From assembly GCA_947588955.1 (NCBI GenBank), contig CANPYX010000009.1, positions 1 to 62,180 of the forward strand: 62,180 bases of DNA, written 5' to 3'. Within the stretch, counting starts at the first letter, position 1. Each line of letters starts with the position of its first letter. The position numbers and the translations under genes were made by a program. Under the pieces are notes generated by a model. The model saw only the letters and a program-made list of their open reading frames with translations, was not told the origin of the DNA and ran no database searches. Origin of the DNA: an uncultured Oscillospiraceae bacterium (GTDB taxonomy: Bacteria > Bacillota > Clostridia > Oscillospirales > Oscillospiraceae). Shown piece by piece: positions 1 to 62,180 of the stretch.

Positions 1-56
1 TTCGCCGTGTTTTTCGGTTTCCGGCGAAGCCGGGGAGAAAACGGCTTGAAATCATG

Positions 57-83
57 TATAATATCCGCTATGCGGATATTATA
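57..83. repeat. Perfect 12-bp inverted repeat
   Basis: A perfect inverted repeat with a 3-base loop (TAT); the arms are TATAATATCCGC and its complement. It lies in the first 200 bases, which hold no gene. It has no following T-run, so it may be an operator or the end of an upstream unit rather than a terminator. Confidence 0.5.
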
Positions 84-150
84 CCGCTTAAATGTAAAGA
101 AATCAACTGATTATGACCTGACCGGAAATGTCGGGGATTTTTTATGCTGA

Positions 151-179
151 TTGAAAAAACGCGCGGTATCGTATATAAT
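151..179 (+). promoter_or_regulatory. Sigma-A promoter of the rRNA methyltransferase gene
   Basis: TTGAAA and TATAAT are separated by exactly 17 bases, about 40 bases ahead of the start codon. Confidence 0.75.
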
Positions 180-220
180 AAATTTTACTCAGAAATTATA
201 ATTTTACGGCGGTGATATTT

Positions 221-1438
221 ATGAAAGCGGAGAGAGGATTTCCGCAGTTGGTGCTGACGGCAAAGGGAACGCGGTGGGTGGAGGGCGGACACCCATGGGT
301 CTACGGGGCGGAGGTCACGGAGGAGCGGGGCGAGTGCGAAAACGGCGGGCTCGTGGATGTAGTCTCCCCCAAAGGGAAGTACCTGGGCACCGGTCTTTTG
401 AGCCGTGAGAGCAAAATACGCGCGCGGCTCATATCCCGCAACGCCAACGACAGGTTTGACGCGGACTTCTGGGAGCGGCGGGTGCGCTACGCCTGGGAGT
501 ACCGAAAAACCGTCATGGGCGGGGACCTTTCCTGCTGCCGGGTGATATTCGGCGAGGCGGACGGCTTTCCGGGGCTCACCGTTGACAGATTTTCGGACCT
601 TCTGTCCGTCCAGACCGCGTCCTACGGGCTGGAGAGGCTCAAGGACGTGATATTTCCGCTTATTGTCAAGGTCCTGCGGGAGGACGGACAGGAGATACGC
701 GGCGTTTTTGAGCGCAACGACCTGGCGGCGCGAGGGCTGGAGGGGCTTCCGGAGTTCAAGGGCTGGTATCCCCTCCCCGGAGAGGCGTGCCCCCGAAGCG
801 CCGTCACGGAGATAACGGAGAACGGCGTCAGATACCGGGTGGACGTGGAAAACGGGCAGAAGACCGGCTTTTTCCTGGACCAGAAATATAACCGCCTTGC
901 CGTGGCGAGGCTTGCCAAAAATAAGCGCATCCTGGACTGCTTCACCCACACCGGCTCCTTCGCCCTGAACGCCGCCCTGGGCGGGGCGGAGAGGGTGACG
1001 GCGGTGGACGTTTCCGAGCCCGCGCTGGAGCTGGCGAGGGAGAACGCGCGGCTGAATTCCCTGGAGGACAAGGTCGAATTTATTCGGGCGGACGTATTTG
1101 AGCTGCTGCCTAAGCTCAAGCGGGACTATGACCTCATTATCCTGGACCCGCCTGCCTTCACCAAGTCGCGCGCGACGGCGGACAGCGCGTACAGGGGGTA
1201 CAGGGAGATAAACTACCGGGCGATGGGGCTGCTGCCGCGGGGAGGGTATCTGTGTACCGCGTCGTGCAGTCATTTCATGCCCATGGAGCAGTTTGAGAGA
1301 ATGCTGCGGGAGGCGGCGCGGGACGCCGGGCGGGAGCTCAAGGAGGTGGAGGTGCGCAAGCAGGCGGCGGATCATCCCATACTGTGGGGTGTTCCGGAGA
1401 CGGAGTATTTGAAGTTTTATATATTTCAGGTGATCTGA
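221..1438 (+). CDS. Class I SAM-dependent rRNA methyltransferase (RlmI family)
   Basis: Likely a cytosolic 23S rRNA (cytosine-C5) methyltransferase of the RlmI/YwbD type. The N-terminal ~75 residues look like a PUA RNA-binding domain (GTRWVEGGHPWVYGAEV). The C-terminal half is a Rossmann methyltransferase with a SAM-binding stretch DCFTHTGSFALNAA, the family motif LDPPAFTKS, and a C-terminal CTASCSHF cysteine motif. At 405 aa it has the usual family length. An in-frame GTG at 212 lies within the ribosome-binding site GGCGGTG, so the ATG at 221, six bases downstream of it, is chosen. Transcribed alone from its own promoter. Family assignment is firm; the exact target base is inferred. Confidence 0.9.
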   Translation: MKAERGFPQLVLTAKGTRWVEGGHPWVYGAEVTEERGECENGGLVDVVSPKGKYLGTGLLSRESKIRARLISRNANDRFDADFWERRVRYAWEYRKTVMGGDLSCCRVIFGEADGFPGLTVDRFSDLLSVQTASYGLERLKDVIFPLIVKVLREDGQEIRGVFERNDLAARGLEGLPEFKGWYPLPGEACPRSAVTEITENGVRYRVDVENGQKTGFFLDQKYNRLAVARLAKNKRILDCFTHTGSFALNAALGGAERVTAVDVSEPALELARENARLNSLEDKVEFIRADVFELLPKLKRDYDLIILDPPAFTKSRATADSAYRGYREINYRAMGLLPRGGYLCTASCSHFMPMEQFERMLREAARDAGRELKEVEVRKQAADHPILWGVPETEYLKFYIFQVI

Positions 1439-1559
1439 AAGGGGATTTTGCGGGGGTTCCCCGCGCCCCCGGCTGCGCCATTTGGTATTTGGGTTGGGCT
1501 TTGTTGCGGAAGTGCAGGAAAAAGCCGCAAAATATGAATGGATTTGGCGAGGGTGACTG

Positions 1560-1588
1560 TTGCAATCGGAAAGCTTTAATGATATTAT
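1560..1588 (+). promoter_or_regulatory. Promoter of the decarboxylase operon
   Basis: TTGCAA-N17-TATTAT lies about 90 bases upstream of the alpha-subunit start. The 239-bp gap it sits in shows only a short GC-rich hairpin (around 1449-1463) after the methyltransferase gene and no clear terminator. Confidence 0.6.
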
Positions 1589-1677
1589 ATACTGGGTCGG
1601 GATTGGAGAATATCGCCGGTTCCGGCTCAAAACTTTATTTTTGCCCCTTATTTATGTAAAATGGAGGGAAAAACTGC

Positions 1678-3078
1678 ATGAAAAGGGTTCAATTTACCGA
1701 GACGGTGCTCAGGGACGCCAACCAGTCGTTGATGGCGACCAGGCTCCCCTACGCCGATTATGAGAAGATCCTGCCCACTATGGACAGGGCGGGGTATTAC
1801 TCCGTGGAGTGCTGGGGCGGGGCGACCTTTGACTCCTGCCTGCGCTACCTGGGGGAGGACCCCTGGGAGAGGCTTCGGAAGATACGCGCGGCCATGCCCA
1901 ACACCAGGCTCCAAATGCTTCTCAGGGGGCAGAACCTCCTTGGCTACAAGCACTATCACGACGACGTGGTGGAGAAGTTTGTGGAGCTCTCCATCAAAAA
2001 CGGCATCGATGTGATACGTATTTTCGACGCCCTCAACGATTTCCGCAACATAAGGACCGCGCTGGAGGCGACAAAGAAGTACGCCGGGGAGCGGACGGTG
2101 GCGTCAGGGTGCATTTCCTATACCCAAAGCCCTGTACACACGGTCGCCAAGTACGTGGAGATGTGCAAGGAGCTGAAAAAGATGGGCTTTGACACCATCT
2201 GCCTAAAGGATATGGCTGGCACCATGAGCCCCGCCGAGGCCAAGGGGCTCATCTCCGGCATCAAGGACGCAGTGGGGGACATTCCCCTTATACTCCACAC
2301 CCACTGCACCACCGGCATGGCGTACATGACGCTGTTTGCCGCAATTGAGGCCGGGGTGGACGTTATCGACACCGCCACCTCCTGCTTCTCAAACGGCACC
2401 AGCCAGGCAGCCACGGAGACGCTCTATTACGCCCTGACTCAGCTGGGTATCGACACGGGCCTTGACGAGGCGGTGATTAACAAGGTCAACGACTTCTTCA
2501 AGCCTGTGAAGCAGAAGTACATCGACTCCGGGCTTATCAATCCCAAGTCCATGGGCACGGACTCCCAGGCGCTTGTCTACAAGGTCCCCGGCGGTATGCT
2601 CTCCAACATGATAGCCAACCTCAAGGACATGAACGCCATGGACAAATTTGACGAGGCGCTGGTGGAGATACCCAACGTGCGTCGCGATCTGGGCTACCCC
2701 CCGCTGGTGACGCCCCTCTCTCAGATGGTGGGCAACCAGGCGGTGGTGAACGTCCTCATGGGCGAGCGGTACAAGCAGATCTCCAACGAGGTCAAAAACT
2801 ACTTTAAGGGCGAGTACGGTATAGCCCCGGCGCCTGTGAGCCAGGAGCTCCAGGACAGGATAATCGGCGCCGGCAACAAGCCCGTGGACTGCCGTATCGA
2901 GGACTCCAGGCGCACAGGCAAGGAGTTTGAGGACGCCAGGGCGGCCTTGGGCGACCTTGCAAGGAGCGAGGAGGACATCATGAGCTGGATCTGCTACCCC
3001 GACCAGACCGTGAAGTTCCTTAAAGACCGCAGGGAAAAAGAGGAGCACCACGTCAGGTACACCATCGTGGAGGAGTAA
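1678..3078 (+). CDS. oadA: Oxaloacetate decarboxylase/carboxyltransferase alpha subunit (no biotin domain)
   Basis: Carboxyltransferase subunit of a sodium-translocating decarboxylase: it moves the carboxyl group of oxaloacetate (or a related acid) to biotin. The start shows the typical LRDANQSLMATR motif of the pyruvate carboxylase/OadA family. The TIM barrel continues with KDMAGTMSP and HTHCTTGMA, which contains the metal-binding histidines, followed by the conserved PYC_OADA domain. The protein ends at 466 aa without the C-terminal biotinyl domain; that domain is encoded separately two genes downstream. RBS GGAGGG precedes ATG. First gene of a tight operon with gamma, biotin carrier and beta genes. 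The preferred substrate cannot be fixed from sequence. Confidence 0.93.
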   Translation: MKRVQFTETVLRDANQSLMATRLPYADYEKILPTMDRAGYYSVECWGGATFDSCLRYLGEDPWERLRKIRAAMPNTRLQMLLRGQNLLGYKHYHDDVVEKFVELSIKNGIDVIRIFDALNDFRNIRTALEATKKYAGERTVASGCISYTQSPVHTVAKYVEMCKELKKMGFDTICLKDMAGTMSPAEAKGLISGIKDAVGDIPLILHTHCTTGMAYMTLFAAIEAGVDVIDTATSCFSNGTSQAATETLYYALTQLGIDTGLDEAVINKVNDFFKPVKQKYIDSGLINPKSMGTDSQALVYKVPGGMLSNMIANLKDMNAMDKFDEALVEIPNVRRDLGYPPLVTPLSQMVGNQAVVNVLMGERYKQISNEVKNYFKGEYGIAPAPVSQELQDRIIGAGNKPVDCRIEDSRRTGKEFEDARAALGDLARSEEDIMSWICYPDQTVKFLKDRREKEEHHVRYTIVEE

Positions 3079-3083
3079 GGGAC

Positions 3084-3422
3084 ATGGCTATAAAAATGAA
3101 CGTCGGCGAGGCGCTTATTGACGCCGTTATGGGCTACGCCATCGTGTTCCTGGGTATTGCGCTTCTGGTGCTGGTGGTGGCGCTTGTGGGCAAGGCAATG
3201 ACCGCGAAGGCGGCAAAGCCCCTTCACGCCGCGCCCGCGCCTGCTCCCGCCCCGGTACAGGAGCCTCCCAAGCCCACGGCTCCCGGCGCCGCGGGGGATT
3301 TGAAGCTTTACGACACGCCGGACAGGGACGCCGCCATGATAATGGCGATCGTCGCCGACGAGCTGAAAATACCTATTAACGAACTTCGCTTTATCTCTAT
3401 CAGGGAGGTCCACAGGAAATGA
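3084..3422 (+). CDS. OadG-type gamma subunit of the sodium-pump decarboxylase
   Basis: A 112-aa protein with a single N-terminal membrane helix (residues ~15-37, [19 protein letters not shown]), an Ala/Pro-rich linker (~45-72) and a small conserved C-terminal stretch ([15 protein letters not shown]). This is the layout of OadG/MmdD subunits, which tie the soluble alpha subunit to the membrane beta subunit. It starts five bases after oadA and overlaps the biotin carrier gene by four bases (ATGA), so translation is probably coupled. Small size and low complexity limit certainty of the exact subfamily. Confidence 0.85.
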
Positions 3423-3811
3423 AATATTTAGTCACTTTGAACGGCAAGACCTATGAGGTGGAGGTTGAGCACGGCGAGGCGATGCTCCTGGACGAGTACG
3501 ACGCCGTTGCCCCCGCCCGCTCCGAGCCCGCGCCGGCTGCCCCCGCCGCTCCCGCCCCTGCACCCGCCGCGCCCGCCGCCCCGAAGAGCGTCGCCGCGGG
3601 AGAGGCTGTCTCCGCGCCTATGCCCGGCACCATCGTGAAGATCAACGTCAAGGACGGGGACAAGGTCAAGTCCGGCGACGTTCTGGTGGTCCTGGAGGCC
3701 ATGAAGATGGAGAACGAGATAATGGCGCCCCACGACGGCACCGTTGCCCAGGTGGTCACCCAGAAGGGCGCCAAGGTGGAGACAGGCGCTCCCCTGGTGG
3801 TGCTGGCGTAA
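3419..3811 (+). CDS. Biotin carboxyl carrier protein of the decarboxylase
   Basis: 130 aa: a short N-terminal region, a long Pro/Ala linker (~35-62) and a C-terminal biotinyl domain with EAMKMEN, whose lysine is the biotin attachment site. It is the mobile carboxyl carrier (GcdC/MmdC type) between the alpha and beta subunits. This explains why the alpha subunit lacks a biotin domain. Start overlaps the gamma gene stop. The Pro/Ala linker is encoded by very GC-rich, repetitive codons. Confidence 0.92.
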
Positions 3812-3823
3812 GGGGGAAGCTTC

Positions 3824-5029
3824 ATGGACAAAATTCTGGAGACCCTGAAGGGGCTTTGGACCGATTCGGGGTTTTACCTCTTTTTCGTGGGGGACGGGTG
3901 GAAGTCGCTTGTCATGATCGCCGTCGCCTGCGTGCTCCTGTACCTGGGTATCAAGAAGAAATTCGAGCCGTTGCTTCTGGTGGGCATCGCCTTCGGGTGC
4001 CTGCTTACGAACCTGCCCGGCGCGGGGCTCTACCACATGGAGCTGTGGGACGAGTTTCTCAACGAGTCAAGCCCCTATTTCCACAGCTACGGCAGGATAC
4101 TCAGAGAGGGCGGGCTCATTGATATACTGTACATCGGCGTGAAGGCGGGCGTCTACCCCTCCCTCATCTTCATCGGCGTTGGCGCCATGACCGACTTCGG
4201 TCCCCTCATCGCCAACCCCAAGAGCTTTTTCCTGGGGGCGGCGGCGCAGTTCGGCGTTTTCTTCGCATTCTTCGGCGCCGTGCTTCTGGGCTTTACCGGT
4301 CCTGCGGCCGCGGCCATCGGCATCATAGGCGGCGCGGACGGCCCCACCTCCATACTGACGGCCACGCTTCTCGCCCCCGCGCTTTTGGGACCAATCGCAA
4401 TCGCGGCGTACTCCTATATGGCGCTCATTCCCATGATCCAGCCGCCCATCATGCGGCTTTTGACCACGGAGAAGGAGCGGGCGGTGAAGATGGAGCAGCT
4501 TCGCGAGGTCTCAAAGACCGAGAAGATAGTGTTTCCCATCGTCGTCGCCGCCTTTGTCATCCTGCTCCTGCCCTCCACCGCGCCCCTTATCGGGTGCCTG
4601 ATGTTCGGCAACCTCCTTCGGGAGACAGGCGTCACCGAGCGCCTTTCCGACGTGGCGCAGAACGCCTTGATGAACATAGTTACACTGTTTTTGGGCATCA
4701 GCGTGGGCGCCACCACCGTGGCGAGCCGCTTCCTGACCATCGAAACCCTGAAGATTGTCGCCCTGGGGCTTATCGCCTTCTGCTTCTCCACAATTGGCGG
4801 GCTCCTGGTGGGCAAGCTCATGTATAAGCTCTCCGGCGGGAAGATCAATCCCCTCATCGGCGCCGCCGGCGTCTCCGCGGTGCCTATGGCGGCGCGCGTC
4901 GCCCAGGTGGAGGGCCAGAAGGCCAATCCCTCCAACTTCCTGCTTATGCACGCCATGGGCCCCAACGTGGCGGGCGTCATAGGCTCCGCCATCGCCGCGG
5001 GCTTCCTTATAAAAGTCTTTGGAGCATGA
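3824..5029 (+). CDS. oadB: Sodium ion-translocating decarboxylase beta subunit
   Basis: 401-aa polytopic membrane protein that decarboxylates carboxybiotin and couples this to sodium export. It carries the family signatures GVGAMTDFGPLIANP and GIIGGADGPTSIL, and a C-terminal LIGAAGVSAVPMAARV. Roughly ten hydrophobic segments are visible. It closes the operon, 12 bases after the biotin carrier gene, and is followed at once by a strong terminator. Together the four genes give a complete oxaloacetate/methylmalonyl-CoA-type sodium pump. Confidence 0.95.
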   Translation: MDKILETLKGLWTDSGFYLFFVGDGWKSLVMIAVACVLLYLGIKKKFEPLLLVGIAFGCLLTNLPGAGLYHMELWDEFLNESSPYFHSYGRILREGGLIDILYIGVKAGVYPSLIFIGVGAMTDFGPLIANPKSFFLGAAAQFGVFFAFFGAVLLGFTGPAAAAIGIIGGADGPTSILTATLLAPALLGPIAIAAYSYMALIPMIQPPIMRLLTTEKERAVKMEQLREVSKTEKIVFPIVVAAFVILLLPSTAPLIGCLMFGNLLRETGVTERLSDVAQNALMNIVTLFLGISVGATTVASRFLTIETLKIVALGLIAFCFSTIGGLLVGKLMYKLSGGKINPLIGAAGVSAVPMAARVAQVEGQKANPSNFLLMHAMGPNVAGVIGSAIAAGFLIKVFGA

Positions 5030-5037
5030 TTCAAAAG

Positions 5038-5066
5038 CCGGACCGCGAAAGCGGTCCGGTTTTTGT
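5038..5066 (+). terminator. Rho-independent terminator of the decarboxylase operon
   Basis: Perfect 9-bp GC-rich stem (CCGGACCGC) with a GAAA tetraloop, followed by TTTTTGT. Confidence 0.95.
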
Positions 5067-5067
5067 G

Positions 5068-5096
5068 TTGAAAAAATGGGGGAGATTGTTTATAAT
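5068..5096 (+). promoter_or_regulatory. Promoter of the endonuclease IV gene
   Basis: TTGAAA-N17-TATAAT, 23 bases upstream of the start codon and directly behind the preceding terminator. Confidence 0.75.
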
Positions 5097-5119
5097 ATAA
5101 CGCGAAAGGGGGCATTTTT

Positions 5120-5953
5120 ATGCTTAACATTGGCTGTCATCTGTCCGTTTCCAGGGGATATGTGGCCCTTGCGCGGGACGCGGTGTTCACCGGCTCCTCC
5201 TGCTTCCAGTTCTTCACCCGCAACCCCCGGGGCGGCGGCGCGAAGCCCATTGACGAGGCGGATATAGCTGAATTTCTTCAAATCGCGGCGGAAAAGGGGC
5301 TCAACTCCTTCCTTGCCCACGCTCCGTACACCATAAACCCCTGCGCCGAGAAGCCCGAGACGCTTGAGTTTGCCCGCCAAACCATGGCGGACGACCTGCG
5401 GAGGATGGAGTGGCTGCCCGGAAACTACTACAACTTCCACCCCGGCTCCCATGTGGGACAGGGCGCGGAGAGGGGAATAGAGCTCATCGCCGAGACGCTG
5501 AACATGACCCTGCGACCGGAGACGCGCACCACCGTGCTTTTGGAGACTATGGCCGGCAAGGGCACCGAGGTGGGCAGGAGCTTTAATGAGCTGCGGGAGA
5601 TAATCGACCGGGTGGAGCTTTCGGACAAGCTGGGGGTCTGCCTTGATACCTGCCACGTCTATGACGCGGGCTACGACATAGTAAACGACCTGGACGGGGT
5701 GCTCACCGAGTTTGACAAGGTCCTGGGGCTCGAACGCCTCAAGTGCGTACATCTCAACGACAGCAAAAACCCGTTCTCCAGCCACAAGGACCGCCACGAG
5801 GTCATCGGCGGCGGCTCTCTGGGGCTTGACGCCATAGCCCGCATAATAAACCACCCCGCCCTGCGCCGCCTCCCCTTCTACCTGGAGACCCCCAACGAGC
5901 TTGAGGGCTACAAGCGTGAAATTGAGCTCCTGCGCGGGCTCTACGCGGAGTAA
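5120..5953 (+). CDS. nfo: Deoxyribonuclease IV (endonuclease IV)
   Basis: AP endonuclease of base-excision repair: cuts 5' of abasic sites using a zinc cluster. The 277-aa protein is close to the family length. Family motifs are visible: [12 protein letters not shown] at the start, NFHPGSH (zinc histidine), [45 protein letters not shown] and FYLETPNE near the end. RBS GAAAGGGGG precedes the ATG. Single-gene transcript between its own promoter and the pta promoter. Confidence 0.95.
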
Positions 5954-5960
5954 AAAGGTC

Positions 5961-5989
5961 TTGCATATAGGGCCCCGCGGTGGTAAAAT
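5961..5989 (+). promoter_or_regulatory. Promoter of pta
   Basis: TTGCAT-N17-TAAAAT, about 36 bases ahead of the pta start. Confidence 0.65.
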
Positions 5990-6025
5990 ATTCGTATCAA
6001 AATTAATATACGGAGGTAGATACCC

Positions 6026-7045
6026 ATGGAAATGATAGACAACCTTAAAAAGAAGCTCCAGGGTGCCGGACGGCGCATCGTGTTCACCGAGGGGCCCGAC
6101 GCCAGGATACTGGAGGCCACCGACAGGCTGGTGAAGGAGGGGCTCCTCACCGTCATTCTCATCGGCAACCCCGACGAGGTCCGCGCCGCCGCGGAAAAGG
6201 GCGGGTTTGACATCGGCGACAGCCGGATAATCGACCCCGCCAATTACCCCGACATGGACAAGATGGTGGAGACCATGGTCGCCCTCAGAAAGGGCAAGAT
6301 GACCGAGGACGAGTGCCGCGCCGCCCTCAAAAAGGGCAACTACTTCGGCACCATGCTGGTGAAGATGGGCGTGGCCGACTGTCTCCTGGGCGGCGCCACC
6401 TACTCCACCGCCGACACCGTCCGCCCCGCCCTCCAGCTCATAAAGACAAAGCCCGGCGCGCATCTTGTCTCCTCCGCCTTCATACTCACCCGCAACCACG
6501 GGGAGGAGAACCTCCGCGCCATCTGCATGGGCGACTGCGCCATCAACCTCTCCTATGAGGACACCCTGGACAAGGAGGGCAACGTTGCCGTCTCCGGCGC
6601 CCAGAAGCTTGCCGAGGTAGCCGTGGAGACCGCCAAGACCGCGAAGCTCTTTGGCATTGACCCCAAGGTGGCGCTCCTGAGCTTCTCCACCAAGGGCTCC
6701 GGCAAGGGCGGCACCGTGGCGCTCTCCGCCGAGGCGACGAAGATAGCAAAGGAGATGGCTCCCGACCTTGCCATCGACGGCGAGATGCAGTTTGACGCCG
6801 CCGTTTCCCCCACCGTGGGACAGCTCAAGTTCCCCGGCTCTTCCGTTGCCGGCTACGCCAACACCTTCATCTTCCCCATCATCGAGGCGGGCAACATCGG
6901 CTACAAGATAGCCCAGCGCCTCGGCGGTTACGACGCCTACGGCCCCATCCTCCAGGGCCTCAACGCCCCCATCAACGACCTCTCCCGCGGCTGCAACGCC
7001 GACGAGGTCTACACCATGGCCATCATCACCGCCGCCCTGGACTGA
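6026..7045 (+). CDS. pta: Phosphate acetyltransferase
   Basis: Interconverts acetyl-CoA and acetyl phosphate in acetate fermentation. The 339-aa protein is the short single-domain form. Motifs: FTEGPDARILEA at the N-terminus, CLLGGATYSTADTVRPALQ, LSFSTKGSGKGGTV, DGEMQFDAAV and FPGSSVAGYANTFIFP. RBS GGAGGT lies upstream of ATG 6026. No ackA lies next to it; the gene is followed by a terminator and the accessory islet. A related phosphotransacylase (phosphate butyryltransferase-like) is less likely given the motifs and length. Confidence 0.93.
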   Translation: MEMIDNLKKKLQGAGRRIVFTEGPDARILEATDRLVKEGLLTVILIGNPDEVRAAAEKGGFDIGDSRIIDPANYPDMDKMVETMVALRKGKMTEDECRAALKKGNYFGTMLVKMGVADCLLGGATYSTADTVRPALQLIKTKPGAHLVSSAFILTRNHGEENLRAICMGDCAINLSYEDTLDKEGNVAVSGAQKLAEVAVETAKTAKLFGIDPKVALLSFSTKGSGKGGTVALSAEATKIAKEMAPDLAIDGEMQFDAAVSPTVGQLKFPGSSVAGYANTFIFPIIEAGNIGYKIAQRLGGYDAYGPILQGLNAPINDLSRGCNADEVYTMAIITAALD

Positions 7046-7076
7046 CCCACCGGACAGACCTGAATCAAATAAGCAC

Positions 7077-7104
7077 AGAGCCTCCCCACTTACGGGGAGG
7101 CTCT
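7077..7104 (+). terminator. Terminator-like hairpin after pta
   Basis: Perfect 11-bp stem AGAGCCTCCCC with a 6-base loop; the following sequence is only weakly T-rich. Confidence 0.75.
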
Positions 7105-7109
7105 ATTCT

Positions 7110-7158
7110 CCTGTCGATTTTGATACAAGATAAATAATTGTCGCTTCGGCGGTGTAAA
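7110..7158. repeat. Left-boundary half copy of the islet palindromic repeat
   Basis: Contains GATTTTGATACAA, then about 20 unrelated bases, then CGGCGGTGTAAAA. The same two blocks occur inverted on the other side of the first GNAT gene (TTTTACACCGC at 7687 and TTTGTATCAAA at 7726). This marks the left edge of the AT-rich islet. Confidence 0.6.
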
Positions 7159-7193
7159 ACTTTATTTGTTCGTTTCGACAAACTGTAATTAAG

Positions 7194-7664
7194 TTAATCC
7201 TTTTTGTAAAATACCAGCGTCATCTTGTCGTTAATTGGCGTTGTTTTTCCTGTCTGACGATATCCCATCTTTTCGTACAAATGACAGTTGCCTGCTTCCT
7301 GCAATATAGTATCTAACTCCCAGTTTGAGTTACCATGTATCTTCTCTGCTTCCAGCACCGCTTTCTGCGCAATGCCCTTGTTCCGATAGGGCGGCATTAT
7401 GAAAACAGGGGATATCCTTTTCGATTTATTTGGTTCTTTCATATCAATTACTCTGATAGCACCCACAACAGTGTCATCTACCTGAATGTAGTAGTAATAT
7501 GTAAAGGGCTGCTTCAACCGTTCAATCACTTTGTCTAATGGCTCAGTGACCGGGCTTGTCTCTTTATCCTGATATCTATTATACATATCCATAAAAGCCT
7601 CGATCTGCATTTTCCAAAGACATTCAGCATCTTTCACGCCGGCACGAACTAACTTTAAATCCAT
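7194..7664 (-). CDS. GNAT family N-acetyltransferase
   Basis: 156-aa acyl-CoA N-acyltransferase fold. Visible elements: YYYIQVDDTVVGAIRVID in the central strands, then ISPVFIMPPYRNKGIAQKAV, the acetyl-CoA pyrophosphate loop (R/QxxGxA type), and a C-terminal NCHLYEKMGYRQTGKT typical of the fold's last helix and strand. Substrate unknown. RBS AGGAAG precedes the ATG. Its codon use is more AT-rich than the housekeeping neighbours, and it is flanked by inverted repeat blocks. Confidence 0.88.
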   Translation of the reverse strand: MDLKLVRAGVKDAECLWKMQIEAFMDMYNRYQDKETSPVTEPLDKVIERLKQPFTYYYYIQVDDTVVGAIRVIDMKEPNKSKRISPVFIMPPYRNKGIAQKAVLEAEKIHGNSNWELDTILQEAGNCHLYEKMGYRQTGKTTPINDKMTLVFYKKD

Positions 7665-7686
7665 AATCGCCGCTTCCTATAACATA

Positions 7687-7782
7687 TTTTACACCGCAAA
7701 GGCGCGCTTTTGGGTTCTCCCCGGCTTTGTATCAAAGTCCGCAAGATCATATCTATGTTCTTTGCGATTTTGATACGGACAG
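7687..7782. repeat. Palindromic islet repeat, copy A
   Basis: Core 7717-7782. GTATCAAA (7729-7736) is inverted as TTTGATAC (7769-7776), with inner CGCAA/TTGCG arms. The core closely matches copy B at 8507-8570. The block TTTTACACCGC at its left end is the inverse of a block at 7146-7158. Confidence 0.75.
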
Positions 7783-7796
7783 GAAAAAATGAGTTA

Positions 7797-8315
7797 TTAT
7801 AGGTAAATCCAATATCTTCGCATAATATGATGACCTTCAGCGTTGTTATATGATTGTATTTTATCCATCAATTTCCCTCCAAGCTTTTCGCATATATGTG
7901 CTGAAACAAGGTTTTCGTCATTGATATTCATAAGCACTTTATCCATGCCGTGTTCTTTCGCTATATGAAATCCTTGCCTTAGTATCTCCGTTCCATAACC
8001 CTTGCCTTGCTCAGACACTCGTACCGCATATCCTATACTGCCTATACCGTTCATTACTTCCTGCGTTAATTCGGTTCTAAGCTGAAATTCACCTATAAAT
8101 TTTTCTCCATCGACAGCCCAAAAGTGAAAGCTTATAGGTTTGATCTGACCGTTTTCTTTTTTGTCATACAGATTTTTCGTCCGGCTAAACCATTCCTCAT
8201 CAATTAGTTTCGGATCGGTTGGACGGAAATATATAATATTATTGTCAAATGCTTCCTGACAGTATTGCTTATATCCGCAAACATATTCCGGACAGCGTTT
8301 AATAAGCTCTAACAT
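7797..8315 (-). CDS. GNAT family N-acetyltransferase (RimJ/RimL-like)
   Basis: 172-aa GNAT protein of the RimJ/RimL-like subclass. The acetyl-CoA loop region is GYAVRVSEQGKGYGTEILRQ, followed by MNINDENLVSAHICEKLGGKLM, the usual N-terminal side of the last helix. Substrate unknown. A strong RBS GGAGGT precedes the ATG. Same strand as the neighbouring islet genes; AT-rich codon use. Confidence 0.87.
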   Translation of the reverse strand: MLELIKRCPEYVCGYKQYCQEAFDNNIIYFRPTDPKLIDEEWFSRTKNLYDKKENGQIKPISFHFWAVDGEKFIGEFQLRTELTQEVMNGIGSIGYAVRVSEQGKGYGTEILRQGFHIAKEHGMDKVLMNINDENLVSAHICEKLGGKLMDKIQSYNNAEGHHIMRRYWIYL

Positions 8316-8337
8316 AGTAAAATTCTACCTCCAATTA

Positions 8338-8532
8338 CTATATCCCTATTTCCCTGTATATTCTCTCGATAAAGGGAGACTTGTGTTCGATATATTTCTC
8401 CATATCATACGGATAGAGTGCTGCCCCATCTTCTTTGACACGGCTGTATTCACATACAGCTTCGGGATAGAAACGCAAATAGTCCCTAAAAGCAATGTGC
8501 CTTTTTCCCCGGCTTTGTATCAAGCTCTGCAA
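8338..8532 (-). pseudogene. Truncated GrpB-family protein (C-terminal fragment)
   Basis: The last ~54 codons read FRDYLRFYPEAVCEYSRVK followed by a KSPFIERIYREIG end. This resembles the C-terminus of GrpB/UPF0157 nucleotidyltransferase-like proteins, normally ~170 aa. The first ~10 codons come from repeat copy B. The remainder of the gene is not found upstream, so this looks like a gene broken at the repeat. It has no evident RBS. Confidence 0.7.
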
Positions 8533-8570
8533 GTTTATCTCTGTGTTCCTGCCGATTTTGATACAGGCAG
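8507..8570. repeat. Palindromic islet repeat, copy B
   Basis: Shares CCCCGGCTTTGTATCAA and GATTTTGATAC with copy A, with the same spacing and an inverted-repeat layout. It forms the break point of the GrpB fragment. Confidence 0.75.
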
Positions 8571-8612
8571 CAACCTTTCAATCTCATTGCGCAAGATTTG
8601 CTTTATTTATTC

Positions 8613-9455
8613 TCATTCAATATCTGCCGCCAAAGCTTTGTATTTGTTCGGACGGCGATACTTGTTTCCCATCACTTCGCGGTCACGGTAATCCCGCAGC
8701 ATATCCATATCGACCTCGGCTAAATAAATTCCTTCCTCCTCCGGAGCCTCAAGAATACACATATCCCGCACTCCCGGTTCATTACTTAACCACGCAACTC
8801 CGTCAAACACCGTTGAATGACCGTTACAATCCGGCTGTCCCTTGGGATAATTACAAGTGGCGACAGCGAGCATATTTTCATAGGCTCTGGTGCGGAGCGC
8901 TGACAGCCGATTGATTTCCATGGGGCAGGCGTTAGGCGCCAAAATAACCTCCGCCCCTTTGAGCATCAAAATCCGCGCGCTTTCCGGAAATTCTCTGTCA
9001 AAGCAAATCATTGAGCCCACCTTTACGGTATCTCTGCCGATATCCAGCTCGGTTACATAGAAATCATCTCCGGGAGCCAATACCTTTTCCAGGTCAAAGG
9101 CGCAGGTGTGGACCTTGGAGTAATGGAGCCGCTCTTTGCCGAACCTATCAAAAAGAATCATGGAATTTAACGGTGCAGGCTCGTTTCTTTCAAGGAAGGT
9201 GATGCTTATTGCCATCTGAAGCTCACCGGAAAGCTCCCCAAACGCGCGGACAAAATCACTTTGCGCGTCGATTGACAATGCGGCCAATTCCAGGCTATCC
9301 TGCGGAAGCTTATAACCGTCACTCCACATTTCAGGAAACAGGGCTATATCGGCGCCCATATTTTTTGCCTTAACGCAGGCGTTTTTTCCTTTTTCCAATT
9401 GCCTCTCAAGCGTGCCCTCCGGAAGCAATTGCAGCAAAGCTATTTTCAGACCCAT
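8613..9455 (-). CDS. Carbon-nitrogen hydrolase (nitrilase superfamily)
   Basis: 280-aa hydrolase with the nitrilase catalytic triad in order: Glu in ALFPEMWSDG (~40), Lys in YSKVHTC and Cys in SMICFDREFPESAR. C-N hydrolases of this kind cleave amides such as carbamoyl or omega-amide compounds; the substrate cannot be told. The reading frame extends 8 codons further upstream, but ATG at 9455 is preferred because AGGCGGA lies at good distance and MGLKIALLQL is the usual family start. Last gene of the minus-strand islet. Confidence 0.9.
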   Translation of the reverse strand: MGLKIALLQLLPEGTLERQLEKGKNACVKAKNMGADIALFPEMWSDGYKLPQDSLELAALSIDAQSDFVRAFGELSGELQMAISITFLERNEPAPLNSMILFDRFGKERLHYSKVHTCAFDLEKVLAPGDDFYVTELDIGRDTVKVGSMICFDREFPESARILMLKGAEVILAPNACPMEINRLSALRTRAYENMLAVATCNYPKGQPDCNGHSTVFDGVAWLSNEPGVRDMCILEAPEEEGIYLAEVDMDMLRDYRDREVMGNKYRRPNKYKALAADIE

Positions 9456-9512
9456 CTCTTTATCCGCCTTTCCCTGCAATTTCGATTTGCCTTTCGCGGC
9501 CTTGATCGACCT

Positions 9513-9533
9513 TAAATCAAACTCCGCAAGAAT
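9513..9533. repeat. Degenerate right-boundary copy of the islet repeat
   Basis: AAATCAAACTCCGCAAGA matches the GTATCAAAGTCCGCAAGA arm of copy A with few changes. It lies at the junction between the islet and secG. Confidence 0.45.
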
Positions 9534-9562
9534 AATAATTCCGGAAGCCCGAAGGCTTCCGG
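9532..9562 (-). terminator. Terminator of secG
   Basis: Perfect 9-bp stem (CCGGAAGCC) with a 4-base loop at 9541-9562; on the minus strand the stem is followed by an A/T-rich run. Confidence 0.8.
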
Positions 9563-9573
9563 AGGAGTGAAGG

Positions 9574-9819
9574 TTATTTTACGATGAAGTCCAGAACCAG
9601 GGTGAGGAGGATGAAGACCAGCGCCACCCATTTTGTGAGGCGGGCGAGGCGGGCGTCCAGGGTCTTGGATTTGTTCTTGGCAAGGAAGGTTTCGCCGCTG
9701 CCGCCGCCAATGGCTCCGGAAAGACCGGCGCTCTTACCGCTCTGGAAGAGGACGATGACCACGAGGGCGACGCACGCGATGAGCTGAATGATGGTGATTG
9801 CGATTTCCAAAATAATCAA
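9574..9819 (-). CDS. secG: Preprotein translocase subunit SecG
   Basis: 81-aa protein with the SecG layout: an N-terminal membrane helix (IIQLIACVALVVIVLFQSGK), the Gly/Ser-rich loop GLSGAIGGGSGETFLAK, and a second helix at the C-terminus (~60-80). Partner of SecYE in the membrane; secY is in the ribosomal cluster of this window. RBS AAAGGA. Own promoter at 9862-9890; terminator directly after the stop. Confidence 0.95.
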   Translation of the reverse strand: MIILEIAITIIQLIACVALVVIVLFQSGKSAGLSGAIGGGSGETFLAKNKSKTLDARLARLTKWVALVFILLTLVLDFIVK

Positions 9820-9861
9820 TCCTTTATAAGAAAATATTAGTCTTTAATTCGCGGGACTTTT

Positions 9862-9890
9862 ATGGTATCATAAGTTGACTGTAATTGCAA
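9862..9890 (-). promoter_or_regulatory. Promoter of secG
   Basis: On the minus strand TTGCAA-N17-TACCAT, about 40 bases upstream of the secG start. It faces away from tatD. Confidence 0.6.
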
Positions 9891-9931
9891 GTGTTTTTTT
9901 CAAAATTCTGCCCGTATCGGAGGGAAAAAAT

Positions 9932-10693
9932 ATGATTTTCGACACCCATGCCCATTACGACGACGAAAAATTCGATCCAGACCGCCGCGAGCTGCTGGAG
10001 AAAATGCCGGACGCCGGAGTGGAGCTCATCGTTGACCCGGCGTCGGACATAGCCTCGGCGAGGAAGGCGCAGGCGATAGCCGGCGAATACCCGTTTGTAT
10101 ATTTCGCCGCGGGAGTTCACCCCCATGAGGCGGCGGAGGCGGGGGATACGTACCTTGAGGACATCAGGGAGCTCTCCCGCGACCCGAAATGCGTCGCCGT
10201 GGGGGAGATCGGGCTTGACTATCACTACGATTTCTCGCCGCGGGACACGCAAAGGCGCGTGTACTCAGAGCAGCTGGAGCTTTCAAAGGAGCTTGACCTG
10301 CCCGTCATAATCCACGAGCGGGAGGCGGTGCAGGACAACCTGGACATTCTCAGGGCCAACCCCGGCGCGCGGGGCGTGGTACACTGCTATTCCGGCAGCT
10401 GGGAGACGGCGAAGCTGCTGCTGGAAATGGGCTTTTATCTGGGCTTTACCGGCGTCGTCACCTTCAAAAACGCCCGCAAATGCGTTGAGGTGGCGGAGAA
10501 AATGCCACTGGAGCGCATGGTCATAGAGACGGACAGCCCCTACATGGCGCCGACGCCCCACCGGGGGGAGCGAAACTCGTCCCTGCTTTTACACCTGATC
10601 GCGGAGAGAATCGCCGAAATTCGCGGCATGAGCCCTGAGGACGTGGCGCGTATAACCCTGGAGAACGGCAAGCGGCTTTTCAGCCTTTCCTGA
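9932..10693 (+). CDS. TatD family metal-dependent hydrolase
   Basis: 253-aa TIM-barrel metallo-hydrolase/DNase. The metal-binding motif FDTHAHYDDEKFD is at the very N-terminus; AAGVHPHEA, AVGEIGLDYHYD, PVIIHERE, VHCYSGS and IETDSPYMAP follow in family order. The frame is open to 9875, but ATG 9932 behind GGAGGG fits both the RBS and the family N-terminus. The 3' end overlaps the convergent folT gene by 14 bases. Confidence 0.93.
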   Translation: MIFDTHAHYDDEKFDPDRRELLEKMPDAGVELIVDPASDIASARKAQAIAGEYPFVYFAAGVHPHEAAEAGDTYLEDIRELSRDPKCVAVGEIGLDYHYDFSPRDTQRRVYSEQLELSKELDLPVIIHEREAVQDNLDILRANPGARGVVHCYSGSWETAKLLLEMGFYLGFTGVVTFKNARKCVEVAEKMPLERMVIETDSPYMAPTPHRGERNSSLLLHLIAERIAEIRGMSPEDVARITLENGKRLFSLS

Positions 10694-11234
10694 AGAGCCG
10701 GGACACCCCCGCCTTCTCAAGCCCCTTGGCTATCACGTAAAACACCGCCGTGTTCAGAAGCCAGTTTACAAGGCTCCAAACGGTGAGCACGGGCAGCATA
10801 TGAAAAAACGCCTTCCCCGCCAGCTGACTTTTCCAGAGCGTGCCGAAGCCCAGGTTGACGACCACCTCCACCAGCCCCTTGGCGGCCAGCACGCGCCAGA
10901 GCCTCACGGGGCGCTTATAGTAGAAGCACCCGTAGATGAACGCCGCGAGCATTGCGTTGAAGGTGAAGCCGAAGTGGAACGCCCCGACGGGCTTTATGAA
11001 GAACTTCAGCACGTCCATCGCCCCGCCGAAAAGCGTCCCCGTCACGGGCCCGAAAAGCATATCCACCACCTGGTTCGGTATGCCCGAAAAGCCTATGGAG
11101 GCGTATTGCCCCAGGTCTATGGACACGGATTTGAGCGCGACGGCAAGCGCCCCCATAACGGCGAGGGCGCAGAGGACGCGGAGGTTTTTCAGCTCCAGCG
11201 CCGATTCCGCAAGGGTGTTTTTGATTTTTTCCAT
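10680..11234 (-). CDS. folT: Folate ECF transporter S component
   Basis: Membrane substrate-binding (S) component of an energy-coupling-factor vitamin transporter. About 184 aa, with LFGPVTGTLFGGAMDVLKFFIKP typical of S components and five to six hydrophobic segments. The S component assigned to folate is supported by the tetrahydrofolate riboswitch directly upstream. The shared ECF module (A, A', T) is not in this window. ATG 11234 follows GGAGGGAGGT; an in-frame upstream start at 11267 has no RBS. Convergent overlap with tatD. Confidence 0.9.
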   Translation of the reverse strand: MEKIKNTLAESALELKNLRVLCALAVMGALAVALKSVSIDLGQYASIGFSGIPNQVVDMLFGPVTGTLFGGAMDVLKFFIKPVGAFHFGFTFNAMLAAFIYGCFYYKRPVRLWRVLAAKGLVEVVVNLGFGTLWKSQLAGKAFFHMLPVLTVWSLVNWLLNTAVFYVIAKGLEKAGVSRLFRKG

Positions 11235-11302
11235 AAAAAATACCTCCCTCCATGCAGAAAGATCCACAGGCAGGAGATACGCGCTCTATAGCGTATGATC
11301 CT

Positions 11303-11410
11303 CTGTCGCAGCGGGATGCGGACGGCGCACCGCGAGGATTTTCCCTCTTCGTCCCGAGGGCAACTCTCCGTCCCTCGGGCACTTGACGCGCGCCGGCCTA
11401 CTCTGCACAG
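11303..11410 (-). promoter_or_regulatory. Tetrahydrofolate (THF) riboswitch
   Basis: Read on the minus strand, the 5' UTR of folT holds the conserved THF-I blocks in order: GCAGAGTAG at the 5' arm of P1, GTCAAGTG, GGGACG, ACGAAGAG, CGGTGCGCC and GCATCCCGCTGC closing P1. The P1 stem CTGTGCAG pairs with CTGC-G-ACAG. A second hairpin (ATACGC/GCGTAT, about 11281-11298) lies between aptamer and RBS and may serve as expression platform. The class fits the folate transporter it precedes. Confidence 0.88.
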
Positions 11411-11419
11411 TATGGGAGG

Positions 11420-11448
11420 ATTATATACCAACCCGCCGCGTATGACAA
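11420..11448 (-). promoter_or_regulatory. Promoter of the folT riboswitch transcript
   Basis: On the minus strand TTGTCA-N17-TATAAT, ending about 10 bases before the aptamer. Confidence 0.8.
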
Positions 11449-11488
11449 GAGGGGAAATGACGAAAATTTCACGGGAACGCCGCCGTTC

Positions 11489-11517
11489 TTGACATTCGGG
11501 CGAAAATTTCGTACAAT
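11489..11517 (+). promoter_or_regulatory. Promoter of the dusB-sigma-anti-sigma operon
   Basis: Consensus TTGACA-N17-TACAAT, about 34 bases ahead of the dusB start; divergent from the folT promoter. Confidence 0.8.
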
Positions 11518-11550
11518 ATCCAAAGCCCTTTTCCTCAAGGAGGTGTGCCC

Positions 11551-12543
11551 GTGGACATCGGAGGCGTCAAAATCGAATCAAAGCTGGTGCTGGCGCCTAT
11601 GGCGGGCGTCACGGACGCCGCCTTCCGCGCGATATGCCGGGAGCAGGGCGCGGGGCTCACCGTGACTGAGATGGTCTCCTCCATGGCGCTCATGCACCAG
11701 GACAAAAAGTCGCTTCAAATAATGGCGCTGGCGCCGGGGGAGAGCCCGGCGGCGGTGCAGATATTCGGCTCGGACCCGGACTGTATGGGCGACGCCGCTT
11801 CAAAGGTCTGTGAGCTTAGCTCCTGCGAGCTCATCGATATAAACATGGGCTGTCCCATGGGGAAGATAGTAAGCGCCGGGGACGGCTGCGCCCTTATGAA
11901 AAATCCGGAGCTGGCGGAAAAGATAATAAGGTCCGTGGTCAAATCCTCGGACAGGCCCGTCACCGTAAAATTCCGCAAGGGCTACGACTCCGCGAACGTG
12001 AACGCGGTGGAATTCGCGAAAATGTGCGAGGAGGCCGGCGCCTCGGCTGTGACGGTCCACGGCAGGACGCGCCAGCAGATGTTTTCCGGCCGCGCGGACT
12101 GGGACATCATCTGCGCCGTCCGGGAGGCGGTCAAAATTCCTGTAATTGCCAACGGTGATGTGCTTTCCGCCGATGACGCAGTGCGCATACTAAAATACAC
12201 CGGCGCCGACGCCGCGATGATAGGCAGGGGCGCCCAGGGGGACCCCTGGATATTTGCCCGCGCGAAGGCGGCGCTTGAGGGGCGGGAGGTGCCGGAGCTG
12301 CCGGCGTACTCTGAGCGCATACGCACGGCGGAGCGGCAGATAAGGATGGCGAGCGAGTACCTGGGGGAGAGATCCGCCTGCCTTGAGGCGCGCAAGCAGC
12401 TTGCCTGGTACACCCACGGTATGCCCAGGGCGGCGTATTTCAGAAATCAGATAATGTCGGTGGAGACGCTTTCCGACGTGGAGCGCCTTGCCGAGGACAT
12501 ATATGACTTCCTTCAAAACGAGGAAAGGAGGGGAGGAGCATGA
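11551..12543 (+). CDS. dusB: tRNA-dihydrouridine synthase (DusB type)
   Basis: FMN-dependent reductase making dihydrouridine in tRNA. 330-aa TIM-barrel with LAPMAGVTDAAFR at the FMN site, DINMGCPMGKIVSAGDGCAL with the catalytic cysteine region, TVKFRKGYD, VTVHGRTRQQMFSG, IANGDVLSADDA and MIGRGAQGDPWIF. GTG 11551 is chosen because AAGGAGGT ends at 11544; the in-frame GTG at 11545 touches the RBS and cannot be used. Overlaps the sigma factor gene by four bases (ATGA). Confidence 0.93.
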   Translation: MDIGGVKIESKLVLAPMAGVTDAAFRAICREQGAGLTVTEMVSSMALMHQDKKSLQIMALAPGESPAAVQIFGSDPDCMGDAASKVCELSSCELIDINMGCPMGKIVSAGDGCALMKNPELAEKIIRSVVKSSDRPVTVKFRKGYDSANVNAVEFAKMCEEAGASAVTVHGRTRQQMFSGRADWDIICAVREAVKIPVIANGDVLSADDAVRILKYTGADAAMIGRGAQGDPWIFARAKAALEGREVPELPAYSERIRTAERQIRMASEYLGERSACLEARKQLAWYTHGMPRAAYFRNQIMSVETLSDVERLAEDIYDFLQNEERRGGA

Positions 12544-13172
12544 TCGCCGACGAGGAGCAAAGGCTTGTGAGAGCGGCGGCGTCGGGCGACGCCGGCGCAT
12601 TTGAAAGGCTGGTCACAGAAAACCAGGGTCACGTCTACAATCTCGCCTACAAGCTCACCGGCAGCGAGCAGGACGCTCTTGACGTGTCCCAGGACGTGTT
12701 TCTGAGGGCGTATCAAAATCTCCGCTCCTTCCGAGGCGACAGCCGGATGTCCGTGTGGCTTTACCGGCTCACCTACAACGCCAGCATGGACCTTATAAAG
12801 CGCAGCCGCCGCGGTACGGTGGTACAAATGCCCGCGGGCGATGAGGGCGCGGAGCTGGAGCTTCCCGACCTCGCCCCGTTGCCCGACGAGGAGCTGGAGC
12901 GGCAGGAGGAGCTGGAGGCGGTGCGCGACGCCCTCTCGGAGCTGGACGAGGACAAGCGCCGGATACTGCTCATGCGTGAATACCGGGACATGAGCTACGC
13001 GGACATAGCAAGGGCGCTGGGGATCGAGGAGGGGACAGTCAAATCACGCCTTGCCAGGGCGCGTCTGGCTCTCGCGGAAAATTTAAAAAAACGTGGAACA
13101 TTCTCCGTACCGGACCAGTCAAATAAACAGAACACCAAACCGGAAGGAGGCGAGCGGCGTGGAAGAACATGA
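12540..13172 (+). CDS. RNA polymerase ECF sigma factor
   Basis: 210-aa sigma-70 family protein of the extracytoplasmic-function (SigW-like) type. Region 2: YNLAYKLTGSEQDALDVSQDVFLRAYQ with the SVWLYRLTYNASMD promoter-melting region; region 4: MREYRDMSYADIARALGIEEGTVKSRL helix-turn-helix (~150-180). A short acidic linker joins them. Translationally coupled to dusB and overlapped by the anti-sigma gene, as usual for ECF pairs. The regulon is unknown. Confidence 0.93.
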   Translation: MIADEEQRLVRAAASGDAGAFERLVTENQGHVYNLAYKLTGSEQDALDVSQDVFLRAYQNLRSFRGDSRMSVWLYRLTYNASMDLIKRSRRGTVVQMPAGDEGAELELPDLAPLPDEELERQEELEAVRDALSELDEDKRRILLMREYRDMSYADIARALGIEEGTVKSRLARARLALAENLKKRGTFSVPDQSNKQNTKPEGGERRGRT

Positions 13173-13854
13173 GCGGTTTATTGAGCTTATAAGCCTGAAA
13201 ATTGACGGCCTGCTTGACGGTGACGGCGAGCGGGAGCTTGCGGAGCACATCGCCGCCTGCCCCGAGTGCAACGAGCTTTACGGGATAATGACGCGCGCCC
13301 ACGGCGCGCTGGGATTTGAGGTGGAGCCTCCGGCGGAGCTTCTCACGAATGTGATGGAGTCCGTGAGGCGGGAGAAAGCGGCGGGGAGCCGCGCGCGCCG
13401 CCGTTGGGTGGGCTTTGCCGGAGCGTTTGCCGCCGCCGCGGCTGTGCTGGCGCTTGCCGTCATTCCCAGCACGCTTCAAAACAACGCTAAGGATAATAAC
13501 AGTAACGGCGCGTCGCGCTCAGGCAATCCGGAGCAGTACAACATATCCACAGGCACGGATGAAACGGCGGGACAGGACCCCGCCGTCTGCATGGCGCCAC
13601 CGGAGAGCGGGATAACCGCCTTCTCCCTTACGGACAGGGACTTTGACGAGCTTGCCGCCGCCTGTTACGCGGTGGTGTATTTCAGTCAGTTCCCGGAGGA
13701 CGTGGAGCCCTGCGAGCCCGTCACCTTCACCAACGGCGCCGCCGGACGCTATATCACCCCGGAGCTCTTAGAGAAATACGAACCCACCGCCGACCGCGTT
13801 GACTACCCCAACCCCGACAGCGACATCATCATAGCGGTAATTTTCCCCCAATAA
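13159..13854 (+). CDS. Anti-sigma factor with zinc-finger (ZAS-like) domain
   Basis: 231-aa protein with N-terminal HIAACPEC, the HxxxCxxC signature of zinc-containing anti-sigma domains, one membrane helix (WVGFAGAFAAAAAVLALAV, ~70-92), and an extracytoplasmic part of ~135 residues with no recognised domain. It would hold the cognate sigma at the membrane. GTG 13159, eight bases after AAGGAGG, gives a 14-base overlap with the sigma gene; a farther upstream ATG at 13093 has no RBS. Confidence 0.85.
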   Translation: MEEHERFIELISLKIDGLLDGDGERELAEHIAACPECNELYGIMTRAHGALGFEVEPPAELLTNVMESVRREKAAGSRARRRWVGFAGAFAAAAAVLALAVIPSTLQNNAKDNNSNGASRSGNPEQYNISTGTDETAGQDPAVCMAPPESGITAFSLTDRDFDELAAACYAVVYFSQFPEDVEPCEPVTFTNGAAGRYITPELLEKYEPTADRVDYPNPDSDIIIAVIFPQ

Positions 13855-13910
13855 TGCCCTCTTACCCAAAAAGAAACCACCCAAAATCTCAGAATCTCAA
13901 AATAAAACAT

Positions 13911-14151
13911 TTTTCCGGCGGCATGTACGTCGGAAAAATCACCTTATGTCGCGCAAGTGTGCCGCCTTTTGGGGTCCCCACGCAATCATGATTGCGTGGG
14001 GAGAGGAGGAGCGGAGCCTGCGCCTGAGCCCTGCCGCTTGCGGCGGGGCGAGGTTAAGCGGCTTCAGCGACGACGAGTGCGCGCAGCGCGACAGCAGGAA
14101 ACGCCCTCTCGAATTCCGCAGAATTCGAGAGGGCGTTTCCGCACGTATCCC
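13911..14151 (+). repeat. 240-bp structured intergenic repeat, copy 1
   Basis: Same orientation as, and about nine-tenths identical by eye to, 61859-62098. Hairpins in order: TTTTTCCGGCGG/CGTCGGAAAAA; a 26-bp palindrome centred on CAATCATGATTG; a GC-rich middle with CGCTTGCGGCG; and a 20-bp stem ending GAATTC-CGCA-GAATTC. It fills the gap of 325 bases between the anti-sigma gene and phosphoglucomutase; nothing coding is recognised there. Confidence 0.85.
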
Positions 14152-14153
14152 CT

Positions 14154-14190
14154 TTGGTGCGTGAAAGGGCAAAGCCCTTTCACGCACCAA
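14154..14190 (-). terminator. Hairpin overlapping the phosphoglucomutase stop codon
   Basis: Perfect stem of 15 or more bp (GGTGCGTGAAAGGGC and complement) with an AAA loop. The last codons and TGA stop of the gene lie inside one arm. It adjoins the 3' end of repeat copy 1. Confidence 0.7.
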
Positions 14191-15907
14191 GATTCATCGC
14201 CCAATCCGCGTACCGTGCTGTCTTCTCCTTTGCCTCAGGCATATTCTCGCCGCGGCAGAGGACGTATACCTTGACCTTCGGCTCGGTGCCGGAGGGACGG
14301 ACGATGATGACGGTGCCGTCGGTGAGGACGAAGGACAGCACGTTGGAGCCGGAGAGCTCCATCTTCTCCACCTTCCCGGTGGTGGCGTCCCTTTCGGAGC
14401 CGTCCTTGTAGTCCCGGTAGAGCTTTATATCCTGTCCGGCGATCTGGGCGGGAGGGTCGTTCCTGAGCCCGTCCATCAGCGCCTTCATCTTCTTCTGACC
14501 GTCAAGTCCGGGCATGACCAGGTTCAGAGTCTTCTCCAGGTAAGCGCCGTACTTCTCATAGAGGGCGTCCAGGGCGTCCACAAGGGCGATGCCCTGGGAG
14601 GCGTACCACGCCGCCATCTCGCAGATGATGAGCGAGGCGGTCACGGCGTCCTTGTCCCTCACGTAGTCGCCGAACATGTAGCCGTAGGACTCCTCAAAGG
14701 AGAATATCACCTTGCCCTGTCCCGATTCCTCCAGGGCGTTCTTCTTCTCGGCGAGGAACTTAAAGCCCGTGAAGGTGTCATAGAACTGGAGCCCGTTCTT
14801 CTCCGCCACGGCGCGGGCCATCTCGGAGGAGACGATGGACTTGAGGGCGACGGGGTTCTCCGGCATGGTCCCGGCGCGCCTTTTCGCGCCGATGATGTAA
14901 TCGAGAAGCAGGACGCCGGTTTGGTTGCCGGTGAAGGGTATGAACTTCCCGTCGTGATCACGGACCATGATGCCCACCCGGTCCGCGTCCGGGTCGGAGC
15001 CCAGAATAAAGTCCGCCCCCACCTTGTCCGCAAGCTCAATACACAGGTAGAAGCCCTCAGGATTTTCGGGGTTGGGGGATTTGACGGTGGGGAAGTCGCC
15101 GTCCTTGACCATCTGCTTCTCCTCGCAGTAGACGTGCTTGAGCCCCAGCCGCTTCAACGCTTCGGGGATAAGCACCCTGCCGGTGCCGTGGAAGGGGGTG
15201 TAGACCATCTTGAAGGTGTCCGCCACCTTCTCAATGACGGCGGGGTCGTTGCGCTGAGCCATAACGTTGGCAAGGAACTTCTCGTCGGTCTCGGAGCCCA
15301 TGAGGACGATTTTGCCCTCCGCCACAGCCTCGTCGAAGTCCACGGTCTTCACGCAGTCAAACACGTCCAGCTTCGCCATTTTTGCCGCCACCTGGTCGGC
15401 GTGCTGCGGGGGCAGCTGGGCGCCGTCCTCCCAGTACACCTTGTAGCCGTTGTACTCCCTGGGGTTGTGGGAGGCGGTGATGTTGATGCCGGCTATGCAT
15501 TTGTACTCCCTTATGGCGAAGGAGAGCTCGGGGGTGGGGCGCATCTCGTCAAAGAGACGGACGAATATCCCGTTTGCCGCCATGACCCTGGCGGCCTCGT
15601 GGGCAAAGACCTCCGAATTGTTGCGGCAGTCGTAGCAAACGGCGACGCCGCGCTTTACCGCATCGGGACCCTCCGCCAGTATGACCTCGGCAAAGGCCTG
15701 GGTGGTGTGGCGTATCACGTGGACGTTCATGCGGTTGAGGCCCACCGCCATCGTGCCGCGAAGTCCGGCGGTGCCAAACTCAAGCTGGGCGATAAAGCGG
15801 GATTCGATCTCCTTCTCGTCCCCGGCGATGGACTGAAGCTCGGCCTTCTCCTCCGCTGACAGGGCGGGGGAATTAAGCCATTTTTCGTAGGTGTCACGGT
15901 AGCTCAT
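14180..15907 (-). CDS. Phospho-sugar mutase (phosphoglucomutase/phosphomannomutase)
   Basis: 575-aa alpha-D-phosphohexomutase. Domain 1 carries FGTAGLRGTM and the active-site serine in ITASHNPREYNGYK; the metal loop DPDADRVGIMV is in domain 2; ESYGYMFGD is the sugar-binding loop of domain 3; VRPSGTEPKVKVY in domain 4 binds phosphate. Interconverts glucose-1-P and glucose-6-P (PgcA-like). Three bases downstream of the DUF2007-like gene, so probably in one transcript with rlmH. Confidence 0.94.
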   Translation of the reverse strand: MSYRDTYEKWLNSPALSAEEKAELQSIAGDEKEIESRFIAQLEFGTAGLRGTMAVGLNRMNVHVIRHTTQAFAEVILAEGPDAVKRGVAVCYDCRNNSEVFAHEAARVMAANGIFVRLFDEMRPTPELSFAIREYKCIAGINITASHNPREYNGYKVYWEDGAQLPPQHADQVAAKMAKLDVFDCVKTVDFDEAVAEGKIVLMGSETDEKFLANVMAQRNDPAVIEKVADTFKMVYTPFHGTGRVLIPEALKRLGLKHVYCEEKQMVKDGDFPTVKSPNPENPEGFYLCIELADKVGADFILGSDPDADRVGIMVRDHDGKFIPFTGNQTGVLLLDYIIGAKRRAGTMPENPVALKSIVSSEMARAVAEKNGLQFYDTFTGFKFLAEKKNALEESGQGKVIFSFEESYGYMFGDYVRDKDAVTASLIICEMAAWYASQGIALVDALDALYEKYGAYLEKTLNLVMPGLDGQKKMKALMDGLRNDPPAQIAGQDIKLYRDYKDGSERDATTGKVEKMELSGSNVLSFVLTDGTVIIVRPSGTEPKVKVYVLCRGENMPEAKEKTARYADWAMNLGA

Positions 15908-15910
15908 GTT

Positions 15911-16231
15911 TTATTCCTCCTCATTAATGTTTTCAATATCTGAATAGTCCGCGCTGATAATATTTTTCGCGTCCTCAAGCATGGATTTGGGGACGAAAAT
16001 ATCCTTGCCGAAGCCCGATTGCCCCAGCACCACCTTCCCCAGAGCGCCGTCCAGAGGGTAGCGGCTGAGACTTGGCACGCCGAAAGCCCAGAGCATATTC
16101 TGCTCAAGCCCTATCTCCGACTCCGAGCCCGTCTTGCGCTCAAGAAATACCGGCTCCTCAGGCTCGCCGGAGGGGGTGACGGGCCAGTTGCCTATGATGC
16201 CGGTCTTGAAGTTGACGGTCCAGCCGTCCAT
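15911..16231 (-). CDS. Small DUF2007-like protein
   Basis: 106-aa protein with no firm functional assignment. The segment AFGVPSLSRYP followed by SGFGKDIFVPKSMLEDAKNI resembles DUF2007, a small domain proposed to take part in signalling, usually with the pattern of a dipping hydrophobic core and a VPxxxLExAK end. The RBS GAGGTGAT just before the ATG supports translation. It sits between rlmH and the mutase with gaps of 9 and 3 bases. Confidence 0.7.
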   Translation of the reverse strand: MDGWTVNFKTGIIGNWPVTPSGEPEEPVFLERKTGSESEIGLEQNMLWAFGVPSLSRYPLDGALGKVVLGQSGFGKDIFVPKSMLEDAKNIISADYSDIENINEEE

Positions 16232-16240
16232 AGGATCACC

Positions 16241-16720
16241 TCACTTGTGGTATTTCCCGCCGTTCATTATGGAAAACGCCCTGTAAATCTGCTCCAACAC
16301 CATTACCCTCGCCAGGTGGTGGGGGAAGGTCATGGGCGACATGGAGAGCCTCAGATCCGCCGCGTCCTTGACGCTCCCGTGCAGGCCGTCGGAGCCCCCG
16401 ATGATGAAGACGAGCTTCGACGCCTTCCGCGAGAGCCCATCCATGGTGACGGCAAGCTCCTCAGAGCTCATCTCAACGCCCTCAACGCACATGGCTATCG
16501 CCGCCGCCCCCTTGGGGACAGCCTTTTTTATGGCCTCCGCCTCCCTGAGAAGGCAGGCGTCGGTCTCCGCGGCGGAGGGGGAGGAGCTTTTCCGCTCCTC
16601 GGTCAGCTCCCGGACCGAAATTTTGCAAAACGCGCCCAGACGCTTTATGTACTCGGCGCAGGCGTCAAGATAAAACCTCTCCTTGAGCCTGCCCACGCAG
16701 ATAAGTGTAATATCAAGCAT
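16241..16720 (-). CDS. rlmH: 23S rRNA (pseudouridine1915-N3)-methyltransferase
   Basis: 159-aa SPOUT methyltransferase modifying helix 69 of 23S rRNA. Family hallmarks: ITLICVGRLKERF at the N-terminus, FIIGGSDGLHGSV in the SAM-binding knot, and the C-terminal LARVMVLEQIYRAFSIMNGGKYHK end. Full length. It follows murA by 45 bases, separated by a hairpin, and is likely cotranscribed with the two genes downstream. Confidence 0.96.
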   Translation of the reverse strand: MLDITLICVGRLKERFYLDACAEYIKRLGAFCKISVRELTEERKSSSPSAAETDACLLREAEAIKKAVPKGAAAIAMCVEGVEMSSEELAVTMDGLSRKASKLVFIIGGSDGLHGSVKDAADLRLSMSPMTFPHHLARVMVLEQIYRAFSIMNGGKYHK

Positions 16721-16734
16721 ATCATCAAAGCTAA

Positions 16735-16754
16735 GGGGGCATAAATATGCCCCC
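16735..16754. terminator. Palindromic hairpin between murA and rlmH
   Basis: A perfect 20-bp palindrome, GGGGGCATAA and its complement. The T-run after it is weak, so it may only attenuate. Confidence 0.45.
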
Positions 16755-16765
16755 GCGTCAGATCC

Positions 16766-18064
16766 TCAGCCTATCTTGATTATCTCCTGCTCCTCAGGGT
16801 CCGGTATGTCGACGCTCTCGATGTCCGCGCCGACGGCGCGGAGCTTTTCCACCAGATCCTCATAGCCGCGCTCGATGTAGTCAACGCCCTCGATCTCCGT
16901 GACACCCTGGGCGCACAGTCCGGCGATCACCATCGCGGCGCCGGCGCGCAGGTCCCACGCCGTGACGTTGGCGCCCGTCAGGTGGTCAACGCCCTCTATT
17001 ATCGCCTTGCGCCCGTCCACGGTGATGTTGGCGCCCATCTTCAAAAGCTCGTTGACGTACTTGTACCTGGTGTCCCAGACGCCCTCGGTGATGGTGCTGG
17101 TGCCGTGGGCAAGGCACAGCACGGTGGCTATCTGCGGCTGCATATCCGTGGGGAAGCCGGGATAGGGCAGGGTCTTAACGTTTATTCGGCGCAGGGGCTT
17201 TACGCGGGAGACCAGCATTTGGTCCTCGCCCTCCTCGATGCTGACGCCCATCTCCTCCAGCTTACCGGTTATGCAGTCCATGTGCTTGGGGATGATGTTC
17301 TTTATGACCAGGCTCCCACCCGTTCCGGCGACAGCCGCCATATAGGTCCCCGCCTCTATCTGGTCGGGAATGAGGGCGTAGCTTCCCCCTGAAAGGCGCT
17401 TGACGCCCCGGATTTTTATGACGTTGGTGCCCGCGCCCCGGATGTCCGCGCCCATGGCGTTGAGGAAGTTCGCCACGTCAACTATGTGCGGCTCCCTTGC
17501 CACGTTCTCTATGCGCGTCACGCCCTCGGCAAAGCAGGCTGCCAGCATGATGTTAATTGTTGCGCCCACGGAGGCAACGTCCAGGTATATCTCCGCGCCG
17601 TGTAGCCCGTTTTCCGCCCTTGCCACAACGAGCCCGTTCTTTACCTCCACCTCGGCGCCCAAGGCGATGAAGCCCTTTACGTGCTGGTCAATTGGCCGCA
17701 CGGAGCCGAAGTTGCACCCGCCGGGCATCGCCACCACCGCCTCGCCGAAGCGTCCGAGAAGGGCGCCGATGAGGTAGTAGCTCGCCCGGATTTTTGTCAT
17801 GATGTCAAAGTCCGCGCGGGCGCGCTTCACATTGGAGCAGTCGATGTCCATGGTGTGCCTGTCCACGGTGCGGACACGCGCGCCCATGCGCTTTAAGATG
17901 TTCAAAAGCATTGTGACGTCGGAGATTTGGGGGATATTTTCAATGCGGCACGCCCCGTCCACCAGCATTGCGGCGGGAATAATGGCAACCGCGGCGTTTT
18001 TTGCGCCGCTTATCTCAATTGTGCCGCGAAGCGGCCTTCCACCTTTGATAACATATTTTGTCAA
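16766..18064 (-). CDS. murA: UDP-N-acetylglucosamine 1-carboxyvinyltransferase
   Basis: First committed enzyme of peptidoglycan synthesis. 432 aa, EPSP-synthase-like fold. N-terminal ISGAKNAAVAIIPAAML, the catalytic-loop cysteine in MPGGCNFGSVRP (the residue attacked by fosfomycin), and YPGFPTDMQPQ. The start is TTG at 18064, five bases after AAGGTGA; the next ATG is far inside. Gene count of murA paralogues cannot be judged here. Own promoter upstream. Confidence 0.96.
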   Translation of the reverse strand: MTKYVIKGGRPLRGTIEISGAKNAAVAIIPAAMLVDGACRIENIPQISDVTMLLNILKRMGARVRTVDRHTMDIDCSNVKRARADFDIMTKIRASYYLIGALLGRFGEAVVAMPGGCNFGSVRPIDQHVKGFIALGAEVEVKNGLVVARAENGLHGAEIYLDVASVGATINIMLAACFAEGVTRIENVAREPHIVDVANFLNAMGADIRGAGTNVIKIRGVKRLSGGSYALIPDQIEAGTYMAAVAGTGGSLVIKNIIPKHMDCITGKLEEMGVSIEEGEDQMLVSRVKPLRRINVKTLPYPGFPTDMQPQIATVLCLAHGTSTITEGVWDTRYKYVNELLKMGANITVDGRKAIIEGVDHLTGANVTAWDLRAGAAMVIAGLCAQGVTEIEGVDYIERGYEDLVEKLRAVGADIESVDIPDPEEQEIIKIG

Positions 18065-18139
18065 AGGCTCACCTTCCTAAAAACCGAATCTCTACGTGTA
18101 ATTATACCCGTCTTTGAGACGTAAATTCTACGTTTAATC

Positions 18140-18168
18140 AGTATATCATTCCCTGTGAGATTTTGCAA
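18140..18168 (-). promoter_or_regulatory. Promoter of murA
   Basis: On the minus strand TTGCAA-N17-TATACT. Two direct repeats, TCTACGTNTAAT at 18091-18102 and 18127-18138, 36 bases apart, lie between it and the TTG start. Confidence 0.6.
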
Positions 18169-18220
18169 CAATTTTTCACCAAAATTGGTAGACATAATTC
18201 GAGCCTGACAAAATCAAGGA

Positions 18221-18249
18221 TTGACTGACGGCGTGAAATGAGCTACAAT
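18221..18249 (+). promoter_or_regulatory. Promoter of the Mrp ATPase gene
   Basis: TTGACT-N17-TACAAT, about 40 bases ahead of the start. Confidence 0.75.
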
Positions 18250-18288
18250 CAGTATTATTAAAATTGAATTCCAAGGGAGGAATTTACC

Positions 18289-19116
18289 TTGAGCGAAGAA
18301 TGTACCCATGACTGCTCCACCTGCGGCGCCAACTGCGCCATCCGGGAGAAGAGGAACGAGGACCCCAAGGCGGGGAACCCATCGTCAAACGTAAAGAAGG
18401 TTATCGCCGTTGTCTCCGGCAAGGGAGGCGTGGGCAAATCCATGGTGACGGCGCTGCTTGCCGCCGCGATGCGCCGCCGGGGAAAGTCCGTCGCCATAAT
18501 GGACGCCGACATCACCGGCCCCTCCATTCCGAAGATTTTCGGCATCAATATGCGCGCCCTGGGCGCTGAGGAGGGCATTATCCCCGCCGAGACACGCACG
18601 GGGATCGAGCTTATGAGCATGAACCTCCTGCTGGACAACCCCACGGACCCGGTGGTGTGGCGCGGACCCATCATCGGCGGCGTGGTTCAGCAGTTCTGGA
18701 AGGAGGTCTACTGGGGCGACGTGGACTATATGTTCGTGGATATGCCTCCGGGAACCGGCGACGTGCCCCTCACGGTGTTCCAATCCATTCCCGTGGACGG
18801 CATCGTGATAGTCACCTCCCCCCAGGAGCTTGTCTCCGTAATCGTGGAGAAGGCGCTGAAAATGGCGGAGCTCATGAACATCCCGGTACTGGGCGTGGTG
18901 GAGAATATGTCCTATTTTGAGTGCCCTGACTGCGGGAAAAAGCACTTCATTTACGGTCAGAGCCACCTTGAGGAGCTGGCGAAGGCCCACGGCATAGAGG
19001 TCACCGCCCGCCTGCCCATCGAGCCCGCCATTCCTGAGGCCGCGGATGCCGGGGACATCGAGGGCGTGGAGACAAATATGCTTGACGCCGTCCTCGCGGC
19101 GATCGAAAACGCGTAA
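18289..19116 (+). CDS. Mrp/NBP35-family Fe-S carrier ATPase
   Basis: 275-aa P-loop NTPase believed to carry and deliver iron-sulfur clusters. N-terminal cysteine cluster CTHDCSTCGANC, deviant Walker A VSGKGGVGKSMVTALLA, VDMPPGTGDVPLTV, and a C-terminal CPDC pair that bridges the dimer cluster in this family. The start is TTG, eight bases after GGGAGG. Likely first gene of a transcript including the isomerase-family gene 46 bases downstream. Confidence 0.92.
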   Translation: MSEECTHDCSTCGANCAIREKRNEDPKAGNPSSNVKKVIAVVSGKGGVGKSMVTALLAAAMRRRGKSVAIMDADITGPSIPKIFGINMRALGAEEGIIPAETRTGIELMSMNLLLDNPTDPVVWRGPIIGGVVQQFWKEVYWGDVDYMFVDMPPGTGDVPLTVFQSIPVDGIVIVTSPQELVSVIVEKALKMAELMNIPVLGVVENMSYFECPDCGKKHFIYGQSHLEELAKAHGIEVTARLPIEPAIPEAADAGDIEGVETNMLDAVLAAIENA

Positions 19117-19162
19117 ATCAAAGGAAAAACAATTATTTATACTATTAAGGAGGTAACCTGTC

Positions 19163-20641
19163 ATGTGCAGCAACATCCCCGAAGTAAAGCTTGGCATCGT
19201 GGCTGTCAGCCGCGACTGCTTCCCCATCGCGCTGTCAACACAAAGGCGCAAAAACATCGTCGCCGCATATCCCGGCGAGCTCTACGAGTGCCCCATAACC
19301 GTGGAGAACGAGCAGGACGCCCTCAAGGCCGTTGAGGACGTGAAAACCGCCGGCTGCAACGCCCTTGTTATCTTCCTCGGCAACTTCGGCCCAGAGACGC
19401 CGGAGACCCTCATCGCTCAAAAGTTCGACGGTCCCTGCATGTACGTCGCCGCCGCCGAGGGCGACGGGGACATGATAAACGGCAGAGGCGACGCCTACTG
19501 CGGTATGCTCAACTGCTCATATAACTTAGGTATGCGCCACCTCAAGGGCTATATCCCCGAATACCCCGTGGGTACATCTGAGGACATAGCCGGCATGATA
19601 GCCGACTTCGTCCCTGTAGCCCGCGCGATAATAGGCGTAAAGAATCTCAAAATAATCACCTTCGGACCCCGCCCCCAGGACTTTTTCGCCTGCAACGCGC
19701 CCATAAAGGGGCTCTACGAGCTGGGCGTGGAGATCGAGGAGAACTCGGAGCTCGACCTTCTGGTGAGCTACAAGGCCCACGCCGGCGACCCGCGTATACC
19801 CGCTGTCTGCGCTGAGATGGCGGCTGAGATGGGCGAGGGGCGGTACTTCCCGGAGATGAACGAGCGCCTTGCCCAGTTTGAGCTGACGCTCCTCGACTGG
19901 GCGGAGAAGCACAAGGGCGCGAGAAAATACGTGGCCTTCGCCAACAAGTGCTGGCCGGCGTTCCCGGAATCCTTCGGCTTTGAGCCCTGCTACGTAAACT
20001 CCCGCCTCGCCGCCAGGGGCATACCCGTCGCCTGCGAGGTGGACATCTACGGAGCCCTCAGCGAGTACATAGGAGCTTGCGTCACGGGCGACGCGGTGAC
20101 GCTGCTGGATATAAATAATTCCGTGCCAAAGTACATATACGACGAGGACATAAAGGGCAAATATGACTGCGCACTCACGGACACCTTCATGGGCTTCCAC
20201 TGCGGGAACACGCCGGAGTGCAAGATGTGCGAGAGCCGCGCCATCAAGTACCAGCTCATACAGCACAGGCTTTTAGAGCCGGAGGGGTCCGAGCCTGACT
20301 TCACCCGTGGCACGCTGGAGGGTGATATCGCCCCCGGCGACATCACCTTCTACCGCCTCCAGTGCGACAGCGAGGGCAACCTGAGGAGCTACGTTGCTGA
20401 GGGACAGGTGCTCCCCGTCGCCACCCGCAGCTTCGGCGGCATAGGCGTATTTGCCATACCGGAGATGGGGCGCTTCTACCGCCACGTGCTCATCGAGAAG
20501 CGATACCCGCACCACGGCGCCGTGGCCTTCGCCCACTGCGGCAAGGCGCTCTTCGAGGTTCTCAAGTACCTGGGCGTCAAGGACATAGCCCACAACCAGC
20601 CAAAATCTCTCCCCTACCCCACGGAAAACCCCTGGGGCTGA
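19163..20641 (+). CDS. L-fucose/L-arabinose isomerase family protein
   Basis: 492 aa, related to the fucose isomerase/arabinose isomerase superfamily. N-terminal half is a Rossmann-like domain (LGIVAVSRDC..., CNALVIFLGNFGPETP); EVDIYGALSEYI and DINN residues in the C-terminal half fit the metal site region. C-terminal HCGNTPECKMC and the stretch ending HHGAVAFAHCGKALFEVL match proteins often annotated this way in anaerobes. No sugar-utilisation genes adjoin it, so the substrate is open. RBS AAGGAGGT. Confidence 0.75.
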   Translation: MCSNIPEVKLGIVAVSRDCFPIALSTQRRKNIVAAYPGELYECPITVENEQDALKAVEDVKTAGCNALVIFLGNFGPETPETLIAQKFDGPCMYVAAAEGDGDMINGRGDAYCGMLNCSYNLGMRHLKGYIPEYPVGTSEDIAGMIADFVPVARAIIGVKNLKIITFGPRPQDFFACNAPIKGLYELGVEIEENSELDLLVSYKAHAGDPRIPAVCAEMAAEMGEGRYFPEMNERLAQFELTLLDWAEKHKGARKYVAFANKCWPAFPESFGFEPCYVNSRLAARGIPVACEVDIYGALSEYIGACVTGDAVTLLDINNSVPKYIYDEDIKGKYDCALTDTFMGFHCGNTPECKMCESRAIKYQLIQHRLLEPEGSEPDFTRGTLEGDIAPGDITFYRLQCDSEGNLRSYVAEGQVLPVATRSFGGIGVFAIPEMGRFYRHVLIEKRYPHHGAVAFAHCGKALFEVLKYLGVKDIAHNQPKSLPYPTENPWG

Positions 20642-20777
20642 GGACCGATTTTCACTTACAAACGCATTATACCACCGAACTAAGTAAAAGTCAAGCAAAA
20701 TTTTAAAGTAAAGTAAAATACAGCAAGATTTGCAATGTTTTTGTCTGACAGAAACGCCAAAGCAATACATAGTAACG

Positions 20778-20812
20778 AAAAACCGGCGCTCCGCAGAGGG
20801 GCGCCGGTTTTA
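20778..20812. terminator. Bidirectional terminator between the isomerase gene and pyk
   Basis: GC-rich stem CCGGCGC flanked by A-run on the left and T-run on the right, so it can end both convergent transcripts. The ~135 bases before it (20642-20777) are AT-rich with nothing else recognisable. Confidence 0.85.
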
Positions 20813-20830
20813 TGTAGGAGAATAATGCTT

Positions 20831-22243
20831 TCAGATATTCTCAATTTTGATGAGGTTAGTGTTGCCGCTTCTGCCGGTGGAGGCGCCGCCGGTGATGACT
20901 ATGCGGTCGCCGGATTTCAGGTCAAAATTCTCCTTGGCAAGGCGGGTGGCCATGTAAAAGAGGACGTCGGTGGAGTTGTACTGCTCCGAGAGGGCGGGAC
21001 AGACGCCCCAGGAGAGCCCCAGCTTGCGCCAGCTCTTCTCGTCGGTGGTGACGCCCAGGATGTCCACGGGGCAGCGGAAGCGGGAGACCATGCGGACGGT
21101 CTTGCCGGAGAGGGAGCAGACGGCTATGACCTTGGCGTCCACGTCGATCGCCATGCCGCAGGTGGCGTGGCTTATGGCGTCCACGGTGTTGTGTATGTTG
21201 AAGTTGAAGGTGCGGAACTGCTCGTCAAAGTCGATGCCGCGCTCCGCCTCCTCTGCTATCTTCGCCATGGTCTGCACAACCAGTACAGGGTGCTTGCCGG
21301 AGGCTGTCTCGCCGGAGAGCATGATGGCGGAGGTCCCGTCGTAGACGGCGTTTGCCACGTCGGAGATCTCGGCGCGGGTGGGACGGGGCTTCTCTATCAT
21401 GGATTCCAGCATTTCGGTGGCGGTTATCGCCATCTTTCCCAGCAGCCGGCACTTGGTTATGAGGTGCTTCTGGATGCCGGGCAGCTCCTCAAAGGGTATC
21501 TCAACGCCCAAATCGCCGCGGGCGACCATGATGCCGTCGCACTCGGCGCATATCTCCTCGATGTTCTCAACGCCGGCGCGGTTCTCTATCTTGGCGATTA
21601 TGTCAATTCCCTTGACATTGTGCTCCGCCAGCAGCGCCTTGATGTCCCGGATGTTCTGCGCCTCGGAGACGAAGGAGCAGGCTATGAAGTCCACGTCGTT
21701 GGCGACGCCGAAGAGTATGTCCGCCTTGTCCTGCTCGGAGAGGTAAATTTGCTTCAGGACCTTGCCGGGGAAGGCCATGGACTTGCGGTCAGAGAGGACG
21801 CCGCCCTCCACCACCGTGGTGACGACTTCCTTTTTGGTGGTTCCGGTGACCTTGAAGGTCAAAAGCCCGTTGTTGAGGAGGATGGTGTCGCCGGGCTGGA
21901 GCTCCTGGGGGAGCCCCTCGTAGCTGACGGAGACACGCTCCTGATTGCCGACGATGTCCTCGGTGGTGAAGGTGAAGGTGTCGCCCTCGTTGAGGGTGAT
22001 CTTGCCGTTCTCAAAGGTGCGTATGCGGTACTCAGGGCCCTTTGTGTCAAGAAGTATCGCTATGGGCAGATTCAACTTTTCCCTGACCTTCTTTATGAGG
22101 TCGATGGTGACCTGGTGGCTCTCATGGGTGCCGTGGGAGAAGTTGAGGCGTGCCACGTTCATTCCCGCGAGGCACATTTTTGTGAGCGTATCCTCGTTGG
22201 CGCATGCCGGACCGATGGTGCAGACTATTTTTGTTTTTCTCAT
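20831..22243 (-). CDS. pyk: Pyruvate kinase
   Basis: Last step of glycolysis. 470 aa, the short form without the extra C-terminal PEP-utiliser domain found in Bacillus enzymes. Motifs: KIVCTIGPAC, NFSHGTHESH, LDTKGPEYR, IAKIENRAGVENIEEI, MVARGDLGVEIP (substrate/metal site) and AIMLSGETASGKHP. The stop is 18 bases from the shared terminator. Transcribed alone from a strong promoter. Confidence 0.96.
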   Translation of the reverse strand: MRKTKIVCTIGPACANEDTLTKMCLAGMNVARLNFSHGTHESHQVTIDLIKKVREKLNLPIAILLDTKGPEYRIRTFENGKITLNEGDTFTFTTEDIVGNQERVSVSYEGLPQELQPGDTILLNNGLLTFKVTGTTKKEVVTTVVEGGVLSDRKSMAFPGKVLKQIYLSEQDKADILFGVANDVDFIACSFVSEAQNIRDIKALLAEHNVKGIDIIAKIENRAGVENIEEICAECDGIMVARGDLGVEIPFEELPGIQKHLITKCRLLGKMAITATEMLESMIEKPRPTRAEISDVANAVYDGTSAIMLSGETASGKHPVLVVQTMAKIAEEAERGIDFDEQFRTFNFNIHNTVDAISHATCGMAIDVDAKVIAVCSLSGKTVRMVSRFRCPVDILGVTTDEKSWRKLGLSWGVCPALSEQYNSTDVLFYMATRLAKENFDLKSGDRIVITGGASTGRSGNTNLIKIENI

Positions 22244-22290
22244 GGGCGTGGAATCTCCCTTTCTTTGATTTGTTGTTGACTGTACGTGAA

Positions 22291-22350
22291 TCGAACCCTC
22301 GGTTCGACTCTCAACAGCTATATTTTATTAGCATTTCAACAAAACGTCAA
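22291..22350 (-). promoter_or_regulatory. Promoter and leader hairpin of pyk
   Basis: On the minus strand TTGACG-N17-TAAAAT (22322-22350), followed in the leader by a 7-bp stem TCGAACC/GGTTCGA (22291-22307). The leader hairpin has no T-run; its role is unknown. Confidence 0.7.
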
Positions 22351-22380
22351 GGGATAAATTTGCGTTTTGTTGGCAAAATA

Positions 22381-23001
22381 TCAAAATTGCTCCTCCTCGT
22401 CCTCTGAAAGCCGGACGGTGACGGCGGAGATCTCGTAGGCGGTCTTTTCCACGGGGGTGTCGTCCTCCATCTTTATGTAGGCGCGGCTCTGGAGCCTTCC
22501 GCGCACGGTGACGCGAGTCCCCGCCTCCCAGCCGGAGGTCCTGCGGGCGACGGCGCCCCAGGAGATACAGGGTATGTAGTCGCTCCTGCCGTAGGCGCGG
22601 GGGACGCCAAGCATCATGTCGCATATCTCCCTGCCCATGGGCGTGCGCCGCAGTGTGGGCTCCTTGCACAGCGTGCCCGTGAGCTCCACGGAGTTTTCAA
22701 AGTCCCCGTCGGTAAATTCCAGCTCCCTGGCGAGGACGGTTATTATGAGCCTGGGACCCACGCCGGAGTGGTTGTTGTAGGAGCGGACCTCCCCGGACAC
22801 CCTCAGCCGTGGGAGCGACTGGATCTCAAGGCTTGAAAGCATCGCCTCGCTCACCACTATATTGATGACGTCCTCCGCCCCCGACAGCCGCCGCACGGAA
22901 AGGGGAAACTTGTAGTATATCCCGTCTCTGCTCTCGTGGGAACGCTCCGGTTTGCCCGCCAGCGTCCCGCAAAGTGTCACAATGTCATTTGCTCTGTTCA
23001 T
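22381..23001 (-). CDS. Two-domain single-stranded DNA-binding-like protein
   Basis: 206 aa that read as two successive SSB-type OB folds: residues ~1-95 (VTLCGTLAGKPERSHES...RLRVSGEVRSYNN) and ~103-205 (VELTGTLCKEPTLRRTPMGREICDMMLGV...GTRVTVRGRLQSRAY). The second half has the better SSB signature. Ordinary SSB is one OB fold plus an acidic tail ending in aromatic/hydrophobic residues; here the C-terminus is a short acidic DEEEQF. Likely DNA-binding, but not the housekeeping SSB. Confidence 0.75.
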   Translation of the reverse strand: MNRANDIVTLCGTLAGKPERSHESRDGIYYKFPLSVRRLSGAEDVINIVVSEAMLSSLEIQSLPRLRVSGEVRSYNNHSGVGPRLIITVLARELEFTDGDFENSVELTGTLCKEPTLRRTPMGREICDMMLGVPRAYGRSDYIPCISWGAVARRTSGWEAGTRVTVRGRLQSRAYIKMEDDTPVEKTAYEISAVTVRLSEDEEEQF

Positions 23002-23098
23002 CCTTTAACTCCTCCCGCGCCGCGTGGCGGTTTTTCTGTGAGAAGTATATGTGCGGGCGGGGCTTGTTAGAATTTATAAAAGATTAAAGTTCAAAAGC

Positions 23099-23126
23099 TT
23101 GAATTGGGCGGCGAATGTGGTATACT
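23099..23126 (+). promoter_or_regulatory. Promoter of the DUF368 gene
   Basis: TTGAAT-N16-TATACT, about 33 bases before the start. Confidence 0.6.
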
Positions 23127-23158
23127 TCTATCCGTGGAATTTTTGGGAGAATAGAGAT

Positions 23159-23998
23159 ATGGAAAACAAGATTAAAAAAGAAAAGCGTTTGACGCCGGCG
23201 GGAACGTTCCTTCTCCACCTCGCCGTGGGCGTCGTCATAGGCATCGGCGGCGTCCTCCCCGGTGTGTCGGGAGGGGTAATGGCGGTGAGCCTGGGGATAT
23301 ACAAGCCCATGATCGACGCCCTCGCGGGATTTTTCAAGGCGCCAAAGAAAAACTGCGTCTTTCTCCTGCCCATCGGCATAGGGGCGGTCCTGGGCTTCCT
23401 TCTGGGCGCCGTTGCCCTCAGCGGGCTCATGGAGAGGTGGTACACCCAGGTCATGTGGCTCTTTTTGGGGCTTGTGGCAGGCGGTATCCCCTCCTTCATA
23501 AAGGAGGCAAACGAGCGGGGCTTTAAGTGGAGGTACCTCATCGCCACCGCCGCCGGAGCCGCTCTTGCCCTGCTTATGCTCTTTTTGCGGGAGGGCGCGG
23601 CTGCCGCGGATGTGGAGCGCCTCACGCCGCTTGAGGCGCTGATTTCAGGCGCCATCGTGTCCGTGGGCGCGGTCATACCCGGCATTTCTACCTCATTTAT
23701 ACTGATGTACCTGGGCTGGTACAGGCCGCTGATGGACGCCTTCGCCAACGCGGAGGCGCTGACCGTCATTTTCGTCGCCCTGGGCGCGGGAGGGTGCTTC
23801 GTGGCGACGGTGAAAACCGCCAGGTGGGTGTTTGACCGGTTCCACGGCTGGGCGTATTACGCGGTGCTGGGCTTTTTGGCGGTGTCGGCGGCGCTTATCT
23901 TCCCCGGAATCACCTGGGACCTGAGCCTCATCGTTGACATCCTTCTTGCCGCGGGAGGCGCGCTGGGGGCGTATATGCTGGGGACGGTAAGTATGTAA
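23159..23998 (+). CDS. DUF368 polytopic membrane protein
   Basis: 279-aa integral membrane protein with 7-8 hydrophobic segments. The paired glycine-rich signature GIGGVLPGVSGGVMAVSLGIY in the N-terminal half and the matching AVIPGISTSFILMYLGWY in the C-terminal half are the internal repeat of DUF368/undecaprenyl-phosphate-translocase-like proteins; recent work on this family points to C55-P recycling, but function here is inferred. ATG 23159 follows GGGAGA; the frame is open to 23051. Confidence 0.85.
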   Translation: MENKIKKEKRLTPAGTFLLHLAVGVVIGIGGVLPGVSGGVMAVSLGIYKPMIDALAGFFKAPKKNCVFLLPIGIGAVLGFLLGAVALSGLMERWYTQVMWLFLGLVAGGIPSFIKEANERGFKWRYLIATAAGAALALLMLFLREGAAAADVERLTPLEALISGAIVSVGAVIPGISTSFILMYLGWYRPLMDAFANAEALTVIFVALGAGGCFVATVKTARWVFDRFHGWAYYAVLGFLAVSAALIFPGITWDLSLIVDILLAAGGALGAYMLGTVSM

Positions 23999-24005
23999 AT
24001 AAGCA

Positions 24006-24039
24006 GTGGGTGGACATTGAATGACCACCCACGTTTTTT
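24006..24039 (+). terminator. Terminator of the DUF368 gene
   Basis: Perfect 8-bp stem GTGGGTGG, 11-base loop, then TTTTTT. Confidence 0.9.
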
Positions 24040-24052
24040 GCCGTTGTGACAC

Positions 24053-24091
24053 TTTACATAGATTTAACAATATTATGATTTTCCTTTTAAC
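24053..24091 (+). promoter_or_regulatory. Candidate PhoP box upstream of the phosphate module
   Basis: Four hexamers at strict 11-base spacing: TTTACA, TTAACA, ATGATT, TTTAAC, starting at 24053, 24064, 24075 and 24086. This matches the Firmicutes PhoP box (TTAACA-like repeats with 5-base spacers). A TATATT -10-like element starts 12 bases further (24103). It would place the operon under autoregulation by its own first gene. Confidence 0.75.
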
Positions 24092-24155
24092 CTTCGCGGG
24101 TGTATATTATATGTGTGCAAATAGTATTTAGTATTTAAAGAGGGGGCGGGCGGAG

Positions 24156-24830
24156 ATGATCTATATCCTTGAGGACGACGGGAGCATCCGCAACTTTGTG
24201 GAATACGCCCTCAACGGGCAGGGGATGGAGACGCGGGGTTTTGAGCGGCCCTCCGACTTCTGGCGGGAGTTGGACAGGTGCGTGCCGTCGCTCCTGCTGC
24301 TGGACATAATGCTCCCGGAGGAGGACGGGCTGGAGATACTGAGGAAGCTGCGCGCCCGGCGGGACACAAGGCGGCTGCCGGTGATAATGCTCACGGCGCG
24401 CGGGACGGAGTACGACAAGGTCCGGGGGCTTGACATCGGCGCCGACGACTACGTGGCAAAGCCCTTCGGGATAATGGAGCTCATCTCCCGCATACGGGCG
24501 CTTTTGCGGCGGGCGGAGCCTGAGGAGGCGGAGGGGGACTACTCCCTTGGGGGACTCCGGGTGTCCGCCGCCACCCACACTGTCACGGCAAACGGGGAGA
24601 GCGTGGCGCTGACATACAAGGAGTTTGAGCTGCTGAGCCTGCTCCTTTCAAAGCCGGGCACGGTGTTCACCAGGGACAGGATATTGGCGTCCGTCTGGGG
24701 CGTGGATTTTGACGGGGAGTCAAGGACGGTGGACGTACACATCCGCACCCTGCGGGCAAAGCTGGGCCCTTGCGGTGACCTTATTAAGACGGTGCGGGGC
24801 ATCGGCTACAAGGCGGAGGACAAGGTATGA
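24156..24830 (+). CDS. OmpR/PhoB-family response regulator (PhoP-like)
   Basis: 224 aa. Receiver domain with acidic pocket EDDGSI, phosphoacceptor Asp in LLLDIMLPEEDG, conserved Lys in VAKPFG; then a winged-helix DNA-binding domain ending in VDVHIRTLRAKLG and VRGIGYKAE. Its place before a PhoR-like kinase and a Na/Pi transporter, and the candidate Pho box, suggest phosphate control. Overlaps the kinase gene by four bases (ATGA). Confidence 0.93.
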   Translation: MIYILEDDGSIRNFVEYALNGQGMETRGFERPSDFWRELDRCVPSLLLLDIMLPEEDGLEILRKLRARRDTRRLPVIMLTARGTEYDKVRGLDIGADDYVAKPFGIMELISRIRALLRRAEPEEAEGDYSLGGLRVSAATHTVTANGESVALTYKEFELLSLLLSKPGTVFTRDRILASVWGVDFDGESRTVDVHIRTLRAKLGPCGDLIKTVRGIGYKAEDKV

Positions 24831-26131
24831 TAAAACGGATAATCTGGGCGGTGCTGATTGTGGCTGTCCTAGGGTTGGGATTGGCTCTGGGGGCGTATTT
24901 CGGCATGAGCGCGTGGCTGTTTATCACCCTTTCGGTGATTTACGCCGTGTTTTCGGCGGCGTTCGCGGGGGCGGCGGCGAGGAGTATCGTAAAGCCGCTA
25001 CGGGACTTTGACCCGGAGCGCAAGACAGGGCAGGGCTACAAGGAGATCGCGCCTATCATGGACAGGCTCACGCGCCAAAGCCAGCTCATCGACCTGCAAA
25101 TGGCGGATTTGAAGCGGTCCCAGGAGGAGTTCAGGGCGATAACCGACAGCATGGCGGAGGGCTTTGTGCTGGTGGACACCGACATGAAGCTGGTGAGCTA
25201 TAACCCAAGCGCCCGCAAGCTCATGGGCGACGGGGGCGTGGAGACCTCCGGGCTTTTCAGGAACGTGGCGGAGCAGGCGCTCTCCGGCGTCCACACCGAG
25301 CGGACGGCGGAGCTGGACGGGCACGTGTATCAGATACTCGCAAGCCCCGTGGCGGACGGCGGGAAGGTGACGGGCGCCGTCATCGTGACGCTGGACATAA
25401 CCGAAAAGGCGCACCGGGAGGCGATGCGCCACGACTTCTCCTCCAATGTCTCCCACGAGCTGAGGACGCCGCTCACAAGCATTTACGGCATATCGGAGCT
25501 CATGGTGAACGGCATGGTGAAGCCTGAGGACATGACGGACTTCGCGAAAAACATCCACGACGAGTCAGGGCGGCTCATCGCCCTTATAAACGACATAATC
25601 AAGCTTACGCAGCTTGACGAGGGCGTTTACGAGCTGGAGCGGTCCGAGGTGGACCTTCTGGCGGTGGCAAGGAGCGTGGCGGACAGGCTCAGGCCCGTCG
25701 GGGCGCTTCGGGGCATAGAGTTCGCCGTGACCGGCGCCAGCGCCACGGTGCACGGGATACCCTCCGTGCTGGACGAGATGGTGTACAACCTGGCGGACAA
25801 CGCCATGAAGTACAACGTGGAAAACGGGCGCGTGCTCATCAGCGTGGCGACGCTGGCGGGAAGACCGGTCATTTCCGTGTCCGACACGGGCATAGGCATA
25901 CCGCGCGAGCACATAGACCGGGTATTTGAACGGTTTTACCGGGTGGACAAGAGCCACTCCAAGAAGATAGGCGGCACGGGGCTGGGGCTCTCCATCGTCA
26001 AGCACGGCGCCGCGGTACACGGGGCGGACGTGGATTTGAAGAGCCGTCCGGGGCGCGGCACTGTGATAACCATCACCTTCCCGCCGCAGACCGACGGAGA
26101 CGTGACCGGGGATAAAGAGACAGAGGAGTGA
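24827..26131 (+). CDS. Sensor histidine kinase (PhoR-like)
   Basis: 434 aa. Two N-terminal membrane helices (~5-22 and ~25-48) with almost no extracellular loop, a short linker, a PAS-like domain (EEFRAITDSMAEGFVLVDTD), the HisKA motif FSSNVSHELRTPLTSI with phospho-accepting His, and HATPase boxes DNAMKYN, VSDTGIGIP and GGTGLGLSIVKH. The absence of a sensor loop fits PhoR-type kinases that sense transport state through the membrane rather than an external ligand. Coupled to the regulator gene. Confidence 0.92.
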   Translation: MIKRIIWAVLIVAVLGLGLALGAYFGMSAWLFITLSVIYAVFSAAFAGAAARSIVKPLRDFDPERKTGQGYKEIAPIMDRLTRQSQLIDLQMADLKRSQEEFRAITDSMAEGFVLVDTDMKLVSYNPSARKLMGDGGVETSGLFRNVAEQALSGVHTERTAELDGHVYQILASPVADGGKVTGAVIVTLDITEKAHREAMRHDFSSNVSHELRTPLTSIYGISELMVNGMVKPEDMTDFAKNIHDESGRLIALINDIIKLTQLDEGVYELERSEVDLLAVARSVADRLRPVGALRGIEFAVTGASATVHGIPSVLDEMVYNLADNAMKYNVENGRVLISVATLAGRPVISVSDTGIGIPREHIDRVFERFYRVDKSHSKKIGGTGLGLSIVKHGAAVHGADVDLKSRPGRGTVITITFPPQTDGDVTGDKETEE

Positions 26132-26135
26132 GCTC

Positions 26136-27908
26136 ATGGAAGGCTTTGACGTATTTGATATAATCTCCCTCTTCGGCGGGCTTGCCCTGTTCCTTTTCGG
26201 AATGAACCTTATGAGCTCCTCGCTGGAGAAAAGGGCGGGCGGCAGGCTCAAGGCGCTGCTGGGCAACATAACCTCCAACCCCGTAAAGGGCTTCCTCCTA
26301 GGCGTGGGGGTGACGGCGGTGCTCCAGTCCTCCTCCGCCACAACGGTCATGGTGGTGGGCTTCGTCAACTCCGGGCTCATGACCCTGGGGCAGTCCGTGG
26401 GGATCATCGTTGGCGCCAACCTGGGAGCCTCCATCACCCCCTGGCTTTTGTCCCTGGCGGGCATCGAGGGCGGCGGGTTTATTCTGGAGATATTCAAGAT
26501 GTCAACCATCACCCCCATAATGGCGGTGGTGGGGGCCGTGCTGTACATATTCCAAAAAAAGCCCGCCAAGCGGGACACGGGAATGATATTCCTGGGCTTT
26601 GCCATACTCATGTACGGCATGGAGACCATGAGCGGAGCGGTGGTTGGCCTGCGGGACGCGCCGGAGTTCGCGCACATAATCTCCGTCCTCTCCAACCCCT
26701 TGGTGGGCGTGCTGGCGGGGGTCGTGATAACCGCCGTCATACAGTCCTCCTCGGCGTCCATCGGTATTTTGCAGGCCCTGGCCACCACGGGGCACATATC
26801 CTACGGCACGGCGATACCGGTTATAATGGGACAGAACATAGGTACCTGCATCTCCGCGCTCCTGTCCTGCATCGGAGCCTCCAAAAACGCCAAGCGCGCG
26901 GCGATGGTGCACCTGTCCTTCAACGTCATATCCACCGTCGTGGTACTGCCGCTCTACTACCTGGTATATTACCTCTTCCACATGTCCTTTGCCGGTCTTG
27001 CGGTGAGCTCCTGGGAGATAGCAATGATAAACACCGCCTACAAGATAATATCCATTGTTATCCTCGCGCCGGTGCTCAGGTTCCTTGAGCCCTTGAGCCA
27101 CCTTATTATAAGGGACTCGTCCCAGGGCGGGGAGGAGACGCTTTTGGACGAGCGCCTTCTCAAATCCCCCGCCGTGGCTGTCGCCAGGTGCCGTTCCGTC
27201 ACCGTGGCGATGGCGGAGGAGGCGGCGCAGTCCATATTCGACGCCATAAGGGAGCTCACCTACTACGACGAGGAGACAGACGAGAAGATAATGAGGTCCG
27301 AGGACCACGTGGACTACTACGAGGACAGACTGGGGACCTACCTTGTGAAGCTCTCCGCCCAGAACCTCTCCGCCGCGGACAACGCCCAGGCGACAAAGCT
27401 TTTGCATATGATCTCGGACTTTGAGCGCATATCCGACCACGCGGTGAACATTGTGAAGTCCGCCGAGGAGATACACGAAAAGAAGCTCACCTTCTCCTCG
27501 GACGCCATGCGGGAGCTGAACACCATGATCGACGCGGTGAGCGAGATAATGAGCCTCGCCCTGGCGTCCTTCCGGGACGACGACCTGAACTCCGCCGTGA
27601 TGGTGGAGCCGTTGAAGCTGGTGGTGGACAACCTCAAGGACCGCATACGCCTGAATCACGTAAAGCGTATGCAGCAGGGGGAGTGTACCATCGAGCTGGG
27701 CTTTATCCTCACGGACCTTTTGACCAACCTTGAGCGCGTCTCCGACCACTGCTCCAACATCGCCGGCTACATGCTGGAGATGAGCGAGGACAACACAAAC
27801 ATAGGCGTGCACGAGTTTTTGCACAACGTCCGCAGCGGCGACACCAAGGAGTTCAACGACTACTACGACTACTTCAAGGTCAAATACCGTATGCCGGAGC
27901 ACGCCTGA
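26136..27908 (+). CDS. Na/Pi cotransporter family protein with PhoU-like C-terminal domain
   Basis: 590 aa. The N-terminal ~330 residues hold two Na/Pi-cotransporter repeats with the QSSSATTVMVVGFVN and QSSSASIGILQA signatures, both QSSS motifs being ion/phosphate-site residues of NptA/PiT-2-type carriers. The C-terminal ~230 residues form helical PhoU-like repeats (DFERISDHAVNIV and NLERVSDHCSNIA). Starts five bases after the kinase gene, so the phosphate two-component system and transporter form one operon. Confidence 0.93.
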   Translation: MEGFDVFDIISLFGGLALFLFGMNLMSSSLEKRAGGRLKALLGNITSNPVKGFLLGVGVTAVLQSSSATTVMVVGFVNSGLMTLGQSVGIIVGANLGASITPWLLSLAGIEGGGFILEIFKMSTITPIMAVVGAVLYIFQKKPAKRDTGMIFLGFAILMYGMETMSGAVVGLRDAPEFAHIISVLSNPLVGVLAGVVITAVIQSSSASIGILQALATTGHISYGTAIPVIMGQNIGTCISALLSCIGASKNAKRAAMVHLSFNVISTVVVLPLYYLVYYLFHMSFAGLAVSSWEIAMINTAYKIISIVILAPVLRFLEPLSHLIIRDSSQGGEETLLDERLLKSPAVAVARCRSVTVAMAEEAAQSIFDAIRELTYYDEETDEKIMRSEDHVDYYEDRLGTYLVKLSAQNLSAADNAQATKLLHMISDFERISDHAVNIVKSAEEIHEKKLTFSSDAMRELNTMIDAVSEIMSLALASFRDDDLNSAVMVEPLKLVVDNLKDRIRLNHVKRMQQGECTIELGFILTDLLTNLERVSDHCSNIAGYMLEMSEDNTNIGVHEFLHNVRSGDTKEFNDYYDYFKVKYRMPEHA

Positions 27909-27924
27909 GGGGAGGCAAGGGTCC

Positions 27925-28521
27925 GTGAAGACGCTTAACAGAGTGCTGAATATCGTAGTCACCGCCGTGCTTATAGTCGCGCTGCTGGCGGTGGGAAGCA
28001 CGGTCCTCGCCAGGTTCACGCCCATCCGCCGGGGCTTTGTTCCCACGGTCACCCTCACCGGCTCGATGCTGCCGACGATAAAGATAAACGCCATATCCAT
28101 CGTCCGCTACTGCGATATATCCGAGGTTCGGGAGGGGGATATAATCATCTACTACAACAGCGAGAAGGGCGCAAACATAATCCACCGGGCGATCGGGATA
28201 GAGGGCGAGGGCGACGAGCGGGTCATAACCACGAAGGGCGACAACAACCGCTCTCCCGACGCAATGCGGACCACGCGGGAGAACTTCATAGGGATCGCGG
28301 TGCTGACCTTCAATTCCCTCGCGCCGCTGACCGGCAGGCTGCTGCGCGCAGACGGGACGGGGCTTGACCCTGTGAAGCTCTTTATTTTCCTCGCCGGCTG
28401 CGCCCTGGGCCTTTGGCTCGTGTGCGCGGCACTGATTAAGCTCGTCTCGAAGCTGACAGGCAAAAAAGCCCCGCCGGAGCGGGGAGAGGATGATGAAAAC
28501 ACGGCTGATAAGGACCGGTAA
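27925..28521 (+). CDS. SipW-like signal peptidase I
   Basis: 198 aa with an N-terminal membrane helix (~8-28), the catalytic serine in TLTGSMLPT, a histidine in NIIHRAIG where bacterial-type peptidases have lysine (the ER/SipW-type Ser-His arrangement), TKGDNN box, and a second helix near the C-terminus (~150-175). GTG start 27925 behind GGGAGG, 16 bases after the transporter gene. Client proteins are not obvious nearby; in Bacillus such enzymes serve a biofilm or spore coat protein. Confidence 0.88.
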   Translation: MKTLNRVLNIVVTAVLIVALLAVGSTVLARFTPIRRGFVPTVTLTGSMLPTIKINAISIVRYCDISEVREGDIIIYYNSEKGANIIHRAIGIEGEGDERVITTKGDNNRSPDAMRTTRENFIGIAVLTFNSLAPLTGRLLRADGTGLDPVKLFIFLAGCALGLWLVCAALIKLVSKLTGKKAPPERGEDDENTADKDR

Positions 28522-28534
28522 AACGGTCCTTTTT
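28510..28534 (+). terminator. Terminator of the phosphate/signal peptidase operon
   Basis: 8-bp perfect stem AAGGACCG followed by TTT; one arm contains the stop codon of the signal peptidase gene. Confidence 0.85.
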
Positions 28535-28595
28535 CCGTCTTTGAGGGGCTTTTTGAGAATTTGAAAAAAATTTTTCAAAAAATCGAAAATTTCTC

Positions 28596-28624
28596 TTGAC
28601 ATTGGCGGGCGAGTTTGGTATTCT
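28596..28624 (+). promoter_or_regulatory. Promoter of the S10 ribosomal operon
   Basis: Near-consensus TTGACA-N17-TATTCT, the only strong promoter-like sequence seen between the preceding terminator and rpsJ. Confidence 0.75.
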
Positions 28625-29036
28625 ATCAAAGCGCCTGTGGGCGAGGAATGTCCATGCGCGCACTGCGATGATCCGGGAGATTGCGCCTTTGGCGGTAACT
28701 TCCGGGGAGTATGTCCGGTCGTTGCTGAAAGCTTTTCTGACCGGACGCGAGCCCAGCGAAGCGGCTCGCGGACGGAAAGGAGGAGCGAAGTCAGCGTGCG
28801 AGCCGTGAGACAAACGCGAAGCGATTGTCGAGCGGCGAGGAACGCGACTTCCGCGACGACGCAATCGGGCGGTCGAAAGATTTACTGGTGCATGGCGGCT
28901 ATTGCGTATATCGCCTGCACAGGAACGCGGCCGGAGAAAGTCCGGCTTTGTTTCTGAGGCGGGAGTGATACGCACGGATATGTGGACAGAAATTTTTCAC
29001 CGTACTACTAAATGTACGATTTTGGAGGAAACAAAA
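28625..29036 (+). promoter_or_regulatory. Long structured leader of the S10 operon
   Basis: About 400 bases without a recognisable gene between promoter and rpsJ. Hairpins visible by eye: TCCGGTC/GACCGGA around 28710-28742, CGCGAGCC/GGCTCGCG around 28746-28770, GCCGGA/TCCGGC around 28930-28947. A frame of 106 codons (28637-28957) has no homology or RBS and is not called. Leader-based autoregulation by a ribosomal protein is plausible, but no known leader class is recognised. Confidence 0.5.
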
Positions 29037-29351
29037 ATGGCATCAGCGAAAAAAACCATCCGCATCAGGCTCAAGGCCTACGACCATCAGCTCATCGACC
29101 AGACGGCTGAGAAGATAGTCGAGACCGCGAAGAGGACCGACGCCAAGGTCTCCGGTCCCATCCCCCTGCCCACCAAGAAGGAGGTCGTCACCATCCTTCG
29201 CGCCGTCCACAAAGATAAGGACTCCCGCGAGCAGTTCGAGCGCCGCACCCACAAGCGCCTCATCGACATCATCTCACCCACCCAGAAGACGGTCGAGGCT
29301 CTGATGTCCCTTGAGCTCCCCGCCGGCGTGGAAATCGAAATCAAACTTTGA
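29037..29351 (+). CDS. rpsJ: 30S ribosomal protein S10
   Basis: 104 aa, normal length. Starts [20 protein letters not shown] and holds [16 protein letters not shown] and THKRLIDI, the S10/NusE signature. ATG 29037 follows GGAGGA; the frame is open upstream but has no RBS. First gene of the ribosomal supercluster; also the NusE subunit in antitermination complexes. Confidence 0.98.
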
Positions 29352-29502
29352 TTTTTCCGCGATTCGATACCTTATTTAATTTGTTTACACCCATTGGCCG
29401 CGACTTGCGTTAAGCGGCCAGGGTCAAGTCGGCGGAGGGGACTATGGTTGCTAAGCGCCCGGGCCGTCGACCAATAACCTGTAAAGGAAGGATAATAAAG
29501 CT
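29352..29502 (+). promoter_or_regulatory. Structured 151-bp spacer between rpsJ and rplC
   Basis: Contains GGCCGC/GCGGCC (around 29396-29420) and a GGTC...GACC closed structure (around 29421-29472). This gap is unusually long for an S10 operon; no gene fits in it. Confidence 0.4.
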
Positions 29503-30207
29503 ATGGAAATGACAAAGGTCATCATCGGCAAAAAGGTCGGCATGAGCCAGATCTTCGATGAAGCCGGCAAGGTCGTCCCCGTCACGGTCATCGAGGCGGG
29601 TCCCTGCGTCGTCACGCAGGTCAAGACCGCCGAGAAGGACGGCTACGACGCCATCCAGCTTGGCTTTGAGGACGTACCTGAGCGCAAGCTCACAAAGCCT
29701 GAGATCGGGCACCTGAAGAAGGCGGGCACCGAGCTCAAGCGGCACCTGAAGGAGTTCCGCCTGGCGGACTGCTCCAAGTTCGAGGTCGGCGACGAGATCC
29801 GCGCCGACATGTTCGCCAAGGGAGACCAGGTGGACATCACCGGTATCAGCAAGGGCAAGGGCTATCAGGGCGCCATCAAGCGCTTCAACGCCCAGAGGAC
29901 GCCCACCAGCCACGGCGGCGGCCCTGTCCACCGTCACGCGGGCTCCATGGGCTCCACCTCCACCCCCTCCCGCATCTACAAGGGCAAGATCGGCGCGGGA
30001 CACATGGGCGCCGAGCAGGTAACGGTCCAGAACCTGGACATCGTACACATCGACCCCGATCTCAACATGATCGCCGTTCGCGGCGCGGTGCCCGGACCCA
30101 AGGGCGGCATCGTCTACCTCAAGAACACGGTCATCAACCGCAGCAAGGTCAAGGGTCCCGCGCAGACCGTCAGCTCCAACCCGCAGAAGCGGTCCGCCCG
30201 TGGCTGA
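29503..30207 (+). CDS. rplC: 50S ribosomal protein L3
   Basis: 234 aa, longer than the usual ~207-212, the extra residues forming a basic C-terminal tail (after [10 protein letters not shown]). Diagnostic [10 protein letters not shown] at the N-terminus and [15 protein letters not shown] in the loop reaching the peptidyl-transferase region. ATG 29503 with GGAAGG upstream. Confidence 0.97.
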
Positions 30208-30225
30208 GAAAGGAGAGATTGAAAT

Positions 30226-30852
30226 ATGCCTAAAGCGAATGTTTACAACATGGCCGGAGAGGTCATGGGCGAAATCGAGCTCTCCGACGCCGTCTTTGGC
30301 ATCGAGCCTAACAAGACGGCAATCCACACCGTTGTCCGCAACCACCTGGCAAACCTCCGTCAGGGCACCCAGAGCGCCCTCACAAAGGCCGAGGTTTCCG
30401 GCGGCGGCATAAAGCCCTGGAGGCAGAAGGGCTCCGGCAGGGCCCGTCAGGGCTCCACCCGCAACCCCCACTGGACCCACGGCGGCGTCGCCTTTGCCCC
30501 CAAGCCCAGGGATTACGGCTTCTCCGTCAACAGGAAGGTCAGAAGACTTGCTATCGTTTCCGCCCTCTCCGACAAGGCCGCTGAGAACAGCGTCATCGTG
30601 GTGGACGGATTGAAGATGGACGAGCCGAAGACCAAGACCTTCAAGGCTTTCCTTGACAAGGTCGGCGCGGACAAGAAGGCGGTCGTCGTCACCGCCGAGG
30701 CTGACAGCAGCGTCGTCCTCTCCGCCCGCAATATCCCCGGCAAAGTCACCACCTACGCCGCCAACCTGAACGCCTATGACCTGGTCAACGCCGACAAGCT
30801 CGTGGTGGACAAGGCGGCTCTTGAGAAAATCGAGGAGGTATACGGCAAATGA
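30226..30852 (+). CDS. rplD: 50S ribosomal protein L4
   Basis: 208 aa. Long internal loop of the tunnel wall, [18 protein letters not shown], is intact. In some bacteria L4 represses its own operon through the leader; whether that applies to the long leader here is open. Overlaps rplW by four bases. Confidence 0.97.
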
Positions 30853-31145
30853 AAACCTCTTATGATGTGATCGTCCGCCCCATCATCACCGAGCAGTCCA
30901 TGGAGGCGCTGGACCTTAAGAAGTACGTCTTCGAGGTCGCCCGCGACGCCACCAAGGCAGACGTGAAGAAGGCCGTTGAGGAGATCTTCGGCGTCAAGGT
31001 CGCCAGCGTCAACACGCTGAACGTCCGCGGCAAGGAGAAGCGCACAGGGCGCTACCCCGCCGGCATGACCCGCGCTTGGAAAAAGGCAGTGGTCAGGCTC
31101 ACCAAGGACTCCAAGACCATCGAGTTCTTTGAGGGAATGGTATAA
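30849..31145 (+). CDS. rplW: 50S ribosomal protein L23
   Basis: 98 aa, usual length. [14 protein letters not shown] at the start and [15 protein letters not shown] in the tunnel-exit loop. Starts inside the rplD stop (ATGA), so coupled to it. Docking site for SRP and trigger factor at the ribosome exit. Confidence 0.97.
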
Positions 31146-31160
31146 GGGAGGAAATGAGAA

Positions 31161-31997
31161 ATGGCAATAAAGTCTTATAAACCCACCACTCCGTCAAGAA
31201 GGCACATGTCCGTCTCCGGCTTTGACGGAGTTGACAAGAAGGCACGCCCCGAGCGCGCCCTCACCGAGGTGCTGAAAAAGCACGCGGGACGCAACAGCTA
31301 CGGACACATCACCGTCCGTCACAAGGGCGGCGGGAACCGCAGGAAATACCGCGTCATTGACTTCAAGCGCGAGAACGCCGGCGTCCCCGGCAACGTGCTT
31401 CGCCTTGAGTACGATCCCAACCGCTCCGCCTATATCGCCCTTGTGGAGTTTGAGGGCGGCGACCGCCGCTACATCCTCGCCCCCGTGGGCCTGAAGGCTG
31501 GCGACACCGTTATGAGCGGTCCCGCCGCGGACATCAAGCCCGGCAACGCGCTGCCCATCAACAACATCCCCGTGGGTACAGTTATCCACAACATCGAGCT
31601 CTACCCCGGACGCGGCGCCCAGCTGGTGCGCTCCGCCGGCGCCGCCGCCCAGCTCATGGCCAAGGAGAACGGCATGGCGCAGGTGAGGCTCCCCTCCGGC
31701 GAGTACAGGTATATCAGGCTCGACTGCATGGCGTCCATCGGGCAGGTGGGCAACATCGACCACGCCAACGTCCATCTGGGCAAGGCCGGCCGTGTCCGCC
31801 ACATGGGTATCCGTCCCACGGTCCGCGGCTCCGTCATGAACCCCGTCGACCACCCCCACGGCGGCGGCGAGGGCAAGAGCCCCATCGGCCGTCCCGGTCC
31901 TGTTACCCCCTGGGGTAAGCCGGCTCTCGGCTACAAGACCCGCAAGACCAAGAACCGCACGGATAAGTTCATAGTCAAGCGCCGCAACGCTAAGTAA
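31161..31997 (+). CDS. rplB: 50S ribosomal protein L2
   Basis: 278 aa, normal length. [15 protein letters not shown] at the N-terminus, [15 protein letters not shown] in the OB/SH3 core, and the conserved [12 protein letters not shown] with the histidine near the peptidyl-transferase centre. RBS GGGAGG. Confidence 0.98.
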
Positions 31998-32012
31998 GGA
32001 GGGACTGAATAA

Positions 32013-32294
32013 ATGAGCAGAAGCATCAAGAAGGGACCCTACGCTGCCCCTGAGCTCTTAAAGAGAGTTGACGAGATGAACAAGACCGGCGAAAAGAAGG
32101 TCCTGAAGACCTGGAGCCGCGCGTCCACCATCTTCCCCTCCTTCGTCGGACACACCATAGCCGTCCACGACGGCCGCCGCCACATCCCCGTCTACATCAC
32201 CGAGGACATGGTCGGCCACAAGCTGGGCGAGTTTGCCCCGACGCGCACCTTCCGCGGACACTCCGGAAGCAAGACTGCCGCCGCGGGCAAATAA
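32013..32294 (+). CDS. rpsS: 30S ribosomal protein S19
   Basis: 93 aa. [17 protein letters not shown], then [22 protein letters not shown] and the [12 protein letters not shown] end match the family along the entire length. Fifteen bases after rplB. Confidence 0.98.
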
Positions 32295-32306
32295 GGGAGG
32301 ATAGAC

Positions 32307-32645
32307 ATGGAAGCAAGAGCACAGATCAAATACGCACTCATCTCCCCCCGCAAGGTGAAGATAGTCTGCGACATCATAAGGGGCAAGGACGCCAACGTCG
32401 CCCGCGCAATCCTTATGAATACCCCCAAGCACGCCAGCGAGCTGATGGTCAAGGTCCTGAACTCCGCCATCGCCAACGCCGAGAACAACTTCAACATGGA
32501 CCCCGCAAAGCTCTATGTGGCTGAGACCTACGCAAACCCCGGTCCCATCCTCAAGAGGATGCAGCCCGTATCCAAGGGCCGCGGATACCGCATCAACAAG
32601 CGCACCAGCCACATCACCATCGTTCTTAAGGAAAGGGAGGCGTAA
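32307..32645 (+). CDS. rplV: 50S ribosomal protein L22
   Basis: 112 aa. [16 protein letters not shown] and the beta-hairpin of the exit tunnel, [15 protein letters not shown], are intact; the end reads HITIVLKE. The hairpin tip is where macrolide-resistance changes occur in other species; none is judged here. Confidence 0.97.
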
Positions 32646-32647
32646 GC

Positions 32648-33487
32648 ATGGGACAGAAAGTTAATCCTCACGGACTCCGCGTGGGCGTTATCAAGGACTG
32701 GGATTCCCGTTGGTACGCCAGAGACGACAAGGTGGGCGACCTTCTGGTCGAGGACCACAAGATCCGCAAATACCTGAAGAAGCGCCTCTATGACGCGGGC
32801 ATCCCCCGTATCGAGATAGAGCGCGACAGCTTCAAGGTGAAGATATTCCTCCACTGCTCCCGTCCCGGTCTTGTCATCGGCAAGGGCGGTCAGGACATAG
32901 AGAAGCTCCGCGTCGATATGGAGAAAATGCTGGGCAAGAACGTTGCCATCTCCATCATCGAGGTCAAGAACCCCGACGCCGACGCTCAGCTGGTGGCGGA
33001 GTCCATCGCCGCGCAGCTTGAGAAGCGCGCCAGCTACCGCCGCGCCATGAAGAACGCCATGAGCCGCGCGATGCGTCTGGGCGTCCGCGGCATAAAGATC
33101 AAGCTCTCCGGCCGTATCGGCGGCGCCGAGATCGCCCGCAACGAGAGTTACCACGAGGGCACGATCCCCCTGCAGACCCTCCGCGCCGACATCGAGTACG
33201 GCTTCGCCGAGGCAGCCACCACCTACGGCCGCATCGGAGTCAAGGTTTGGATCTACAAGGGCGAGATACTCAGCTCCACCCTCCGCACCACCCCCAGGAC
33301 CATGGACACCTCCCGTCCTCCCCGTGAGCGCAGCGACCGCCGCGACCGCAGGGACGACCGCAGAGGTCCCCGTCCCCAGGGTCAGGGCGGCTTCAACCGC
33401 AGTCCCCGTCCCCAGGGACAGGGCGGCTTCCAGCCCCGCGGACAGCGCCCCACGCCCAATACTCCTAAAGAAGGAGGAAGCAACTGA
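32648..33487 (+). CDS. rpsC: 30S ribosomal protein S3 with repeat-rich tail
   Basis: 279 aa versus ~210-220 in most Firmicutes. The KH domain has [15 protein letters not shown] and the S3 C-domain continues to about residue 212. The added ~60 residues are a disordered basic tail with [12 protein letters not shown] and two copies of RPQGQGGF. Such tails are seen in S3 of several Clostridia and other phyla. Overlaps rplP (TGATG). Confidence 0.97.
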
Positions 33488-33909
33488 TGCTGTTACCTAA
33501 GAGAGTTAAATACCGCAAGCAGCAGCGCGGCCGCATGACCGGCGTCGCGACCCGCGGCAACAAGGTCACCTACGGTGACTGGGGCCTGGTCGCCACAGAG
33601 CCCGCGTGGATAACCTCCAACCAGATCGAGGCGGCCCGTGTCGCCATCACCCGTTACAACAAGCGCGGCGGCAAGGTGTGGATAAAGATCTTCCCCGACA
33701 AGCCCGTCACCGCCAAGCCCGCCGAGACCCGCATGGGCTCCGGTAAGGGCGCTCCCGAATACTGGGTGGCAGTGGTCAAGCCCGGCAGGGTCCTCTTTGA
33801 GATCGCCGGCGTGTCCCCCGAGGACGCCCACGAGGCCCTTCGCCTTGGCGCCCACAAGCTGCCCTGCAAGACCAAGATAATCGCCCGCGAGACCGAGGAG
33901 GGTGAATAA
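33487..33909 (+). CDS. rplP: 50S ribosomal protein L16
   Basis: 140 aa. [16 protein letters not shown] at the start and [18 protein letters not shown] with the arginine that is hydroxylated in some bacteria. ATG overlaps the rpsC stop by one base. Confidence 0.97.
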
Positions 33910-33910
33910 G

Positions 33911-34105
33911 ATGAAGGCAAAAGAAGTAAGAAAGATGAGCGCCTCGGAGCTCGAGGCAAAGCTTGCGGATCTTAAAAAGGACCTGTTCACGCTCCGTATG
34001 CAGCACGCCACCAATCAGCTCGACAACCCCATGAAGATCTCTCTGGTCAAAAAGGACATTGCCCGAGTCCAGACAGTCATTCGTGAGCTCGAGCTCAAGC
34101 AGTGA
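33911..34105 (+). CDS. rpmC: 50S ribosomal protein L29
   Basis: 64 aa, two-helix protein with KDLFTLRMQHATNQLDNP. The ATG at 33911 is preferred over an in-frame GTG at 33902, since GAGGAGGGTG ends just before it and the GTG lies in that RBS. Confidence 0.96.
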   Translation: MKAKEVRKMSASELEAKLADLKKDLFTLRMQHATNQLDNPMKISLVKKDIARVQTVIRELELKQ

Positions 34106-34119
34106 GGAGGTAACCGTTA

Positions 34120-34383
34120 ATGAGTGAAGTAAGAACGTCTTCCAGGAAGACCCTGGTGGGCAAGGTCGTCTCCGACAAGATGGATAAGACCATCGTCGTC
34201 GCCATTGCCGACCGTGTTCCCCACCCCCTCTACAAGAAGATAGTCAAGAGGACCTATAAGCTCAAGGCCCATGACGAGAACAACGAGTGCGGCGTCGGCG
34301 ACACCGTCCGCGTCATGGAGACCCGTCCCCTGTCCCGCGACAAGAGATGGCGCCTTGTTGAGATCGTTGAAAAGGCGAAGTAA
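34120..34383 (+). CDS. rpsQ: 30S ribosomal protein S17
   Basis: 87 aa OB-fold protein. [19 protein letters not shown] and the [21 protein letters not shown] core are typical; usual length. RBS GAGGAGGT. Confidence 0.97.
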
Positions 34384-34396
34384 GGAGGCGGCATAA

Positions 34397-34765
34397 ATGA
34401 TACAGCAAGAGACTTATCTGAAGGTCGCCGACAATACCGGCGCCAAGGAGATCAAGTGCATCCGCGTGCTTGGCGGCGCCAAGCGCAAGTGGGGCAACAT
34501 CGGCGACGTCATCGTGGCGTCCGTCCGCAAGGCTTCCCCCGGCGGGCAGGTAAAGAAGGGCGACGTGGTCAAGGCCGTCATCGTCCGTTCCGCCAAGGGC
34601 GTCCGCCGCGCCGACGGCACCTACGTGCGCTTCGACGAGAACGCCGCGGTGCTCATCCGCGACGACAAGAACCCCGTCGGCACCCGTATCTTCGGGCCGG
34701 TGGCGAGAGAGCTGCGCGACAAGGACTACATGAAGATCCTGTCCCTGGCTCCCGAAGTCATATGA
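34397..34765 (+). CDS. rplN: 50S ribosomal protein L14
   Basis: 122 aa. Starts [19 protein letters not shown] and ends with [17 protein letters not shown] and SLAPEVI, the L14 pattern along its whole length. Confidence 0.98.
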
Positions 34766-34778
34766 GGAGGTCCGAGCA

Positions 34779-35084
34779 ATGAAAATCAAAACCAACGACA
34801 CAGTCGTCGTCCTGTCCGGAAAGGACAAGGGCAAGCAGGGCAAGGTGCTTTCCGCCGATCCTGAGGGCCGCAAGGTCATCGTTGAGGGCGTGAACGTCGC
34901 CAAGCGCCATCAGAAGGCCCGCCGTCAGGAGGAGCAGAGCGGCATCATCAAGAAGGAGACCCCCATCTATGTCTCCAAGGTCATGCTCGTCTGCCCCAAG
35001 TGCGGCAAGCCCACCCGCGTCGGCCACTCCGTGGTAGACGGCAAAAAGGTCCGCGCCTGCAAAAAGTGCGGCGCGGCTATATGA
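34779..35084 (+). CDS. rplX: 50S ribosomal protein L24 (zinc-ribbon form)
   Basis: 101 aa. The KOW motif [17 protein letters not shown] is at the N-terminus. The C-terminal part has two CxxC pairs ([11 protein letters not shown] and CKKC), a small zinc ribbon common in clostridial L24. Assembly initiator of the 50S subunit. Confidence 0.97.
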
Positions 35085-35101
35085 GAGAGGGAGGATAGAT
35101 C

Positions 35102-35644
35102 ATGCCCAGACTTAAAACAAGATATACTGAGGAGATCGCTCCCGCTCTTATGAAGAAGTTCGGCTACAAGAGCGTCATGCAGATCCCCCGCCTGGAGAAG
35201 ATCGTCATCAACGTGGGCTGCGGCGACGCCAAGGACAACGCCAAGGTCACCGAGAACGTGGTCAAGGAGATCAGCGCCATTGCCGGTCAGCACGCCGTGG
35301 TCACCAAGGCGCGCAAGTCCGTGGCTAACTTCAAGATCCGCGAGGGTATGAGCATAGGCGTCAAGGTCACCCTTCGCCGTGACAGGATGTGGGAGTTCCT
35401 GGACCGCCTCTTCAACGTGGCGCTCCCCCGTGTCCGTGACTTCCACGGCATAAACCCCAACTCCTTTGACGGCCGCGGCAACTACGCCCTGGGTATCAAG
35501 GAGCAGCTCATATTCCCTGAGATCGACTACGACAAGATCGACAAGATCCGCGGTATGGACATAGTTATGTGCACCACCGCCAAGACCGACGAGGAGGCCC
35601 GCGAGCTTCTCACACTCCTCGGCGCTCCGTTCTACAGAAACTAA
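35102..35644 (+). CDS. rplE: 50S ribosomal protein L5
   Basis: 180 aa, normal. [37 protein letters not shown] and [17 protein letters not shown] are family signatures; binds 5S rRNA. RBS GGGAGG. Confidence 0.98.
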
Positions 35645-35659
35645 GGGAGGAGAAAAATC

Positions 35660-35845
35660 ATGGCTAAGAAATCAATGATACTCAAGCAGCAGAGAGACCC
35701 CAAGTTCTCCACCCGCAAGTACAACCGCTGCAAGATCTGCGGCCGCCCCCACGCCTACCTGCGCAACTACGGCATCTGCCGTATCTGCTTCAGGGAGATG
35801 GCGTATAAGGGCGAGATACCCGGCGTCAAAAAGGCGTCTTGGTGA
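35660..35845 (+). CDS. rpsN: 30S ribosomal protein S14, zinc type
   Basis: 61 aa, the short zinc-binding form: two CxxC pairs (CKIC and CRIC) around a [12 protein letters not shown] core. Followed not by rpsH directly but by a 235-bp structured spacer. Confidence 0.98.
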
Positions 35846-36080
35846 ATCTTTTTCCGCAATGCCGCGTTGCGCTCGCTCGCTGTATTTTAATACAGCTTCG
35901 CTCGCGCGCCTTGCCTTGCGAAAAAATCTTCACCAATCCGCGGTCTGAATGACCGCGTGGAAAACCAACAGTTAAATAGGATGGCGAAAGGTCTGCGGCA
36001 ATCACGTATTGCCGCGGATACCTCGCCGCCTGAACCTCCGCGAAAGCGGCGGTAACTCTGATCAAGGAGGAAGAATATCA
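35846..36080. repeat. Multi-hairpin spacer inside the spc operon
   Basis: A gap where only ~15 bases are expected. It opens with a long imperfect palindrome (about 35849-35928): TTTTTCCGCAA at one end, TTGCGAAAAA at the other, centred on GCTGTATTTTAATACAGC. Then CGCGGTC/GACCGCG (about 35939-35957), GCGGCAAT/ATTGCCGC (about 35995-36017) and CCGCC/GGCGG (about 36026-36053). No coding frame is convincing. It looks like an inserted structured repeat or a regulatory RNA segment. Confidence 0.6.
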
Positions 36081-36476
36081 ATGCAAATCACAGACCCCAT
36101 TGCGGATATGCTGACCCGCATAAGGAACGCCAATTCCGCAAAGCACCCCACAGTTGATATCCCCTGCTCAAACATGAAAAAGGCGATCGCCCAGATTTTG
36201 CTTGACGAGGGATACATCAAGAGCTTCCAGGTGAGCGATGACGGCGGACAGGGAGTCATCAAGGTGACCCTCAAGTACAACGCCGGCGAGAGGGTCATCC
36301 AGGGCCTTCGCCGGGTGTCCAAGCCCGGTCTTCGCTATTACGCCGGCACGGATGAGATACCCTACGTCCTCAAGGGACTGGGCATCGCCATCGTTTCCAC
36401 GTCTAAGGGCATCATGACCGACAAGCAGGCACGCCGTGAGCATGTCGGCGGCGAAGTCCTGGCGTTTGTGTGGTAA
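36081..36476 (+). CDS. rpsH: 30S ribosomal protein S8
   Basis: 131 aa. Starts [19 protein letters not shown] and ends with [14 protein letters not shown], then [12 protein letters not shown] 36081 sits after AAGGAGGA; longer frames into the spacer lack an RBS. In other bacteria S8 represses the spc operon by binding near rplE, so the structured spacer just before rpsH is noteworthy. Confidence 0.97.
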
Positions 36477-36491
36477 GGGAGGTAACGAACT

Positions 36492-37031
36492 ATGTCAAGA
36501 ATCGGAAGAGCCCCCATTACCGTCCCCGCCGGTGTTGAGGTGACAGTCGCCGAGGGCAACGTCGTCACCGTCAAGGGTCCCAAGGGGACCATCACCAAGA
36601 CCCTGCGCCCTGAGATGACCATTGAGAAGGACGGCGCGGTCATCCACGTAAAGCGCCCCAACGATGAGAAGAACGAGCGCAGCCTCCACGGGCTTACGCG
36701 CACGCTCCTTGCCAACATGGTCCACGGAGTCACCGAGGAGTTCTCCAAGACACTGGAGATCAACGGCGTCGGCTACCGTGCCGCCAAGGAGGGCAAGAAC
36801 CTGGTCATGAACCTGGGTTATTCCCATCAGGTCATCGTTCCCGAAATAGACGGCATCCACATCGACGTGCCCAACCCCAACCAGGTGGTGGTCCACGGCG
36901 TCGACAAGCAGCTGGTTGGCCAGTTCGCGGCCGACTTGAGGGGCAAGAGGCCCCCGGAACCCTATAAGGGCAAGGGAATCAAGTACGCAGACGAAGTCAT
37001 CCGCCGCAAAGAAGGCAAGACTGGTAAATAA
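36492..37031 (+). CDS. rplF: 50S ribosomal protein L6
   Basis: 179 aa. SRIGRAPITVPAGVEVTV at the start, VKGPKGTITKTL, and the C-terminal signature RGKRPPEPYKGKGIKY. Two duplicated domains, usual length. Confidence 0.98.
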   Translation: MSRIGRAPITVPAGVEVTVAEGNVVTVKGPKGTITKTLRPEMTIEKDGAVIHVKRPNDEKNERSLHGLTRTLLANMVHGVTEEFSKTLEINGVGYRAAKEGKNLVMNLGYSHQVIVPEIDGIHIDVPNPNQVVVHGVDKQLVGQFAADLRGKRPPEPYKGKGIKYADEVIRRKEGKTGK

Positions 37032-37047
37032 AAGGAGGTGTGCCTAA

Positions 37048-37407
37048 ATGATTAAAAGACCTGATACCAAGGCTCAGCGTTTGAAGAGACATAAGAGAGT
37101 AAGGGCCAAGATCTCCGGCACGCCGGAATGCCCCAGGCTCAACGTTTTCCGCAGCGAGAAGAACATCTACGCCCAGCTTATAGACGACGTACACGGCGTC
37201 ACGCTGGCGGCGGCGTCTTCCGTTGAAAAGGATTTTGAAGGCTCCGGCTCCAACAAGGAGGGGGCCCGCAAGGTGGGCAAGCTCATCGCTGAGCGCGCCA
37301 AGGCGAAGGGTATAGAGGACGTGGTCTTTGACCGCGGCGGCTATATCTACCACGGACGCGTCCAGGAGCTGGCCGAGGGCGCCCGCGAGGGCGGACTCAA
37401 CTTTTAA
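37048..37407 (+). CDS. rplR: 50S ribosomal protein L18
   Basis: 119 aa. Basic N-terminus with [19 protein letters not shown], and the C-terminal [24 protein letters not shown]; binds 5S rRNA with L5. Confidence 0.97.
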
Positions 37408-37425
37408 CGGAGGGAGGAAACGAAT

Positions 37426-37956
37426 ATGCCTTACAGCAGCAATCAAAGAGGAAACCGCCGCGACCGTGAAGAGGTCAAGAGCGAGTATATCGAAAAGGTC
37501 GTCTCCCTCAACCGCGTTTCCAAGACCGTCAAGGGCGGACGTATCATGAAGTTCTCCGCGCTTGTGGTCGTGGGCGACGGCAAGGGCAAGGTCGGCTTCG
37601 GCCTTGGCAAGGCCGCTGAGGTGTCCGAGGCCATCCGCAAGGGCATTGAGGACGCCAAGAAAAACTTCACCCACATCACCCTCAAGGGCGGCACGATCCC
37701 CCATGAGGTCATCGGCGAGTTCGGCGCCGGCCGCGTGCTCCTGAAGCCCGCCCCCGCCGGTACCGGCGTTATCGCCGGAGGCGCCGTCCGTGCGGTGGTC
37801 GAGGCCGCGGGCATTACGGACATCCGTACCAAGTGCCTCAGGTCCAACAACCCCGCCAACGTGGTGGCCGCTACGATGAAGGGCCTCAAGTCCCTGCGCA
37901 ACGTGGAGCAGGTCGCCGCCACCCGCGGCAAGGCCGCCGAAGAGATACTGGGCTAA
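37426..37956 (+). CDS. rpsE: 30S ribosomal protein S5
   Basis: 176 aa. [19 protein letters not shown] in the double-stranded-RNA-binding domain, then [14 protein letters not shown] and [20 protein letters not shown]. The first ~18 residues are a hydrophilic extension. Normal for Clostridia. Confidence 0.98.
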
Positions 37957-37968
37957 GGAGGACAGAGC

Positions 37969-38151
37969 ATGGCTACAATCAATATCAAGCTCGTCAAGAG
38001 CCTTAACGGCAGGATCGCCAAGCACATCGCCACAGCCGAGTCCCTGGGACTCCGCAAGATAGGCGACGAGACCACCCAGCCCGACAATCCGCAGACCAGA
38101 GGTAAGATCGCCAAGATCGGTTACCTTCTGCAGGTCACGGAACAGAAATAA
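37969..38151 (+). CDS. rpmD: 50S ribosomal protein L30
   Basis: 60 aa with [16 protein letters not shown] and [18 protein letters not shown] followed by [12 protein letters not shown]. Usual length and place between rpsE and rplO. Confidence 0.96.
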
Positions 38152-38164
38152 GGAGGTTTGCGGA

Positions 38165-38626
38165 ATGAAATTACACGAACTTTCTCCCGCTGCCGGCTCC
38201 ACCGCCAAGGCCTGGAGAAAAGGCCGCGGTATCGGCTCCGGCAACGGCAAGACCGGCGGCCGCGGACACAAGGGCCAGAAGGCCCGCAGCGGCGGCGGAG
38301 TCCGCGTGGGCTTTGAGGGCGGCCAGATGCCCCTCGCCCGCCGTATCCCCAAGAGGGGCTTCAACAACATCTTTGCCAAGCCCCTGGACGCGGTGAACGT
38401 CTCCATGCTCAACCGCTTTGAGGACGGAGCCGTCGTAGACGTGGAAGCACTGGAGAAGGCAGGCATCATCTCCGGCGTCAAGTACGGCATCAAGGTCATC
38501 GGCAACGACAAGCTCACCAAAAAGCTCACCGTCAAAGCGGTGAAATTCTCTGAGTCGGCAAAGGCCAGCATCGAGGCCGCCGGCGGAAAGGCCGAGGAGC
38601 TCGGTGGGAAGGCCGAGGTGAAGTGA
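38165..38626 (+). CDS. rplO: 50S ribosomal protein L15
   Basis: 153 aa. [40 protein letters not shown] and the [18 protein letters not shown] core. The C-terminus is Lys/Glu/Gly-rich. The stop is one base from the secY GTG start. Confidence 0.97.
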
Positions 38627-38627
38627 G

Positions 38628-39932
38628 GTGCTTCAAACATTAAAGAACGCTTGGAAGGTTGAAGAGCTCCGCAAAAAGCTTCTTTTCACCCTGTTCGTCA
38701 TTCTTCTGTTCCGGGTGGGCAACGCCATCCCCGTTCCGAACATTGACAGAGCCCTTCTTAGCCAGTATTTTACCTCCTCCCTTAACAACACCATCCTTGG
38801 GCTTTACAACGTTATGAGCGGCTCGGCGTTCCAGTACGGCACCGTATTTGCCCTGAGCATACAGCCGTATATCAACGCCAGCATCATTATCCAGCTTCTC
38901 ACCATCGCCATCCCCGCCCTGGAGCGTCTCTCCAAGGAGGGCGGCGAGGAGGGAAAGAAGAAGCTGGAGAACATCACCCGCTATTCAACAGTGGCCATCG
39001 CCCTGCTTCAGGCCTACGGTTACTATGTGATCCTTTCCACCAACAACCTGATGAGCAACACCGGCGTGTGGCCCGCCATCGTCATCGTCGCCACCCTGGT
39101 CGCGGGCTCGTGCCTGGTGATGTGGATGGGCGAGCAGATCACGGAGTTCGGTATCGGAAACGGTATCTCCGTCATACTCTTCGCCGGCATTATCGCCAGG
39201 GTCCCCAACACCTTTGTGAACATGATAAACACCTTGTTCTCCGGAGCAAAGTGGACCGTGTGGCTCACCTACGCGCTGATGATACTGGGGGGGCTGGCGA
39301 TGATCGTTCTCATCGTCATCGTCACCAACGCCGAGCGCCGTATCCCCGTGGTATACGCCAAGCGCGTTGTGGGACGTAAGGTCTACGGCGGACAGAACAC
39401 CCACCTTCCTCTGAAGGTGAACATGTCCGGCGTCCTGCCCGTGATCTTCGCCAGCTCCATCGCCTCCCTGCCCGCCACCGTAGGCATGTTCTTCGGAAAG
39501 ACCTCCGAGTCCGCCGGCGGCTGGGGGACCTTCCTGAAGCTGTTTGACCAGACCAGCGTCCTGTATATGGTGCTGTACTTCCTGCTCATCATCTTCTTCA
39601 GCTATTTCTATTCCACCATCCAGTTCAACCCCATCGAGGTCAGCAATAACCTGATGAAAAACGGCGGATATATCCCCGGCTTCCGTCCCGGCAAGCCCAC
39701 CAGCGCCTTTATCAGCAAGGTGCTGAACAAGGTGACGCTCTTCGGCGCCATCTACCTTGCGATCATCGCCTTGGTGCCCCTCATCGTCGGCGCCATCAGC
39801 CAAACCGCAAGGGGGACCGGGATCTCCATCGGCGGCACCTCGCTCATAATCGTTGTGGGCGTCGCTCTTGAGACCGTGAGGGCCCTGGAGGCACAGCTCA
39901 TCATGCGCAACTACAAGGGATTTCTTGAATAA
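38628..39932 (+). CDS. secY: Preprotein translocase subunit SecY
   Basis: 434-aa channel subunit with ten membrane helices. FRVGNAIPVPNID near the N-terminus, EQITEFGIGNGISVILFAGI, and the cytosolic loops ERRIPVVYAKRVVGRK and NNLMKNGGYIPGFRPGKP that contact ribosome and SecA. GTG start 38628, directly after rplO, so probably coupled. Confidence 0.98.
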   Translation: MLQTLKNAWKVEELRKKLLFTLFVILLFRVGNAIPVPNIDRALLSQYFTSSLNNTILGLYNVMSGSAFQYGTVFALSIQPYINASIIIQLLTIAIPALERLSKEGGEEGKKKLENITRYSTVAIALLQAYGYYVILSTNNLMSNTGVWPAIVIVATLVAGSCLVMWMGEQITEFGIGNGISVILFAGIIARVPNTFVNMINTLFSGAKWTVWLTYALMILGGLAMIVLIVIVTNAERRIPVVYAKRVVGRKVYGGQNTHLPLKVNMSGVLPVIFASSIASLPATVGMFFGKTSESAGGWGTFLKLFDQTSVLYMVLYFLLIIFFSYFYSTIQFNPIEVSNNLMKNGGYIPGFRPGKPTSAFISKVLNKVTLFGAIYLAIIALVPLIVGAISQTARGTGISIGGTSLIIVVGVALETVRALEAQLIMRNYKGFLE

Positions 39933-39947
39933 TTAAGGAGTGTCCTT

Positions 39948-40583
39948 ATGAAGCTCATTCTTTTGGGAGCCCCCGGCGCCGGTAAAGGCACCCAGGCGGA
40001 CATCATCTCCCGCAAGCTTGAAATTCCCACGATTTCCACAGGCAACATCCTGCGGGCGGCTGTCCGGGAGGGCACGCCCGTGGGACTGCGTGCCAAAGCA
40101 ATAATCGAGGCCGGACAGCTCGTCCCCGACGACGTGATAATGGGCATAGTCTCGGAGCGCGTCGCCAAGGACGACTGCAAAAACGGCTTCATACTGGACG
40201 GGGTGCCCCGCACCATCGCCCAGGCGGACGCTCTTGAGGAGTTCGGCATCAACGTGGACTGCGCCCTTTGCATCGACGTGCCAGATGATGTCATCGTCAG
40301 GAGGATGTCCGGACGGAGGACGTGCTCAGAGTGCTCCGCCACATACCATGTGGAGAGCAATCCCCCCAAGACTGAGGGGATATGCGACGCCTGCGGCGGG
40401 AAGCTCACCATCCGCAAGGATGACCTTCCTGAGACAGTGCTGAGCAGGCTCTCGGTATACCACGCCCAGACAGAGCCGCTGCTGGACTACTACGGTTCAA
40501 AAGGCAAGCTCATACGCGTGGAGGGCGAGGAGACCATAGAGGCCACCTCCAAAAAAGTGTTCAAGGCCCTGGGGATAGAGTGA
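39948..40583 (+). CDS. adk: Adenylate kinase (zinc LID type)
   Basis: 211 aa. P-loop LLGAPGAGKGTQAD, AMP site ISTGNILRAAV, DGVPRTIAQAD. The LID carries four cysteines as CSEC and CDAC, the zinc-stabilised form of Gram-positive enzymes. RBS AAGGAG; 15 bases after secY. Confidence 0.97.
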   Translation: MKLILLGAPGAGKGTQADIISRKLEIPTISTGNILRAAVREGTPVGLRAKAIIEAGQLVPDDVIMGIVSERVAKDDCKNGFILDGVPRTIAQADALEEFGINVDCALCIDVPDDVIVRRMSGRRTCSECSATYHVESNPPKTEGICDACGGKLTIRKDDLPETVLSRLSVYHAQTEPLLDYYGSKGKLIRVEGEETIEATSKKVFKALGIE

Positions 40584-40586
40584 TAT

Positions 40587-41348
40587 ATGATACGTATCAA
40601 GTCCCCCCGGGAAATTGAAAAAATGCGCCGTGCGGGACAGATCGCCGCGGCTGCCCGCGATCTCGCGGGAAAATTGGCAGTCCCGGGCGCAACAACCCAT
40701 GACATAGACAAGCAAGTAGAGGCATTTATCCGATCCCGGCACGCGATCCCCACCTGCATAGGCTACTGCGGGTATCCCGCCGCCACCTGTATCTCCGTTA
40801 ACGAAGAGGTGGTGCACGGTATACCGGGCAAGCGGGTCATCAAGGAAGGCGACCTGGTCAGCGTTGACCTGGACGTGGGCTTTGAGGGCTGCATCGGGGA
40901 CTGCGCCGCCACCTTCATAGCGGGAAAGGCAAGGTGCGATGAGGACGTGAAGCTCCTGTCAATCACTAGGCAGGCGTTTTACGAGGGGCTCAGGTTCGCC
41001 CGTCCCGGTTACCGGGTCTCCGACATCAGCGCCGCCGTTCAACAGTTTGTGGAGGAAAACGGTTTTTCCGTTATCCGCGATTACGTCGGACACGGAATCG
41101 GCACCGAAATGCACGAGGAGCCGGAGGTCCCGAACTTCGGCAAGCCCGGACACGGACCAAGGCTTGTCAAGGGCATGACCATATGTATCGAGCCCATGGT
41201 CTGCGCCGGCAGCTGGCCGGTGCGGGTCCTGAGCGACGGCTGGACCGCGGTGACGCGGGACGGCTCACGGGCCGCCCACTATGAGAACACCATACTTATC
41301 ACCGACGGGGAGCCCGAAATACTGACGGTTCCCGAGCCGGAGGTGTGA
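40587..41348 (+). CDS. map: Type I methionyl aminopeptidase
   Basis: 253 aa. Removes N-terminal Met from nascent proteins. Metal ligands in order: Asp in SVDLDVGFEG and Asp in GDCAATF, His in GHGIGTEMHEEP, Glu in CIEPMV and Glu in YENTILIT. Three bases after adk. Confidence 0.97.
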   Translation: MIRIKSPREIEKMRRAGQIAAAARDLAGKLAVPGATTHDIDKQVEAFIRSRHAIPTCIGYCGYPAATCISVNEEVVHGIPGKRVIKEGDLVSVDLDVGFEGCIGDCAATFIAGKARCDEDVKLLSITRQAFYEGLRFARPGYRVSDISAAVQQFVEENGFSVIRDYVGHGIGTEMHEEPEVPNFGKPGHGPRLVKGMTICIEPMVCAGSWPVRVLSDGWTAVTRDGSRAAHYENTILITDGEPEILTVPEPEV

Positions 41349-41349
41349 G

Positions 41350-41619
41350 ATGGAAATTGAGAGGGCGGATGTGGTCAGGTCCCTGGCAGGGAGAGACGCC
41401 GGAGAGCTGTTTTACGTCAGCTCCACCGACGGCGTATACGCCCAGATTGTCAACGGGCGTGACCGCAGGCTGGAAAAACCGAAAAAAAAGAAGCTCCGCC
41501 ACCTTGAATTCGTCAGGCGCGGCGACGACCGGACAGATCAGAAGCTCCGCTCCGGCGAAAAGGTGACAAACAGCGAGCTTCGGCGCGCGCTGGCTGAAAG
41601 GGCCGGCGAGGAGCAATAA
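41350..41619 (+). CDS. KOW-domain RNA-binding protein
   Basis: 89 aa, small and basic; GDV/KOW-like N-terminal beta part ([17 protein letters not shown]), a [15 protein letters not shown] basic patch and a charged helical tail. This L14e-like RNA-binding protein is regularly found between map and infA in Firmicutes; its role in the ribosome is uncertain. ATG 41350 follows the map stop by one base. Confidence 0.8.
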
Positions 41620-41632
41620 GGAGGTATGCAGC

Positions 41633-41851
41633 ACGGCTAAAGATGACGTTATCGAGCTGGAGGGCACAGTAGTCGAGTCATTGCCCAACACCATGTTCAA
41701 CGTTGATATCGGAAACGGACATATAATCCTTGCCCATATCTCCGGTAAGCTTCGTATGAACTTCATCAGGATCCTGCCCGGCGACAAGGTGACCGTCCAG
41801 ATGTCACCGTATGATCTGACCCGGGGGAGGATCACCTGGCGCACAAAGTAA
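41633..41851 (+). CDS. infA: Translation initiation factor IF-1, apparent ACG start
   Basis: 72 aa, exactly the usual IF-1 length when read from ACG: (T)[18 protein letters not shown], then [19 protein letters not shown], the signature PGDKVTV, and [12 protein letters not shown]. The codon at the normal ATG position is ACG; no ATG, GTG or TTG occurs in frame between the KOW gene stop and it. AAGGAGGT ends seven bases before ACG, an ideal distance. An out-of-frame ATG at 41626 opens a four-codon frame (stop at 41638) but touches the RBS. Either a rare start codon or a T-to-C change or error. Confidence 0.9.
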
Positions 41852-41998
<147 letters not shown>

Positions 41999-42023
41999 TT
42001 GAAGAAAGGATTGGTCAAAAAGT

Positions 42024-42392
42024 ATGGCAAGAATTTCCGGCGTTGACCTGCCCCGCGACAAGAGGATCGAGATCGGTCTCACATACGTCTACGGCATCGG
42101 CAGAACCAGCGCGAAAAAGATTTTGGAGCAGACAGGCATCAACCCCGACACCCGCGTCAAGGATTTGACCGAGGCGCAGGAGGCGGCGCTTCGTGAGTGC
42201 ATCGACCACCACTATGTTGTGGAGGGCGACCTTCGCCGCCAGGTGGCGCTGGACATCAAGCGCCTCACCGAGATCGGCTGCTACCGCGGCACCCGCCACA
42301 GAAGGGGTCTGCCCGTTCGCGGTCAGAGAAGCAAGACAAACGCCCGTACCCGCAAGGGCCCGAAGCGTACCATCGCCAATAAGAAGAAGTAA
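42024..42392 (+). CDS. rpsM: 30S ribosomal protein S13
   Basis: 122 aa. [32 protein letters not shown] (H2TH region), and the basic tail [18 protein letters not shown] that enters the decoding area. Confidence 0.98.
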
Positions 42393-42407
42393 GGGAGGGA
42401 TATTCAC

Positions 42408-42809
42408 ATGGCAGGAAACACTAAAGGCAAGGTCGTCCGCACCCGCCGCCGCGAGCGCAAGAACATAGAAAAGGGCCAGGTGCATATCAGCTCCAGCTTC
42501 AACAATACCATGGTCACCGTCACCGACTCCTTCGGCAACGCCCTCAGCTGGGCCTCCGCCGGCGGAATGGGCTTCCGCGGCAGCAAGAAGAGCACCCCCT
42601 TCGCCGCCCAGACAGCCGCGGAGACAGCGGCAAAGGCCGCCATGGAGCACGGCCTGAAGACCGTCGAGGTCTTTGTAAAGGGCCCCGGCTCCGGACGTGA
42701 GGCCGCCATCCGCGCGCTGCAGACAGTCGGTCTTGAGGTCACCATGATCAAAGACGTGACCCCCATCGCTCACAACGGCTGCCGCCCCCCGAAGCGCCGC
42801 CGCGTGTAA
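42408..42809 (+). CDS. rpsK: 30S ribosomal protein S11
   Basis: 133 aa. [40 protein letters not shown], and the C-terminal [18 protein letters not shown] end; complete. Confidence 0.98.
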
Positions 42810-42834
42810 TCTTGAGAAGGAGGAATAATTTACT

Positions 42835-43446
42835 ATGGCAAAGAATATGCAGCCCATCGTAAAGCGCTGCAAGGCGCTGGGCATTTCTCCTGCTTACATG
42901 GGTTATACCGCGAAGACAAAGTCTGACACCATCCGCAACCCCAAGGGTCAGATGCGCCGTAAGCAGGGCGAGTACGCAATGCAGCTCAATGAGAAGCAGA
43001 AGGTCAAGTTTGTGTACGGCATCCTTGAGAAGCAGTTCCGCGGCTACTATGAGAAGGCCGCCAAGGCCCCCGGTCAGACCGGCGAGGTTCTGCTTACCAC
43101 CATCGAGCGCCGTCTTGACAACGTTATTTACCGCCTCGGTTTCGCCATGACCCGCCGCGAGGCCCGTCAGGCTGTGAACCACGGTCATTTCAACGTGAAT
43201 GGCCGCAGGGTGGATATTCCCTCCTATCTTGTGAAGCCCGGCGACGTGATCGAGGTCCGCGAAAAGAGCAGGTCCTCCGCCATGTTCAAGAGGCTTACCG
43301 GCGAGGACGCGGTCATCATCACTCCCCCGAAGTGGCTTGAGAAGGACCTCAACAAGCTTCAGGGCAAGGTTTTGACAATGCCCGCCCGTGAGGACATCGA
43401 CCTGCCCGTTGAGGAGCAGCTCATCGTCGAGCTCTATTCCAAGTAA
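42835..43446 (+). CDS. rpsD: 30S ribosomal protein S4
   Basis: 203 aa. Form without the N-terminal cysteine cluster; S4 RNA-binding domain [19 protein letters not shown] and [18 protein letters not shown] 117-bp non-coding gap with a CCGGCG/CGCCGG-like hairpin separates it from rpoA. Confidence 0.97.
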
Positions 43447-43563
43447 TCCGTGCTGCCACGCTCCGGCACACCGGCGTATTTCCTGCCGGGGCCTGGCATA
43501 AGCCCTCATTGGAAATCCGCACCGCGCACGAAAGCGCTAACTTAATAAGGAGGGTATATATTA

Positions 43564-44520
43564 GTGATTGAAATTGAAAAGCCGCGTATCGAGTGTATCG
43601 AATCCCCCGAGGACGAGTCCTACGGCAAGTATGTCGTGGAGCCCCTGGAGCGCGGCTACGGCATTACGTTGGGAAACTCCCTGCGCAGGATACTCCTCTC
43701 CTCACTGCCCGGAACCGCTGTCACAAGCGTAAAGATCTCCGGCGTGAACCATGAGTTCAGCACCATCCCCGGCGTCAAGGAAGACGTGACGGAGATAGTC
43801 CTGAACCTGAAAAGCATTATAGCCAAGCTCCACTGCGACGGTGAAAAGACCGTCTACATCGAGGCGATAGGCGAGGGCGAGGTCACAGCCGGCGACATCA
43901 AGGCCGACGGCGAGGTCGAGATACTGAACCCTGAGCTCCACATCGCCTCCCTGGGTCCTGACGCCCAGCTGCGCATGGAGCTGACAATGAACCACGGCAG
44001 GGGCTATGTCTCCGCCGAGCGCAACAAGGCCGGACAGACCCAGCAGGTCATCGGCGTTATCCCTGTGGACTCCATCTATACCCCCGTCCTCAAGGTCAAC
44101 TACGCCGTGGAGAACACCCGCGTGGGCAACATGACCGACTTTGACAAGCTGACGCTTGAGGTCTGGACGGACAAGACCATCTCCGCCCGCGACGCCGTCA
44201 GCATGGGCGCCAAGATCCTCTGCGACCACTTCGCGCTGTTCACGGACCTCTCCGAGTCAGCGGGCTCAAAGTCCCTGATTGTGGAGAAGAGCGAAACTCA
44301 GCGCGACAAGGTCCTGGAGATGACCATAGAGGAGCTGGACCTCTCCGTTCGCAGCTTCAACTGCCTTAAACGCGCCAACATCAACACAGTGGAGGAGCTT
44401 ATCTCCAAGACCGAGGCCGAGATGATAAAGGTTCGCAACCTGGGCCACAAGTCCCTGGAGGAGGTCATCCACAAGCTGGCTATGATGGGCCTTTCCCTCG
44501 CCAGCGACGAAAACAACTAA
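43564..44520 (+). CDS. rpoA: RNA polymerase alpha subunit
   Basis: 318 aa. N-terminal domain: [25 protein letters not shown] for assembly with beta/beta'. C-terminal domain: [20 protein letters not shown] and [12 protein letters not shown] that binds UP elements and activators. GTG start 43564, following GGAGGG. Confidence 0.98.
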
Positions 44521-44545
44521 CTCTGGTAAGAAGGAGGAGAAAGAT

Positions 44546-44887
44546 ATGCCCGGAACACGTAAGCTCGGCAAGACCACCGACCAGCGCAAGGCAATGCTCC
44601 GCCAGCTGGTCACCGATTTCCTGGACAAGGGACGGATGGAGACCACATTCACCCGCGCCAAGGAGATCGCGCCTCTGGCCGAGAAGATGATAACCCTTGG
44701 CAAGGAGAACACCCTTGCCTCCCGTCGTCAGGCGCTGGAGTTCATCACCCGCGAGGACGTGGTGACCAAGGTATTCAAGGAGCTTGCTCCCAAGTACGCC
44801 ACCCGTGAGGGCGGCTACACCCGTGTCACCCGCACCGCCCCCCGCCGCGGCGATGCCGCCGAGATGGGGATCATCGAGCTGGTGTGA
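44546..44887 (+). CDS. rplQ: 50S ribosomal protein L17
   Basis: 113 aa. [20 protein letters not shown], the [20 protein letters not shown] helix, and [19 protein letters not shown]. Last gene of the supercluster; a terminator follows. Confidence 0.97.
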
Positions 44888-44932
44888 GTTCCCCTGATCA
44901 AGAGAACCCGCCCAAGGGAGAACAATGATATG

Positions 44933-44974
44933 ACATCCGCCGAAAAGCGCAAGCTTCGCGGCGGATGTTGTTTT
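44933..44974 (+). terminator. Terminator of the ribosomal supercluster
   Basis: Perfect 10-bp outer stem ACATCCGCCG, an inner AAGCGC/GCTT part, then TTGTTTT. Confidence 0.9.
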
Positions 44975-45312
44975 ACGTGAAACAATTGCGCCCTTTTCAC
45001 GACCTATATAGTGAGCGCTCAAAAAGGGAGGATCTCCCGTAACGCCGCAGGATCGCCATAGAGCGGCCGGTGAAGCCCAGAATGACTTACCCACCGACGC
45101 GGAGGCGTGCCGCAGGAGACGTATCTGGCGGCTTACAGAGGCTTTTCCGGCCTCAGGGACCGGGAGGCCATTATGCCGCAGATACCGGAGATCGCAGGGC
45201 ACCGGTGCGCGGCGCTATGAAAGTAATGGCGTCTGCGGACAGGCGGATTCTTCAATGTTCCGCGCTCTGGAGTGATCCGGCGAAAAAATGGGAAAAAAAT
45301 TAGAATTTTCTA
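44975..45312. other. Non-coding gap before the tRNA pair
   Basis: 338 bases. A 77-codon frame (45070-45303, plus strand) shows no RBS and no similarity I recognise; GC-rich middle, AT-rich last 40 bases. I see no gene or known RNA in it. Confidence 0.5.
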
Positions 45313-45341
45313 TTGACAAAGGTGCCTCAATGGGATAAAAT
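45313..45341 (+). promoter_or_regulatory. Promoter of the tRNA-Asp/tRNA-Thr transcript
   Basis: Consensus TTGACA-N17-TAAAAT, 30 bases ahead of tRNA-Asp. Confidence 0.85.
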
Positions 45342-45371
45342 AATCAGGCGCCGTTAAGGAGAGCACGAGAC

Positions 45372-45448
<77 letters not shown>

Positions 45449-45451
45449 CCC

Positions 45452-45527
<76 letters not shown>

Positions 45528-45530
45528 AAA

Positions 45531-45564
45531 AATCCCCGAAATCGCAAGATTTCGGGGATTTTTG
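45531..45564 (+). terminator. Terminator after tRNA-Thr
   Basis: 13-bp perfect stem AATCCCCGAAATC with GCAA loop, then TTTTTG. It lies inside the element, so the element supplies the terminator for the interrupted tRNA locus. Confidence 0.92.
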
Positions 45565-45586
45565 TTATGTTTTTGCATGAAAAGAT

Positions 45587-45632
45587 GTGGGCCAAAGTGT
45601 GGGTCAACCAGGCGACCCACACTTTGACCCAC
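45587..45632. repeat. Inverted pair of candidate integrase arm sites, left end
   Basis: GTGGGCCAAAGTGTGGGTC (45587-45605) and its near-perfect inverse GACCCACACTTTGACCCAC (45614-45632), 8 bases apart. The latter also occurs at 59280-59298 near the right end. Arm-type sites of tyrosine integrases have this placement. Confidence 0.65.
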
Positions 45633-45692
45633 TACGGGACAGGACGCAAAAGCACCGGGCAGGACGCGCCCGGTGCTTTTGGTTTCTTTTGC

Positions 45693-46844
45693 TTACATCA
45701 CCTGCTCCATGAAGCTGCCCATCGTCTCCGCAGCCTTGTCCTGCATCTGGCGGGTGGCGTGGGTGTAGGTGCGGAGGGTGAATCCGGCATCGTAGTGACC
45801 AAGCATGGTGGAGACGGTTTTTACGTCCACGCCGTTTTGGAGGGCTGTGGTGGCGAACGTGTGGCGAAGATCGTGGAAGCGGAGGTGGTCAATTCCGGCG
45901 GTTTTGAGGAGCTTTTTGTGGATGTTCACCACTGAATCCGGGTGGTACATCTCCCCGGTCAGGGGGGATGGGAACATGTACTTGTTGTCCGGGTGCTTGG
46001 CGTGTTCCTCTTTGAGGAGGTCCACAGCGGTTTGGGGGATAGAGACTTGGCGGATGGAGGTTTCGGTTTTGGGCTCGGTGAGGACACGTGTGCCGTCGGG
46101 GTTGCGGATGTATTGCTTCGTGACGGAGATGGTTTTGTTCTCTTCGTCGAGGTCAGACCAGAGAAGGGCGACAATCTCGCCTTTGCGGAGGCCAGTCGTG
46201 AGCTCCAGGTAGAACATTGGGAGGACATCACGGTCACGGGCCGCGTCGAGATAGGCTTTCATCTTTTCGGGCGGGAGTATTTTCATCTCGATTTTCTGAG
46301 CTTTTGGGGCGATACAATCTTCAGTGGGATTCCGTACAATGAGTCGCTCCTTAACTGCACGTTGGAGGGCATTGTGGAGCATCAAATGTAGGCTTCGGAC
46401 GGTGGTACTGCTGAGTCCTGGCGTTCCCTTCTTCCCTCGATGGACTCGTCCGTTTTCTTGAAGGTCTTTGTAGAGCTTCTGCAAATCACGTCCTGTAAGC
46501 TTGCTCAACTTGATGTTGCCGATGCGGGGGATCGTGTAGACGTTGATCATCAAAACGTAGCGGTTTGCCGTGGCCGTGCGGACGTTTGGCTTGGCGTAGA
46601 GGTCGTACCACGTTTTTAGCCACGTCGCCACCGTGTATTCATCGGATTTCCCGACGTCCACCTCCTGGCTCGCCGCGATGGCAAGCCGCAGCTTCTGTTT
46701 TACCTCGGCCTGGGTCTTGCCAAGGACGTTTTTCACGATCCGTTTACCGGTAGTAGGGTCGTGCCCCGCCGTATATCTGCCTTCCCAACGCCCGTCGGCG
46801 CGTTTGCGGATGTTACCCTCACCTTGCGCTCTTCTTTTTGCCAT
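45693..46844 (-). CDS. int: Site-specific tyrosine recombinase (integrase)
   Basis: 383 aa. N-terminal arm-binding domain (GEGNIRKRADGRWEGRYTAG), SAM-like core-binding domain (~65-165), and catalytic domain with Arg in TGLRKGEIVALLW, HDLRHTFAT (His-x-x-Arg), His in LGHYDAGF, and the nucleophile Tyr in RTYTHAT. Close to integrases of Tn916-like and related tRNA-targeting elements. ATG 46844 follows AAGGAGG; the upstream in-frame start lacks an RBS. Located right at attL, as expected. Confidence 0.96.
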   Translation of the reverse strand: MAKRRAQGEGNIRKRADGRWEGRYTAGHDPTTGKRIVKNVLGKTQAEVKQKLRLAIAASQEVDVGKSDEYTVATWLKTWYDLYAKPNVRTATANRYVLMINVYTIPRIGNIKLSKLTGRDLQKLYKDLQENGRVHRGKKGTPGLSSTTVRSLHLMLHNALQRAVKERLIVRNPTEDCIAPKAQKIEMKILPPEKMKAYLDAARDRDVLPMFYLELTTGLRKGEIVALLWSDLDEENKTISVTKQYIRNPDGTRVLTEPKTETSIRQVSIPQTAVDLLKEEHAKHPDNKYMFPSPLTGEMYHPDSVVNIHKKLLKTAGIDHLRFHDLRHTFATTALQNGVDVKTVSTMLGHYDAGFTLRTYTHATRQMQDKAAETMGSFMEQVM

Positions 46845-46906
46845 GTAGTAGCCTCCTTTTCCTTTCGTTAGCAACAGAACATACCACACTTTCCGGGAAA
46901 TAGCTA

Positions 46907-47113
46907 CTACTTTTTCTCAGAAACTTTCTGCTTAATCCAGAGGATGAATTCCTCCTTTGGCACAATGATTCTGCTGCCAATGTTCATGGCCGGGAAGCCC
47001 TCGCTCTTGACCAACTCATACGCTCCGGCACGGGATATTCCAAGCACCGACGACACGTCTTGGACGGACAGCATCAAGGGTAGGTCGTCGTAGGTCTTGA
47101 ATTGCTTTTCCAT
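46907..47113 (-). CDS. Excisionase-type helix-turn-helix protein
   Basis: 68-aa MerR-like winged helix: LSVQDVSSVLGISRAGAYELV forms the HTH and FPAMNIGSRIIVPKEEFILWI the wing. Small proteins of this type next to an integrase act as recombination directionality factors. 62 bases upstream of int on the same strand. Confidence 0.88.
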   Translation of the reverse strand: MEKQFKTYDDLPLMLSVQDVSSVLGISRAGAYELVKSEGFPAMNIGSRIIVPKEEFILWIKQKVSEKK

Positions 47114-47132
47114 AGTCTCACCTCTTTCCGAA

Positions 47133-47196
47133 GGGCTTTATATTTGTTGCTATTCGTATTGTTGTATATTTCCCCCGCAGAATTTGCAGGGGGTGG
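47133..47196. repeat. 3'-flank repeat, left copy
   Basis: Resembles 58794-58860 over about 60 bases (GGGCTTTA, TTGTTGC, TTCGTATTGTT, TTGCAGGGGGT shared in order). Contains CCCCCGCA/TGCAGGGGG, a hairpin just after the relaxase reading frame. Confidence 0.6.
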
Positions 47197-47199
47197 CCC

Positions 47200-49085
47200 T
47201 CACATGCTGAACCCCTGCATCTGCATATCCTCGTGGTCGTCCGGTTTATGTCCCATGGCGAGGCGCTTGTCCATGAGCTCGCGGCGGCGCTTGCGGTCAA
47301 TGCCGAAGCCGGGGCCGTGGGAATTTTGCTCTGTGTCGTCTCGGATGATCCGGCTCAGGTGGTAGAGCAGACGGGCGACACAGGCGGCGATGGTGGGTGA
47401 GGTCTGCTGTTCGAGGGCGCGTTGAGCATAGGAATTGCCATAGGAAGCGGATTTGCGCAGCCAGTAGTTGGCCCGCTTGGGATCGCTGCTGTAGAGGAGC
47501 TTGCCCAGCATGTACATAGCGTTGGAGTTCTCGGCTTCGGCGGCTTGGGTGAAATATGACTCTGCCTGTTGCTTGTCACCGCTTTTCAAATAGGCTTTCC
47601 CCAACTCATAGGCGCATAGGCGCTGCCGTTCTTCGCGGCGGTTCTGAGCCAGCGGATGCCCATTTCCCGGTCGTGTACCTCCAGGTCGTCAGAGAGGAGG
47701 AGCTTGCCGAGGACGTACTGCGCCGGGATGTAACCTTGCTTTGCTGACCGGGTAAACCATTCCTTGGCCTGCAGCGCATCCGGCATGAGCAGGCCGCCGT
47801 CACGGTAGAGGACGCCAAGCACATACTGCGACGATGGCTCACCATCCTCGGCGTACTGCCGTTCCCTCTCCACTGCCTTGTCGCGCTCGTCGAGTGGCGT
47901 TGTCTCATCCAGGAATGTTGTATAGATGTAGTTCTGTTCCCGCCAGTCGCACTCGTCCACCGGGCCGGGCGGCACTTCCTCAACTGTGACCTCACCCATC
48001 CGCAGACGATCCGCTTCTTGTATGACCGCGTTCTTCACGGAGCGGAACTCTTTTTGCTCGGATAGTCGCAGACGCTTTCGCCGCTCGTCCTTATAGTACC
48101 CATCCACCTCCGCTTGCAGATCGAGCCACTTCGTATAGCACTCATGCACAGCCGGTACACTTTCCATCTCGTCCACGATTTTGTCCACCTTGTCCTTGAG
48201 ATTTTTCTTGAGGTAGCCGTAGGACTTCCTGCCCTTGACAGTACCCAGCTCCATAGACAGCTCCAGCATCATCGGAGCTATCTGCGGGCAGGAGCACAGG
48301 CCGTCGCGGATTTGTCCGACCAGCTCTTGCAGCGACTGACGTACCTCATTGACCAGCTCATCACGCATACCGGACTTCTGTTCGTAGGTGTGGAGCAGCT
48401 CCTGCTTGAAGATGTCGTTGACCAGCCCTGACTTGATTTTTCGTATCCCGTTACGACTGAGGTAGCCATCGCCGTTTGCCGACCACGCCATCATGTGGAC
48501 GTGGGGGTGGTCGCCCTCGTTGTGGAACGCGGCGTACCACCGGAAGTCGTTTGGAGCGATGCGCATGGCCTCGGCGATGTCGTTGCGGTGAGCGCGGAGG
48601 AGGTTGCGCCAGGAGCTCGCGTTGTCGTAGCCCAGCCGCTCCGCGTCGCCGCGGGTCAGGGAGATGATGTGGGTCCACACGTTGCCGGTGACTGTTTCCA
48701 TCTCAGCGATGGCAATGTCGAGATTCACGTTGTCCTCGTCGCCGAAGAGACCGTGGGTACCCATCTTCTCAACTCGTGGACGGGTGGCGATGTACTTCAT
48801 GTAGACGTCGGAGCGTTGGGCGGTATCCCAGTTAGCTTCGAGCGTGGAGGAGATGTAGGCGGAGGCTTTCGCTCGTGTCGGCGACTTACTGTACTCGGCA
48901 TACTCATCTGACTTCGTTGATACCGGGAAGTCGCGGGTCAACTTTTGCACGAGTTCCATCTGCTTCTTCGTGGGAGGTTGGCTGTCAGGTAGGCGTTCCA
49001 CGTTCTCGCGCGTTGCAATGTACCTCATGTACTTCCCAGCGCCTCCGGCTTTGATGTACGGTGACTTCAGAATCAGCCCTGCCAT
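47200..49085 (-). pseudogene. MobP-type relaxase with Sel1-like repeats, frameshifted
   Basis: Read in two frames: 49085 down to 47586 (499 codons) and 47604 down to 47200 (134 codons). N-terminal relaxase domain with the metal-binding HPHVHMMAW motif, after YMRYIATRENVERL and a related YMKYIATRPRVEKM. A C-terminal series of Sel1/TPR-like repeats (EPSSQYVLGVLY, IPAQYVLGKLL, NAMYMLGKLLY) crosses the break. At about 47595-47615 the frame leaves SAYA and should resume as YELGKAYL; one base appears missing. If genuine, the catalytic domain is intact but the tail is lost. Confidence 0.88.
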
Positions 49086-49486
49086 TCCGCTTCGTCACTC
49101 TCTTTCACTGCACTTGCCAGCGACACGCGCCCGCTTGTCTGCTTCACGTTCTTCACGCTGTCCGAGCGGAGTTTTCGCAGAGCGGTGTCGTTGAATTTGT
49201 ATGCGTGCGCGATGATCTGCACCAGCATGTCCAGCTCAACGGAGTTGTTGAACTGCAGAGCCGAGAGTCGGTCCTCCAGCATACCGAGCCGTCCGTCGAT
49301 AGCGCTTGTCACCGACACCGGCAACGTGGTCATGCTCCCTGCCAGCAGGTGGTCGATGTAGAATCGGACCGCATGTTCCAGAAATTCATTCCGCGTCCGG
49401 CTGCCGTCGCTGTCCATAATCAGGTCGATTTCCCGCTTCATCTGCGGCGTCACCCGAAACGCGATTTGTTCCTTGTCTTTGCTCAT
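49073..49486 (-). CDS. MobC-like relaxosome protein
   Basis: 137 aa with an N-terminal ribbon-helix-helix part (QIAFRVTPQMKREIDLIMD, SRTRNEFLEHAVRFYIDHLL) and a charged helical tail. Proteins in this position help the relaxase bind oriT. Its 3' end overlaps the relaxase start by 13 bases. RBS AAGGAGG. Confidence 0.82.
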   Translation of the reverse strand: MSKDKEQIAFRVTPQMKREIDLIMDSDGSRTRNEFLEHAVRFYIDHLLAGSMTTLPVSVTSAIDGRLGMLEDRLSALQFNNSVELDMLVQIIAHAYKFNDTALRKLRSDSVKNVKQTSGRVSLASAVKESDEAEWQG

Positions 49487-49559
49487 AAATCCTCCTTTTT
49501 TCTCCGTTGATATTGAATAACCGCTTGCCTCCGTAAGTGTTTCAGCTTCAAGATGTCAC

Positions 49560-49790
49560 GTGGACGAGTTTCACCTCAAAATGATGTCATTTCCGTTTCC
49601 CCGAAACTGCCCGCACTGCGGGCAGATGTGAGACAACCGACGCTGGTTGTGATGTCGGTTGTTTATCCTGCTTTCCGTTTTTCCTCCCCTCCGGGGTCGG
49701 AAAAGGCCCGAAAAACGGCCCACGGTGGGCGGGAGTTGTCTGACGTGTAAGCGCCCCATTTTGAGTGTAGGATCGCACACGCCTCGACAC
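49560..49790. other. Candidate origin of transfer (oriT)
   Basis: The 310-bp gap between the MobC-like gene and the HTH gene has a 19-bp palindrome (CTGCCCGCA-C-TGCGGGCAG, 49607-49625), an inverted repeat ACAACCGAC/GTCGGTTGT (49633-49662) and, after further short hairpins, GTGTAAGCGCCCC (49745-49757), which recalls the TAAGTGCGCCCT nic region of RSF1010-like oriTs. No gene is seen here. Confidence 0.5.
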
Positions 49791-49796
49791 ACGGCC

Positions 49797-50174
49797 TCAC
49801 GGCGGAGACTGTGAGGCTACGGCGCTTTCGACCTGCCTGTATCTCTTCGCAGGTGCAGTTGCGGCGGTGTTCTTCACCGGTGGAAGGTCGAGGATGTAGT
49901 AGGTGTTGTTCGTCTGTCGACTGTGGCCGTCTATCCAATCCTCGTATGTCGCCACCCTGCGGACGAACCGCTTCTTGACGAGAGCCGTGACCGCCTTCCT
50001 CGCCGTGTTCTCTGAGCAGTTGCAGTTGACCGCGATCTTGCCTATACTCGGCCAGCAGACACCTTTCTGACCAATGCAGCTGACCAGATAGTTGTAGACC
50101 ATGAACTCCGCCGGCGTCAGGTCGTAGTAGAAGATGGCGTTACTCATTTGGTAGAATCGTTCTCCAAGAACCAT
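49797..50174 (-). CDS. Helix-turn-helix DNA-binding protein
   Basis: 125 aa. Winged-helix pattern: LTPAEFMVYNYLVSCIG, PSIGKIAVNCNCSENTARKAV, LVKKRFVRRV, as in plasmid/phage replication-type HTH proteins. ATG after GGAGGGT. A divergent promoter pair with the next gene suggests a control role for the mobilization genes. Confidence 0.8.
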   Translation of the reverse strand: MVLGERFYQMSNAIFYYDLTPAEFMVYNYLVSCIGQKGVCWPSIGKIAVNCNCSENTARKAVTALVKKRFVRRVATYEDWIDGHSRQTNNTYYILDLPPVKNTAATAPAKRYRQVESAVASQSPP

Positions 50175-50211
50175 GTGTGTACCCTCCTCAAAAAATATGT
50201 ACGCTTGGCTA

Positions 50212-50286
50212 TTGACTATCCGCTGATGTTAGTGTATAGTCTATTTGAGATGAGGCTATCATAACACAGAGTTTCTGATTTGTCAA
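50212..50286. promoter_or_regulatory. Overlapping divergent promoters of the element
   Basis: Plus strand: TTGACT-N17-TATAGT (50212-50240). Minus strand: TTGACA-N17-TATGAT (50258-50286). The block TATAGTCTATTT occurs at 50235 and again at 50303, in the same orientation, and may be an operator. Confidence 0.7.
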
Positions 50287-50331
50287 TGTTCGCAGATTTA
50301 TTTATAGTCTATTTTCGAGGAGGTTGCTCAC

Positions 50332-51072
50332 ATGGATTTTGATTCGATGACCTTTCCGCTTACTGTCGACGTCTTCGGCACTCAGTATTGGATCTGTGAT
50401 AAGGCACCGTACAAGTTAGGCATGGCGGCAACGGAGTTTCTGGCGGATGAGGACAGCGCCAACACTTCTCTCAGAGAGGAATTGGATAATTGCCTGAGAG
50501 CTTTTAACGGTGTGTTCCACTCCTTTGTAGATTCCTTTACCGGGACTCAGGAACAGATGAACAGATTCATGCAGAACTCTGTTTCATGTACCATGGGTTA
50601 CGGGTACCACGCCGTCCCCGGCAAGATTTATCTTGTGGAGCGGTACACCTTCACCTCTCTGCGTGACTTTCTCCTTGTGGAGTTGGGAAAGGCGATCCTC
50701 AACGGCAACTCGCCGCGTCAGTGCAGGTTGTGTGGGCAGTGGTACTTCCACGAGAAAGGCGACCGGACGATCTATTGTGAGCGCGTCGCGCCCGGCGAGA
50801 CGGAGCGCACCTGCCGGGAGGTGGGAGCTCGAGCGGTGTTCGAGAAGAAGATCCAGGACGAGGAAGCCTGGAAGATCTACAAGAGGGCGTACAAGAAATA
50901 TTACGCGAGGCTGATGAAGGGCACTATGACGCAGCAGGAGTTCAAGGCATGGGCGGACGACGCCGCGGCGGAGAGGGATAAGGCGCTCAGGCAATTGCAG
51001 AGGGAGAACATCAGTGAAGTCTTGACGGCGGAGATATTCAGGGAGTTGACGGAGAGGCTTAACAGAGAATAA
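50332..51072 (+). CDS. DUF6076-like protein with zinc-knuckle motif
   Basis: 246 aa, not assigned a function. Central CRLCGQWYFH with a second Cys in TIYCERV and a third in RTCREVGAR suggests a zinc site; an amphipathic, highly charged C-terminal helix (~165-240) follows. Genes like this recur on Clostridia mobile elements, often annotated only by domain number. RBS GAGGAGG. Only plus-strand gene of the left half of the element. Confidence 0.6.
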   Translation: MDFDSMTFPLTVDVFGTQYWICDKAPYKLGMAATEFLADEDSANTSLREELDNCLRAFNGVFHSFVDSFTGTQEQMNRFMQNSVSCTMGYGYHAVPGKIYLVERYTFTSLRDFLLVELGKAILNGNSPRQCRLCGQWYFHEKGDRTIYCERVAPGETERTCREVGARAVFEKKIQDEEAWKIYKRAYKKYYARLMKGTMTQQEFKAWADDAAAERDKALRQLQRENISEVLTAEIFRELTERLNRE

Positions 51073-51079
51073 TACAGCA

Positions 51080-51113
51080 ACCCCGCCCAGAACCTTGAGG
51101 TACTGGGCGGGGT
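51080..51113. terminator. GC-rich hairpin between the DUF6076-like and YesL genes
   Basis: 11-bp perfect stem ACCCCGCCCAG, 12-base loop; followed by an A/T-rich but not T-run sequence. Sits between convergent genes. Confidence 0.65.
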
Positions 51114-51189
51114 AATATAAGAAGCTATTGCAGACCGCATATGTGCGGCAACCATTTAAATCCTTACGGGTAAAATATATTGGTGTTAA

Positions 51190-51870
51190 TTAAACCTCAT
51201 TATTATCTTCATGCTGTGCGGCTTCCTCAGAAATGTATGGCTTAAAGATGGGATACAATATCTTGCAATTCAGAAAAATCGTAAGGGATACGCCAAAAAA
51301 CAGCAGTATAACCACGGGAAAAGCCATATTAAGTGGGACGTAAAGAGAAAACACTATGACAGCTGCGTCCAATAAAATGACAGTGGCATTGCGTATGGGA
51401 TTGCTGAGCGTAAAGATAAAGGCGTTCCGCAGACTCTCCCTGACTGTGTTTTCAAAGAGAACTGTAAGACAGATATAATAGGTCAACAGCAGGAGGATAT
51501 TCAGTATGATAAGAATGATAACCCCGCAGATAATGGCTTGAATCGCTCCGGTGATGAAGTCCTGTACCATAAGGAAATACCACACGTCAAATATAAGTGC
51601 CGCCAAAATCAAAAGAGAAGGCACCCATACCATTGTGACAGCCTTGAAGCTTTCTTTGAACGCTCTCCAGAACGGTACGAGCACACCGTTGCTTTTGTCC
51701 CGTATCATCTGAAGCGAGGCCGAAGACACTGCGGCAGTCGCGCTTCCCATTGTTATGATCGGAATCGAAAAAAGTATCCATAGAATATTCAGAACCGCCA
51801 GATCAAAAATATTGCTCAATACTTTCGTTACCGGATTTCGCGGGTCAATCATTTTTGAAAACATATCCAT
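51190..51870 (-). CDS. YesL-family (DUF624) membrane protein
   Basis: 226 aa, 4-6 hydrophobic segments. FDLAVLNILWILFSIPIITMGSA near the N-terminus and LSNPIRNATVILLDAAVIV in the C-terminal half fit YesL/DUF624. In Bacillus and Clostridia these lie beside oligosaccharide ABC transporters and two-component or AraC regulators; function unknown. 27 bases downstream of the mutarotase-like gene. Confidence 0.85.
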   Translation of the reverse strand: MDMFSKMIDPRNPVTKVLSNIFDLAVLNILWILFSIPIITMGSATAAVSSASLQMIRDKSNGVLVPFWRAFKESFKAVTMVWVPSLLILAALIFDVWYFLMVQDFITGAIQAIICGVIILIILNILLLLTYYICLTVLFENTVRESLRNAFIFTLSNPIRNATVILLDAAVIVFSLYVPLNMAFPVVILLFFGVSLTIFLNCKILYPIFKPYISEEAAQHEDNNEV

Positions 51871-51897
51871 TATCCCCGTGTTTGCTTGAATCTTATA

Positions 51898-52776
51898 TTA
51901 AACCAATGAAAGCCTGAGTGCAAATACCTTGCTTTCTCCCGGCATAAGCTTTGCGCGCCATCCGCTTTGCAGGGACTTTGATACGCTGTCACAGGAGCCA
52001 TTTGTGGGCTCCAGCGCGCAGTTATAATCTCCCTGGAATCCTCCGGCAGTTACCCAAAAGCCCAGGAAAGGGAGCGTGCTGCTGTCGAATTCCAAATAAT
52101 ACGTCACATCATGTGAGGGGTAATATATCCCGCATCTCCCCTCCGGAACGGCTCCCTCTACAAAGAACTTTGCTGTATACATTGTACGCGTTTCCGGCAC
52201 GCCTGTAAAGTCATAAAATCCGTTTGTAATATCATATCTTTTTCCTGCGCTTCCAAGCAGACCGCCGTCCTGTGCGTTAATAAAGCCTTTGGTGCCATGC
52301 GGCCACAGGACACGCATATTTTCCTCAAATCGCACCAGACCGTGCCAGGTCCAGTAGCACGGCAGCTCTCTCTTTGCTGTGTTGGTGATTCGATAAGATA
52401 TGCTTAAACCTGTTTTATCAAGCGTCATTATCTTTCTATATTGATAACCGAATTTTTCGCTGTTCCATTTAAGGCTTACAAATTCCCTCGCAGTCCCGGA
52501 AACATCAAATTTTGCGCTCCATATTTCACCGTGGTCAGGATAAACCAGCCTGCCGCAGTCGCAGTCAACCACCTCCGAAATCAAATTCGGAAAAGCATCA
52601 TCCATTCCGTAAGCATATCTCCCAAAGCATTTTCCGGGTGCCTTATCCAATGTCACTTCGTGTTTGTTCTGCGCTGCCAATTCAAAATTCTTGCCTTTAT
52701 TTATAAATGAAACTATTTTTCCTCCCAATTCGGGGTCGAGGACAACTTTTAAGTGACTATTTTCCAAAACTATCAA
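51898..52776 (-). CDS. Aldose-1-epimerase-like (galactose mutarotase fold) protein
   Basis: 292 aa from a TTG start at 52776, which follows AGGAGG with 7 bases; the frame extends 8 more codons upstream without RBS. Visible features: NSHLKVVLDPELGGKIVSF at the start, FGRYAYGMDDAFPNL, YWTWHGLV, and a C-terminal GFQGDYNCALEPTNG holding the Glu typical of the fold. Probably acts on the sugar brought in by the adjoining transporter. DUF5107/DUF4432-type assignment is possible. Confidence 0.72.
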   Translation of the reverse strand: MIVLENSHLKVVLDPELGGKIVSFINKGKNFELAAQNKHEVTLDKAPGKCFGRYAYGMDDAFPNLISEVVDCDCGRLVYPDHGEIWSAKFDVSGTAREFVSLKWNSEKFGYQYRKIMTLDKTGLSISYRITNTAKRELPCYWTWHGLVRFEENMRVLWPHGTKGFINAQDGGLLGSAGKRYDITNGFYDFTGVPETRTMYTAKFFVEGAVPEGRCGIYYPSHDVTYYLEFDSSTLPFLGFWVTAGGFQGDYNCALEPTNGSCDSVSKSLQSGWRAKLMPGESKVFALRLSLV

Positions 52777-52820
52777 ATATACCCCTCCTGAGTAGAACAA
52801 ATCACAATGCGACGCTTTTA

Positions 52821-52856
52821 CAAAAGGGAGCCCCCACCAATGGCGGCTCCCTTTTG
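52821..52856 (-). terminator. Terminator of the sugar importer operon
   Basis: 12-bp perfect stem CAAAAGGGAGCC; on the minus strand the right arm ends in a T-rich run, after the solute-binding protein gene. Confidence 0.8.
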
Positions 52857-52892
52857 CGGTGCTGTCTCCGTTATCCGTTAATGACCTGTGAT

Positions 52893-54482
52893 TTACTTGG
52901 CAACAAATTCGTCTACCTGTCTTTGAAGCTCAGTGAGAAGGTCTTGGATACCTGCCGATTCCAGAGCTGACCTGAACTGCGCCAGAGTAGTGTCCACATC
53001 GTCAACGAGACCGTTTATCAGCGGGTCGAAATATGTGCCCATTGCGGCTTCGACCGCGGCAAATTGGGTGCTGACCGAGGTGGTGTCAAAGGCGAAGTTG
53101 TCCAGGGGGTGATCCGGCTTTACATTGTCAAGGAAATACTGGGCGAGCTCATTGACCTTCGTATCGACGGCGCTGGGATTGGCCTGGTATTCCGTCCTCA
53201 TTATATTCAGGTTCCTCCAGCCCCAGTTATTACTGGTATTATACGCCTTCCCCTCGATGATCTGGTAACGTCCGTCGTCGGTTTCCTCCCAGTTGACACC
53301 TTTAATGCCAAGCTGAGTGAGGTCCTGAATGTCCTGATCCGTGGCAAAGAGGTTGTATACCATCAGAGCTCTCTCGGGATTCTTGCTGGCTGCGTTGATC
53401 CCGATACCGCCGTTTATGTACTTTGTGGCAGCGTATTTCTGTTCGGGCATGATATTATAAATGTTGATGTCCCAATCAGGGTGCTCGGCATTTGCCTGAT
53501 TTGCGTAGATCTGGCAGGTCATGTGGTTCCACACCATTGACGCGCCGCGGCCGCTGAGAAGTCCGTCCTGCCTGTCCTGAGTTGTACTGAGGACATCGGA
53601 GGGCCAGCATCCGGCGTCGGCAAGCTCTTTCATGTCATAGCAGAACTGAGTGAATTTCGGATCGTCAAGAAGATAATCCAGCTCCAGATTATTGGGATCG
53701 TTGGCGTAATACTGGATCAGCACGCCGGCGTCCGGAGCGCCGCTTACGTAACGAAGGCCGTTGCTTTCCGCCCAAAGCCAGATAACGCTGCTTGAGCCGA
53801 CGGAGTTGCCGTAAATGCCGTCATCGGCGCAAGCCTTATAAAAGTCCAAAAGCTGATCATAGCTTGCGATGTCATCAAATCCGTATTTCTTCATCAGGTC
53901 GCCGCGAATAGCCACCACGTCCGGAGTGACCTCAATGAAATTGGCGGGAAGCATGTAGATATTTCCGTCGATAGTCGCCTGGGTCCATGCCGCTTCCGGC
54001 TCAACCGCCCAGACGTCCGGGGCATATTTCTGGATAAATTCGGGCTCCAGCGCCAGGAATCCGCCAAGACCCACGGTCTGCTCAAAATGGCCCCAACTGC
54101 TTGCCGTGAAGATCATATCAAAATCGTCGCCGCCGGAGAAGAGAAGAGGATAGTTGGTGCCCTCGTCAGCCCAGGAGAGCCAGTCAACCTTTACTGTGGC
54201 GTTGACCTTCTCCTTGAGGATCTTATTGACCTCGGCGTATACGTCGTCAAATCCCTCAGGCTTGTCGCCGACGAGCCACATCTTCAGCTCCACATAGTCC
54301 AGATCCTCATTGCCTGAGCTGTTTCCCGAACCGCTGCCGCTGTTGTTGCCGCCGCCGGAAGGTGTGCCGTTATTTGAGCTGTTGTTCCCGCCGGAGCCCT
54401 CCCTGTTGCAGCCTGCGGCAAGTCCCATCACCAGGCAAATGCACAGGATGACTGCCAGCCATTTTGTTGCGTTTGTTTTCAT
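52893..54482 (-). CDS. Extracellular solute-binding lipoprotein of a sugar ABC transporter (LplA/YtcQ type)
   Basis: 529 aa. Lipoprotein signal peptide with lipobox LAAGC at residues ~21-25, then a Gly/Asn/Ser-rich linker, then a family-1 solute-binding domain with DVWAVEPEAAWTQATIDGN and YINGGIGINAASKNPERAL. The large size is characteristic of LplA/YtcQ proteins that bind pectin- or plant-derived oligosaccharides. RBS GGAGGAA. Third gene after two permeases. Confidence 0.9.
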   Translation of the reverse strand: MKTNATKWLAVILCICLVMGLAAGCNREGSGGNNSSNNGTPSGGGNNSGSGSGNSSGNEDLDYVELKMWLVGDKPEGFDDVYAEVNKILKEKVNATVKVDWLSWADEGTNYPLLFSGGDDFDMIFTASSWGHFEQTVGLGGFLALEPEFIQKYAPDVWAVEPEAAWTQATIDGNIYMLPANFIEVTPDVVAIRGDLMKKYGFDDIASYDQLLDFYKACADDGIYGNSVGSSSVIWLWAESNGLRYVSGAPDAGVLIQYYANDPNNLELDYLLDDPKFTQFCYDMKELADAGCWPSDVLSTTQDRQDGLLSGRGASMVWNHMTCQIYANQANAEHPDWDINIYNIMPEQKYAATKYINGGIGINAASKNPERALMVYNLFATDQDIQDLTQLGIKGVNWEETDDGRYQIIEGKAYNTSNNWGWRNLNIMRTEYQANPSAVDTKVNELAQYFLDNVKPDHPLDNFAFDTTSVSTQFAAVEAAMGTYFDPLINGLVDDVDTTLAQFRSALESAGIQDLLTELQRQVDEFVAK

Positions 54483-54584
54483 GTTATTCCTCCTTATTTT
54501 TTTGCCCGGAACGATGCGTTTGCGCTATCCTCCGGATATTTCATATCCGCCGTATGGCGGTATACTCCAAAATGAGAACCGCGT

Positions 54585-55499
54585 TCAACCCTTTACAGCG
54601 CCGATGGTAACTCCTTGGACAAAGTATTTCTGCACAAACGGAAACGCCAGGATGATCGGACCTGTGACCACAACGGTCAGTGCCATTTTCAATGTCTGTG
54701 TCGGCAAGGAAAGAGTGCTTATGACATCGCCGGACACCTGATTATTTGCTATCATCTTTTTGTATGCCTCGATACTGTTCACCTGTTTATAGAGGAAGTA
54801 CTGGAGCGGGAACATCTTCTCCTCCCTGATGTAGAGCATGGCGTTGTACCAGTCGTTCCAGTACGCAAGGGCAATAAAGAGTCCGACCGTTGCAAGCGCT
54901 GGCTTGATAAGCGGAAGAGTGATTTGGAAAAGAATGCGGAAATCGCCGGCTCCGTCTATCTTTGCCGCTTCAAAAAGGGTATCGGGAACTCCCATGATAT
55001 AGCTTTTCATGATCAGAAGATTAAACACGGAGAACAACAAAGGAAACAGAAGCGCAAGATAATTATTTGCAAGCCCCAATGTGCGCGTATAAAGAACGTA
55101 TGTTGGCACAAGACCTCCTGAAAACAGGGTAGTGAAATAAAAGAAAAAGGAAAAACCGTTCCTCCAGGGGAAATCCTTGCGAGCCAGCACAAACGCGGTC
55201 ATTGTCTGCAGGAGCAGCCCGAGCGCGGTGCCGGTAACCGTCAGGACAGTGGTTGTGGCGTATGCCCGAATGACAACAGAAGGAGTCTTAAACACGGTTT
55301 TATATGCCTCTAAGGAAAAATCTTGCGGGACCAGTGAAAATCCGTTTGCGGCAACTGCGCGCTCTGAAGAAAACGAACCTGAAATAACCATAATAAACGG
55401 CAGAAGGCATAGAATGGCAATAAGCGCGGTAAATGTGTAGGCAATAATATTAAGAGCGATAACGTCCTTTTGGATTTTAAGCCTGCTTTTTCGTTTCAC
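54585..55499 (-). CDS. Carbohydrate ABC transporter permease (LplC/YtcP type)
   Basis: 304 aa, six membrane helices. The EAA loop reads EAAKIDGAGDFRILFQITLPLIKP. LplC/YtcP-like end FVQKYFVQGVTIGAVKG. Start GTG at 55499 after GGAGGTG. Twelve bases downstream of the other permease gene. Confidence 0.92.
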   Translation of the reverse strand: MKRKSRLKIQKDVIALNIIAYTFTALIAILCLLPFIMVISGSFSSERAVAANGFSLVPQDFSLEAYKTVFKTPSVVIRAYATTTVLTVTGTALGLLLQTMTAFVLARKDFPWRNGFSFFFYFTTLFSGGLVPTYVLYTRTLGLANNYLALLFPLLFSVFNLLIMKSYIMGVPDTLFEAAKIDGAGDFRILFQITLPLIKPALATVGLFIALAYWNDWYNAMLYIREEKMFPLQYFLYKQVNSIEAYKKMIANNQVSGDVISTLSLPTQTLKMALTVVVTGPIILAFPFVQKYFVQGVTIGAVKG

Positions 55500-55511
55500 A
55501 CTTCCACCTCC

Positions 55512-56489
55512 TCAGAACAACGCGTAATCCGGGTCATAAGCCTTTACCAGCCTGTTGGCGAGAACGACTGTGATAAAGCACAGCACAGACTGGAAAAGTC
55601 CGACTGCCGCAGACATTCCGAAATCCTTGCTTGAGATCAAAGCCCGGAATGACAGGGTGTCTATGACGTCTGTATAATTAAACAGGTTTCCGTTCGTCCC
55701 AACGAGGTTGTAGAACATGTCAAAGTTGCCCTTGAAAATGCGCCCCACGCTCATAAGGAACAGAATTATCACAGTGGGCATAATAGAGGGGATCGTTACA
55801 TAGAAGATGCGCTGAAAAACATTGCACCCGTCCAGGGCTGCCGCCTCATAAATCGATGTATCCACGCCCATGATCGCCGCGAGGTACATGACCGAGCCGT
55901 ATCCCACGCCCTTCCACATTTCAAAAAACACAAGAATAAACGGCCACGCCTTGGGTGTTATGTAGAAGGAGATCTTCTTAAACCCCATTGCCACAAGAAG
56001 CTTGTTTAAGAATCCAAAATCATCGCTGAAAATATTGAATGCCATAACGCCAACGATGACCCAGGAGATAAAATAGGGCAGGAACATCATGGACTGGCTG
56101 ATTTTACGAAAATGCTTTGACCGGATCTCTGTGAGAAATATCGCGACAGCCATCTGCGTCACGGTCCCGACTAAAATAAACGCAACATTATAGAGAACCG
56201 TGTTTCGGATAACCGTTCCTGCCTGACCGGACTTAAAGAAGAACCTGAAGTTTTCAATTCCGTTCCACGGGCTCCCCCATATACCGTCACGATAGTTGTA
56301 CTTTTTGAAGGCCATGACAACTCCGGTCATTGGGTAGTAAGCAAATACGATGGTGTATATAACGGCGGGGAGTATCATAAGAAGAAGTATCTTGTTCCTG
56401 ATGACTCTTTTGCCGAACCTTCCCAGCTTCTCGGAGGGGATTTTCTTCTGCACTGAAGCTTCCGGTGGATTAGATAGGTGTTGTTTCAT
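55512..56489 (-). CDS. Carbohydrate ABC transporter permease (LplB/YteP type)
   Basis: 325 aa, six membrane helices with N-terminal cytosolic extension of ~30 residues. EAA loop EAAALDGCNVFQRIFYVTIP followed by PTVIILFLMSVG. MTGVVMAFKKYNYRDGIWGSPW is a conserved periplasmic stretch. First gene of the importer operon; RBS AAGGAGG. No ATPase gene accompanies the three, as in Lpl systems powered by a shared MsmX-type ATPase. Confidence 0.93.
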   Translation of the reverse strand: MKQHLSNPPEASVQKKIPSEKLGRFGKRVIRNKILLLMILPAVIYTIVFAYYPMTGVVMAFKKYNYRDGIWGSPWNGIENFRFFFKSGQAGTVIRNTVLYNVAFILVGTVTQMAVAIFLTEIRSKHFRKISQSMMFLPYFISWVIVGVMAFNIFSDDFGFLNKLLVAMGFKKISFYITPKAWPFILVFFEMWKGVGYGSVMYLAAIMGVDTSIYEAAALDGCNVFQRIFYVTIPSIMPTVIILFLMSVGRIFKGNFDMFYNLVGTNGNLFNYTDVIDTLSFRALISSKDFGMSAAVGLFQSVLCFITVVLANRLVKAYDPDYALF

Positions 56490-56585
56490 TTTGCCTCCTT
56501 CTCAAGACACGGAAGAGGCTACAAAGGTGTGCGCATACCGTGACTTTATTTCGTGATTGGTTGAATTGTAGAGTTTTTTGAAATT

Positions 56586-56613
56586 TTATATCATCAGTAT
56601 AAGCAATATCAAC
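56586..56613 (-). promoter_or_regulatory. Promoter of the importer operon
   Basis: On the minus strand TTGATA-N16-TATAAA, about 96 bases upstream of the first permease gene. The surroundings are strongly AT-rich. Confidence 0.6.
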
Positions 56614-56688
56614 AAATAATAAAATGAATAAAAAACTTATTTAATGGACAAAATTCCTTATTTCTTATATCAGCGTCCGGATATAATG

Positions 56689-56723
56689 TTAAACGCGCCG
56701 GTAAACAATGCCGGCGCGTTTAA
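56689..56723 (-). terminator. Terminator after the minus-strand AraC gene
   Basis: 13-bp perfect stem TTAAACGCGCCGG, 9-base loop; T-content after it is moderate. Confidence 0.75.
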
Positions 56724-56746
56724 CGCGATTATTGGATTTTTAGATG

Positions 56747-57814
56747 TTATTTATAATAAATTTCCTTGCCTTCCCTATACTCTTTGGGTGACACCCCGAC
56801 TATTTTCTTGAACAGTCTTGAGAAATAATATTGATCCTTATACCCCAGACCTTGCGCTATCTCGTATATATAACGGTCGGAGCTGCGCAGAGCGTTGCAC
56901 GCCTCCCTGATTTTCAGATTTGTAAAGAAATCCATGGGTGCCCTCTGAGCGGACCGCAGGAATATGGCGTTCACATAGCTCTTTGAAAGTCCAAATTCAT
57001 CGCATATTCTTTCCAGCGTCAAAGGTTCGCCAAGATGGGCATACATGAAACGGACTATATTTGTAACGTGCTTGTTGGGCTCGTTGATCTCACCGATTTT
57101 CTCCTTGATGTAGGTTTCCGCCAAAATCAGGTCCAGCACCTTGGAAATATAAATGAAATTTCGCTCGGTATAGCTTCCGTCAAGCGTTTGGAACAAAAGG
57201 TCAAAAAGGTACATCATACGGTTTTTTGTCCTGTTGGACTGGAACCTGACGATCTTGCCTTCCTTGAGCGGGTAGTATTCCGTATCGCTGCCTTTAAAAT
57301 GGAACCAAAGGATACTCCACGGGTCGGTGTCGTTTGCGTAATACGAGTGGCGCTGAGAGCGTGGTATGGTTATGGCTTCATTTTCCCGGAGTATATACCT
57401 TTTTCCCTCAATGTTGACAGTCCCTTCGCCCTCGGAGCAGTAGAGGAAGATGTTCTGGTCGCACCCCTCTTTTCGCTCCATAAAATGATGCTCCGCGCGG
57501 GGAAAGAACCCTACATCCGTCAAATAGAGGCGTCGCACAAGAGGGCTTTCTACGTATTCAGAGAAGGATTCGATGGGAAGAACGACCATCCGCTGCCCGC
57601 TAAAGCCGTCCTCACGCCGCAAATCAAAATCTTCGTTTTCGTAAGAACCTATATCCACAGCAGTTCCATGCCCTTTCTGTTCGCTTGAGGGAGTTGCGCA
57701 TTTGTGCCCGCTTATTTGCCGCAAGGCGCGTCTTGCGGCAAATAAGCGAAGGCATTCAATTGCAAGATACCCTTTAAGCGCAAGTATATATTCTCCTATT
57801 ATGTAATCATACAA
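56747..57814 (-). CDS. AraC-family transcriptional regulator, uncertain start
   Basis: Up to 355 aa. Cupin-like ligand domain (FLYCSEGEGTVNIEG, SILWFHFKG) and a C-terminal double HTH (LTLERICDEFGLSKSYVNAIF; IYEIAQGLGYKDQYYFSRLFKK). Codons ~23-38 of the longest frame coincide with a perfect 17-bp hairpin (57709-57748), so translation may really begin after it, for example at GTG for residue 53 or ATG for residue 75; neither has a clear RBS. Likely controls the adjoining importer. Confidence 0.85.
   Translation of the reverse strand: MYDYIIGEYILALKGYLAIECLRLFAARRALRQISGHKCATPSSEQKGHGTAVDIGSYENEDFDLRREDGFSGQRMVVLPIESFSEYVESPLVRRLYLTDVGFFPRAEHHFMERKEGCDQNIFLYCSEGEGTVNIEGKRYILRENEAITIPRSQRHSYYANDTDPWSILWFHFKGSDTEYYPLKEGKIVRFQSNRTKNRMMYLFDLLFQTLDGSYTERNFIYISKVLDLILAETYIKEKIGEINEPNKHVTNIVRFMYAHLGEPLTLERICDEFGLSKSYVNAIFLRSAQRAPMDFFTNLKIREACNALRSSDRYIYEIAQGLGYKDQYYFSRLFKKIVGVSPKEYREGKEIYYK
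57709..57748. promoter_or_regulatory. Perfect 17-bp hairpin near the 5' end of the AraC gene
   Basis: Arms CGCTTATTTGCCGCAAG and its exact complement with a 6-base loop GCGCGT. Either a leader structure with the start codon further down, or a terminator-like element inside the frame. Confidence 0.6.
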
Positions 57815-57926
57815 CCTTTTTTGAGAATTGTCATTAATGTCAATTGCGTAATTTTTTATATTTTTGCTATTGCTGTTTTTGACCCGAGGGTATATTATAT
57901 CAAAAAAACATATGGGAGGCGTGGTT

Positions 57927-58796
57927 ATGCTCTCCGTGGAAAGGCTTGTTGCAGCCGGGTCCGATTACTATATACATACCCCCAGCCGTCAGGCGGAGGG
58001 TATGTTTCTGTACCCCATGCAGGTGGGACGGTTCATCTATGAGCCCGGCTACGCCCTTTGGCGGGAGTCCTTTGACAGCTTTCTTATAATGTACCTCCAA
58101 AGAGGCTCACTTACCCTCGCCTTTGAGGGGAAGGTATACAGGGCAGCCGAGGGGAGCTTTGTTTACATTGATTGCTACAAGCCACACGAATACTCCTCGG
58201 AAGAAGGCTGTGAATGCCTGTGGTGCCATTTTGACGGGCTCACCGCCCGCGGATTTTACAACGCTGTCACTTCCCGCCTGGGTTATGTTTTTACCCTTTC
58301 TGATGCGGTCCCAGCTCTGGGTAAGCTTCAGATGGCGTATGGCGCGTTTAAAGCAGGAGGCCCGGTGCGTGAGCCGCTGCTTAATAAGTACCTGACCGAC
58401 ATATTGACAGCCTTTCTCCTCGCCACGTCAAATACCGGAGGGAACAGAGATCGCGCACTCATGGTTGACGAGCTTATCGCGTTTATCTCTGAGCATTTCC
58501 GAGAGGATTTGCGGGTGGAGGAGCTTGCGGTCAGGGCAAATATGAGCCTTTATCATTTCATACGCGTCTTCAGGCAGGAGACCGGCTTTACACCGCATGA
58601 GTACATAATGAACGTCCGCATGGCGACGGCGAAATACCTGCTGAAAAACACCGGGCTTACCGTAAAGGAGATTTGCCGCTCCGTAGGCTTCTCCTCGGAG
58701 AGTGTCTTCTGCTCTGCCTTCAAACGATCCTTCACCGTGACCCCAGCCCAGTACCGGAAGGCTGAGCAAAAAAACCTTTGCGATGTCAGCTTTTAG
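57927..58796 (+). CDS. AraC-family transcriptional regulator
   Basis: 289 aa. N-terminal cupin part (FLYPMQVGRFIYEPGY, LIMYLQRGSLTLAFEGKVY) and C-terminal double HTH (LRVEELAVRANMSLYHFIRVF; VKEICRSVGFSSESVFCSAFKR). ATG 57927 follows GGGAGG by 7-8 bases; in-frame ATG at 57864 has no RBS. Divergent from the other AraC gene, with the shared 112-bp upstream region holding its promoter (TATATTATA near 57889-57899). Confidence 0.92.
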   Translation: MLSVERLVAAGSDYYIHTPSRQAEGMFLYPMQVGRFIYEPGYALWRESFDSFLIMYLQRGSLTLAFEGKVYRAAEGSFVYIDCYKPHEYSSEEGCECLWCHFDGLTARGFYNAVTSRLGYVFTLSDAVPALGKLQMAYGAFKAGGPVREPLLNKYLTDILTAFLLATSNTGGNRDRALMVDELIAFISEHFREDLRVEELAVRANMSLYHFIRVFRQETGFTPHEYIMNVRMATAKYLLKNTGLTVKEICRSVGFSSESVFCSAFKRSFTVTPAQYRKAEQKNLCDVSF

Positions 58797-58860
58797 GGGC
58801 TTTAAACTTGTTGCCCTTCGTATTGTTAATACTATTCCCCTCCCGGAAATTGCAGGGGGT
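58794..58860. repeat. 3'-flank repeat, right copy
   Basis: Similar to 47133-47196 in the same orientation. Here it follows the stop of the DUF6809-like gene on the minus strand. AATTGC and GCAATT with AGGGGG/CCCCC between them form a hairpin at about 58849-58870. Confidence 0.6.
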
Positions 58861-58869
58861 CCCCCGCAA

Positions 58870-59145
58870 TTATTGAGGGCCTCCTGTGAGGATTTCGGCC
58901 ATCAATTTCGCCCCAAGCGTAAAGGCTTCGCGGAAGCGTTGTTCCTCAATGATGCTGGCGGCATCGAGCCTGTCATCCTGGATGGCGTGAAGTAGTTTCT
59001 TCTCCTGCTCGTCGAGGTTTGCTTCCAACTTTTCCTCGTTCTCATGTACCCGCTTCATAATAGCCGCCGCCTCCGCCGTGAGCCCGCCCATTTGCTCGAC
59101 TGGCCGGATGTTGCCGTAATAGAGTTCGCTTATGAGATTCTCCAT
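58870..59145 (-). CDS. Small DUF6809-like mobile-element protein
   Basis: 91 aa, mostly helical and acidic: LISELYYGNIRPVEQ at the start, a coiled-coil-like charged middle, FREAFTLGAKLMAEIL at the end. Proteins of this pattern are common on Clostridia elements; function unknown. ATG 59145 eight bases after AAGGAGG. Last gene before attR. Confidence 0.7.
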   Translation of the reverse strand: MENLISELYYGNIRPVEQMGGLTAEAAAIMKRVHENEEKLEANLDEQEKKLLHAIQDDRLDAASIIEEQRFREAFTLGAKLMAEILTGGPQ

Positions 59146-59230
59146 CTTCACCCCCTCCTTGGCAACACACAATACCGCAGAGAGAGCGGAAAGTCGAGAG
59201 AAACATTATTGGCAAAACGGAGAATAATCT

Positions 59231-59298
59231 TGACCCACTCAGATGTGAAAAGCGTCCCCGTTTTGCGTACTTTTTCTCTGACCCACACTTTGACCCAC
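59231..59298. repeat. Candidate integrase arm sites, right end
   Basis: GACCCACACTTTGACCCAC (59280-59298) is identical to 45614-45632. A half site TGACCCAC lies at 59231-59238. Between them and attR nothing else is recognised. Confidence 0.6.
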
Positions 59299-59412
59299 AC
59301 GGGAAAATCACCGGGTGGAAACTGTGGATTTAACAGCACTCTCGACACTGTTCCTTTGGACCAAAAAGGGCCAAAAACCGTTGCGGCGCAAGGGATTTAA
59401 AGCTCCGAATCA

Positions 59413-59456
59413 CTTGGTAAGGATGAGGTCCCCAGTTCGAATCTGGGTAGCAGCTC
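59413..59456 (+). repeat. attR: 3' fragment of tRNA-Thr
   Basis: Identical to tRNA-Thr positions 45482-45525, without CCA. Marks the right end of the element. Confidence 0.93.
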
Positions 59457-59458
59457 TT

Positions 59459-59495
59459 AAAAAGGGCACCAATCTGCGGACTGGTGCCCTTTTTT
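59459..59495 (+). terminator. Terminator directly after attR
   Basis: 11-bp stem AAAGGGCACCA, then a run of T. Probably the original terminator of tRNA-Thr before integration. Confidence 0.88.
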
Positions 59496-59605
59496 GGAGC
59501 CGGGATTAAAATTCGAGGTGGGACCCTGCCGGTACCACTTGAGATCCCCTCCCTCCGACAGAATTTGACCTATATAGAACAGGACTTTTAACCGCTAATT
59601 TCCAG

Positions 59606-59633
59606 CCCCCCGAAATCGCAAGATTTCGGGGGG
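59606..59633. repeat. Hairpin matching the element's tRNA terminator
   Basis: CCCCCCGAAATC-GCAA-GATTTCGGGGGG. The core CCCCGAAATC-GCAA-GATTTCGGGG is the same as at 45534-45557, but this copy lacks the T-run. It lies in an otherwise featureless gap between 59496 and 59766. Confidence 0.6.
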
Positions 59634-59766
59634 TGCGTTTCTGGATAAAGGGTCCGCGTTTTCCCCTTAATTTACAAAAAAAGCACTTAGTTGACATATA
59701 CTGTACGGCAGAATTGTGCTATAATATCCGCAAAGCGTATGCATTTTCGCCTTTCGGAGAGAGAAT

Positions 59767-60488
59767 GTGAGTGCTTTGAATATTGTGATCTGTGACGATG
59801 ACGTCCGGGAAGCCGAAACCACCACAGCCATGGTGGAGGAGTATATCGCGCTGCGCTCCCTGACCTGGAGCGCCTCGGTCTATACCTCTGCTGCCGCCCT
59901 GATGGAGGAGATGCCCCGGGCGGATGTCTACCTGCTGGACATAATTATGCCGGGGGTCGACGGGATCACCCTGGGAATGCGCCTGCGGGACCGGTATCCG
60001 GAGGCGGCAATCATCTATCTGACCAGCTCGTCGGATTACGCGGTGGACGCCTTCTCGGTCCACGCCTTCTCATACCTGCTCAAGCCGGTGGAGCGCAAGC
60101 GGCTCTTTTCTGAGCTGGATGCCTGTGCCGTTCGGAGGGAGCGGCGGTACTGCGCCTTAGAGGTCCGGCGGGGCGACGACATTGTGACTGAGACCGTGTA
60201 TATGGACGACGTGATCTCCGTGGAGTATTCTAACCACTGCCTGATTTACCGGCTTACCGGCGGGCGGCAGTTGACCTCCGGCTACAAGCGAGGCTCCTTT
60301 GAGAGCATCGCGGAGACCTTCCACGCGTCGCCCTCCTTCCTGAAGATCTCCCCAGCTTTATCATCAATCCCTATCACGTCCGCCAGCTCGCTGGAGACAG
60401 CTTCGTCATGAGCGACGGGACCTCCTACCGAATAACCCGGAAGTATACCGAGGCAAAGAAGAAATACCTGGATTTCATTTTAGGATAG
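59767..60488 (+). pseudogene. LytTR response regulator (AgrA-like), frameshifted near the end
   Basis: Receiver domain with ICDDD and phospho-Asp in YLLDIIMPGVDG, then a LytTR DNA-binding domain (YMDDVISVEYSNHCLIYRL). At about 60350 the frame runs into an early stop at 60411; in the next frame the family end continues (SFIINPYHVRQLAGDSF ... KKKYLDFILG, stop 60486-60488). One C appears missing from the TCCCCAG run. Without the shift the protein would be ~240 aa. RBS GGAGAGAG, GTG start. Pairs with the next gene. Confidence 0.85.
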
Positions 60489-60500
60489 GAGACGCGGGAT

Positions 60501-61912
60501 ATGGAAACACTGCGGAACATCTCGATCATCTGGGCCACTGCCCACTCCGCCCTGCTGAACTTTTTGATGGTCATTCCCCGCACCGGCCGGAGAACCTATG
60601 TGATCCTCACCGCGGTATTCGCCGGGCTCCTCGTGGCGGTCAACTCCGCCGCCATATTCATTTTTGGACCCTCCGCAGTGGCAAATCTCAGCTTTTTCAC
60701 CGCGTCCATCCCCAGCTTCATCTATTTCTTCCTCATCTCCAAATACCGGGACGGGCGGCTGATCTTCATCTTCTGCGCGGGGGACATCTTCACGCTGATC
60801 CTGCTCACCCTTACGGGGATGGTCGGCGCCGCGCTGGGGGACAACGTGTGGTTTCTCTTTTTCAGCCGCCTGATCCTATACCCTCTGGCGGTGACCCTTC
60901 TCACCGTGTTCCTGCGTCGGTTCTACCTGCAAATCATCACGGAGATCAAAAAGAACTGGGGCATAATCGCGGCGATTTTGGTGGTCTTTTATATCGAACT
61001 GGAGCTGCTTCTCGTCGTGCCAACCACCATAACGCAGCGCCCGGAGTATTACCCCGCGTTTTTTGGCTTCTGCGTGGTGATCGTCCTCACCTGCGTCCTG
61101 TTCGGCTACATTATCCGGGACCAGCTGCTCATCAACCGCTTTGAGCAGACGGAACAGCTGCTCTCCGTGCAGGTGCGCTCCTTTGAAAGCACCCTTCAGA
61201 CATTGGAGCGGGAAGAAAAGGAGATGCGTATCCTCCGTCACGATTTGCGTCACTATGAAAACAGCCTGAGGGAGATGCTGAACAAGGGCGACCTGGAGGG
61301 TGCCATGAAAATACTGGGGGCATGGACGAGGCCACGCAGCGGGTCATCCCAAAGCGGTACTGCGCCGACCATACCGTCAACGCCATCCTCCTCAATTATA
61401 TCGCACGGGCGGAGGAGCTGGGGTGCAGGGTGACCGTCAAGGTCGATCTGGCGGAGACCCTGCCGGTGGATAAGGTGGAGCTTTGCATCATGCTCTCAAA
61501 CGCGCTGGAGAACGCGGTCAACGCCTGCGGGCGTATCTCCGACACAAAGCGGCGGGAGCTGCGCATCACCTGTATCAGCCGCCCGGAGCTTGCCATCGGA
61601 ATCTACAACACCTATGAGGGCACGGTGGTCATAGACGAGAGCGGGTTGCCCGTCTCCCGCGACGACTACCACGGCTACGGCACCCAGAGCATCAGGCTCT
61701 TCGCCCAAAAGTACGGGGCAGTGCTGGACTTCGACGCCGACGGCACATGGTTCAAGGTCCGAGTAGTGTTCCCGCCCTCTCCGCCAACGCTCAAAAAACA
61801 AAATCCGCTGACACACGTTATTGCCCTGACGTTCAGGTATGACCCCCAAATTAAATATTTTTCCGACGGCATGTACGTCGGAAAAATCACCTTATGTCGC
61901 GCAAGTGTGTGA
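60501..61912 (+). pseudogene. GHKL sensor histidine kinase (AgrC-like), frameshifted
   Basis: About six membrane helices (~1-205), then a coiled coil, phospho-His in LRHDLRHYENS, and a GHKL ATPase with N-box MLSNALENAVNAC and a GYGTQSIRLFAQKYGA G-box. At about 61313-61325 the frame changes: one G seems missing from CTGGGGGCATGG, separating the His region from the ATPase. The last ~18 codons come from the 240-bp repeat, which supplies the stop. Together with the preceding regulator it is a quorum-sensing-type pair without a visible peptide gene. Confidence 0.85.
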
Positions 61913-62098
61913 CCATATGGGGTCCCCACGCAATCATAATTGCGTGGGGAGAGGAGGAGCGAAGCCTGCACCTGAGCCCTGCCGCTTGCGGCGGGGAGAG
62001 GTTAAGCGGCTTCCGCGACGACGAGGGCGCGCGCAGCGCGACAGCAGGAAAAATCCCTTGAATTCCGCAGAATTCAAGGGATTTTTCCGCACGTTCCC
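61859..62098 (+). repeat. 240-bp structured intergenic repeat, copy 2
   Basis: Matches 13911-14151 in order and orientation. Hairpin 1 (TTTTTCCGACG/CGTCGGAAAAA) is perfect here. Palindrome CCCCACGCAATC-ATA-ATTGCGTGGGG. The last long stem has a different sequence from copy 1 but is again perfect (GGAAAAATCCCTTGAATTC, CGCA loop). Follows the kinase gene. Confidence 0.85.
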
Positions 62099-62102
62099 AT
62101 TA

Positions 62103-62126
62103 ATGGGGCTGTGAAAAAAGCCCCAT
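62103..62126 (+). terminator. Hairpin after repeat copy 2
   Basis: ATGGGGCT paired with AGCCCCAT, 8-base loop, weak T-run. It occupies the place of the long hairpin that follows copy 1. Confidence 0.5.
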
Positions 62127-62134
62127 AAAAAGGG

Positions 62135-62178
62135 AAGAGAGTTACCAAGGAACCCCCTGGTAACTCTCTTCTTTTTTT
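62135..62178 (+). terminator. Strong terminator at the window end
   Basis: 13-bp perfect stem AAGAGAGTTACCA, 10-base loop, then CTTTTTTT. Confidence 0.93.
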
Positions 62179-62180
62179 GG

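Follow-up and report, generated by a model that had tools for sequence, protein, structure and literature searches.

Small fold-defined repeats behind gene ends in Oscillospiraceae, probably a family of mobile elements

Two composite repeats in the window

The window is the whole stretch of DNA that was analysed, 62,180 nucleotides of contig C9 in the 2.56-Mb draft genome of an uncultured Oscillospiraceae bacterium (the source genome). Its plus strand carries a 240-bp repeat twice, with hairpin A beginning at 13910 in copy 1 and at 61858 in copy 2. An earlier note on this DNA had described these two copies with the same order of hairpins, and both are present. The repeat is real, but it is not one unit: it is a composite of two elements, a 138-bp unit with three stems and a unit B of about 108 bp that splits it, and it occurs in far more than two copies. 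The 138-bp unit consists, in order, of hairpin A, a stem P2 that closes hairpin E, and the long hairpin C. Each window copy contains hairpin A, a linker, the P2 5' arm, the 108-bp unit B, the P2 3' arm, and hairpin C, with the end CGCACGT. In copies without unit B, P2 closes the short hairpin E, mostly with a three-base loop. This B-less form is commoner, with 92 copies vs 29 with B in sequence from the source genome and a relative.

All parts of the element were assigned to the plus strand. In copy 1, hairpin A (13910-13938) has an 11-bp stem and the 7-base loop GCATGTA. The P2 arms, GTCGCGC (13948-13954) and GCGCGAC (14086-14092), are separated by unit B (13969-14076, TTGGGGTCCCC...GACGACGA), the start of which was set by eye. 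Hairpin C (14098-14139) has a perfect 19-bp stem with a CGCA loop, followed by the conserved right end of the element, CGCACGTATC (14140-14149). Copy 2 comprises hairpin A (61858-61886), the P2 5' arm (61896-61902), unit B (61917-62024, start again set by eye), the P2 3' arm (62036-62042), hairpin C (62048-62087, a perfect 18-bp stem with a CGCA loop), and the right end CGCACGTTCC (62088-62097). As had been stated, the last long stems are perfect palindromes whose arms differ between the copies around an identical loop. When 13906-14197 was folded as RNA, z was -12.4 for the plus and -9.3 for the minus strand, and 0 of 200 shuffles did as well on either.

Both copies had been said to follow the end of a plus-strand gene. 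This holds for copy 1, where the preceding plus-strand ORF ends at 13854. In copy 2, the plus-strand ORF of a GHKL-domain ATPase (61322-61912) crosses hairpin A and stops at 61912. Beyond its Pfam match, this ORF extends for about 45 residues across hairpin A and ends before unit B; the element therefore seems to supply the end of the protein. Beyond the right end of copy 1, the next hairpin is hairpin D (14154-14190, no strand assigned), a perfect 17-bp palindrome over the stop codon of a convergent minus-strand phosphoglucomutase gene, which terminates within it. Around copy 1, no promoter-like or terminator-like site was listed by a consensus scan, and hairpin D was not among its results.

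Neither a known RNA family nor a known protein was recognised in the element, in agreement with the earlier note. The Rfam scan of the window gave no family above its gathering score over the element, and when copy 1 and 20 loci of other genera were scanned permissively, only matches below cut-off resulted, so a known RNA family was rejected. Three ORFs of 83-105 aa on the window copies matched no Pfam family, transposases included, up to E 0.1. Elsewhere in the window, Rfam places a THF riboswitch at 11307-11407 (minus strand) and an S10-Clostridia leader at 28660-28748 (plus strand). The contig end, 62106-62180, starts with GGGGCTGTGAAAAAAG; contigs C17 and C55 of the source genome terminate in this sequence too, just past a copy, and a similar start is seen at C57. 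The assembly was probably broken here by an insertion sequence.

Conservation of the fold

An alignment of 69 B-less copies was used to examine the stems and to build a covariance model. In hairpin A, P2, and hairpin C, 99.2% of the cells form standard pairs, and sliding the pairing partner lowers this to 40-57%. Both sides have changed in 25 of the 40 pairs. Double-change cells number 401, compared with 107 in shuffles, and none of 500 shuffles reaches 401; such cells are not independent events, because the copies are related. The number of different pair types per position is a safer sign, and up to four Watson-Crick pair types are seen at one position. In P2, the arms GTCGCGC/GCGCGAC are exchanged wholesale with GTTTTGC/GCAAAAC in 12 of the 69 copies. 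Among 22 copies from different genera, hairpin A shows double changes at 8 of its 11 pairs, again with 0 of 500 shuffles as high. For hairpin C, 77 distinct sequences offered 37 comparisons that differ at a single pair position, of which 27 are compensated and 10 one-sided.

Covariation above shuffles that is kept across species is one mark of a structured non-coding RNA, and this is what the copies display. The earlier note had concluded from paired changes in two copies that structure is what is kept. The conclusion stands on the 69 copies, but two copies alone are no proof, because hairpins are exchanged between copies. Free decay of the stems is not seen, and the copies were not found to belong to any known insertion sequence.

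Copy number and distribution

The genome and its relatives were searched with the covariance model, as the earlier note had proposed. By pattern, hairpin A plus linker (at most 3 mismatches) occurs at 66 places in the 2.56 Mb of the source genome, one of which (C11:56407) lacks the rest of the element, and a strict hairpin C pattern occurs at 44; the control gave 0 for both. The model itself has at least 96 matches in this genome, where a copy interrupted by B yields two matches. In the genus, 30 of 34 genomes have matches: 18 (source genome counted) have at least 47, 10 have 1 to 7, and the other 4 have none, with up to 96 candidates scored per genome. In the family, with up to 16 candidates scored, 51 of 200 genomes (source genome counted) have a match at E <= 1e-8. 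When up to 150 candidates were scored in other genera, 10 genomes from nine genera gave 3 to 58 matches at E <= 1e-5. None of 298 other genomes of the phylum gave a match, the source genome being the only one among 299; this control is less sensitive because only up to 11 candidates were scored per genome, and the family member G098, with one match in the family search, gave none there. Within the sample searched, the element is restricted to one bacterial family.

Twenty copies, drawn from seven genomes that represent six other genera, were compared by eye. The loop of hairpin A, the linker, and the P2/E plan are the same, and another long, terminator-like hairpin occupies the position of hairpin C. 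An extra upstream hairpin follows a motif like CCTCGCAGAGTT or CCTCGGCAGAGTT in loci L204-L221 and L223 (with variants in L219 and L221) and is absent from L222; no such hairpin was noticed in the flanks read from the genus of the source genome.

Phage records held no similar DNA and viral contigs no exact hairpin A, and carriage by phages was rejected as far as those searches go. No earlier description of the element was found in the open-licence literature searched, supplements of structured-RNA catalogues aside. The main text of one such catalogue, in the part consulted, does not contain Faecalibacterium, Ruminococc- or Oscillo- (PMC8040213), and its supplements may list the family.

Unit B is a repeat of its own. 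It was found inside many copies, alone, nested within B-like units, and in a third, MITE-like element. Some sites shared by the source genome and a relative have it in only one of the two. Its inner stem, in 300 cells from 50 copies, has 267 Watson-Crick, 10 G.T, 2 A.C, and 21 other cells, and several arm pairs have changed on both sides. Unit B probably represents a second structured element that entered many copies. The MITE-like repeat is about 280 bp long, has the ends ATACTAATATCTA / TAGATATTAGTAT, and contains a B unit; six were aligned (L136, L134 with diverged ends, L135, L164, L165, and L168).

Position relative to genes

Placement was studied in the source genome and in a relative, the uncultured Oscillospiraceae assembly Lapin-032 bin87 (G024), which judging by its name comes from rabbit gut. 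Genes were taken from simple codon-usage calls. The sample from the relative was 1.14 Mb of sequence taken regardless of copies, in which 37 of 42 model matches were placed and the five weakest or split ones omitted. All 37 lie in gene gaps, 22 convergent, 15 tandem, and 0 divergent, while gaps of at least 60 bp in this sample comprise 70 convergent, 244 tandem, and 77 divergent ones. Convergent gaps are enriched (22/35 vs 140/384 expected, p = 0.002). The gene on the C side is directed towards the element in 35 of the 37 copies, at a spacing of 30 to 97 bp in 25 of the 35. In the source genome, the C side faces the 3' end of a gene in 58 of 67 records; the remaining 10 of the 77 had no gene called on that side. 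On the other side, the upstream gene is directed away in 13 of the 37 copies of the relative, so that these have no obvious upstream transcript.

Another palindrome, hairpin D, usually lies between hairpin C and the C-side gene. It is probably the terminator of that gene (phosphoglucomutase in copy 1) and usually lies outside the element. At two sites that lack the element in the relative (C4_102384 and C14_4461), hairpin D is kept, and at four others it is absent or a different hairpin is found.

Movement and exchange of parts

To compare orthologous sites, 31 of 78 records of the source genome were used that had both flanks in the sequence of the relative, C11:56437 being excluded as a non-intact copy. 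Identity of the flanks ranges from 89 to 99% and is mostly 94 to 98%. The element is present at 24 sites, six are empty, and one holds a copy in the opposite orientation (C2_184056, classed in this way rather than as empty on reading). On contigs taken regardless of copies, the 26 sites divide into 19 shared, six empty, and one with the opposite orientation. Such presence and absence is characteristic of non-autonomous mobile elements. Copies have moved, been gained or been lost at orthologous sites, and since 19 of 26 sites are shared, movement is not frequent. A simple junction is seen at one of the six empty sites, C4_102384, where an ambiguous low-complexity AAAAA repeat may hint at a target-site duplication; the other five have no clean junction and differ by more than the element. 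The ends do not resemble those of a MITE with inverted termini, which was rejected: in 71 copies, the longest inverted match between the left 26 and the right 24 bases averages 4.07, compared with 4.10 for random partners.

At the 24 filled sites, hairpin C is identical in 4, differs by 1 or 2 changes in 5, and in 15 has at least 3 changes or a different length; 11 of these 15 hairpins were replaced wholesale. At four of the sites with a changed hairpin C, both genomes share a rare type of hairpin A, which indicates that hairpin C changed in place. The reverse occurred at C5_61860, where hairpin A changed and hairpin C did not. Of the 48 hairpins C at shared sites, 36 are perfect and 12 hold 1 or 2 mismatches, and one-sided mismatches persist in near-identical orthologous pairs. 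In one copy of the relative (L031:7751-7809), the linker, P2, and hairpin E have become one 26-bp perfect palindrome with a TTC loop, which suggests that arm-to-arm copying has happened at least once.

Parts are also exchanged around unit B. P2 arms of different type were found in 9 of 29 copies with B and in 2 of 92 copies without it (p = 3e-5). These chimeric arms fit recombination between copies through B, although the extra length that B offers for crossing over can produce them too.

Strand sense of the fold

The earlier note left open whether the structure is kept as RNA or as extruded DNA, and the answer differs by stem. On the plus strand, the non-standard cells of hairpin A in 110 records are 84 G.T, 3 A.C, and 14 other, and those of P2 are 13 G.T, 3 A.C, and 4 other. 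Hairpin E, in 91 copies, has 116 G.T cells vs 1 A.C cell. Together, these three stems have 213 G.T and 7 A.C cells. At one position of hairpin A across genera, G.U was found in 16 copies, A-U in 3, G-C in 2, and another combination in 1, with no A.C. In 69 of 69 copies, plus-strand RNA gives the core its better fold; the mean advantage is 12.2 kcal/mol, vs 1.0 (sd 3.3) for shuffled sequences. Because G.T cells are inherited, neither the cell counts nor the 69 copies are independent. The same result was obtained in 10 of 10 single copies taken from further species of the genus. Of the 20 copies from the six other genera (seven genomes), 18 have the better core fold on the plus strand, one shows no difference, and one slightly favours the minus strand. 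Longer stretches of six copies from other genera fold lower on the plus strand in four cases and on the minus strand in two.

Hairpin C has equal folding energies on both strands. Its 1659 cells include 8 G.T, 18 A.C, and 4 other, a lean opposite to that of the core (p = 0.08). From the G.T bias and the plus-strand folding, the core looks like RNA running in the A-to-C direction, while hairpin C, for which no strand preference was detected, is held as a near-perfect palindrome.

Mobile repeat or alternative explanations

Folds remain intact while the letters change, so the element looks like a mobile repeat defined by its structure. We consider it probable, with some reserve, that it is a small, non-coding mobile element of a new interspersed family, whose members are united by fold and not by sequence. 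Copies would be placed by an enzyme supplied in trans that recognises a folded strand or a terminator hairpin, and would be tolerated, perhaps useful, at 3' ends. Plus-strand RNA of the element would give the upstream transcript a structured tail. Hairpin C may be kept near-perfect through selection, or through hairpin-templated correction together with exchange between copies. A SINE-like cycle, in which a short plus-strand RNA is recognised through its fold by a reverse transcriptase of the host or a parasite and copied into DNA beside terminator hairpins, is a clearly improbable proposal. If true, it would explain the RNA-sense core, the placement on the terminator side, the high copy number, and the absence of inverted ends.

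The position behind gene ends, including the enrichment in convergent gaps (22/35 vs 140/384, p = 0.002), would also suit a functional RNA motif of 3' ends, such as an insulator, a terminator partner, or an mRNA 3' stabiliser, that spread long ago and whose copies are kept similar by recombination. The plus-strand bias seen for the core, both within the genus and in six other genera, and the conservation of 19 of 26 sites agree with such a motif. It fits poorly with six empty sites and one opposite copy among the 26, with the interruption of 29 of 121 copies by B (9 of the 29 with P2 arms of different type), with 14 of 34 genus genomes that have only 0 to 7 matches, and with the 13 of 37 copies in the relative whose upstream gene is directed away; we regard it as unlikely, though worth serious attention. 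The tolerance of hairpin A, P2, and hairpin E for G.T and hardly for A.C on the plus strand (213 vs 7 cells) and the conservation of hairpin A structure across genera argue against another explanation, in which there is no selection on the fold and palindromes are perfected at the DNA level by template switching, that is arm-to-arm copying, and by gene conversion among dispersed copies. One-sided mismatches that persist in orthologous pairs, with 1 or 2 in 12 of 48 hairpins, and the change of hairpin A beside an unchanged hairpin C at C5_61860 also speak against it. Hairpin C offers points in its favour: it is equal on both strands with G.T in only 8 of 1659 cells, 27 of 37 one-position differences are compensated, and it changed at 15 of 24 shared sites, with the rare hairpin A type kept at 4 of the 15. 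The 26-bp palindrome at L031 is likewise what arm-to-arm copying would give. We judge this explanation to be decidedly improbable.

Two known kinds of mobile DNA were weighed as parents. High-copy extragenic palindromes, the hallmark of REP and REPIN elements, are what was found here, and the copies are mosaic and nested like BIMEs, but the element is larger than a REP, according to the part of PMC3733652 consulted. The Y1_Tnp domain of RAYT transposases (PF01797) occurs in 18 of 34 genus genomes, the relative among them, yet there are 0 in the source genome and 0 in G014, G015, G020, and G028, each of which has at least 78 model matches; the assemblies are drafts, and the genomes in this test are 92-99% complete. 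With the domain missing from five high-copy draft genomes, RAYT was rejected as a consistent mobiliser, and descent of the element from a RAYT-mobilised REP/REPIN family is very improbable. Group IIC introns start with GUGYG, and they were considered because of the terminator-adjacent, fixed-orientation placement and because the right end has the sequence ACGTGCG on its minus strand. Such introns insert at intrinsic terminators, as described in the part of PMC4424553 consulted, which resembles the placement seen here. The element is far too small at 138 bp, no group II intron family was found in the Rfam scan of the window, and the copies inspected in other genera do not retain the GTGCG end. 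The maturase domain PF08388 is absent from the source genome and the relative and present in only 3 of 34 genus genomes. An origin as a group IIC intron derivative was rejected and appears scarcely conceivable.

Relation to known repeats and significance

The small dispersed repeats (SDRs) of cyanobacteria also have compensated stems and nested insertions, and are suspected to move without a known enzyme; they differ in size, at about 21-27 nt. The GC clusters and double-hairpin elements of fungal mitochondria are mobile, structurally constrained hairpins, with palindromes that merge and shuffle, and differ in being organellar, shorter, and, in the portion of PMC4478555 consulted, not tied to terminators. 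Partial text of PMC3446304 describes bcr1-type repeats of the Bacillus cereus group as high-copy, intergenic, MITE-like, and often located in UTRs, and bcr10 and bcr18 of the same series as having conserved secondary structure. Compared by description and not by sequence, the present element differs from bcr1-type repeats in its host family, its three stems, its fixed orientation behind gene ends, and its exchanged hairpins. REP, BIME, and REPIN elements are extragenic palindromes that are clustered, nested, and non-autonomous (PMC3116915, in part); here, the unit is 138 bp long, the arms differ strongly between copies, and several high-copy genomes have no RAYT-type domain. By analogy, the element would work like BIME or bcr1 repeats, yet by the tests made it lies outside the RAYT-moved families.

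Small repeats are usually filed by sequence. The family described here, which we take to be mobile, is held together by its fold and, in gut bacteria of one family, concentrated behind gene ends, and it offers dozens of natural paired mutations per genome. It opens questions on whether bacterial repeats may move via folded RNA or single-stranded DNA, how near-perfect palindromes are maintained, and whether elements of this sort influence the 3' ends of transcripts.
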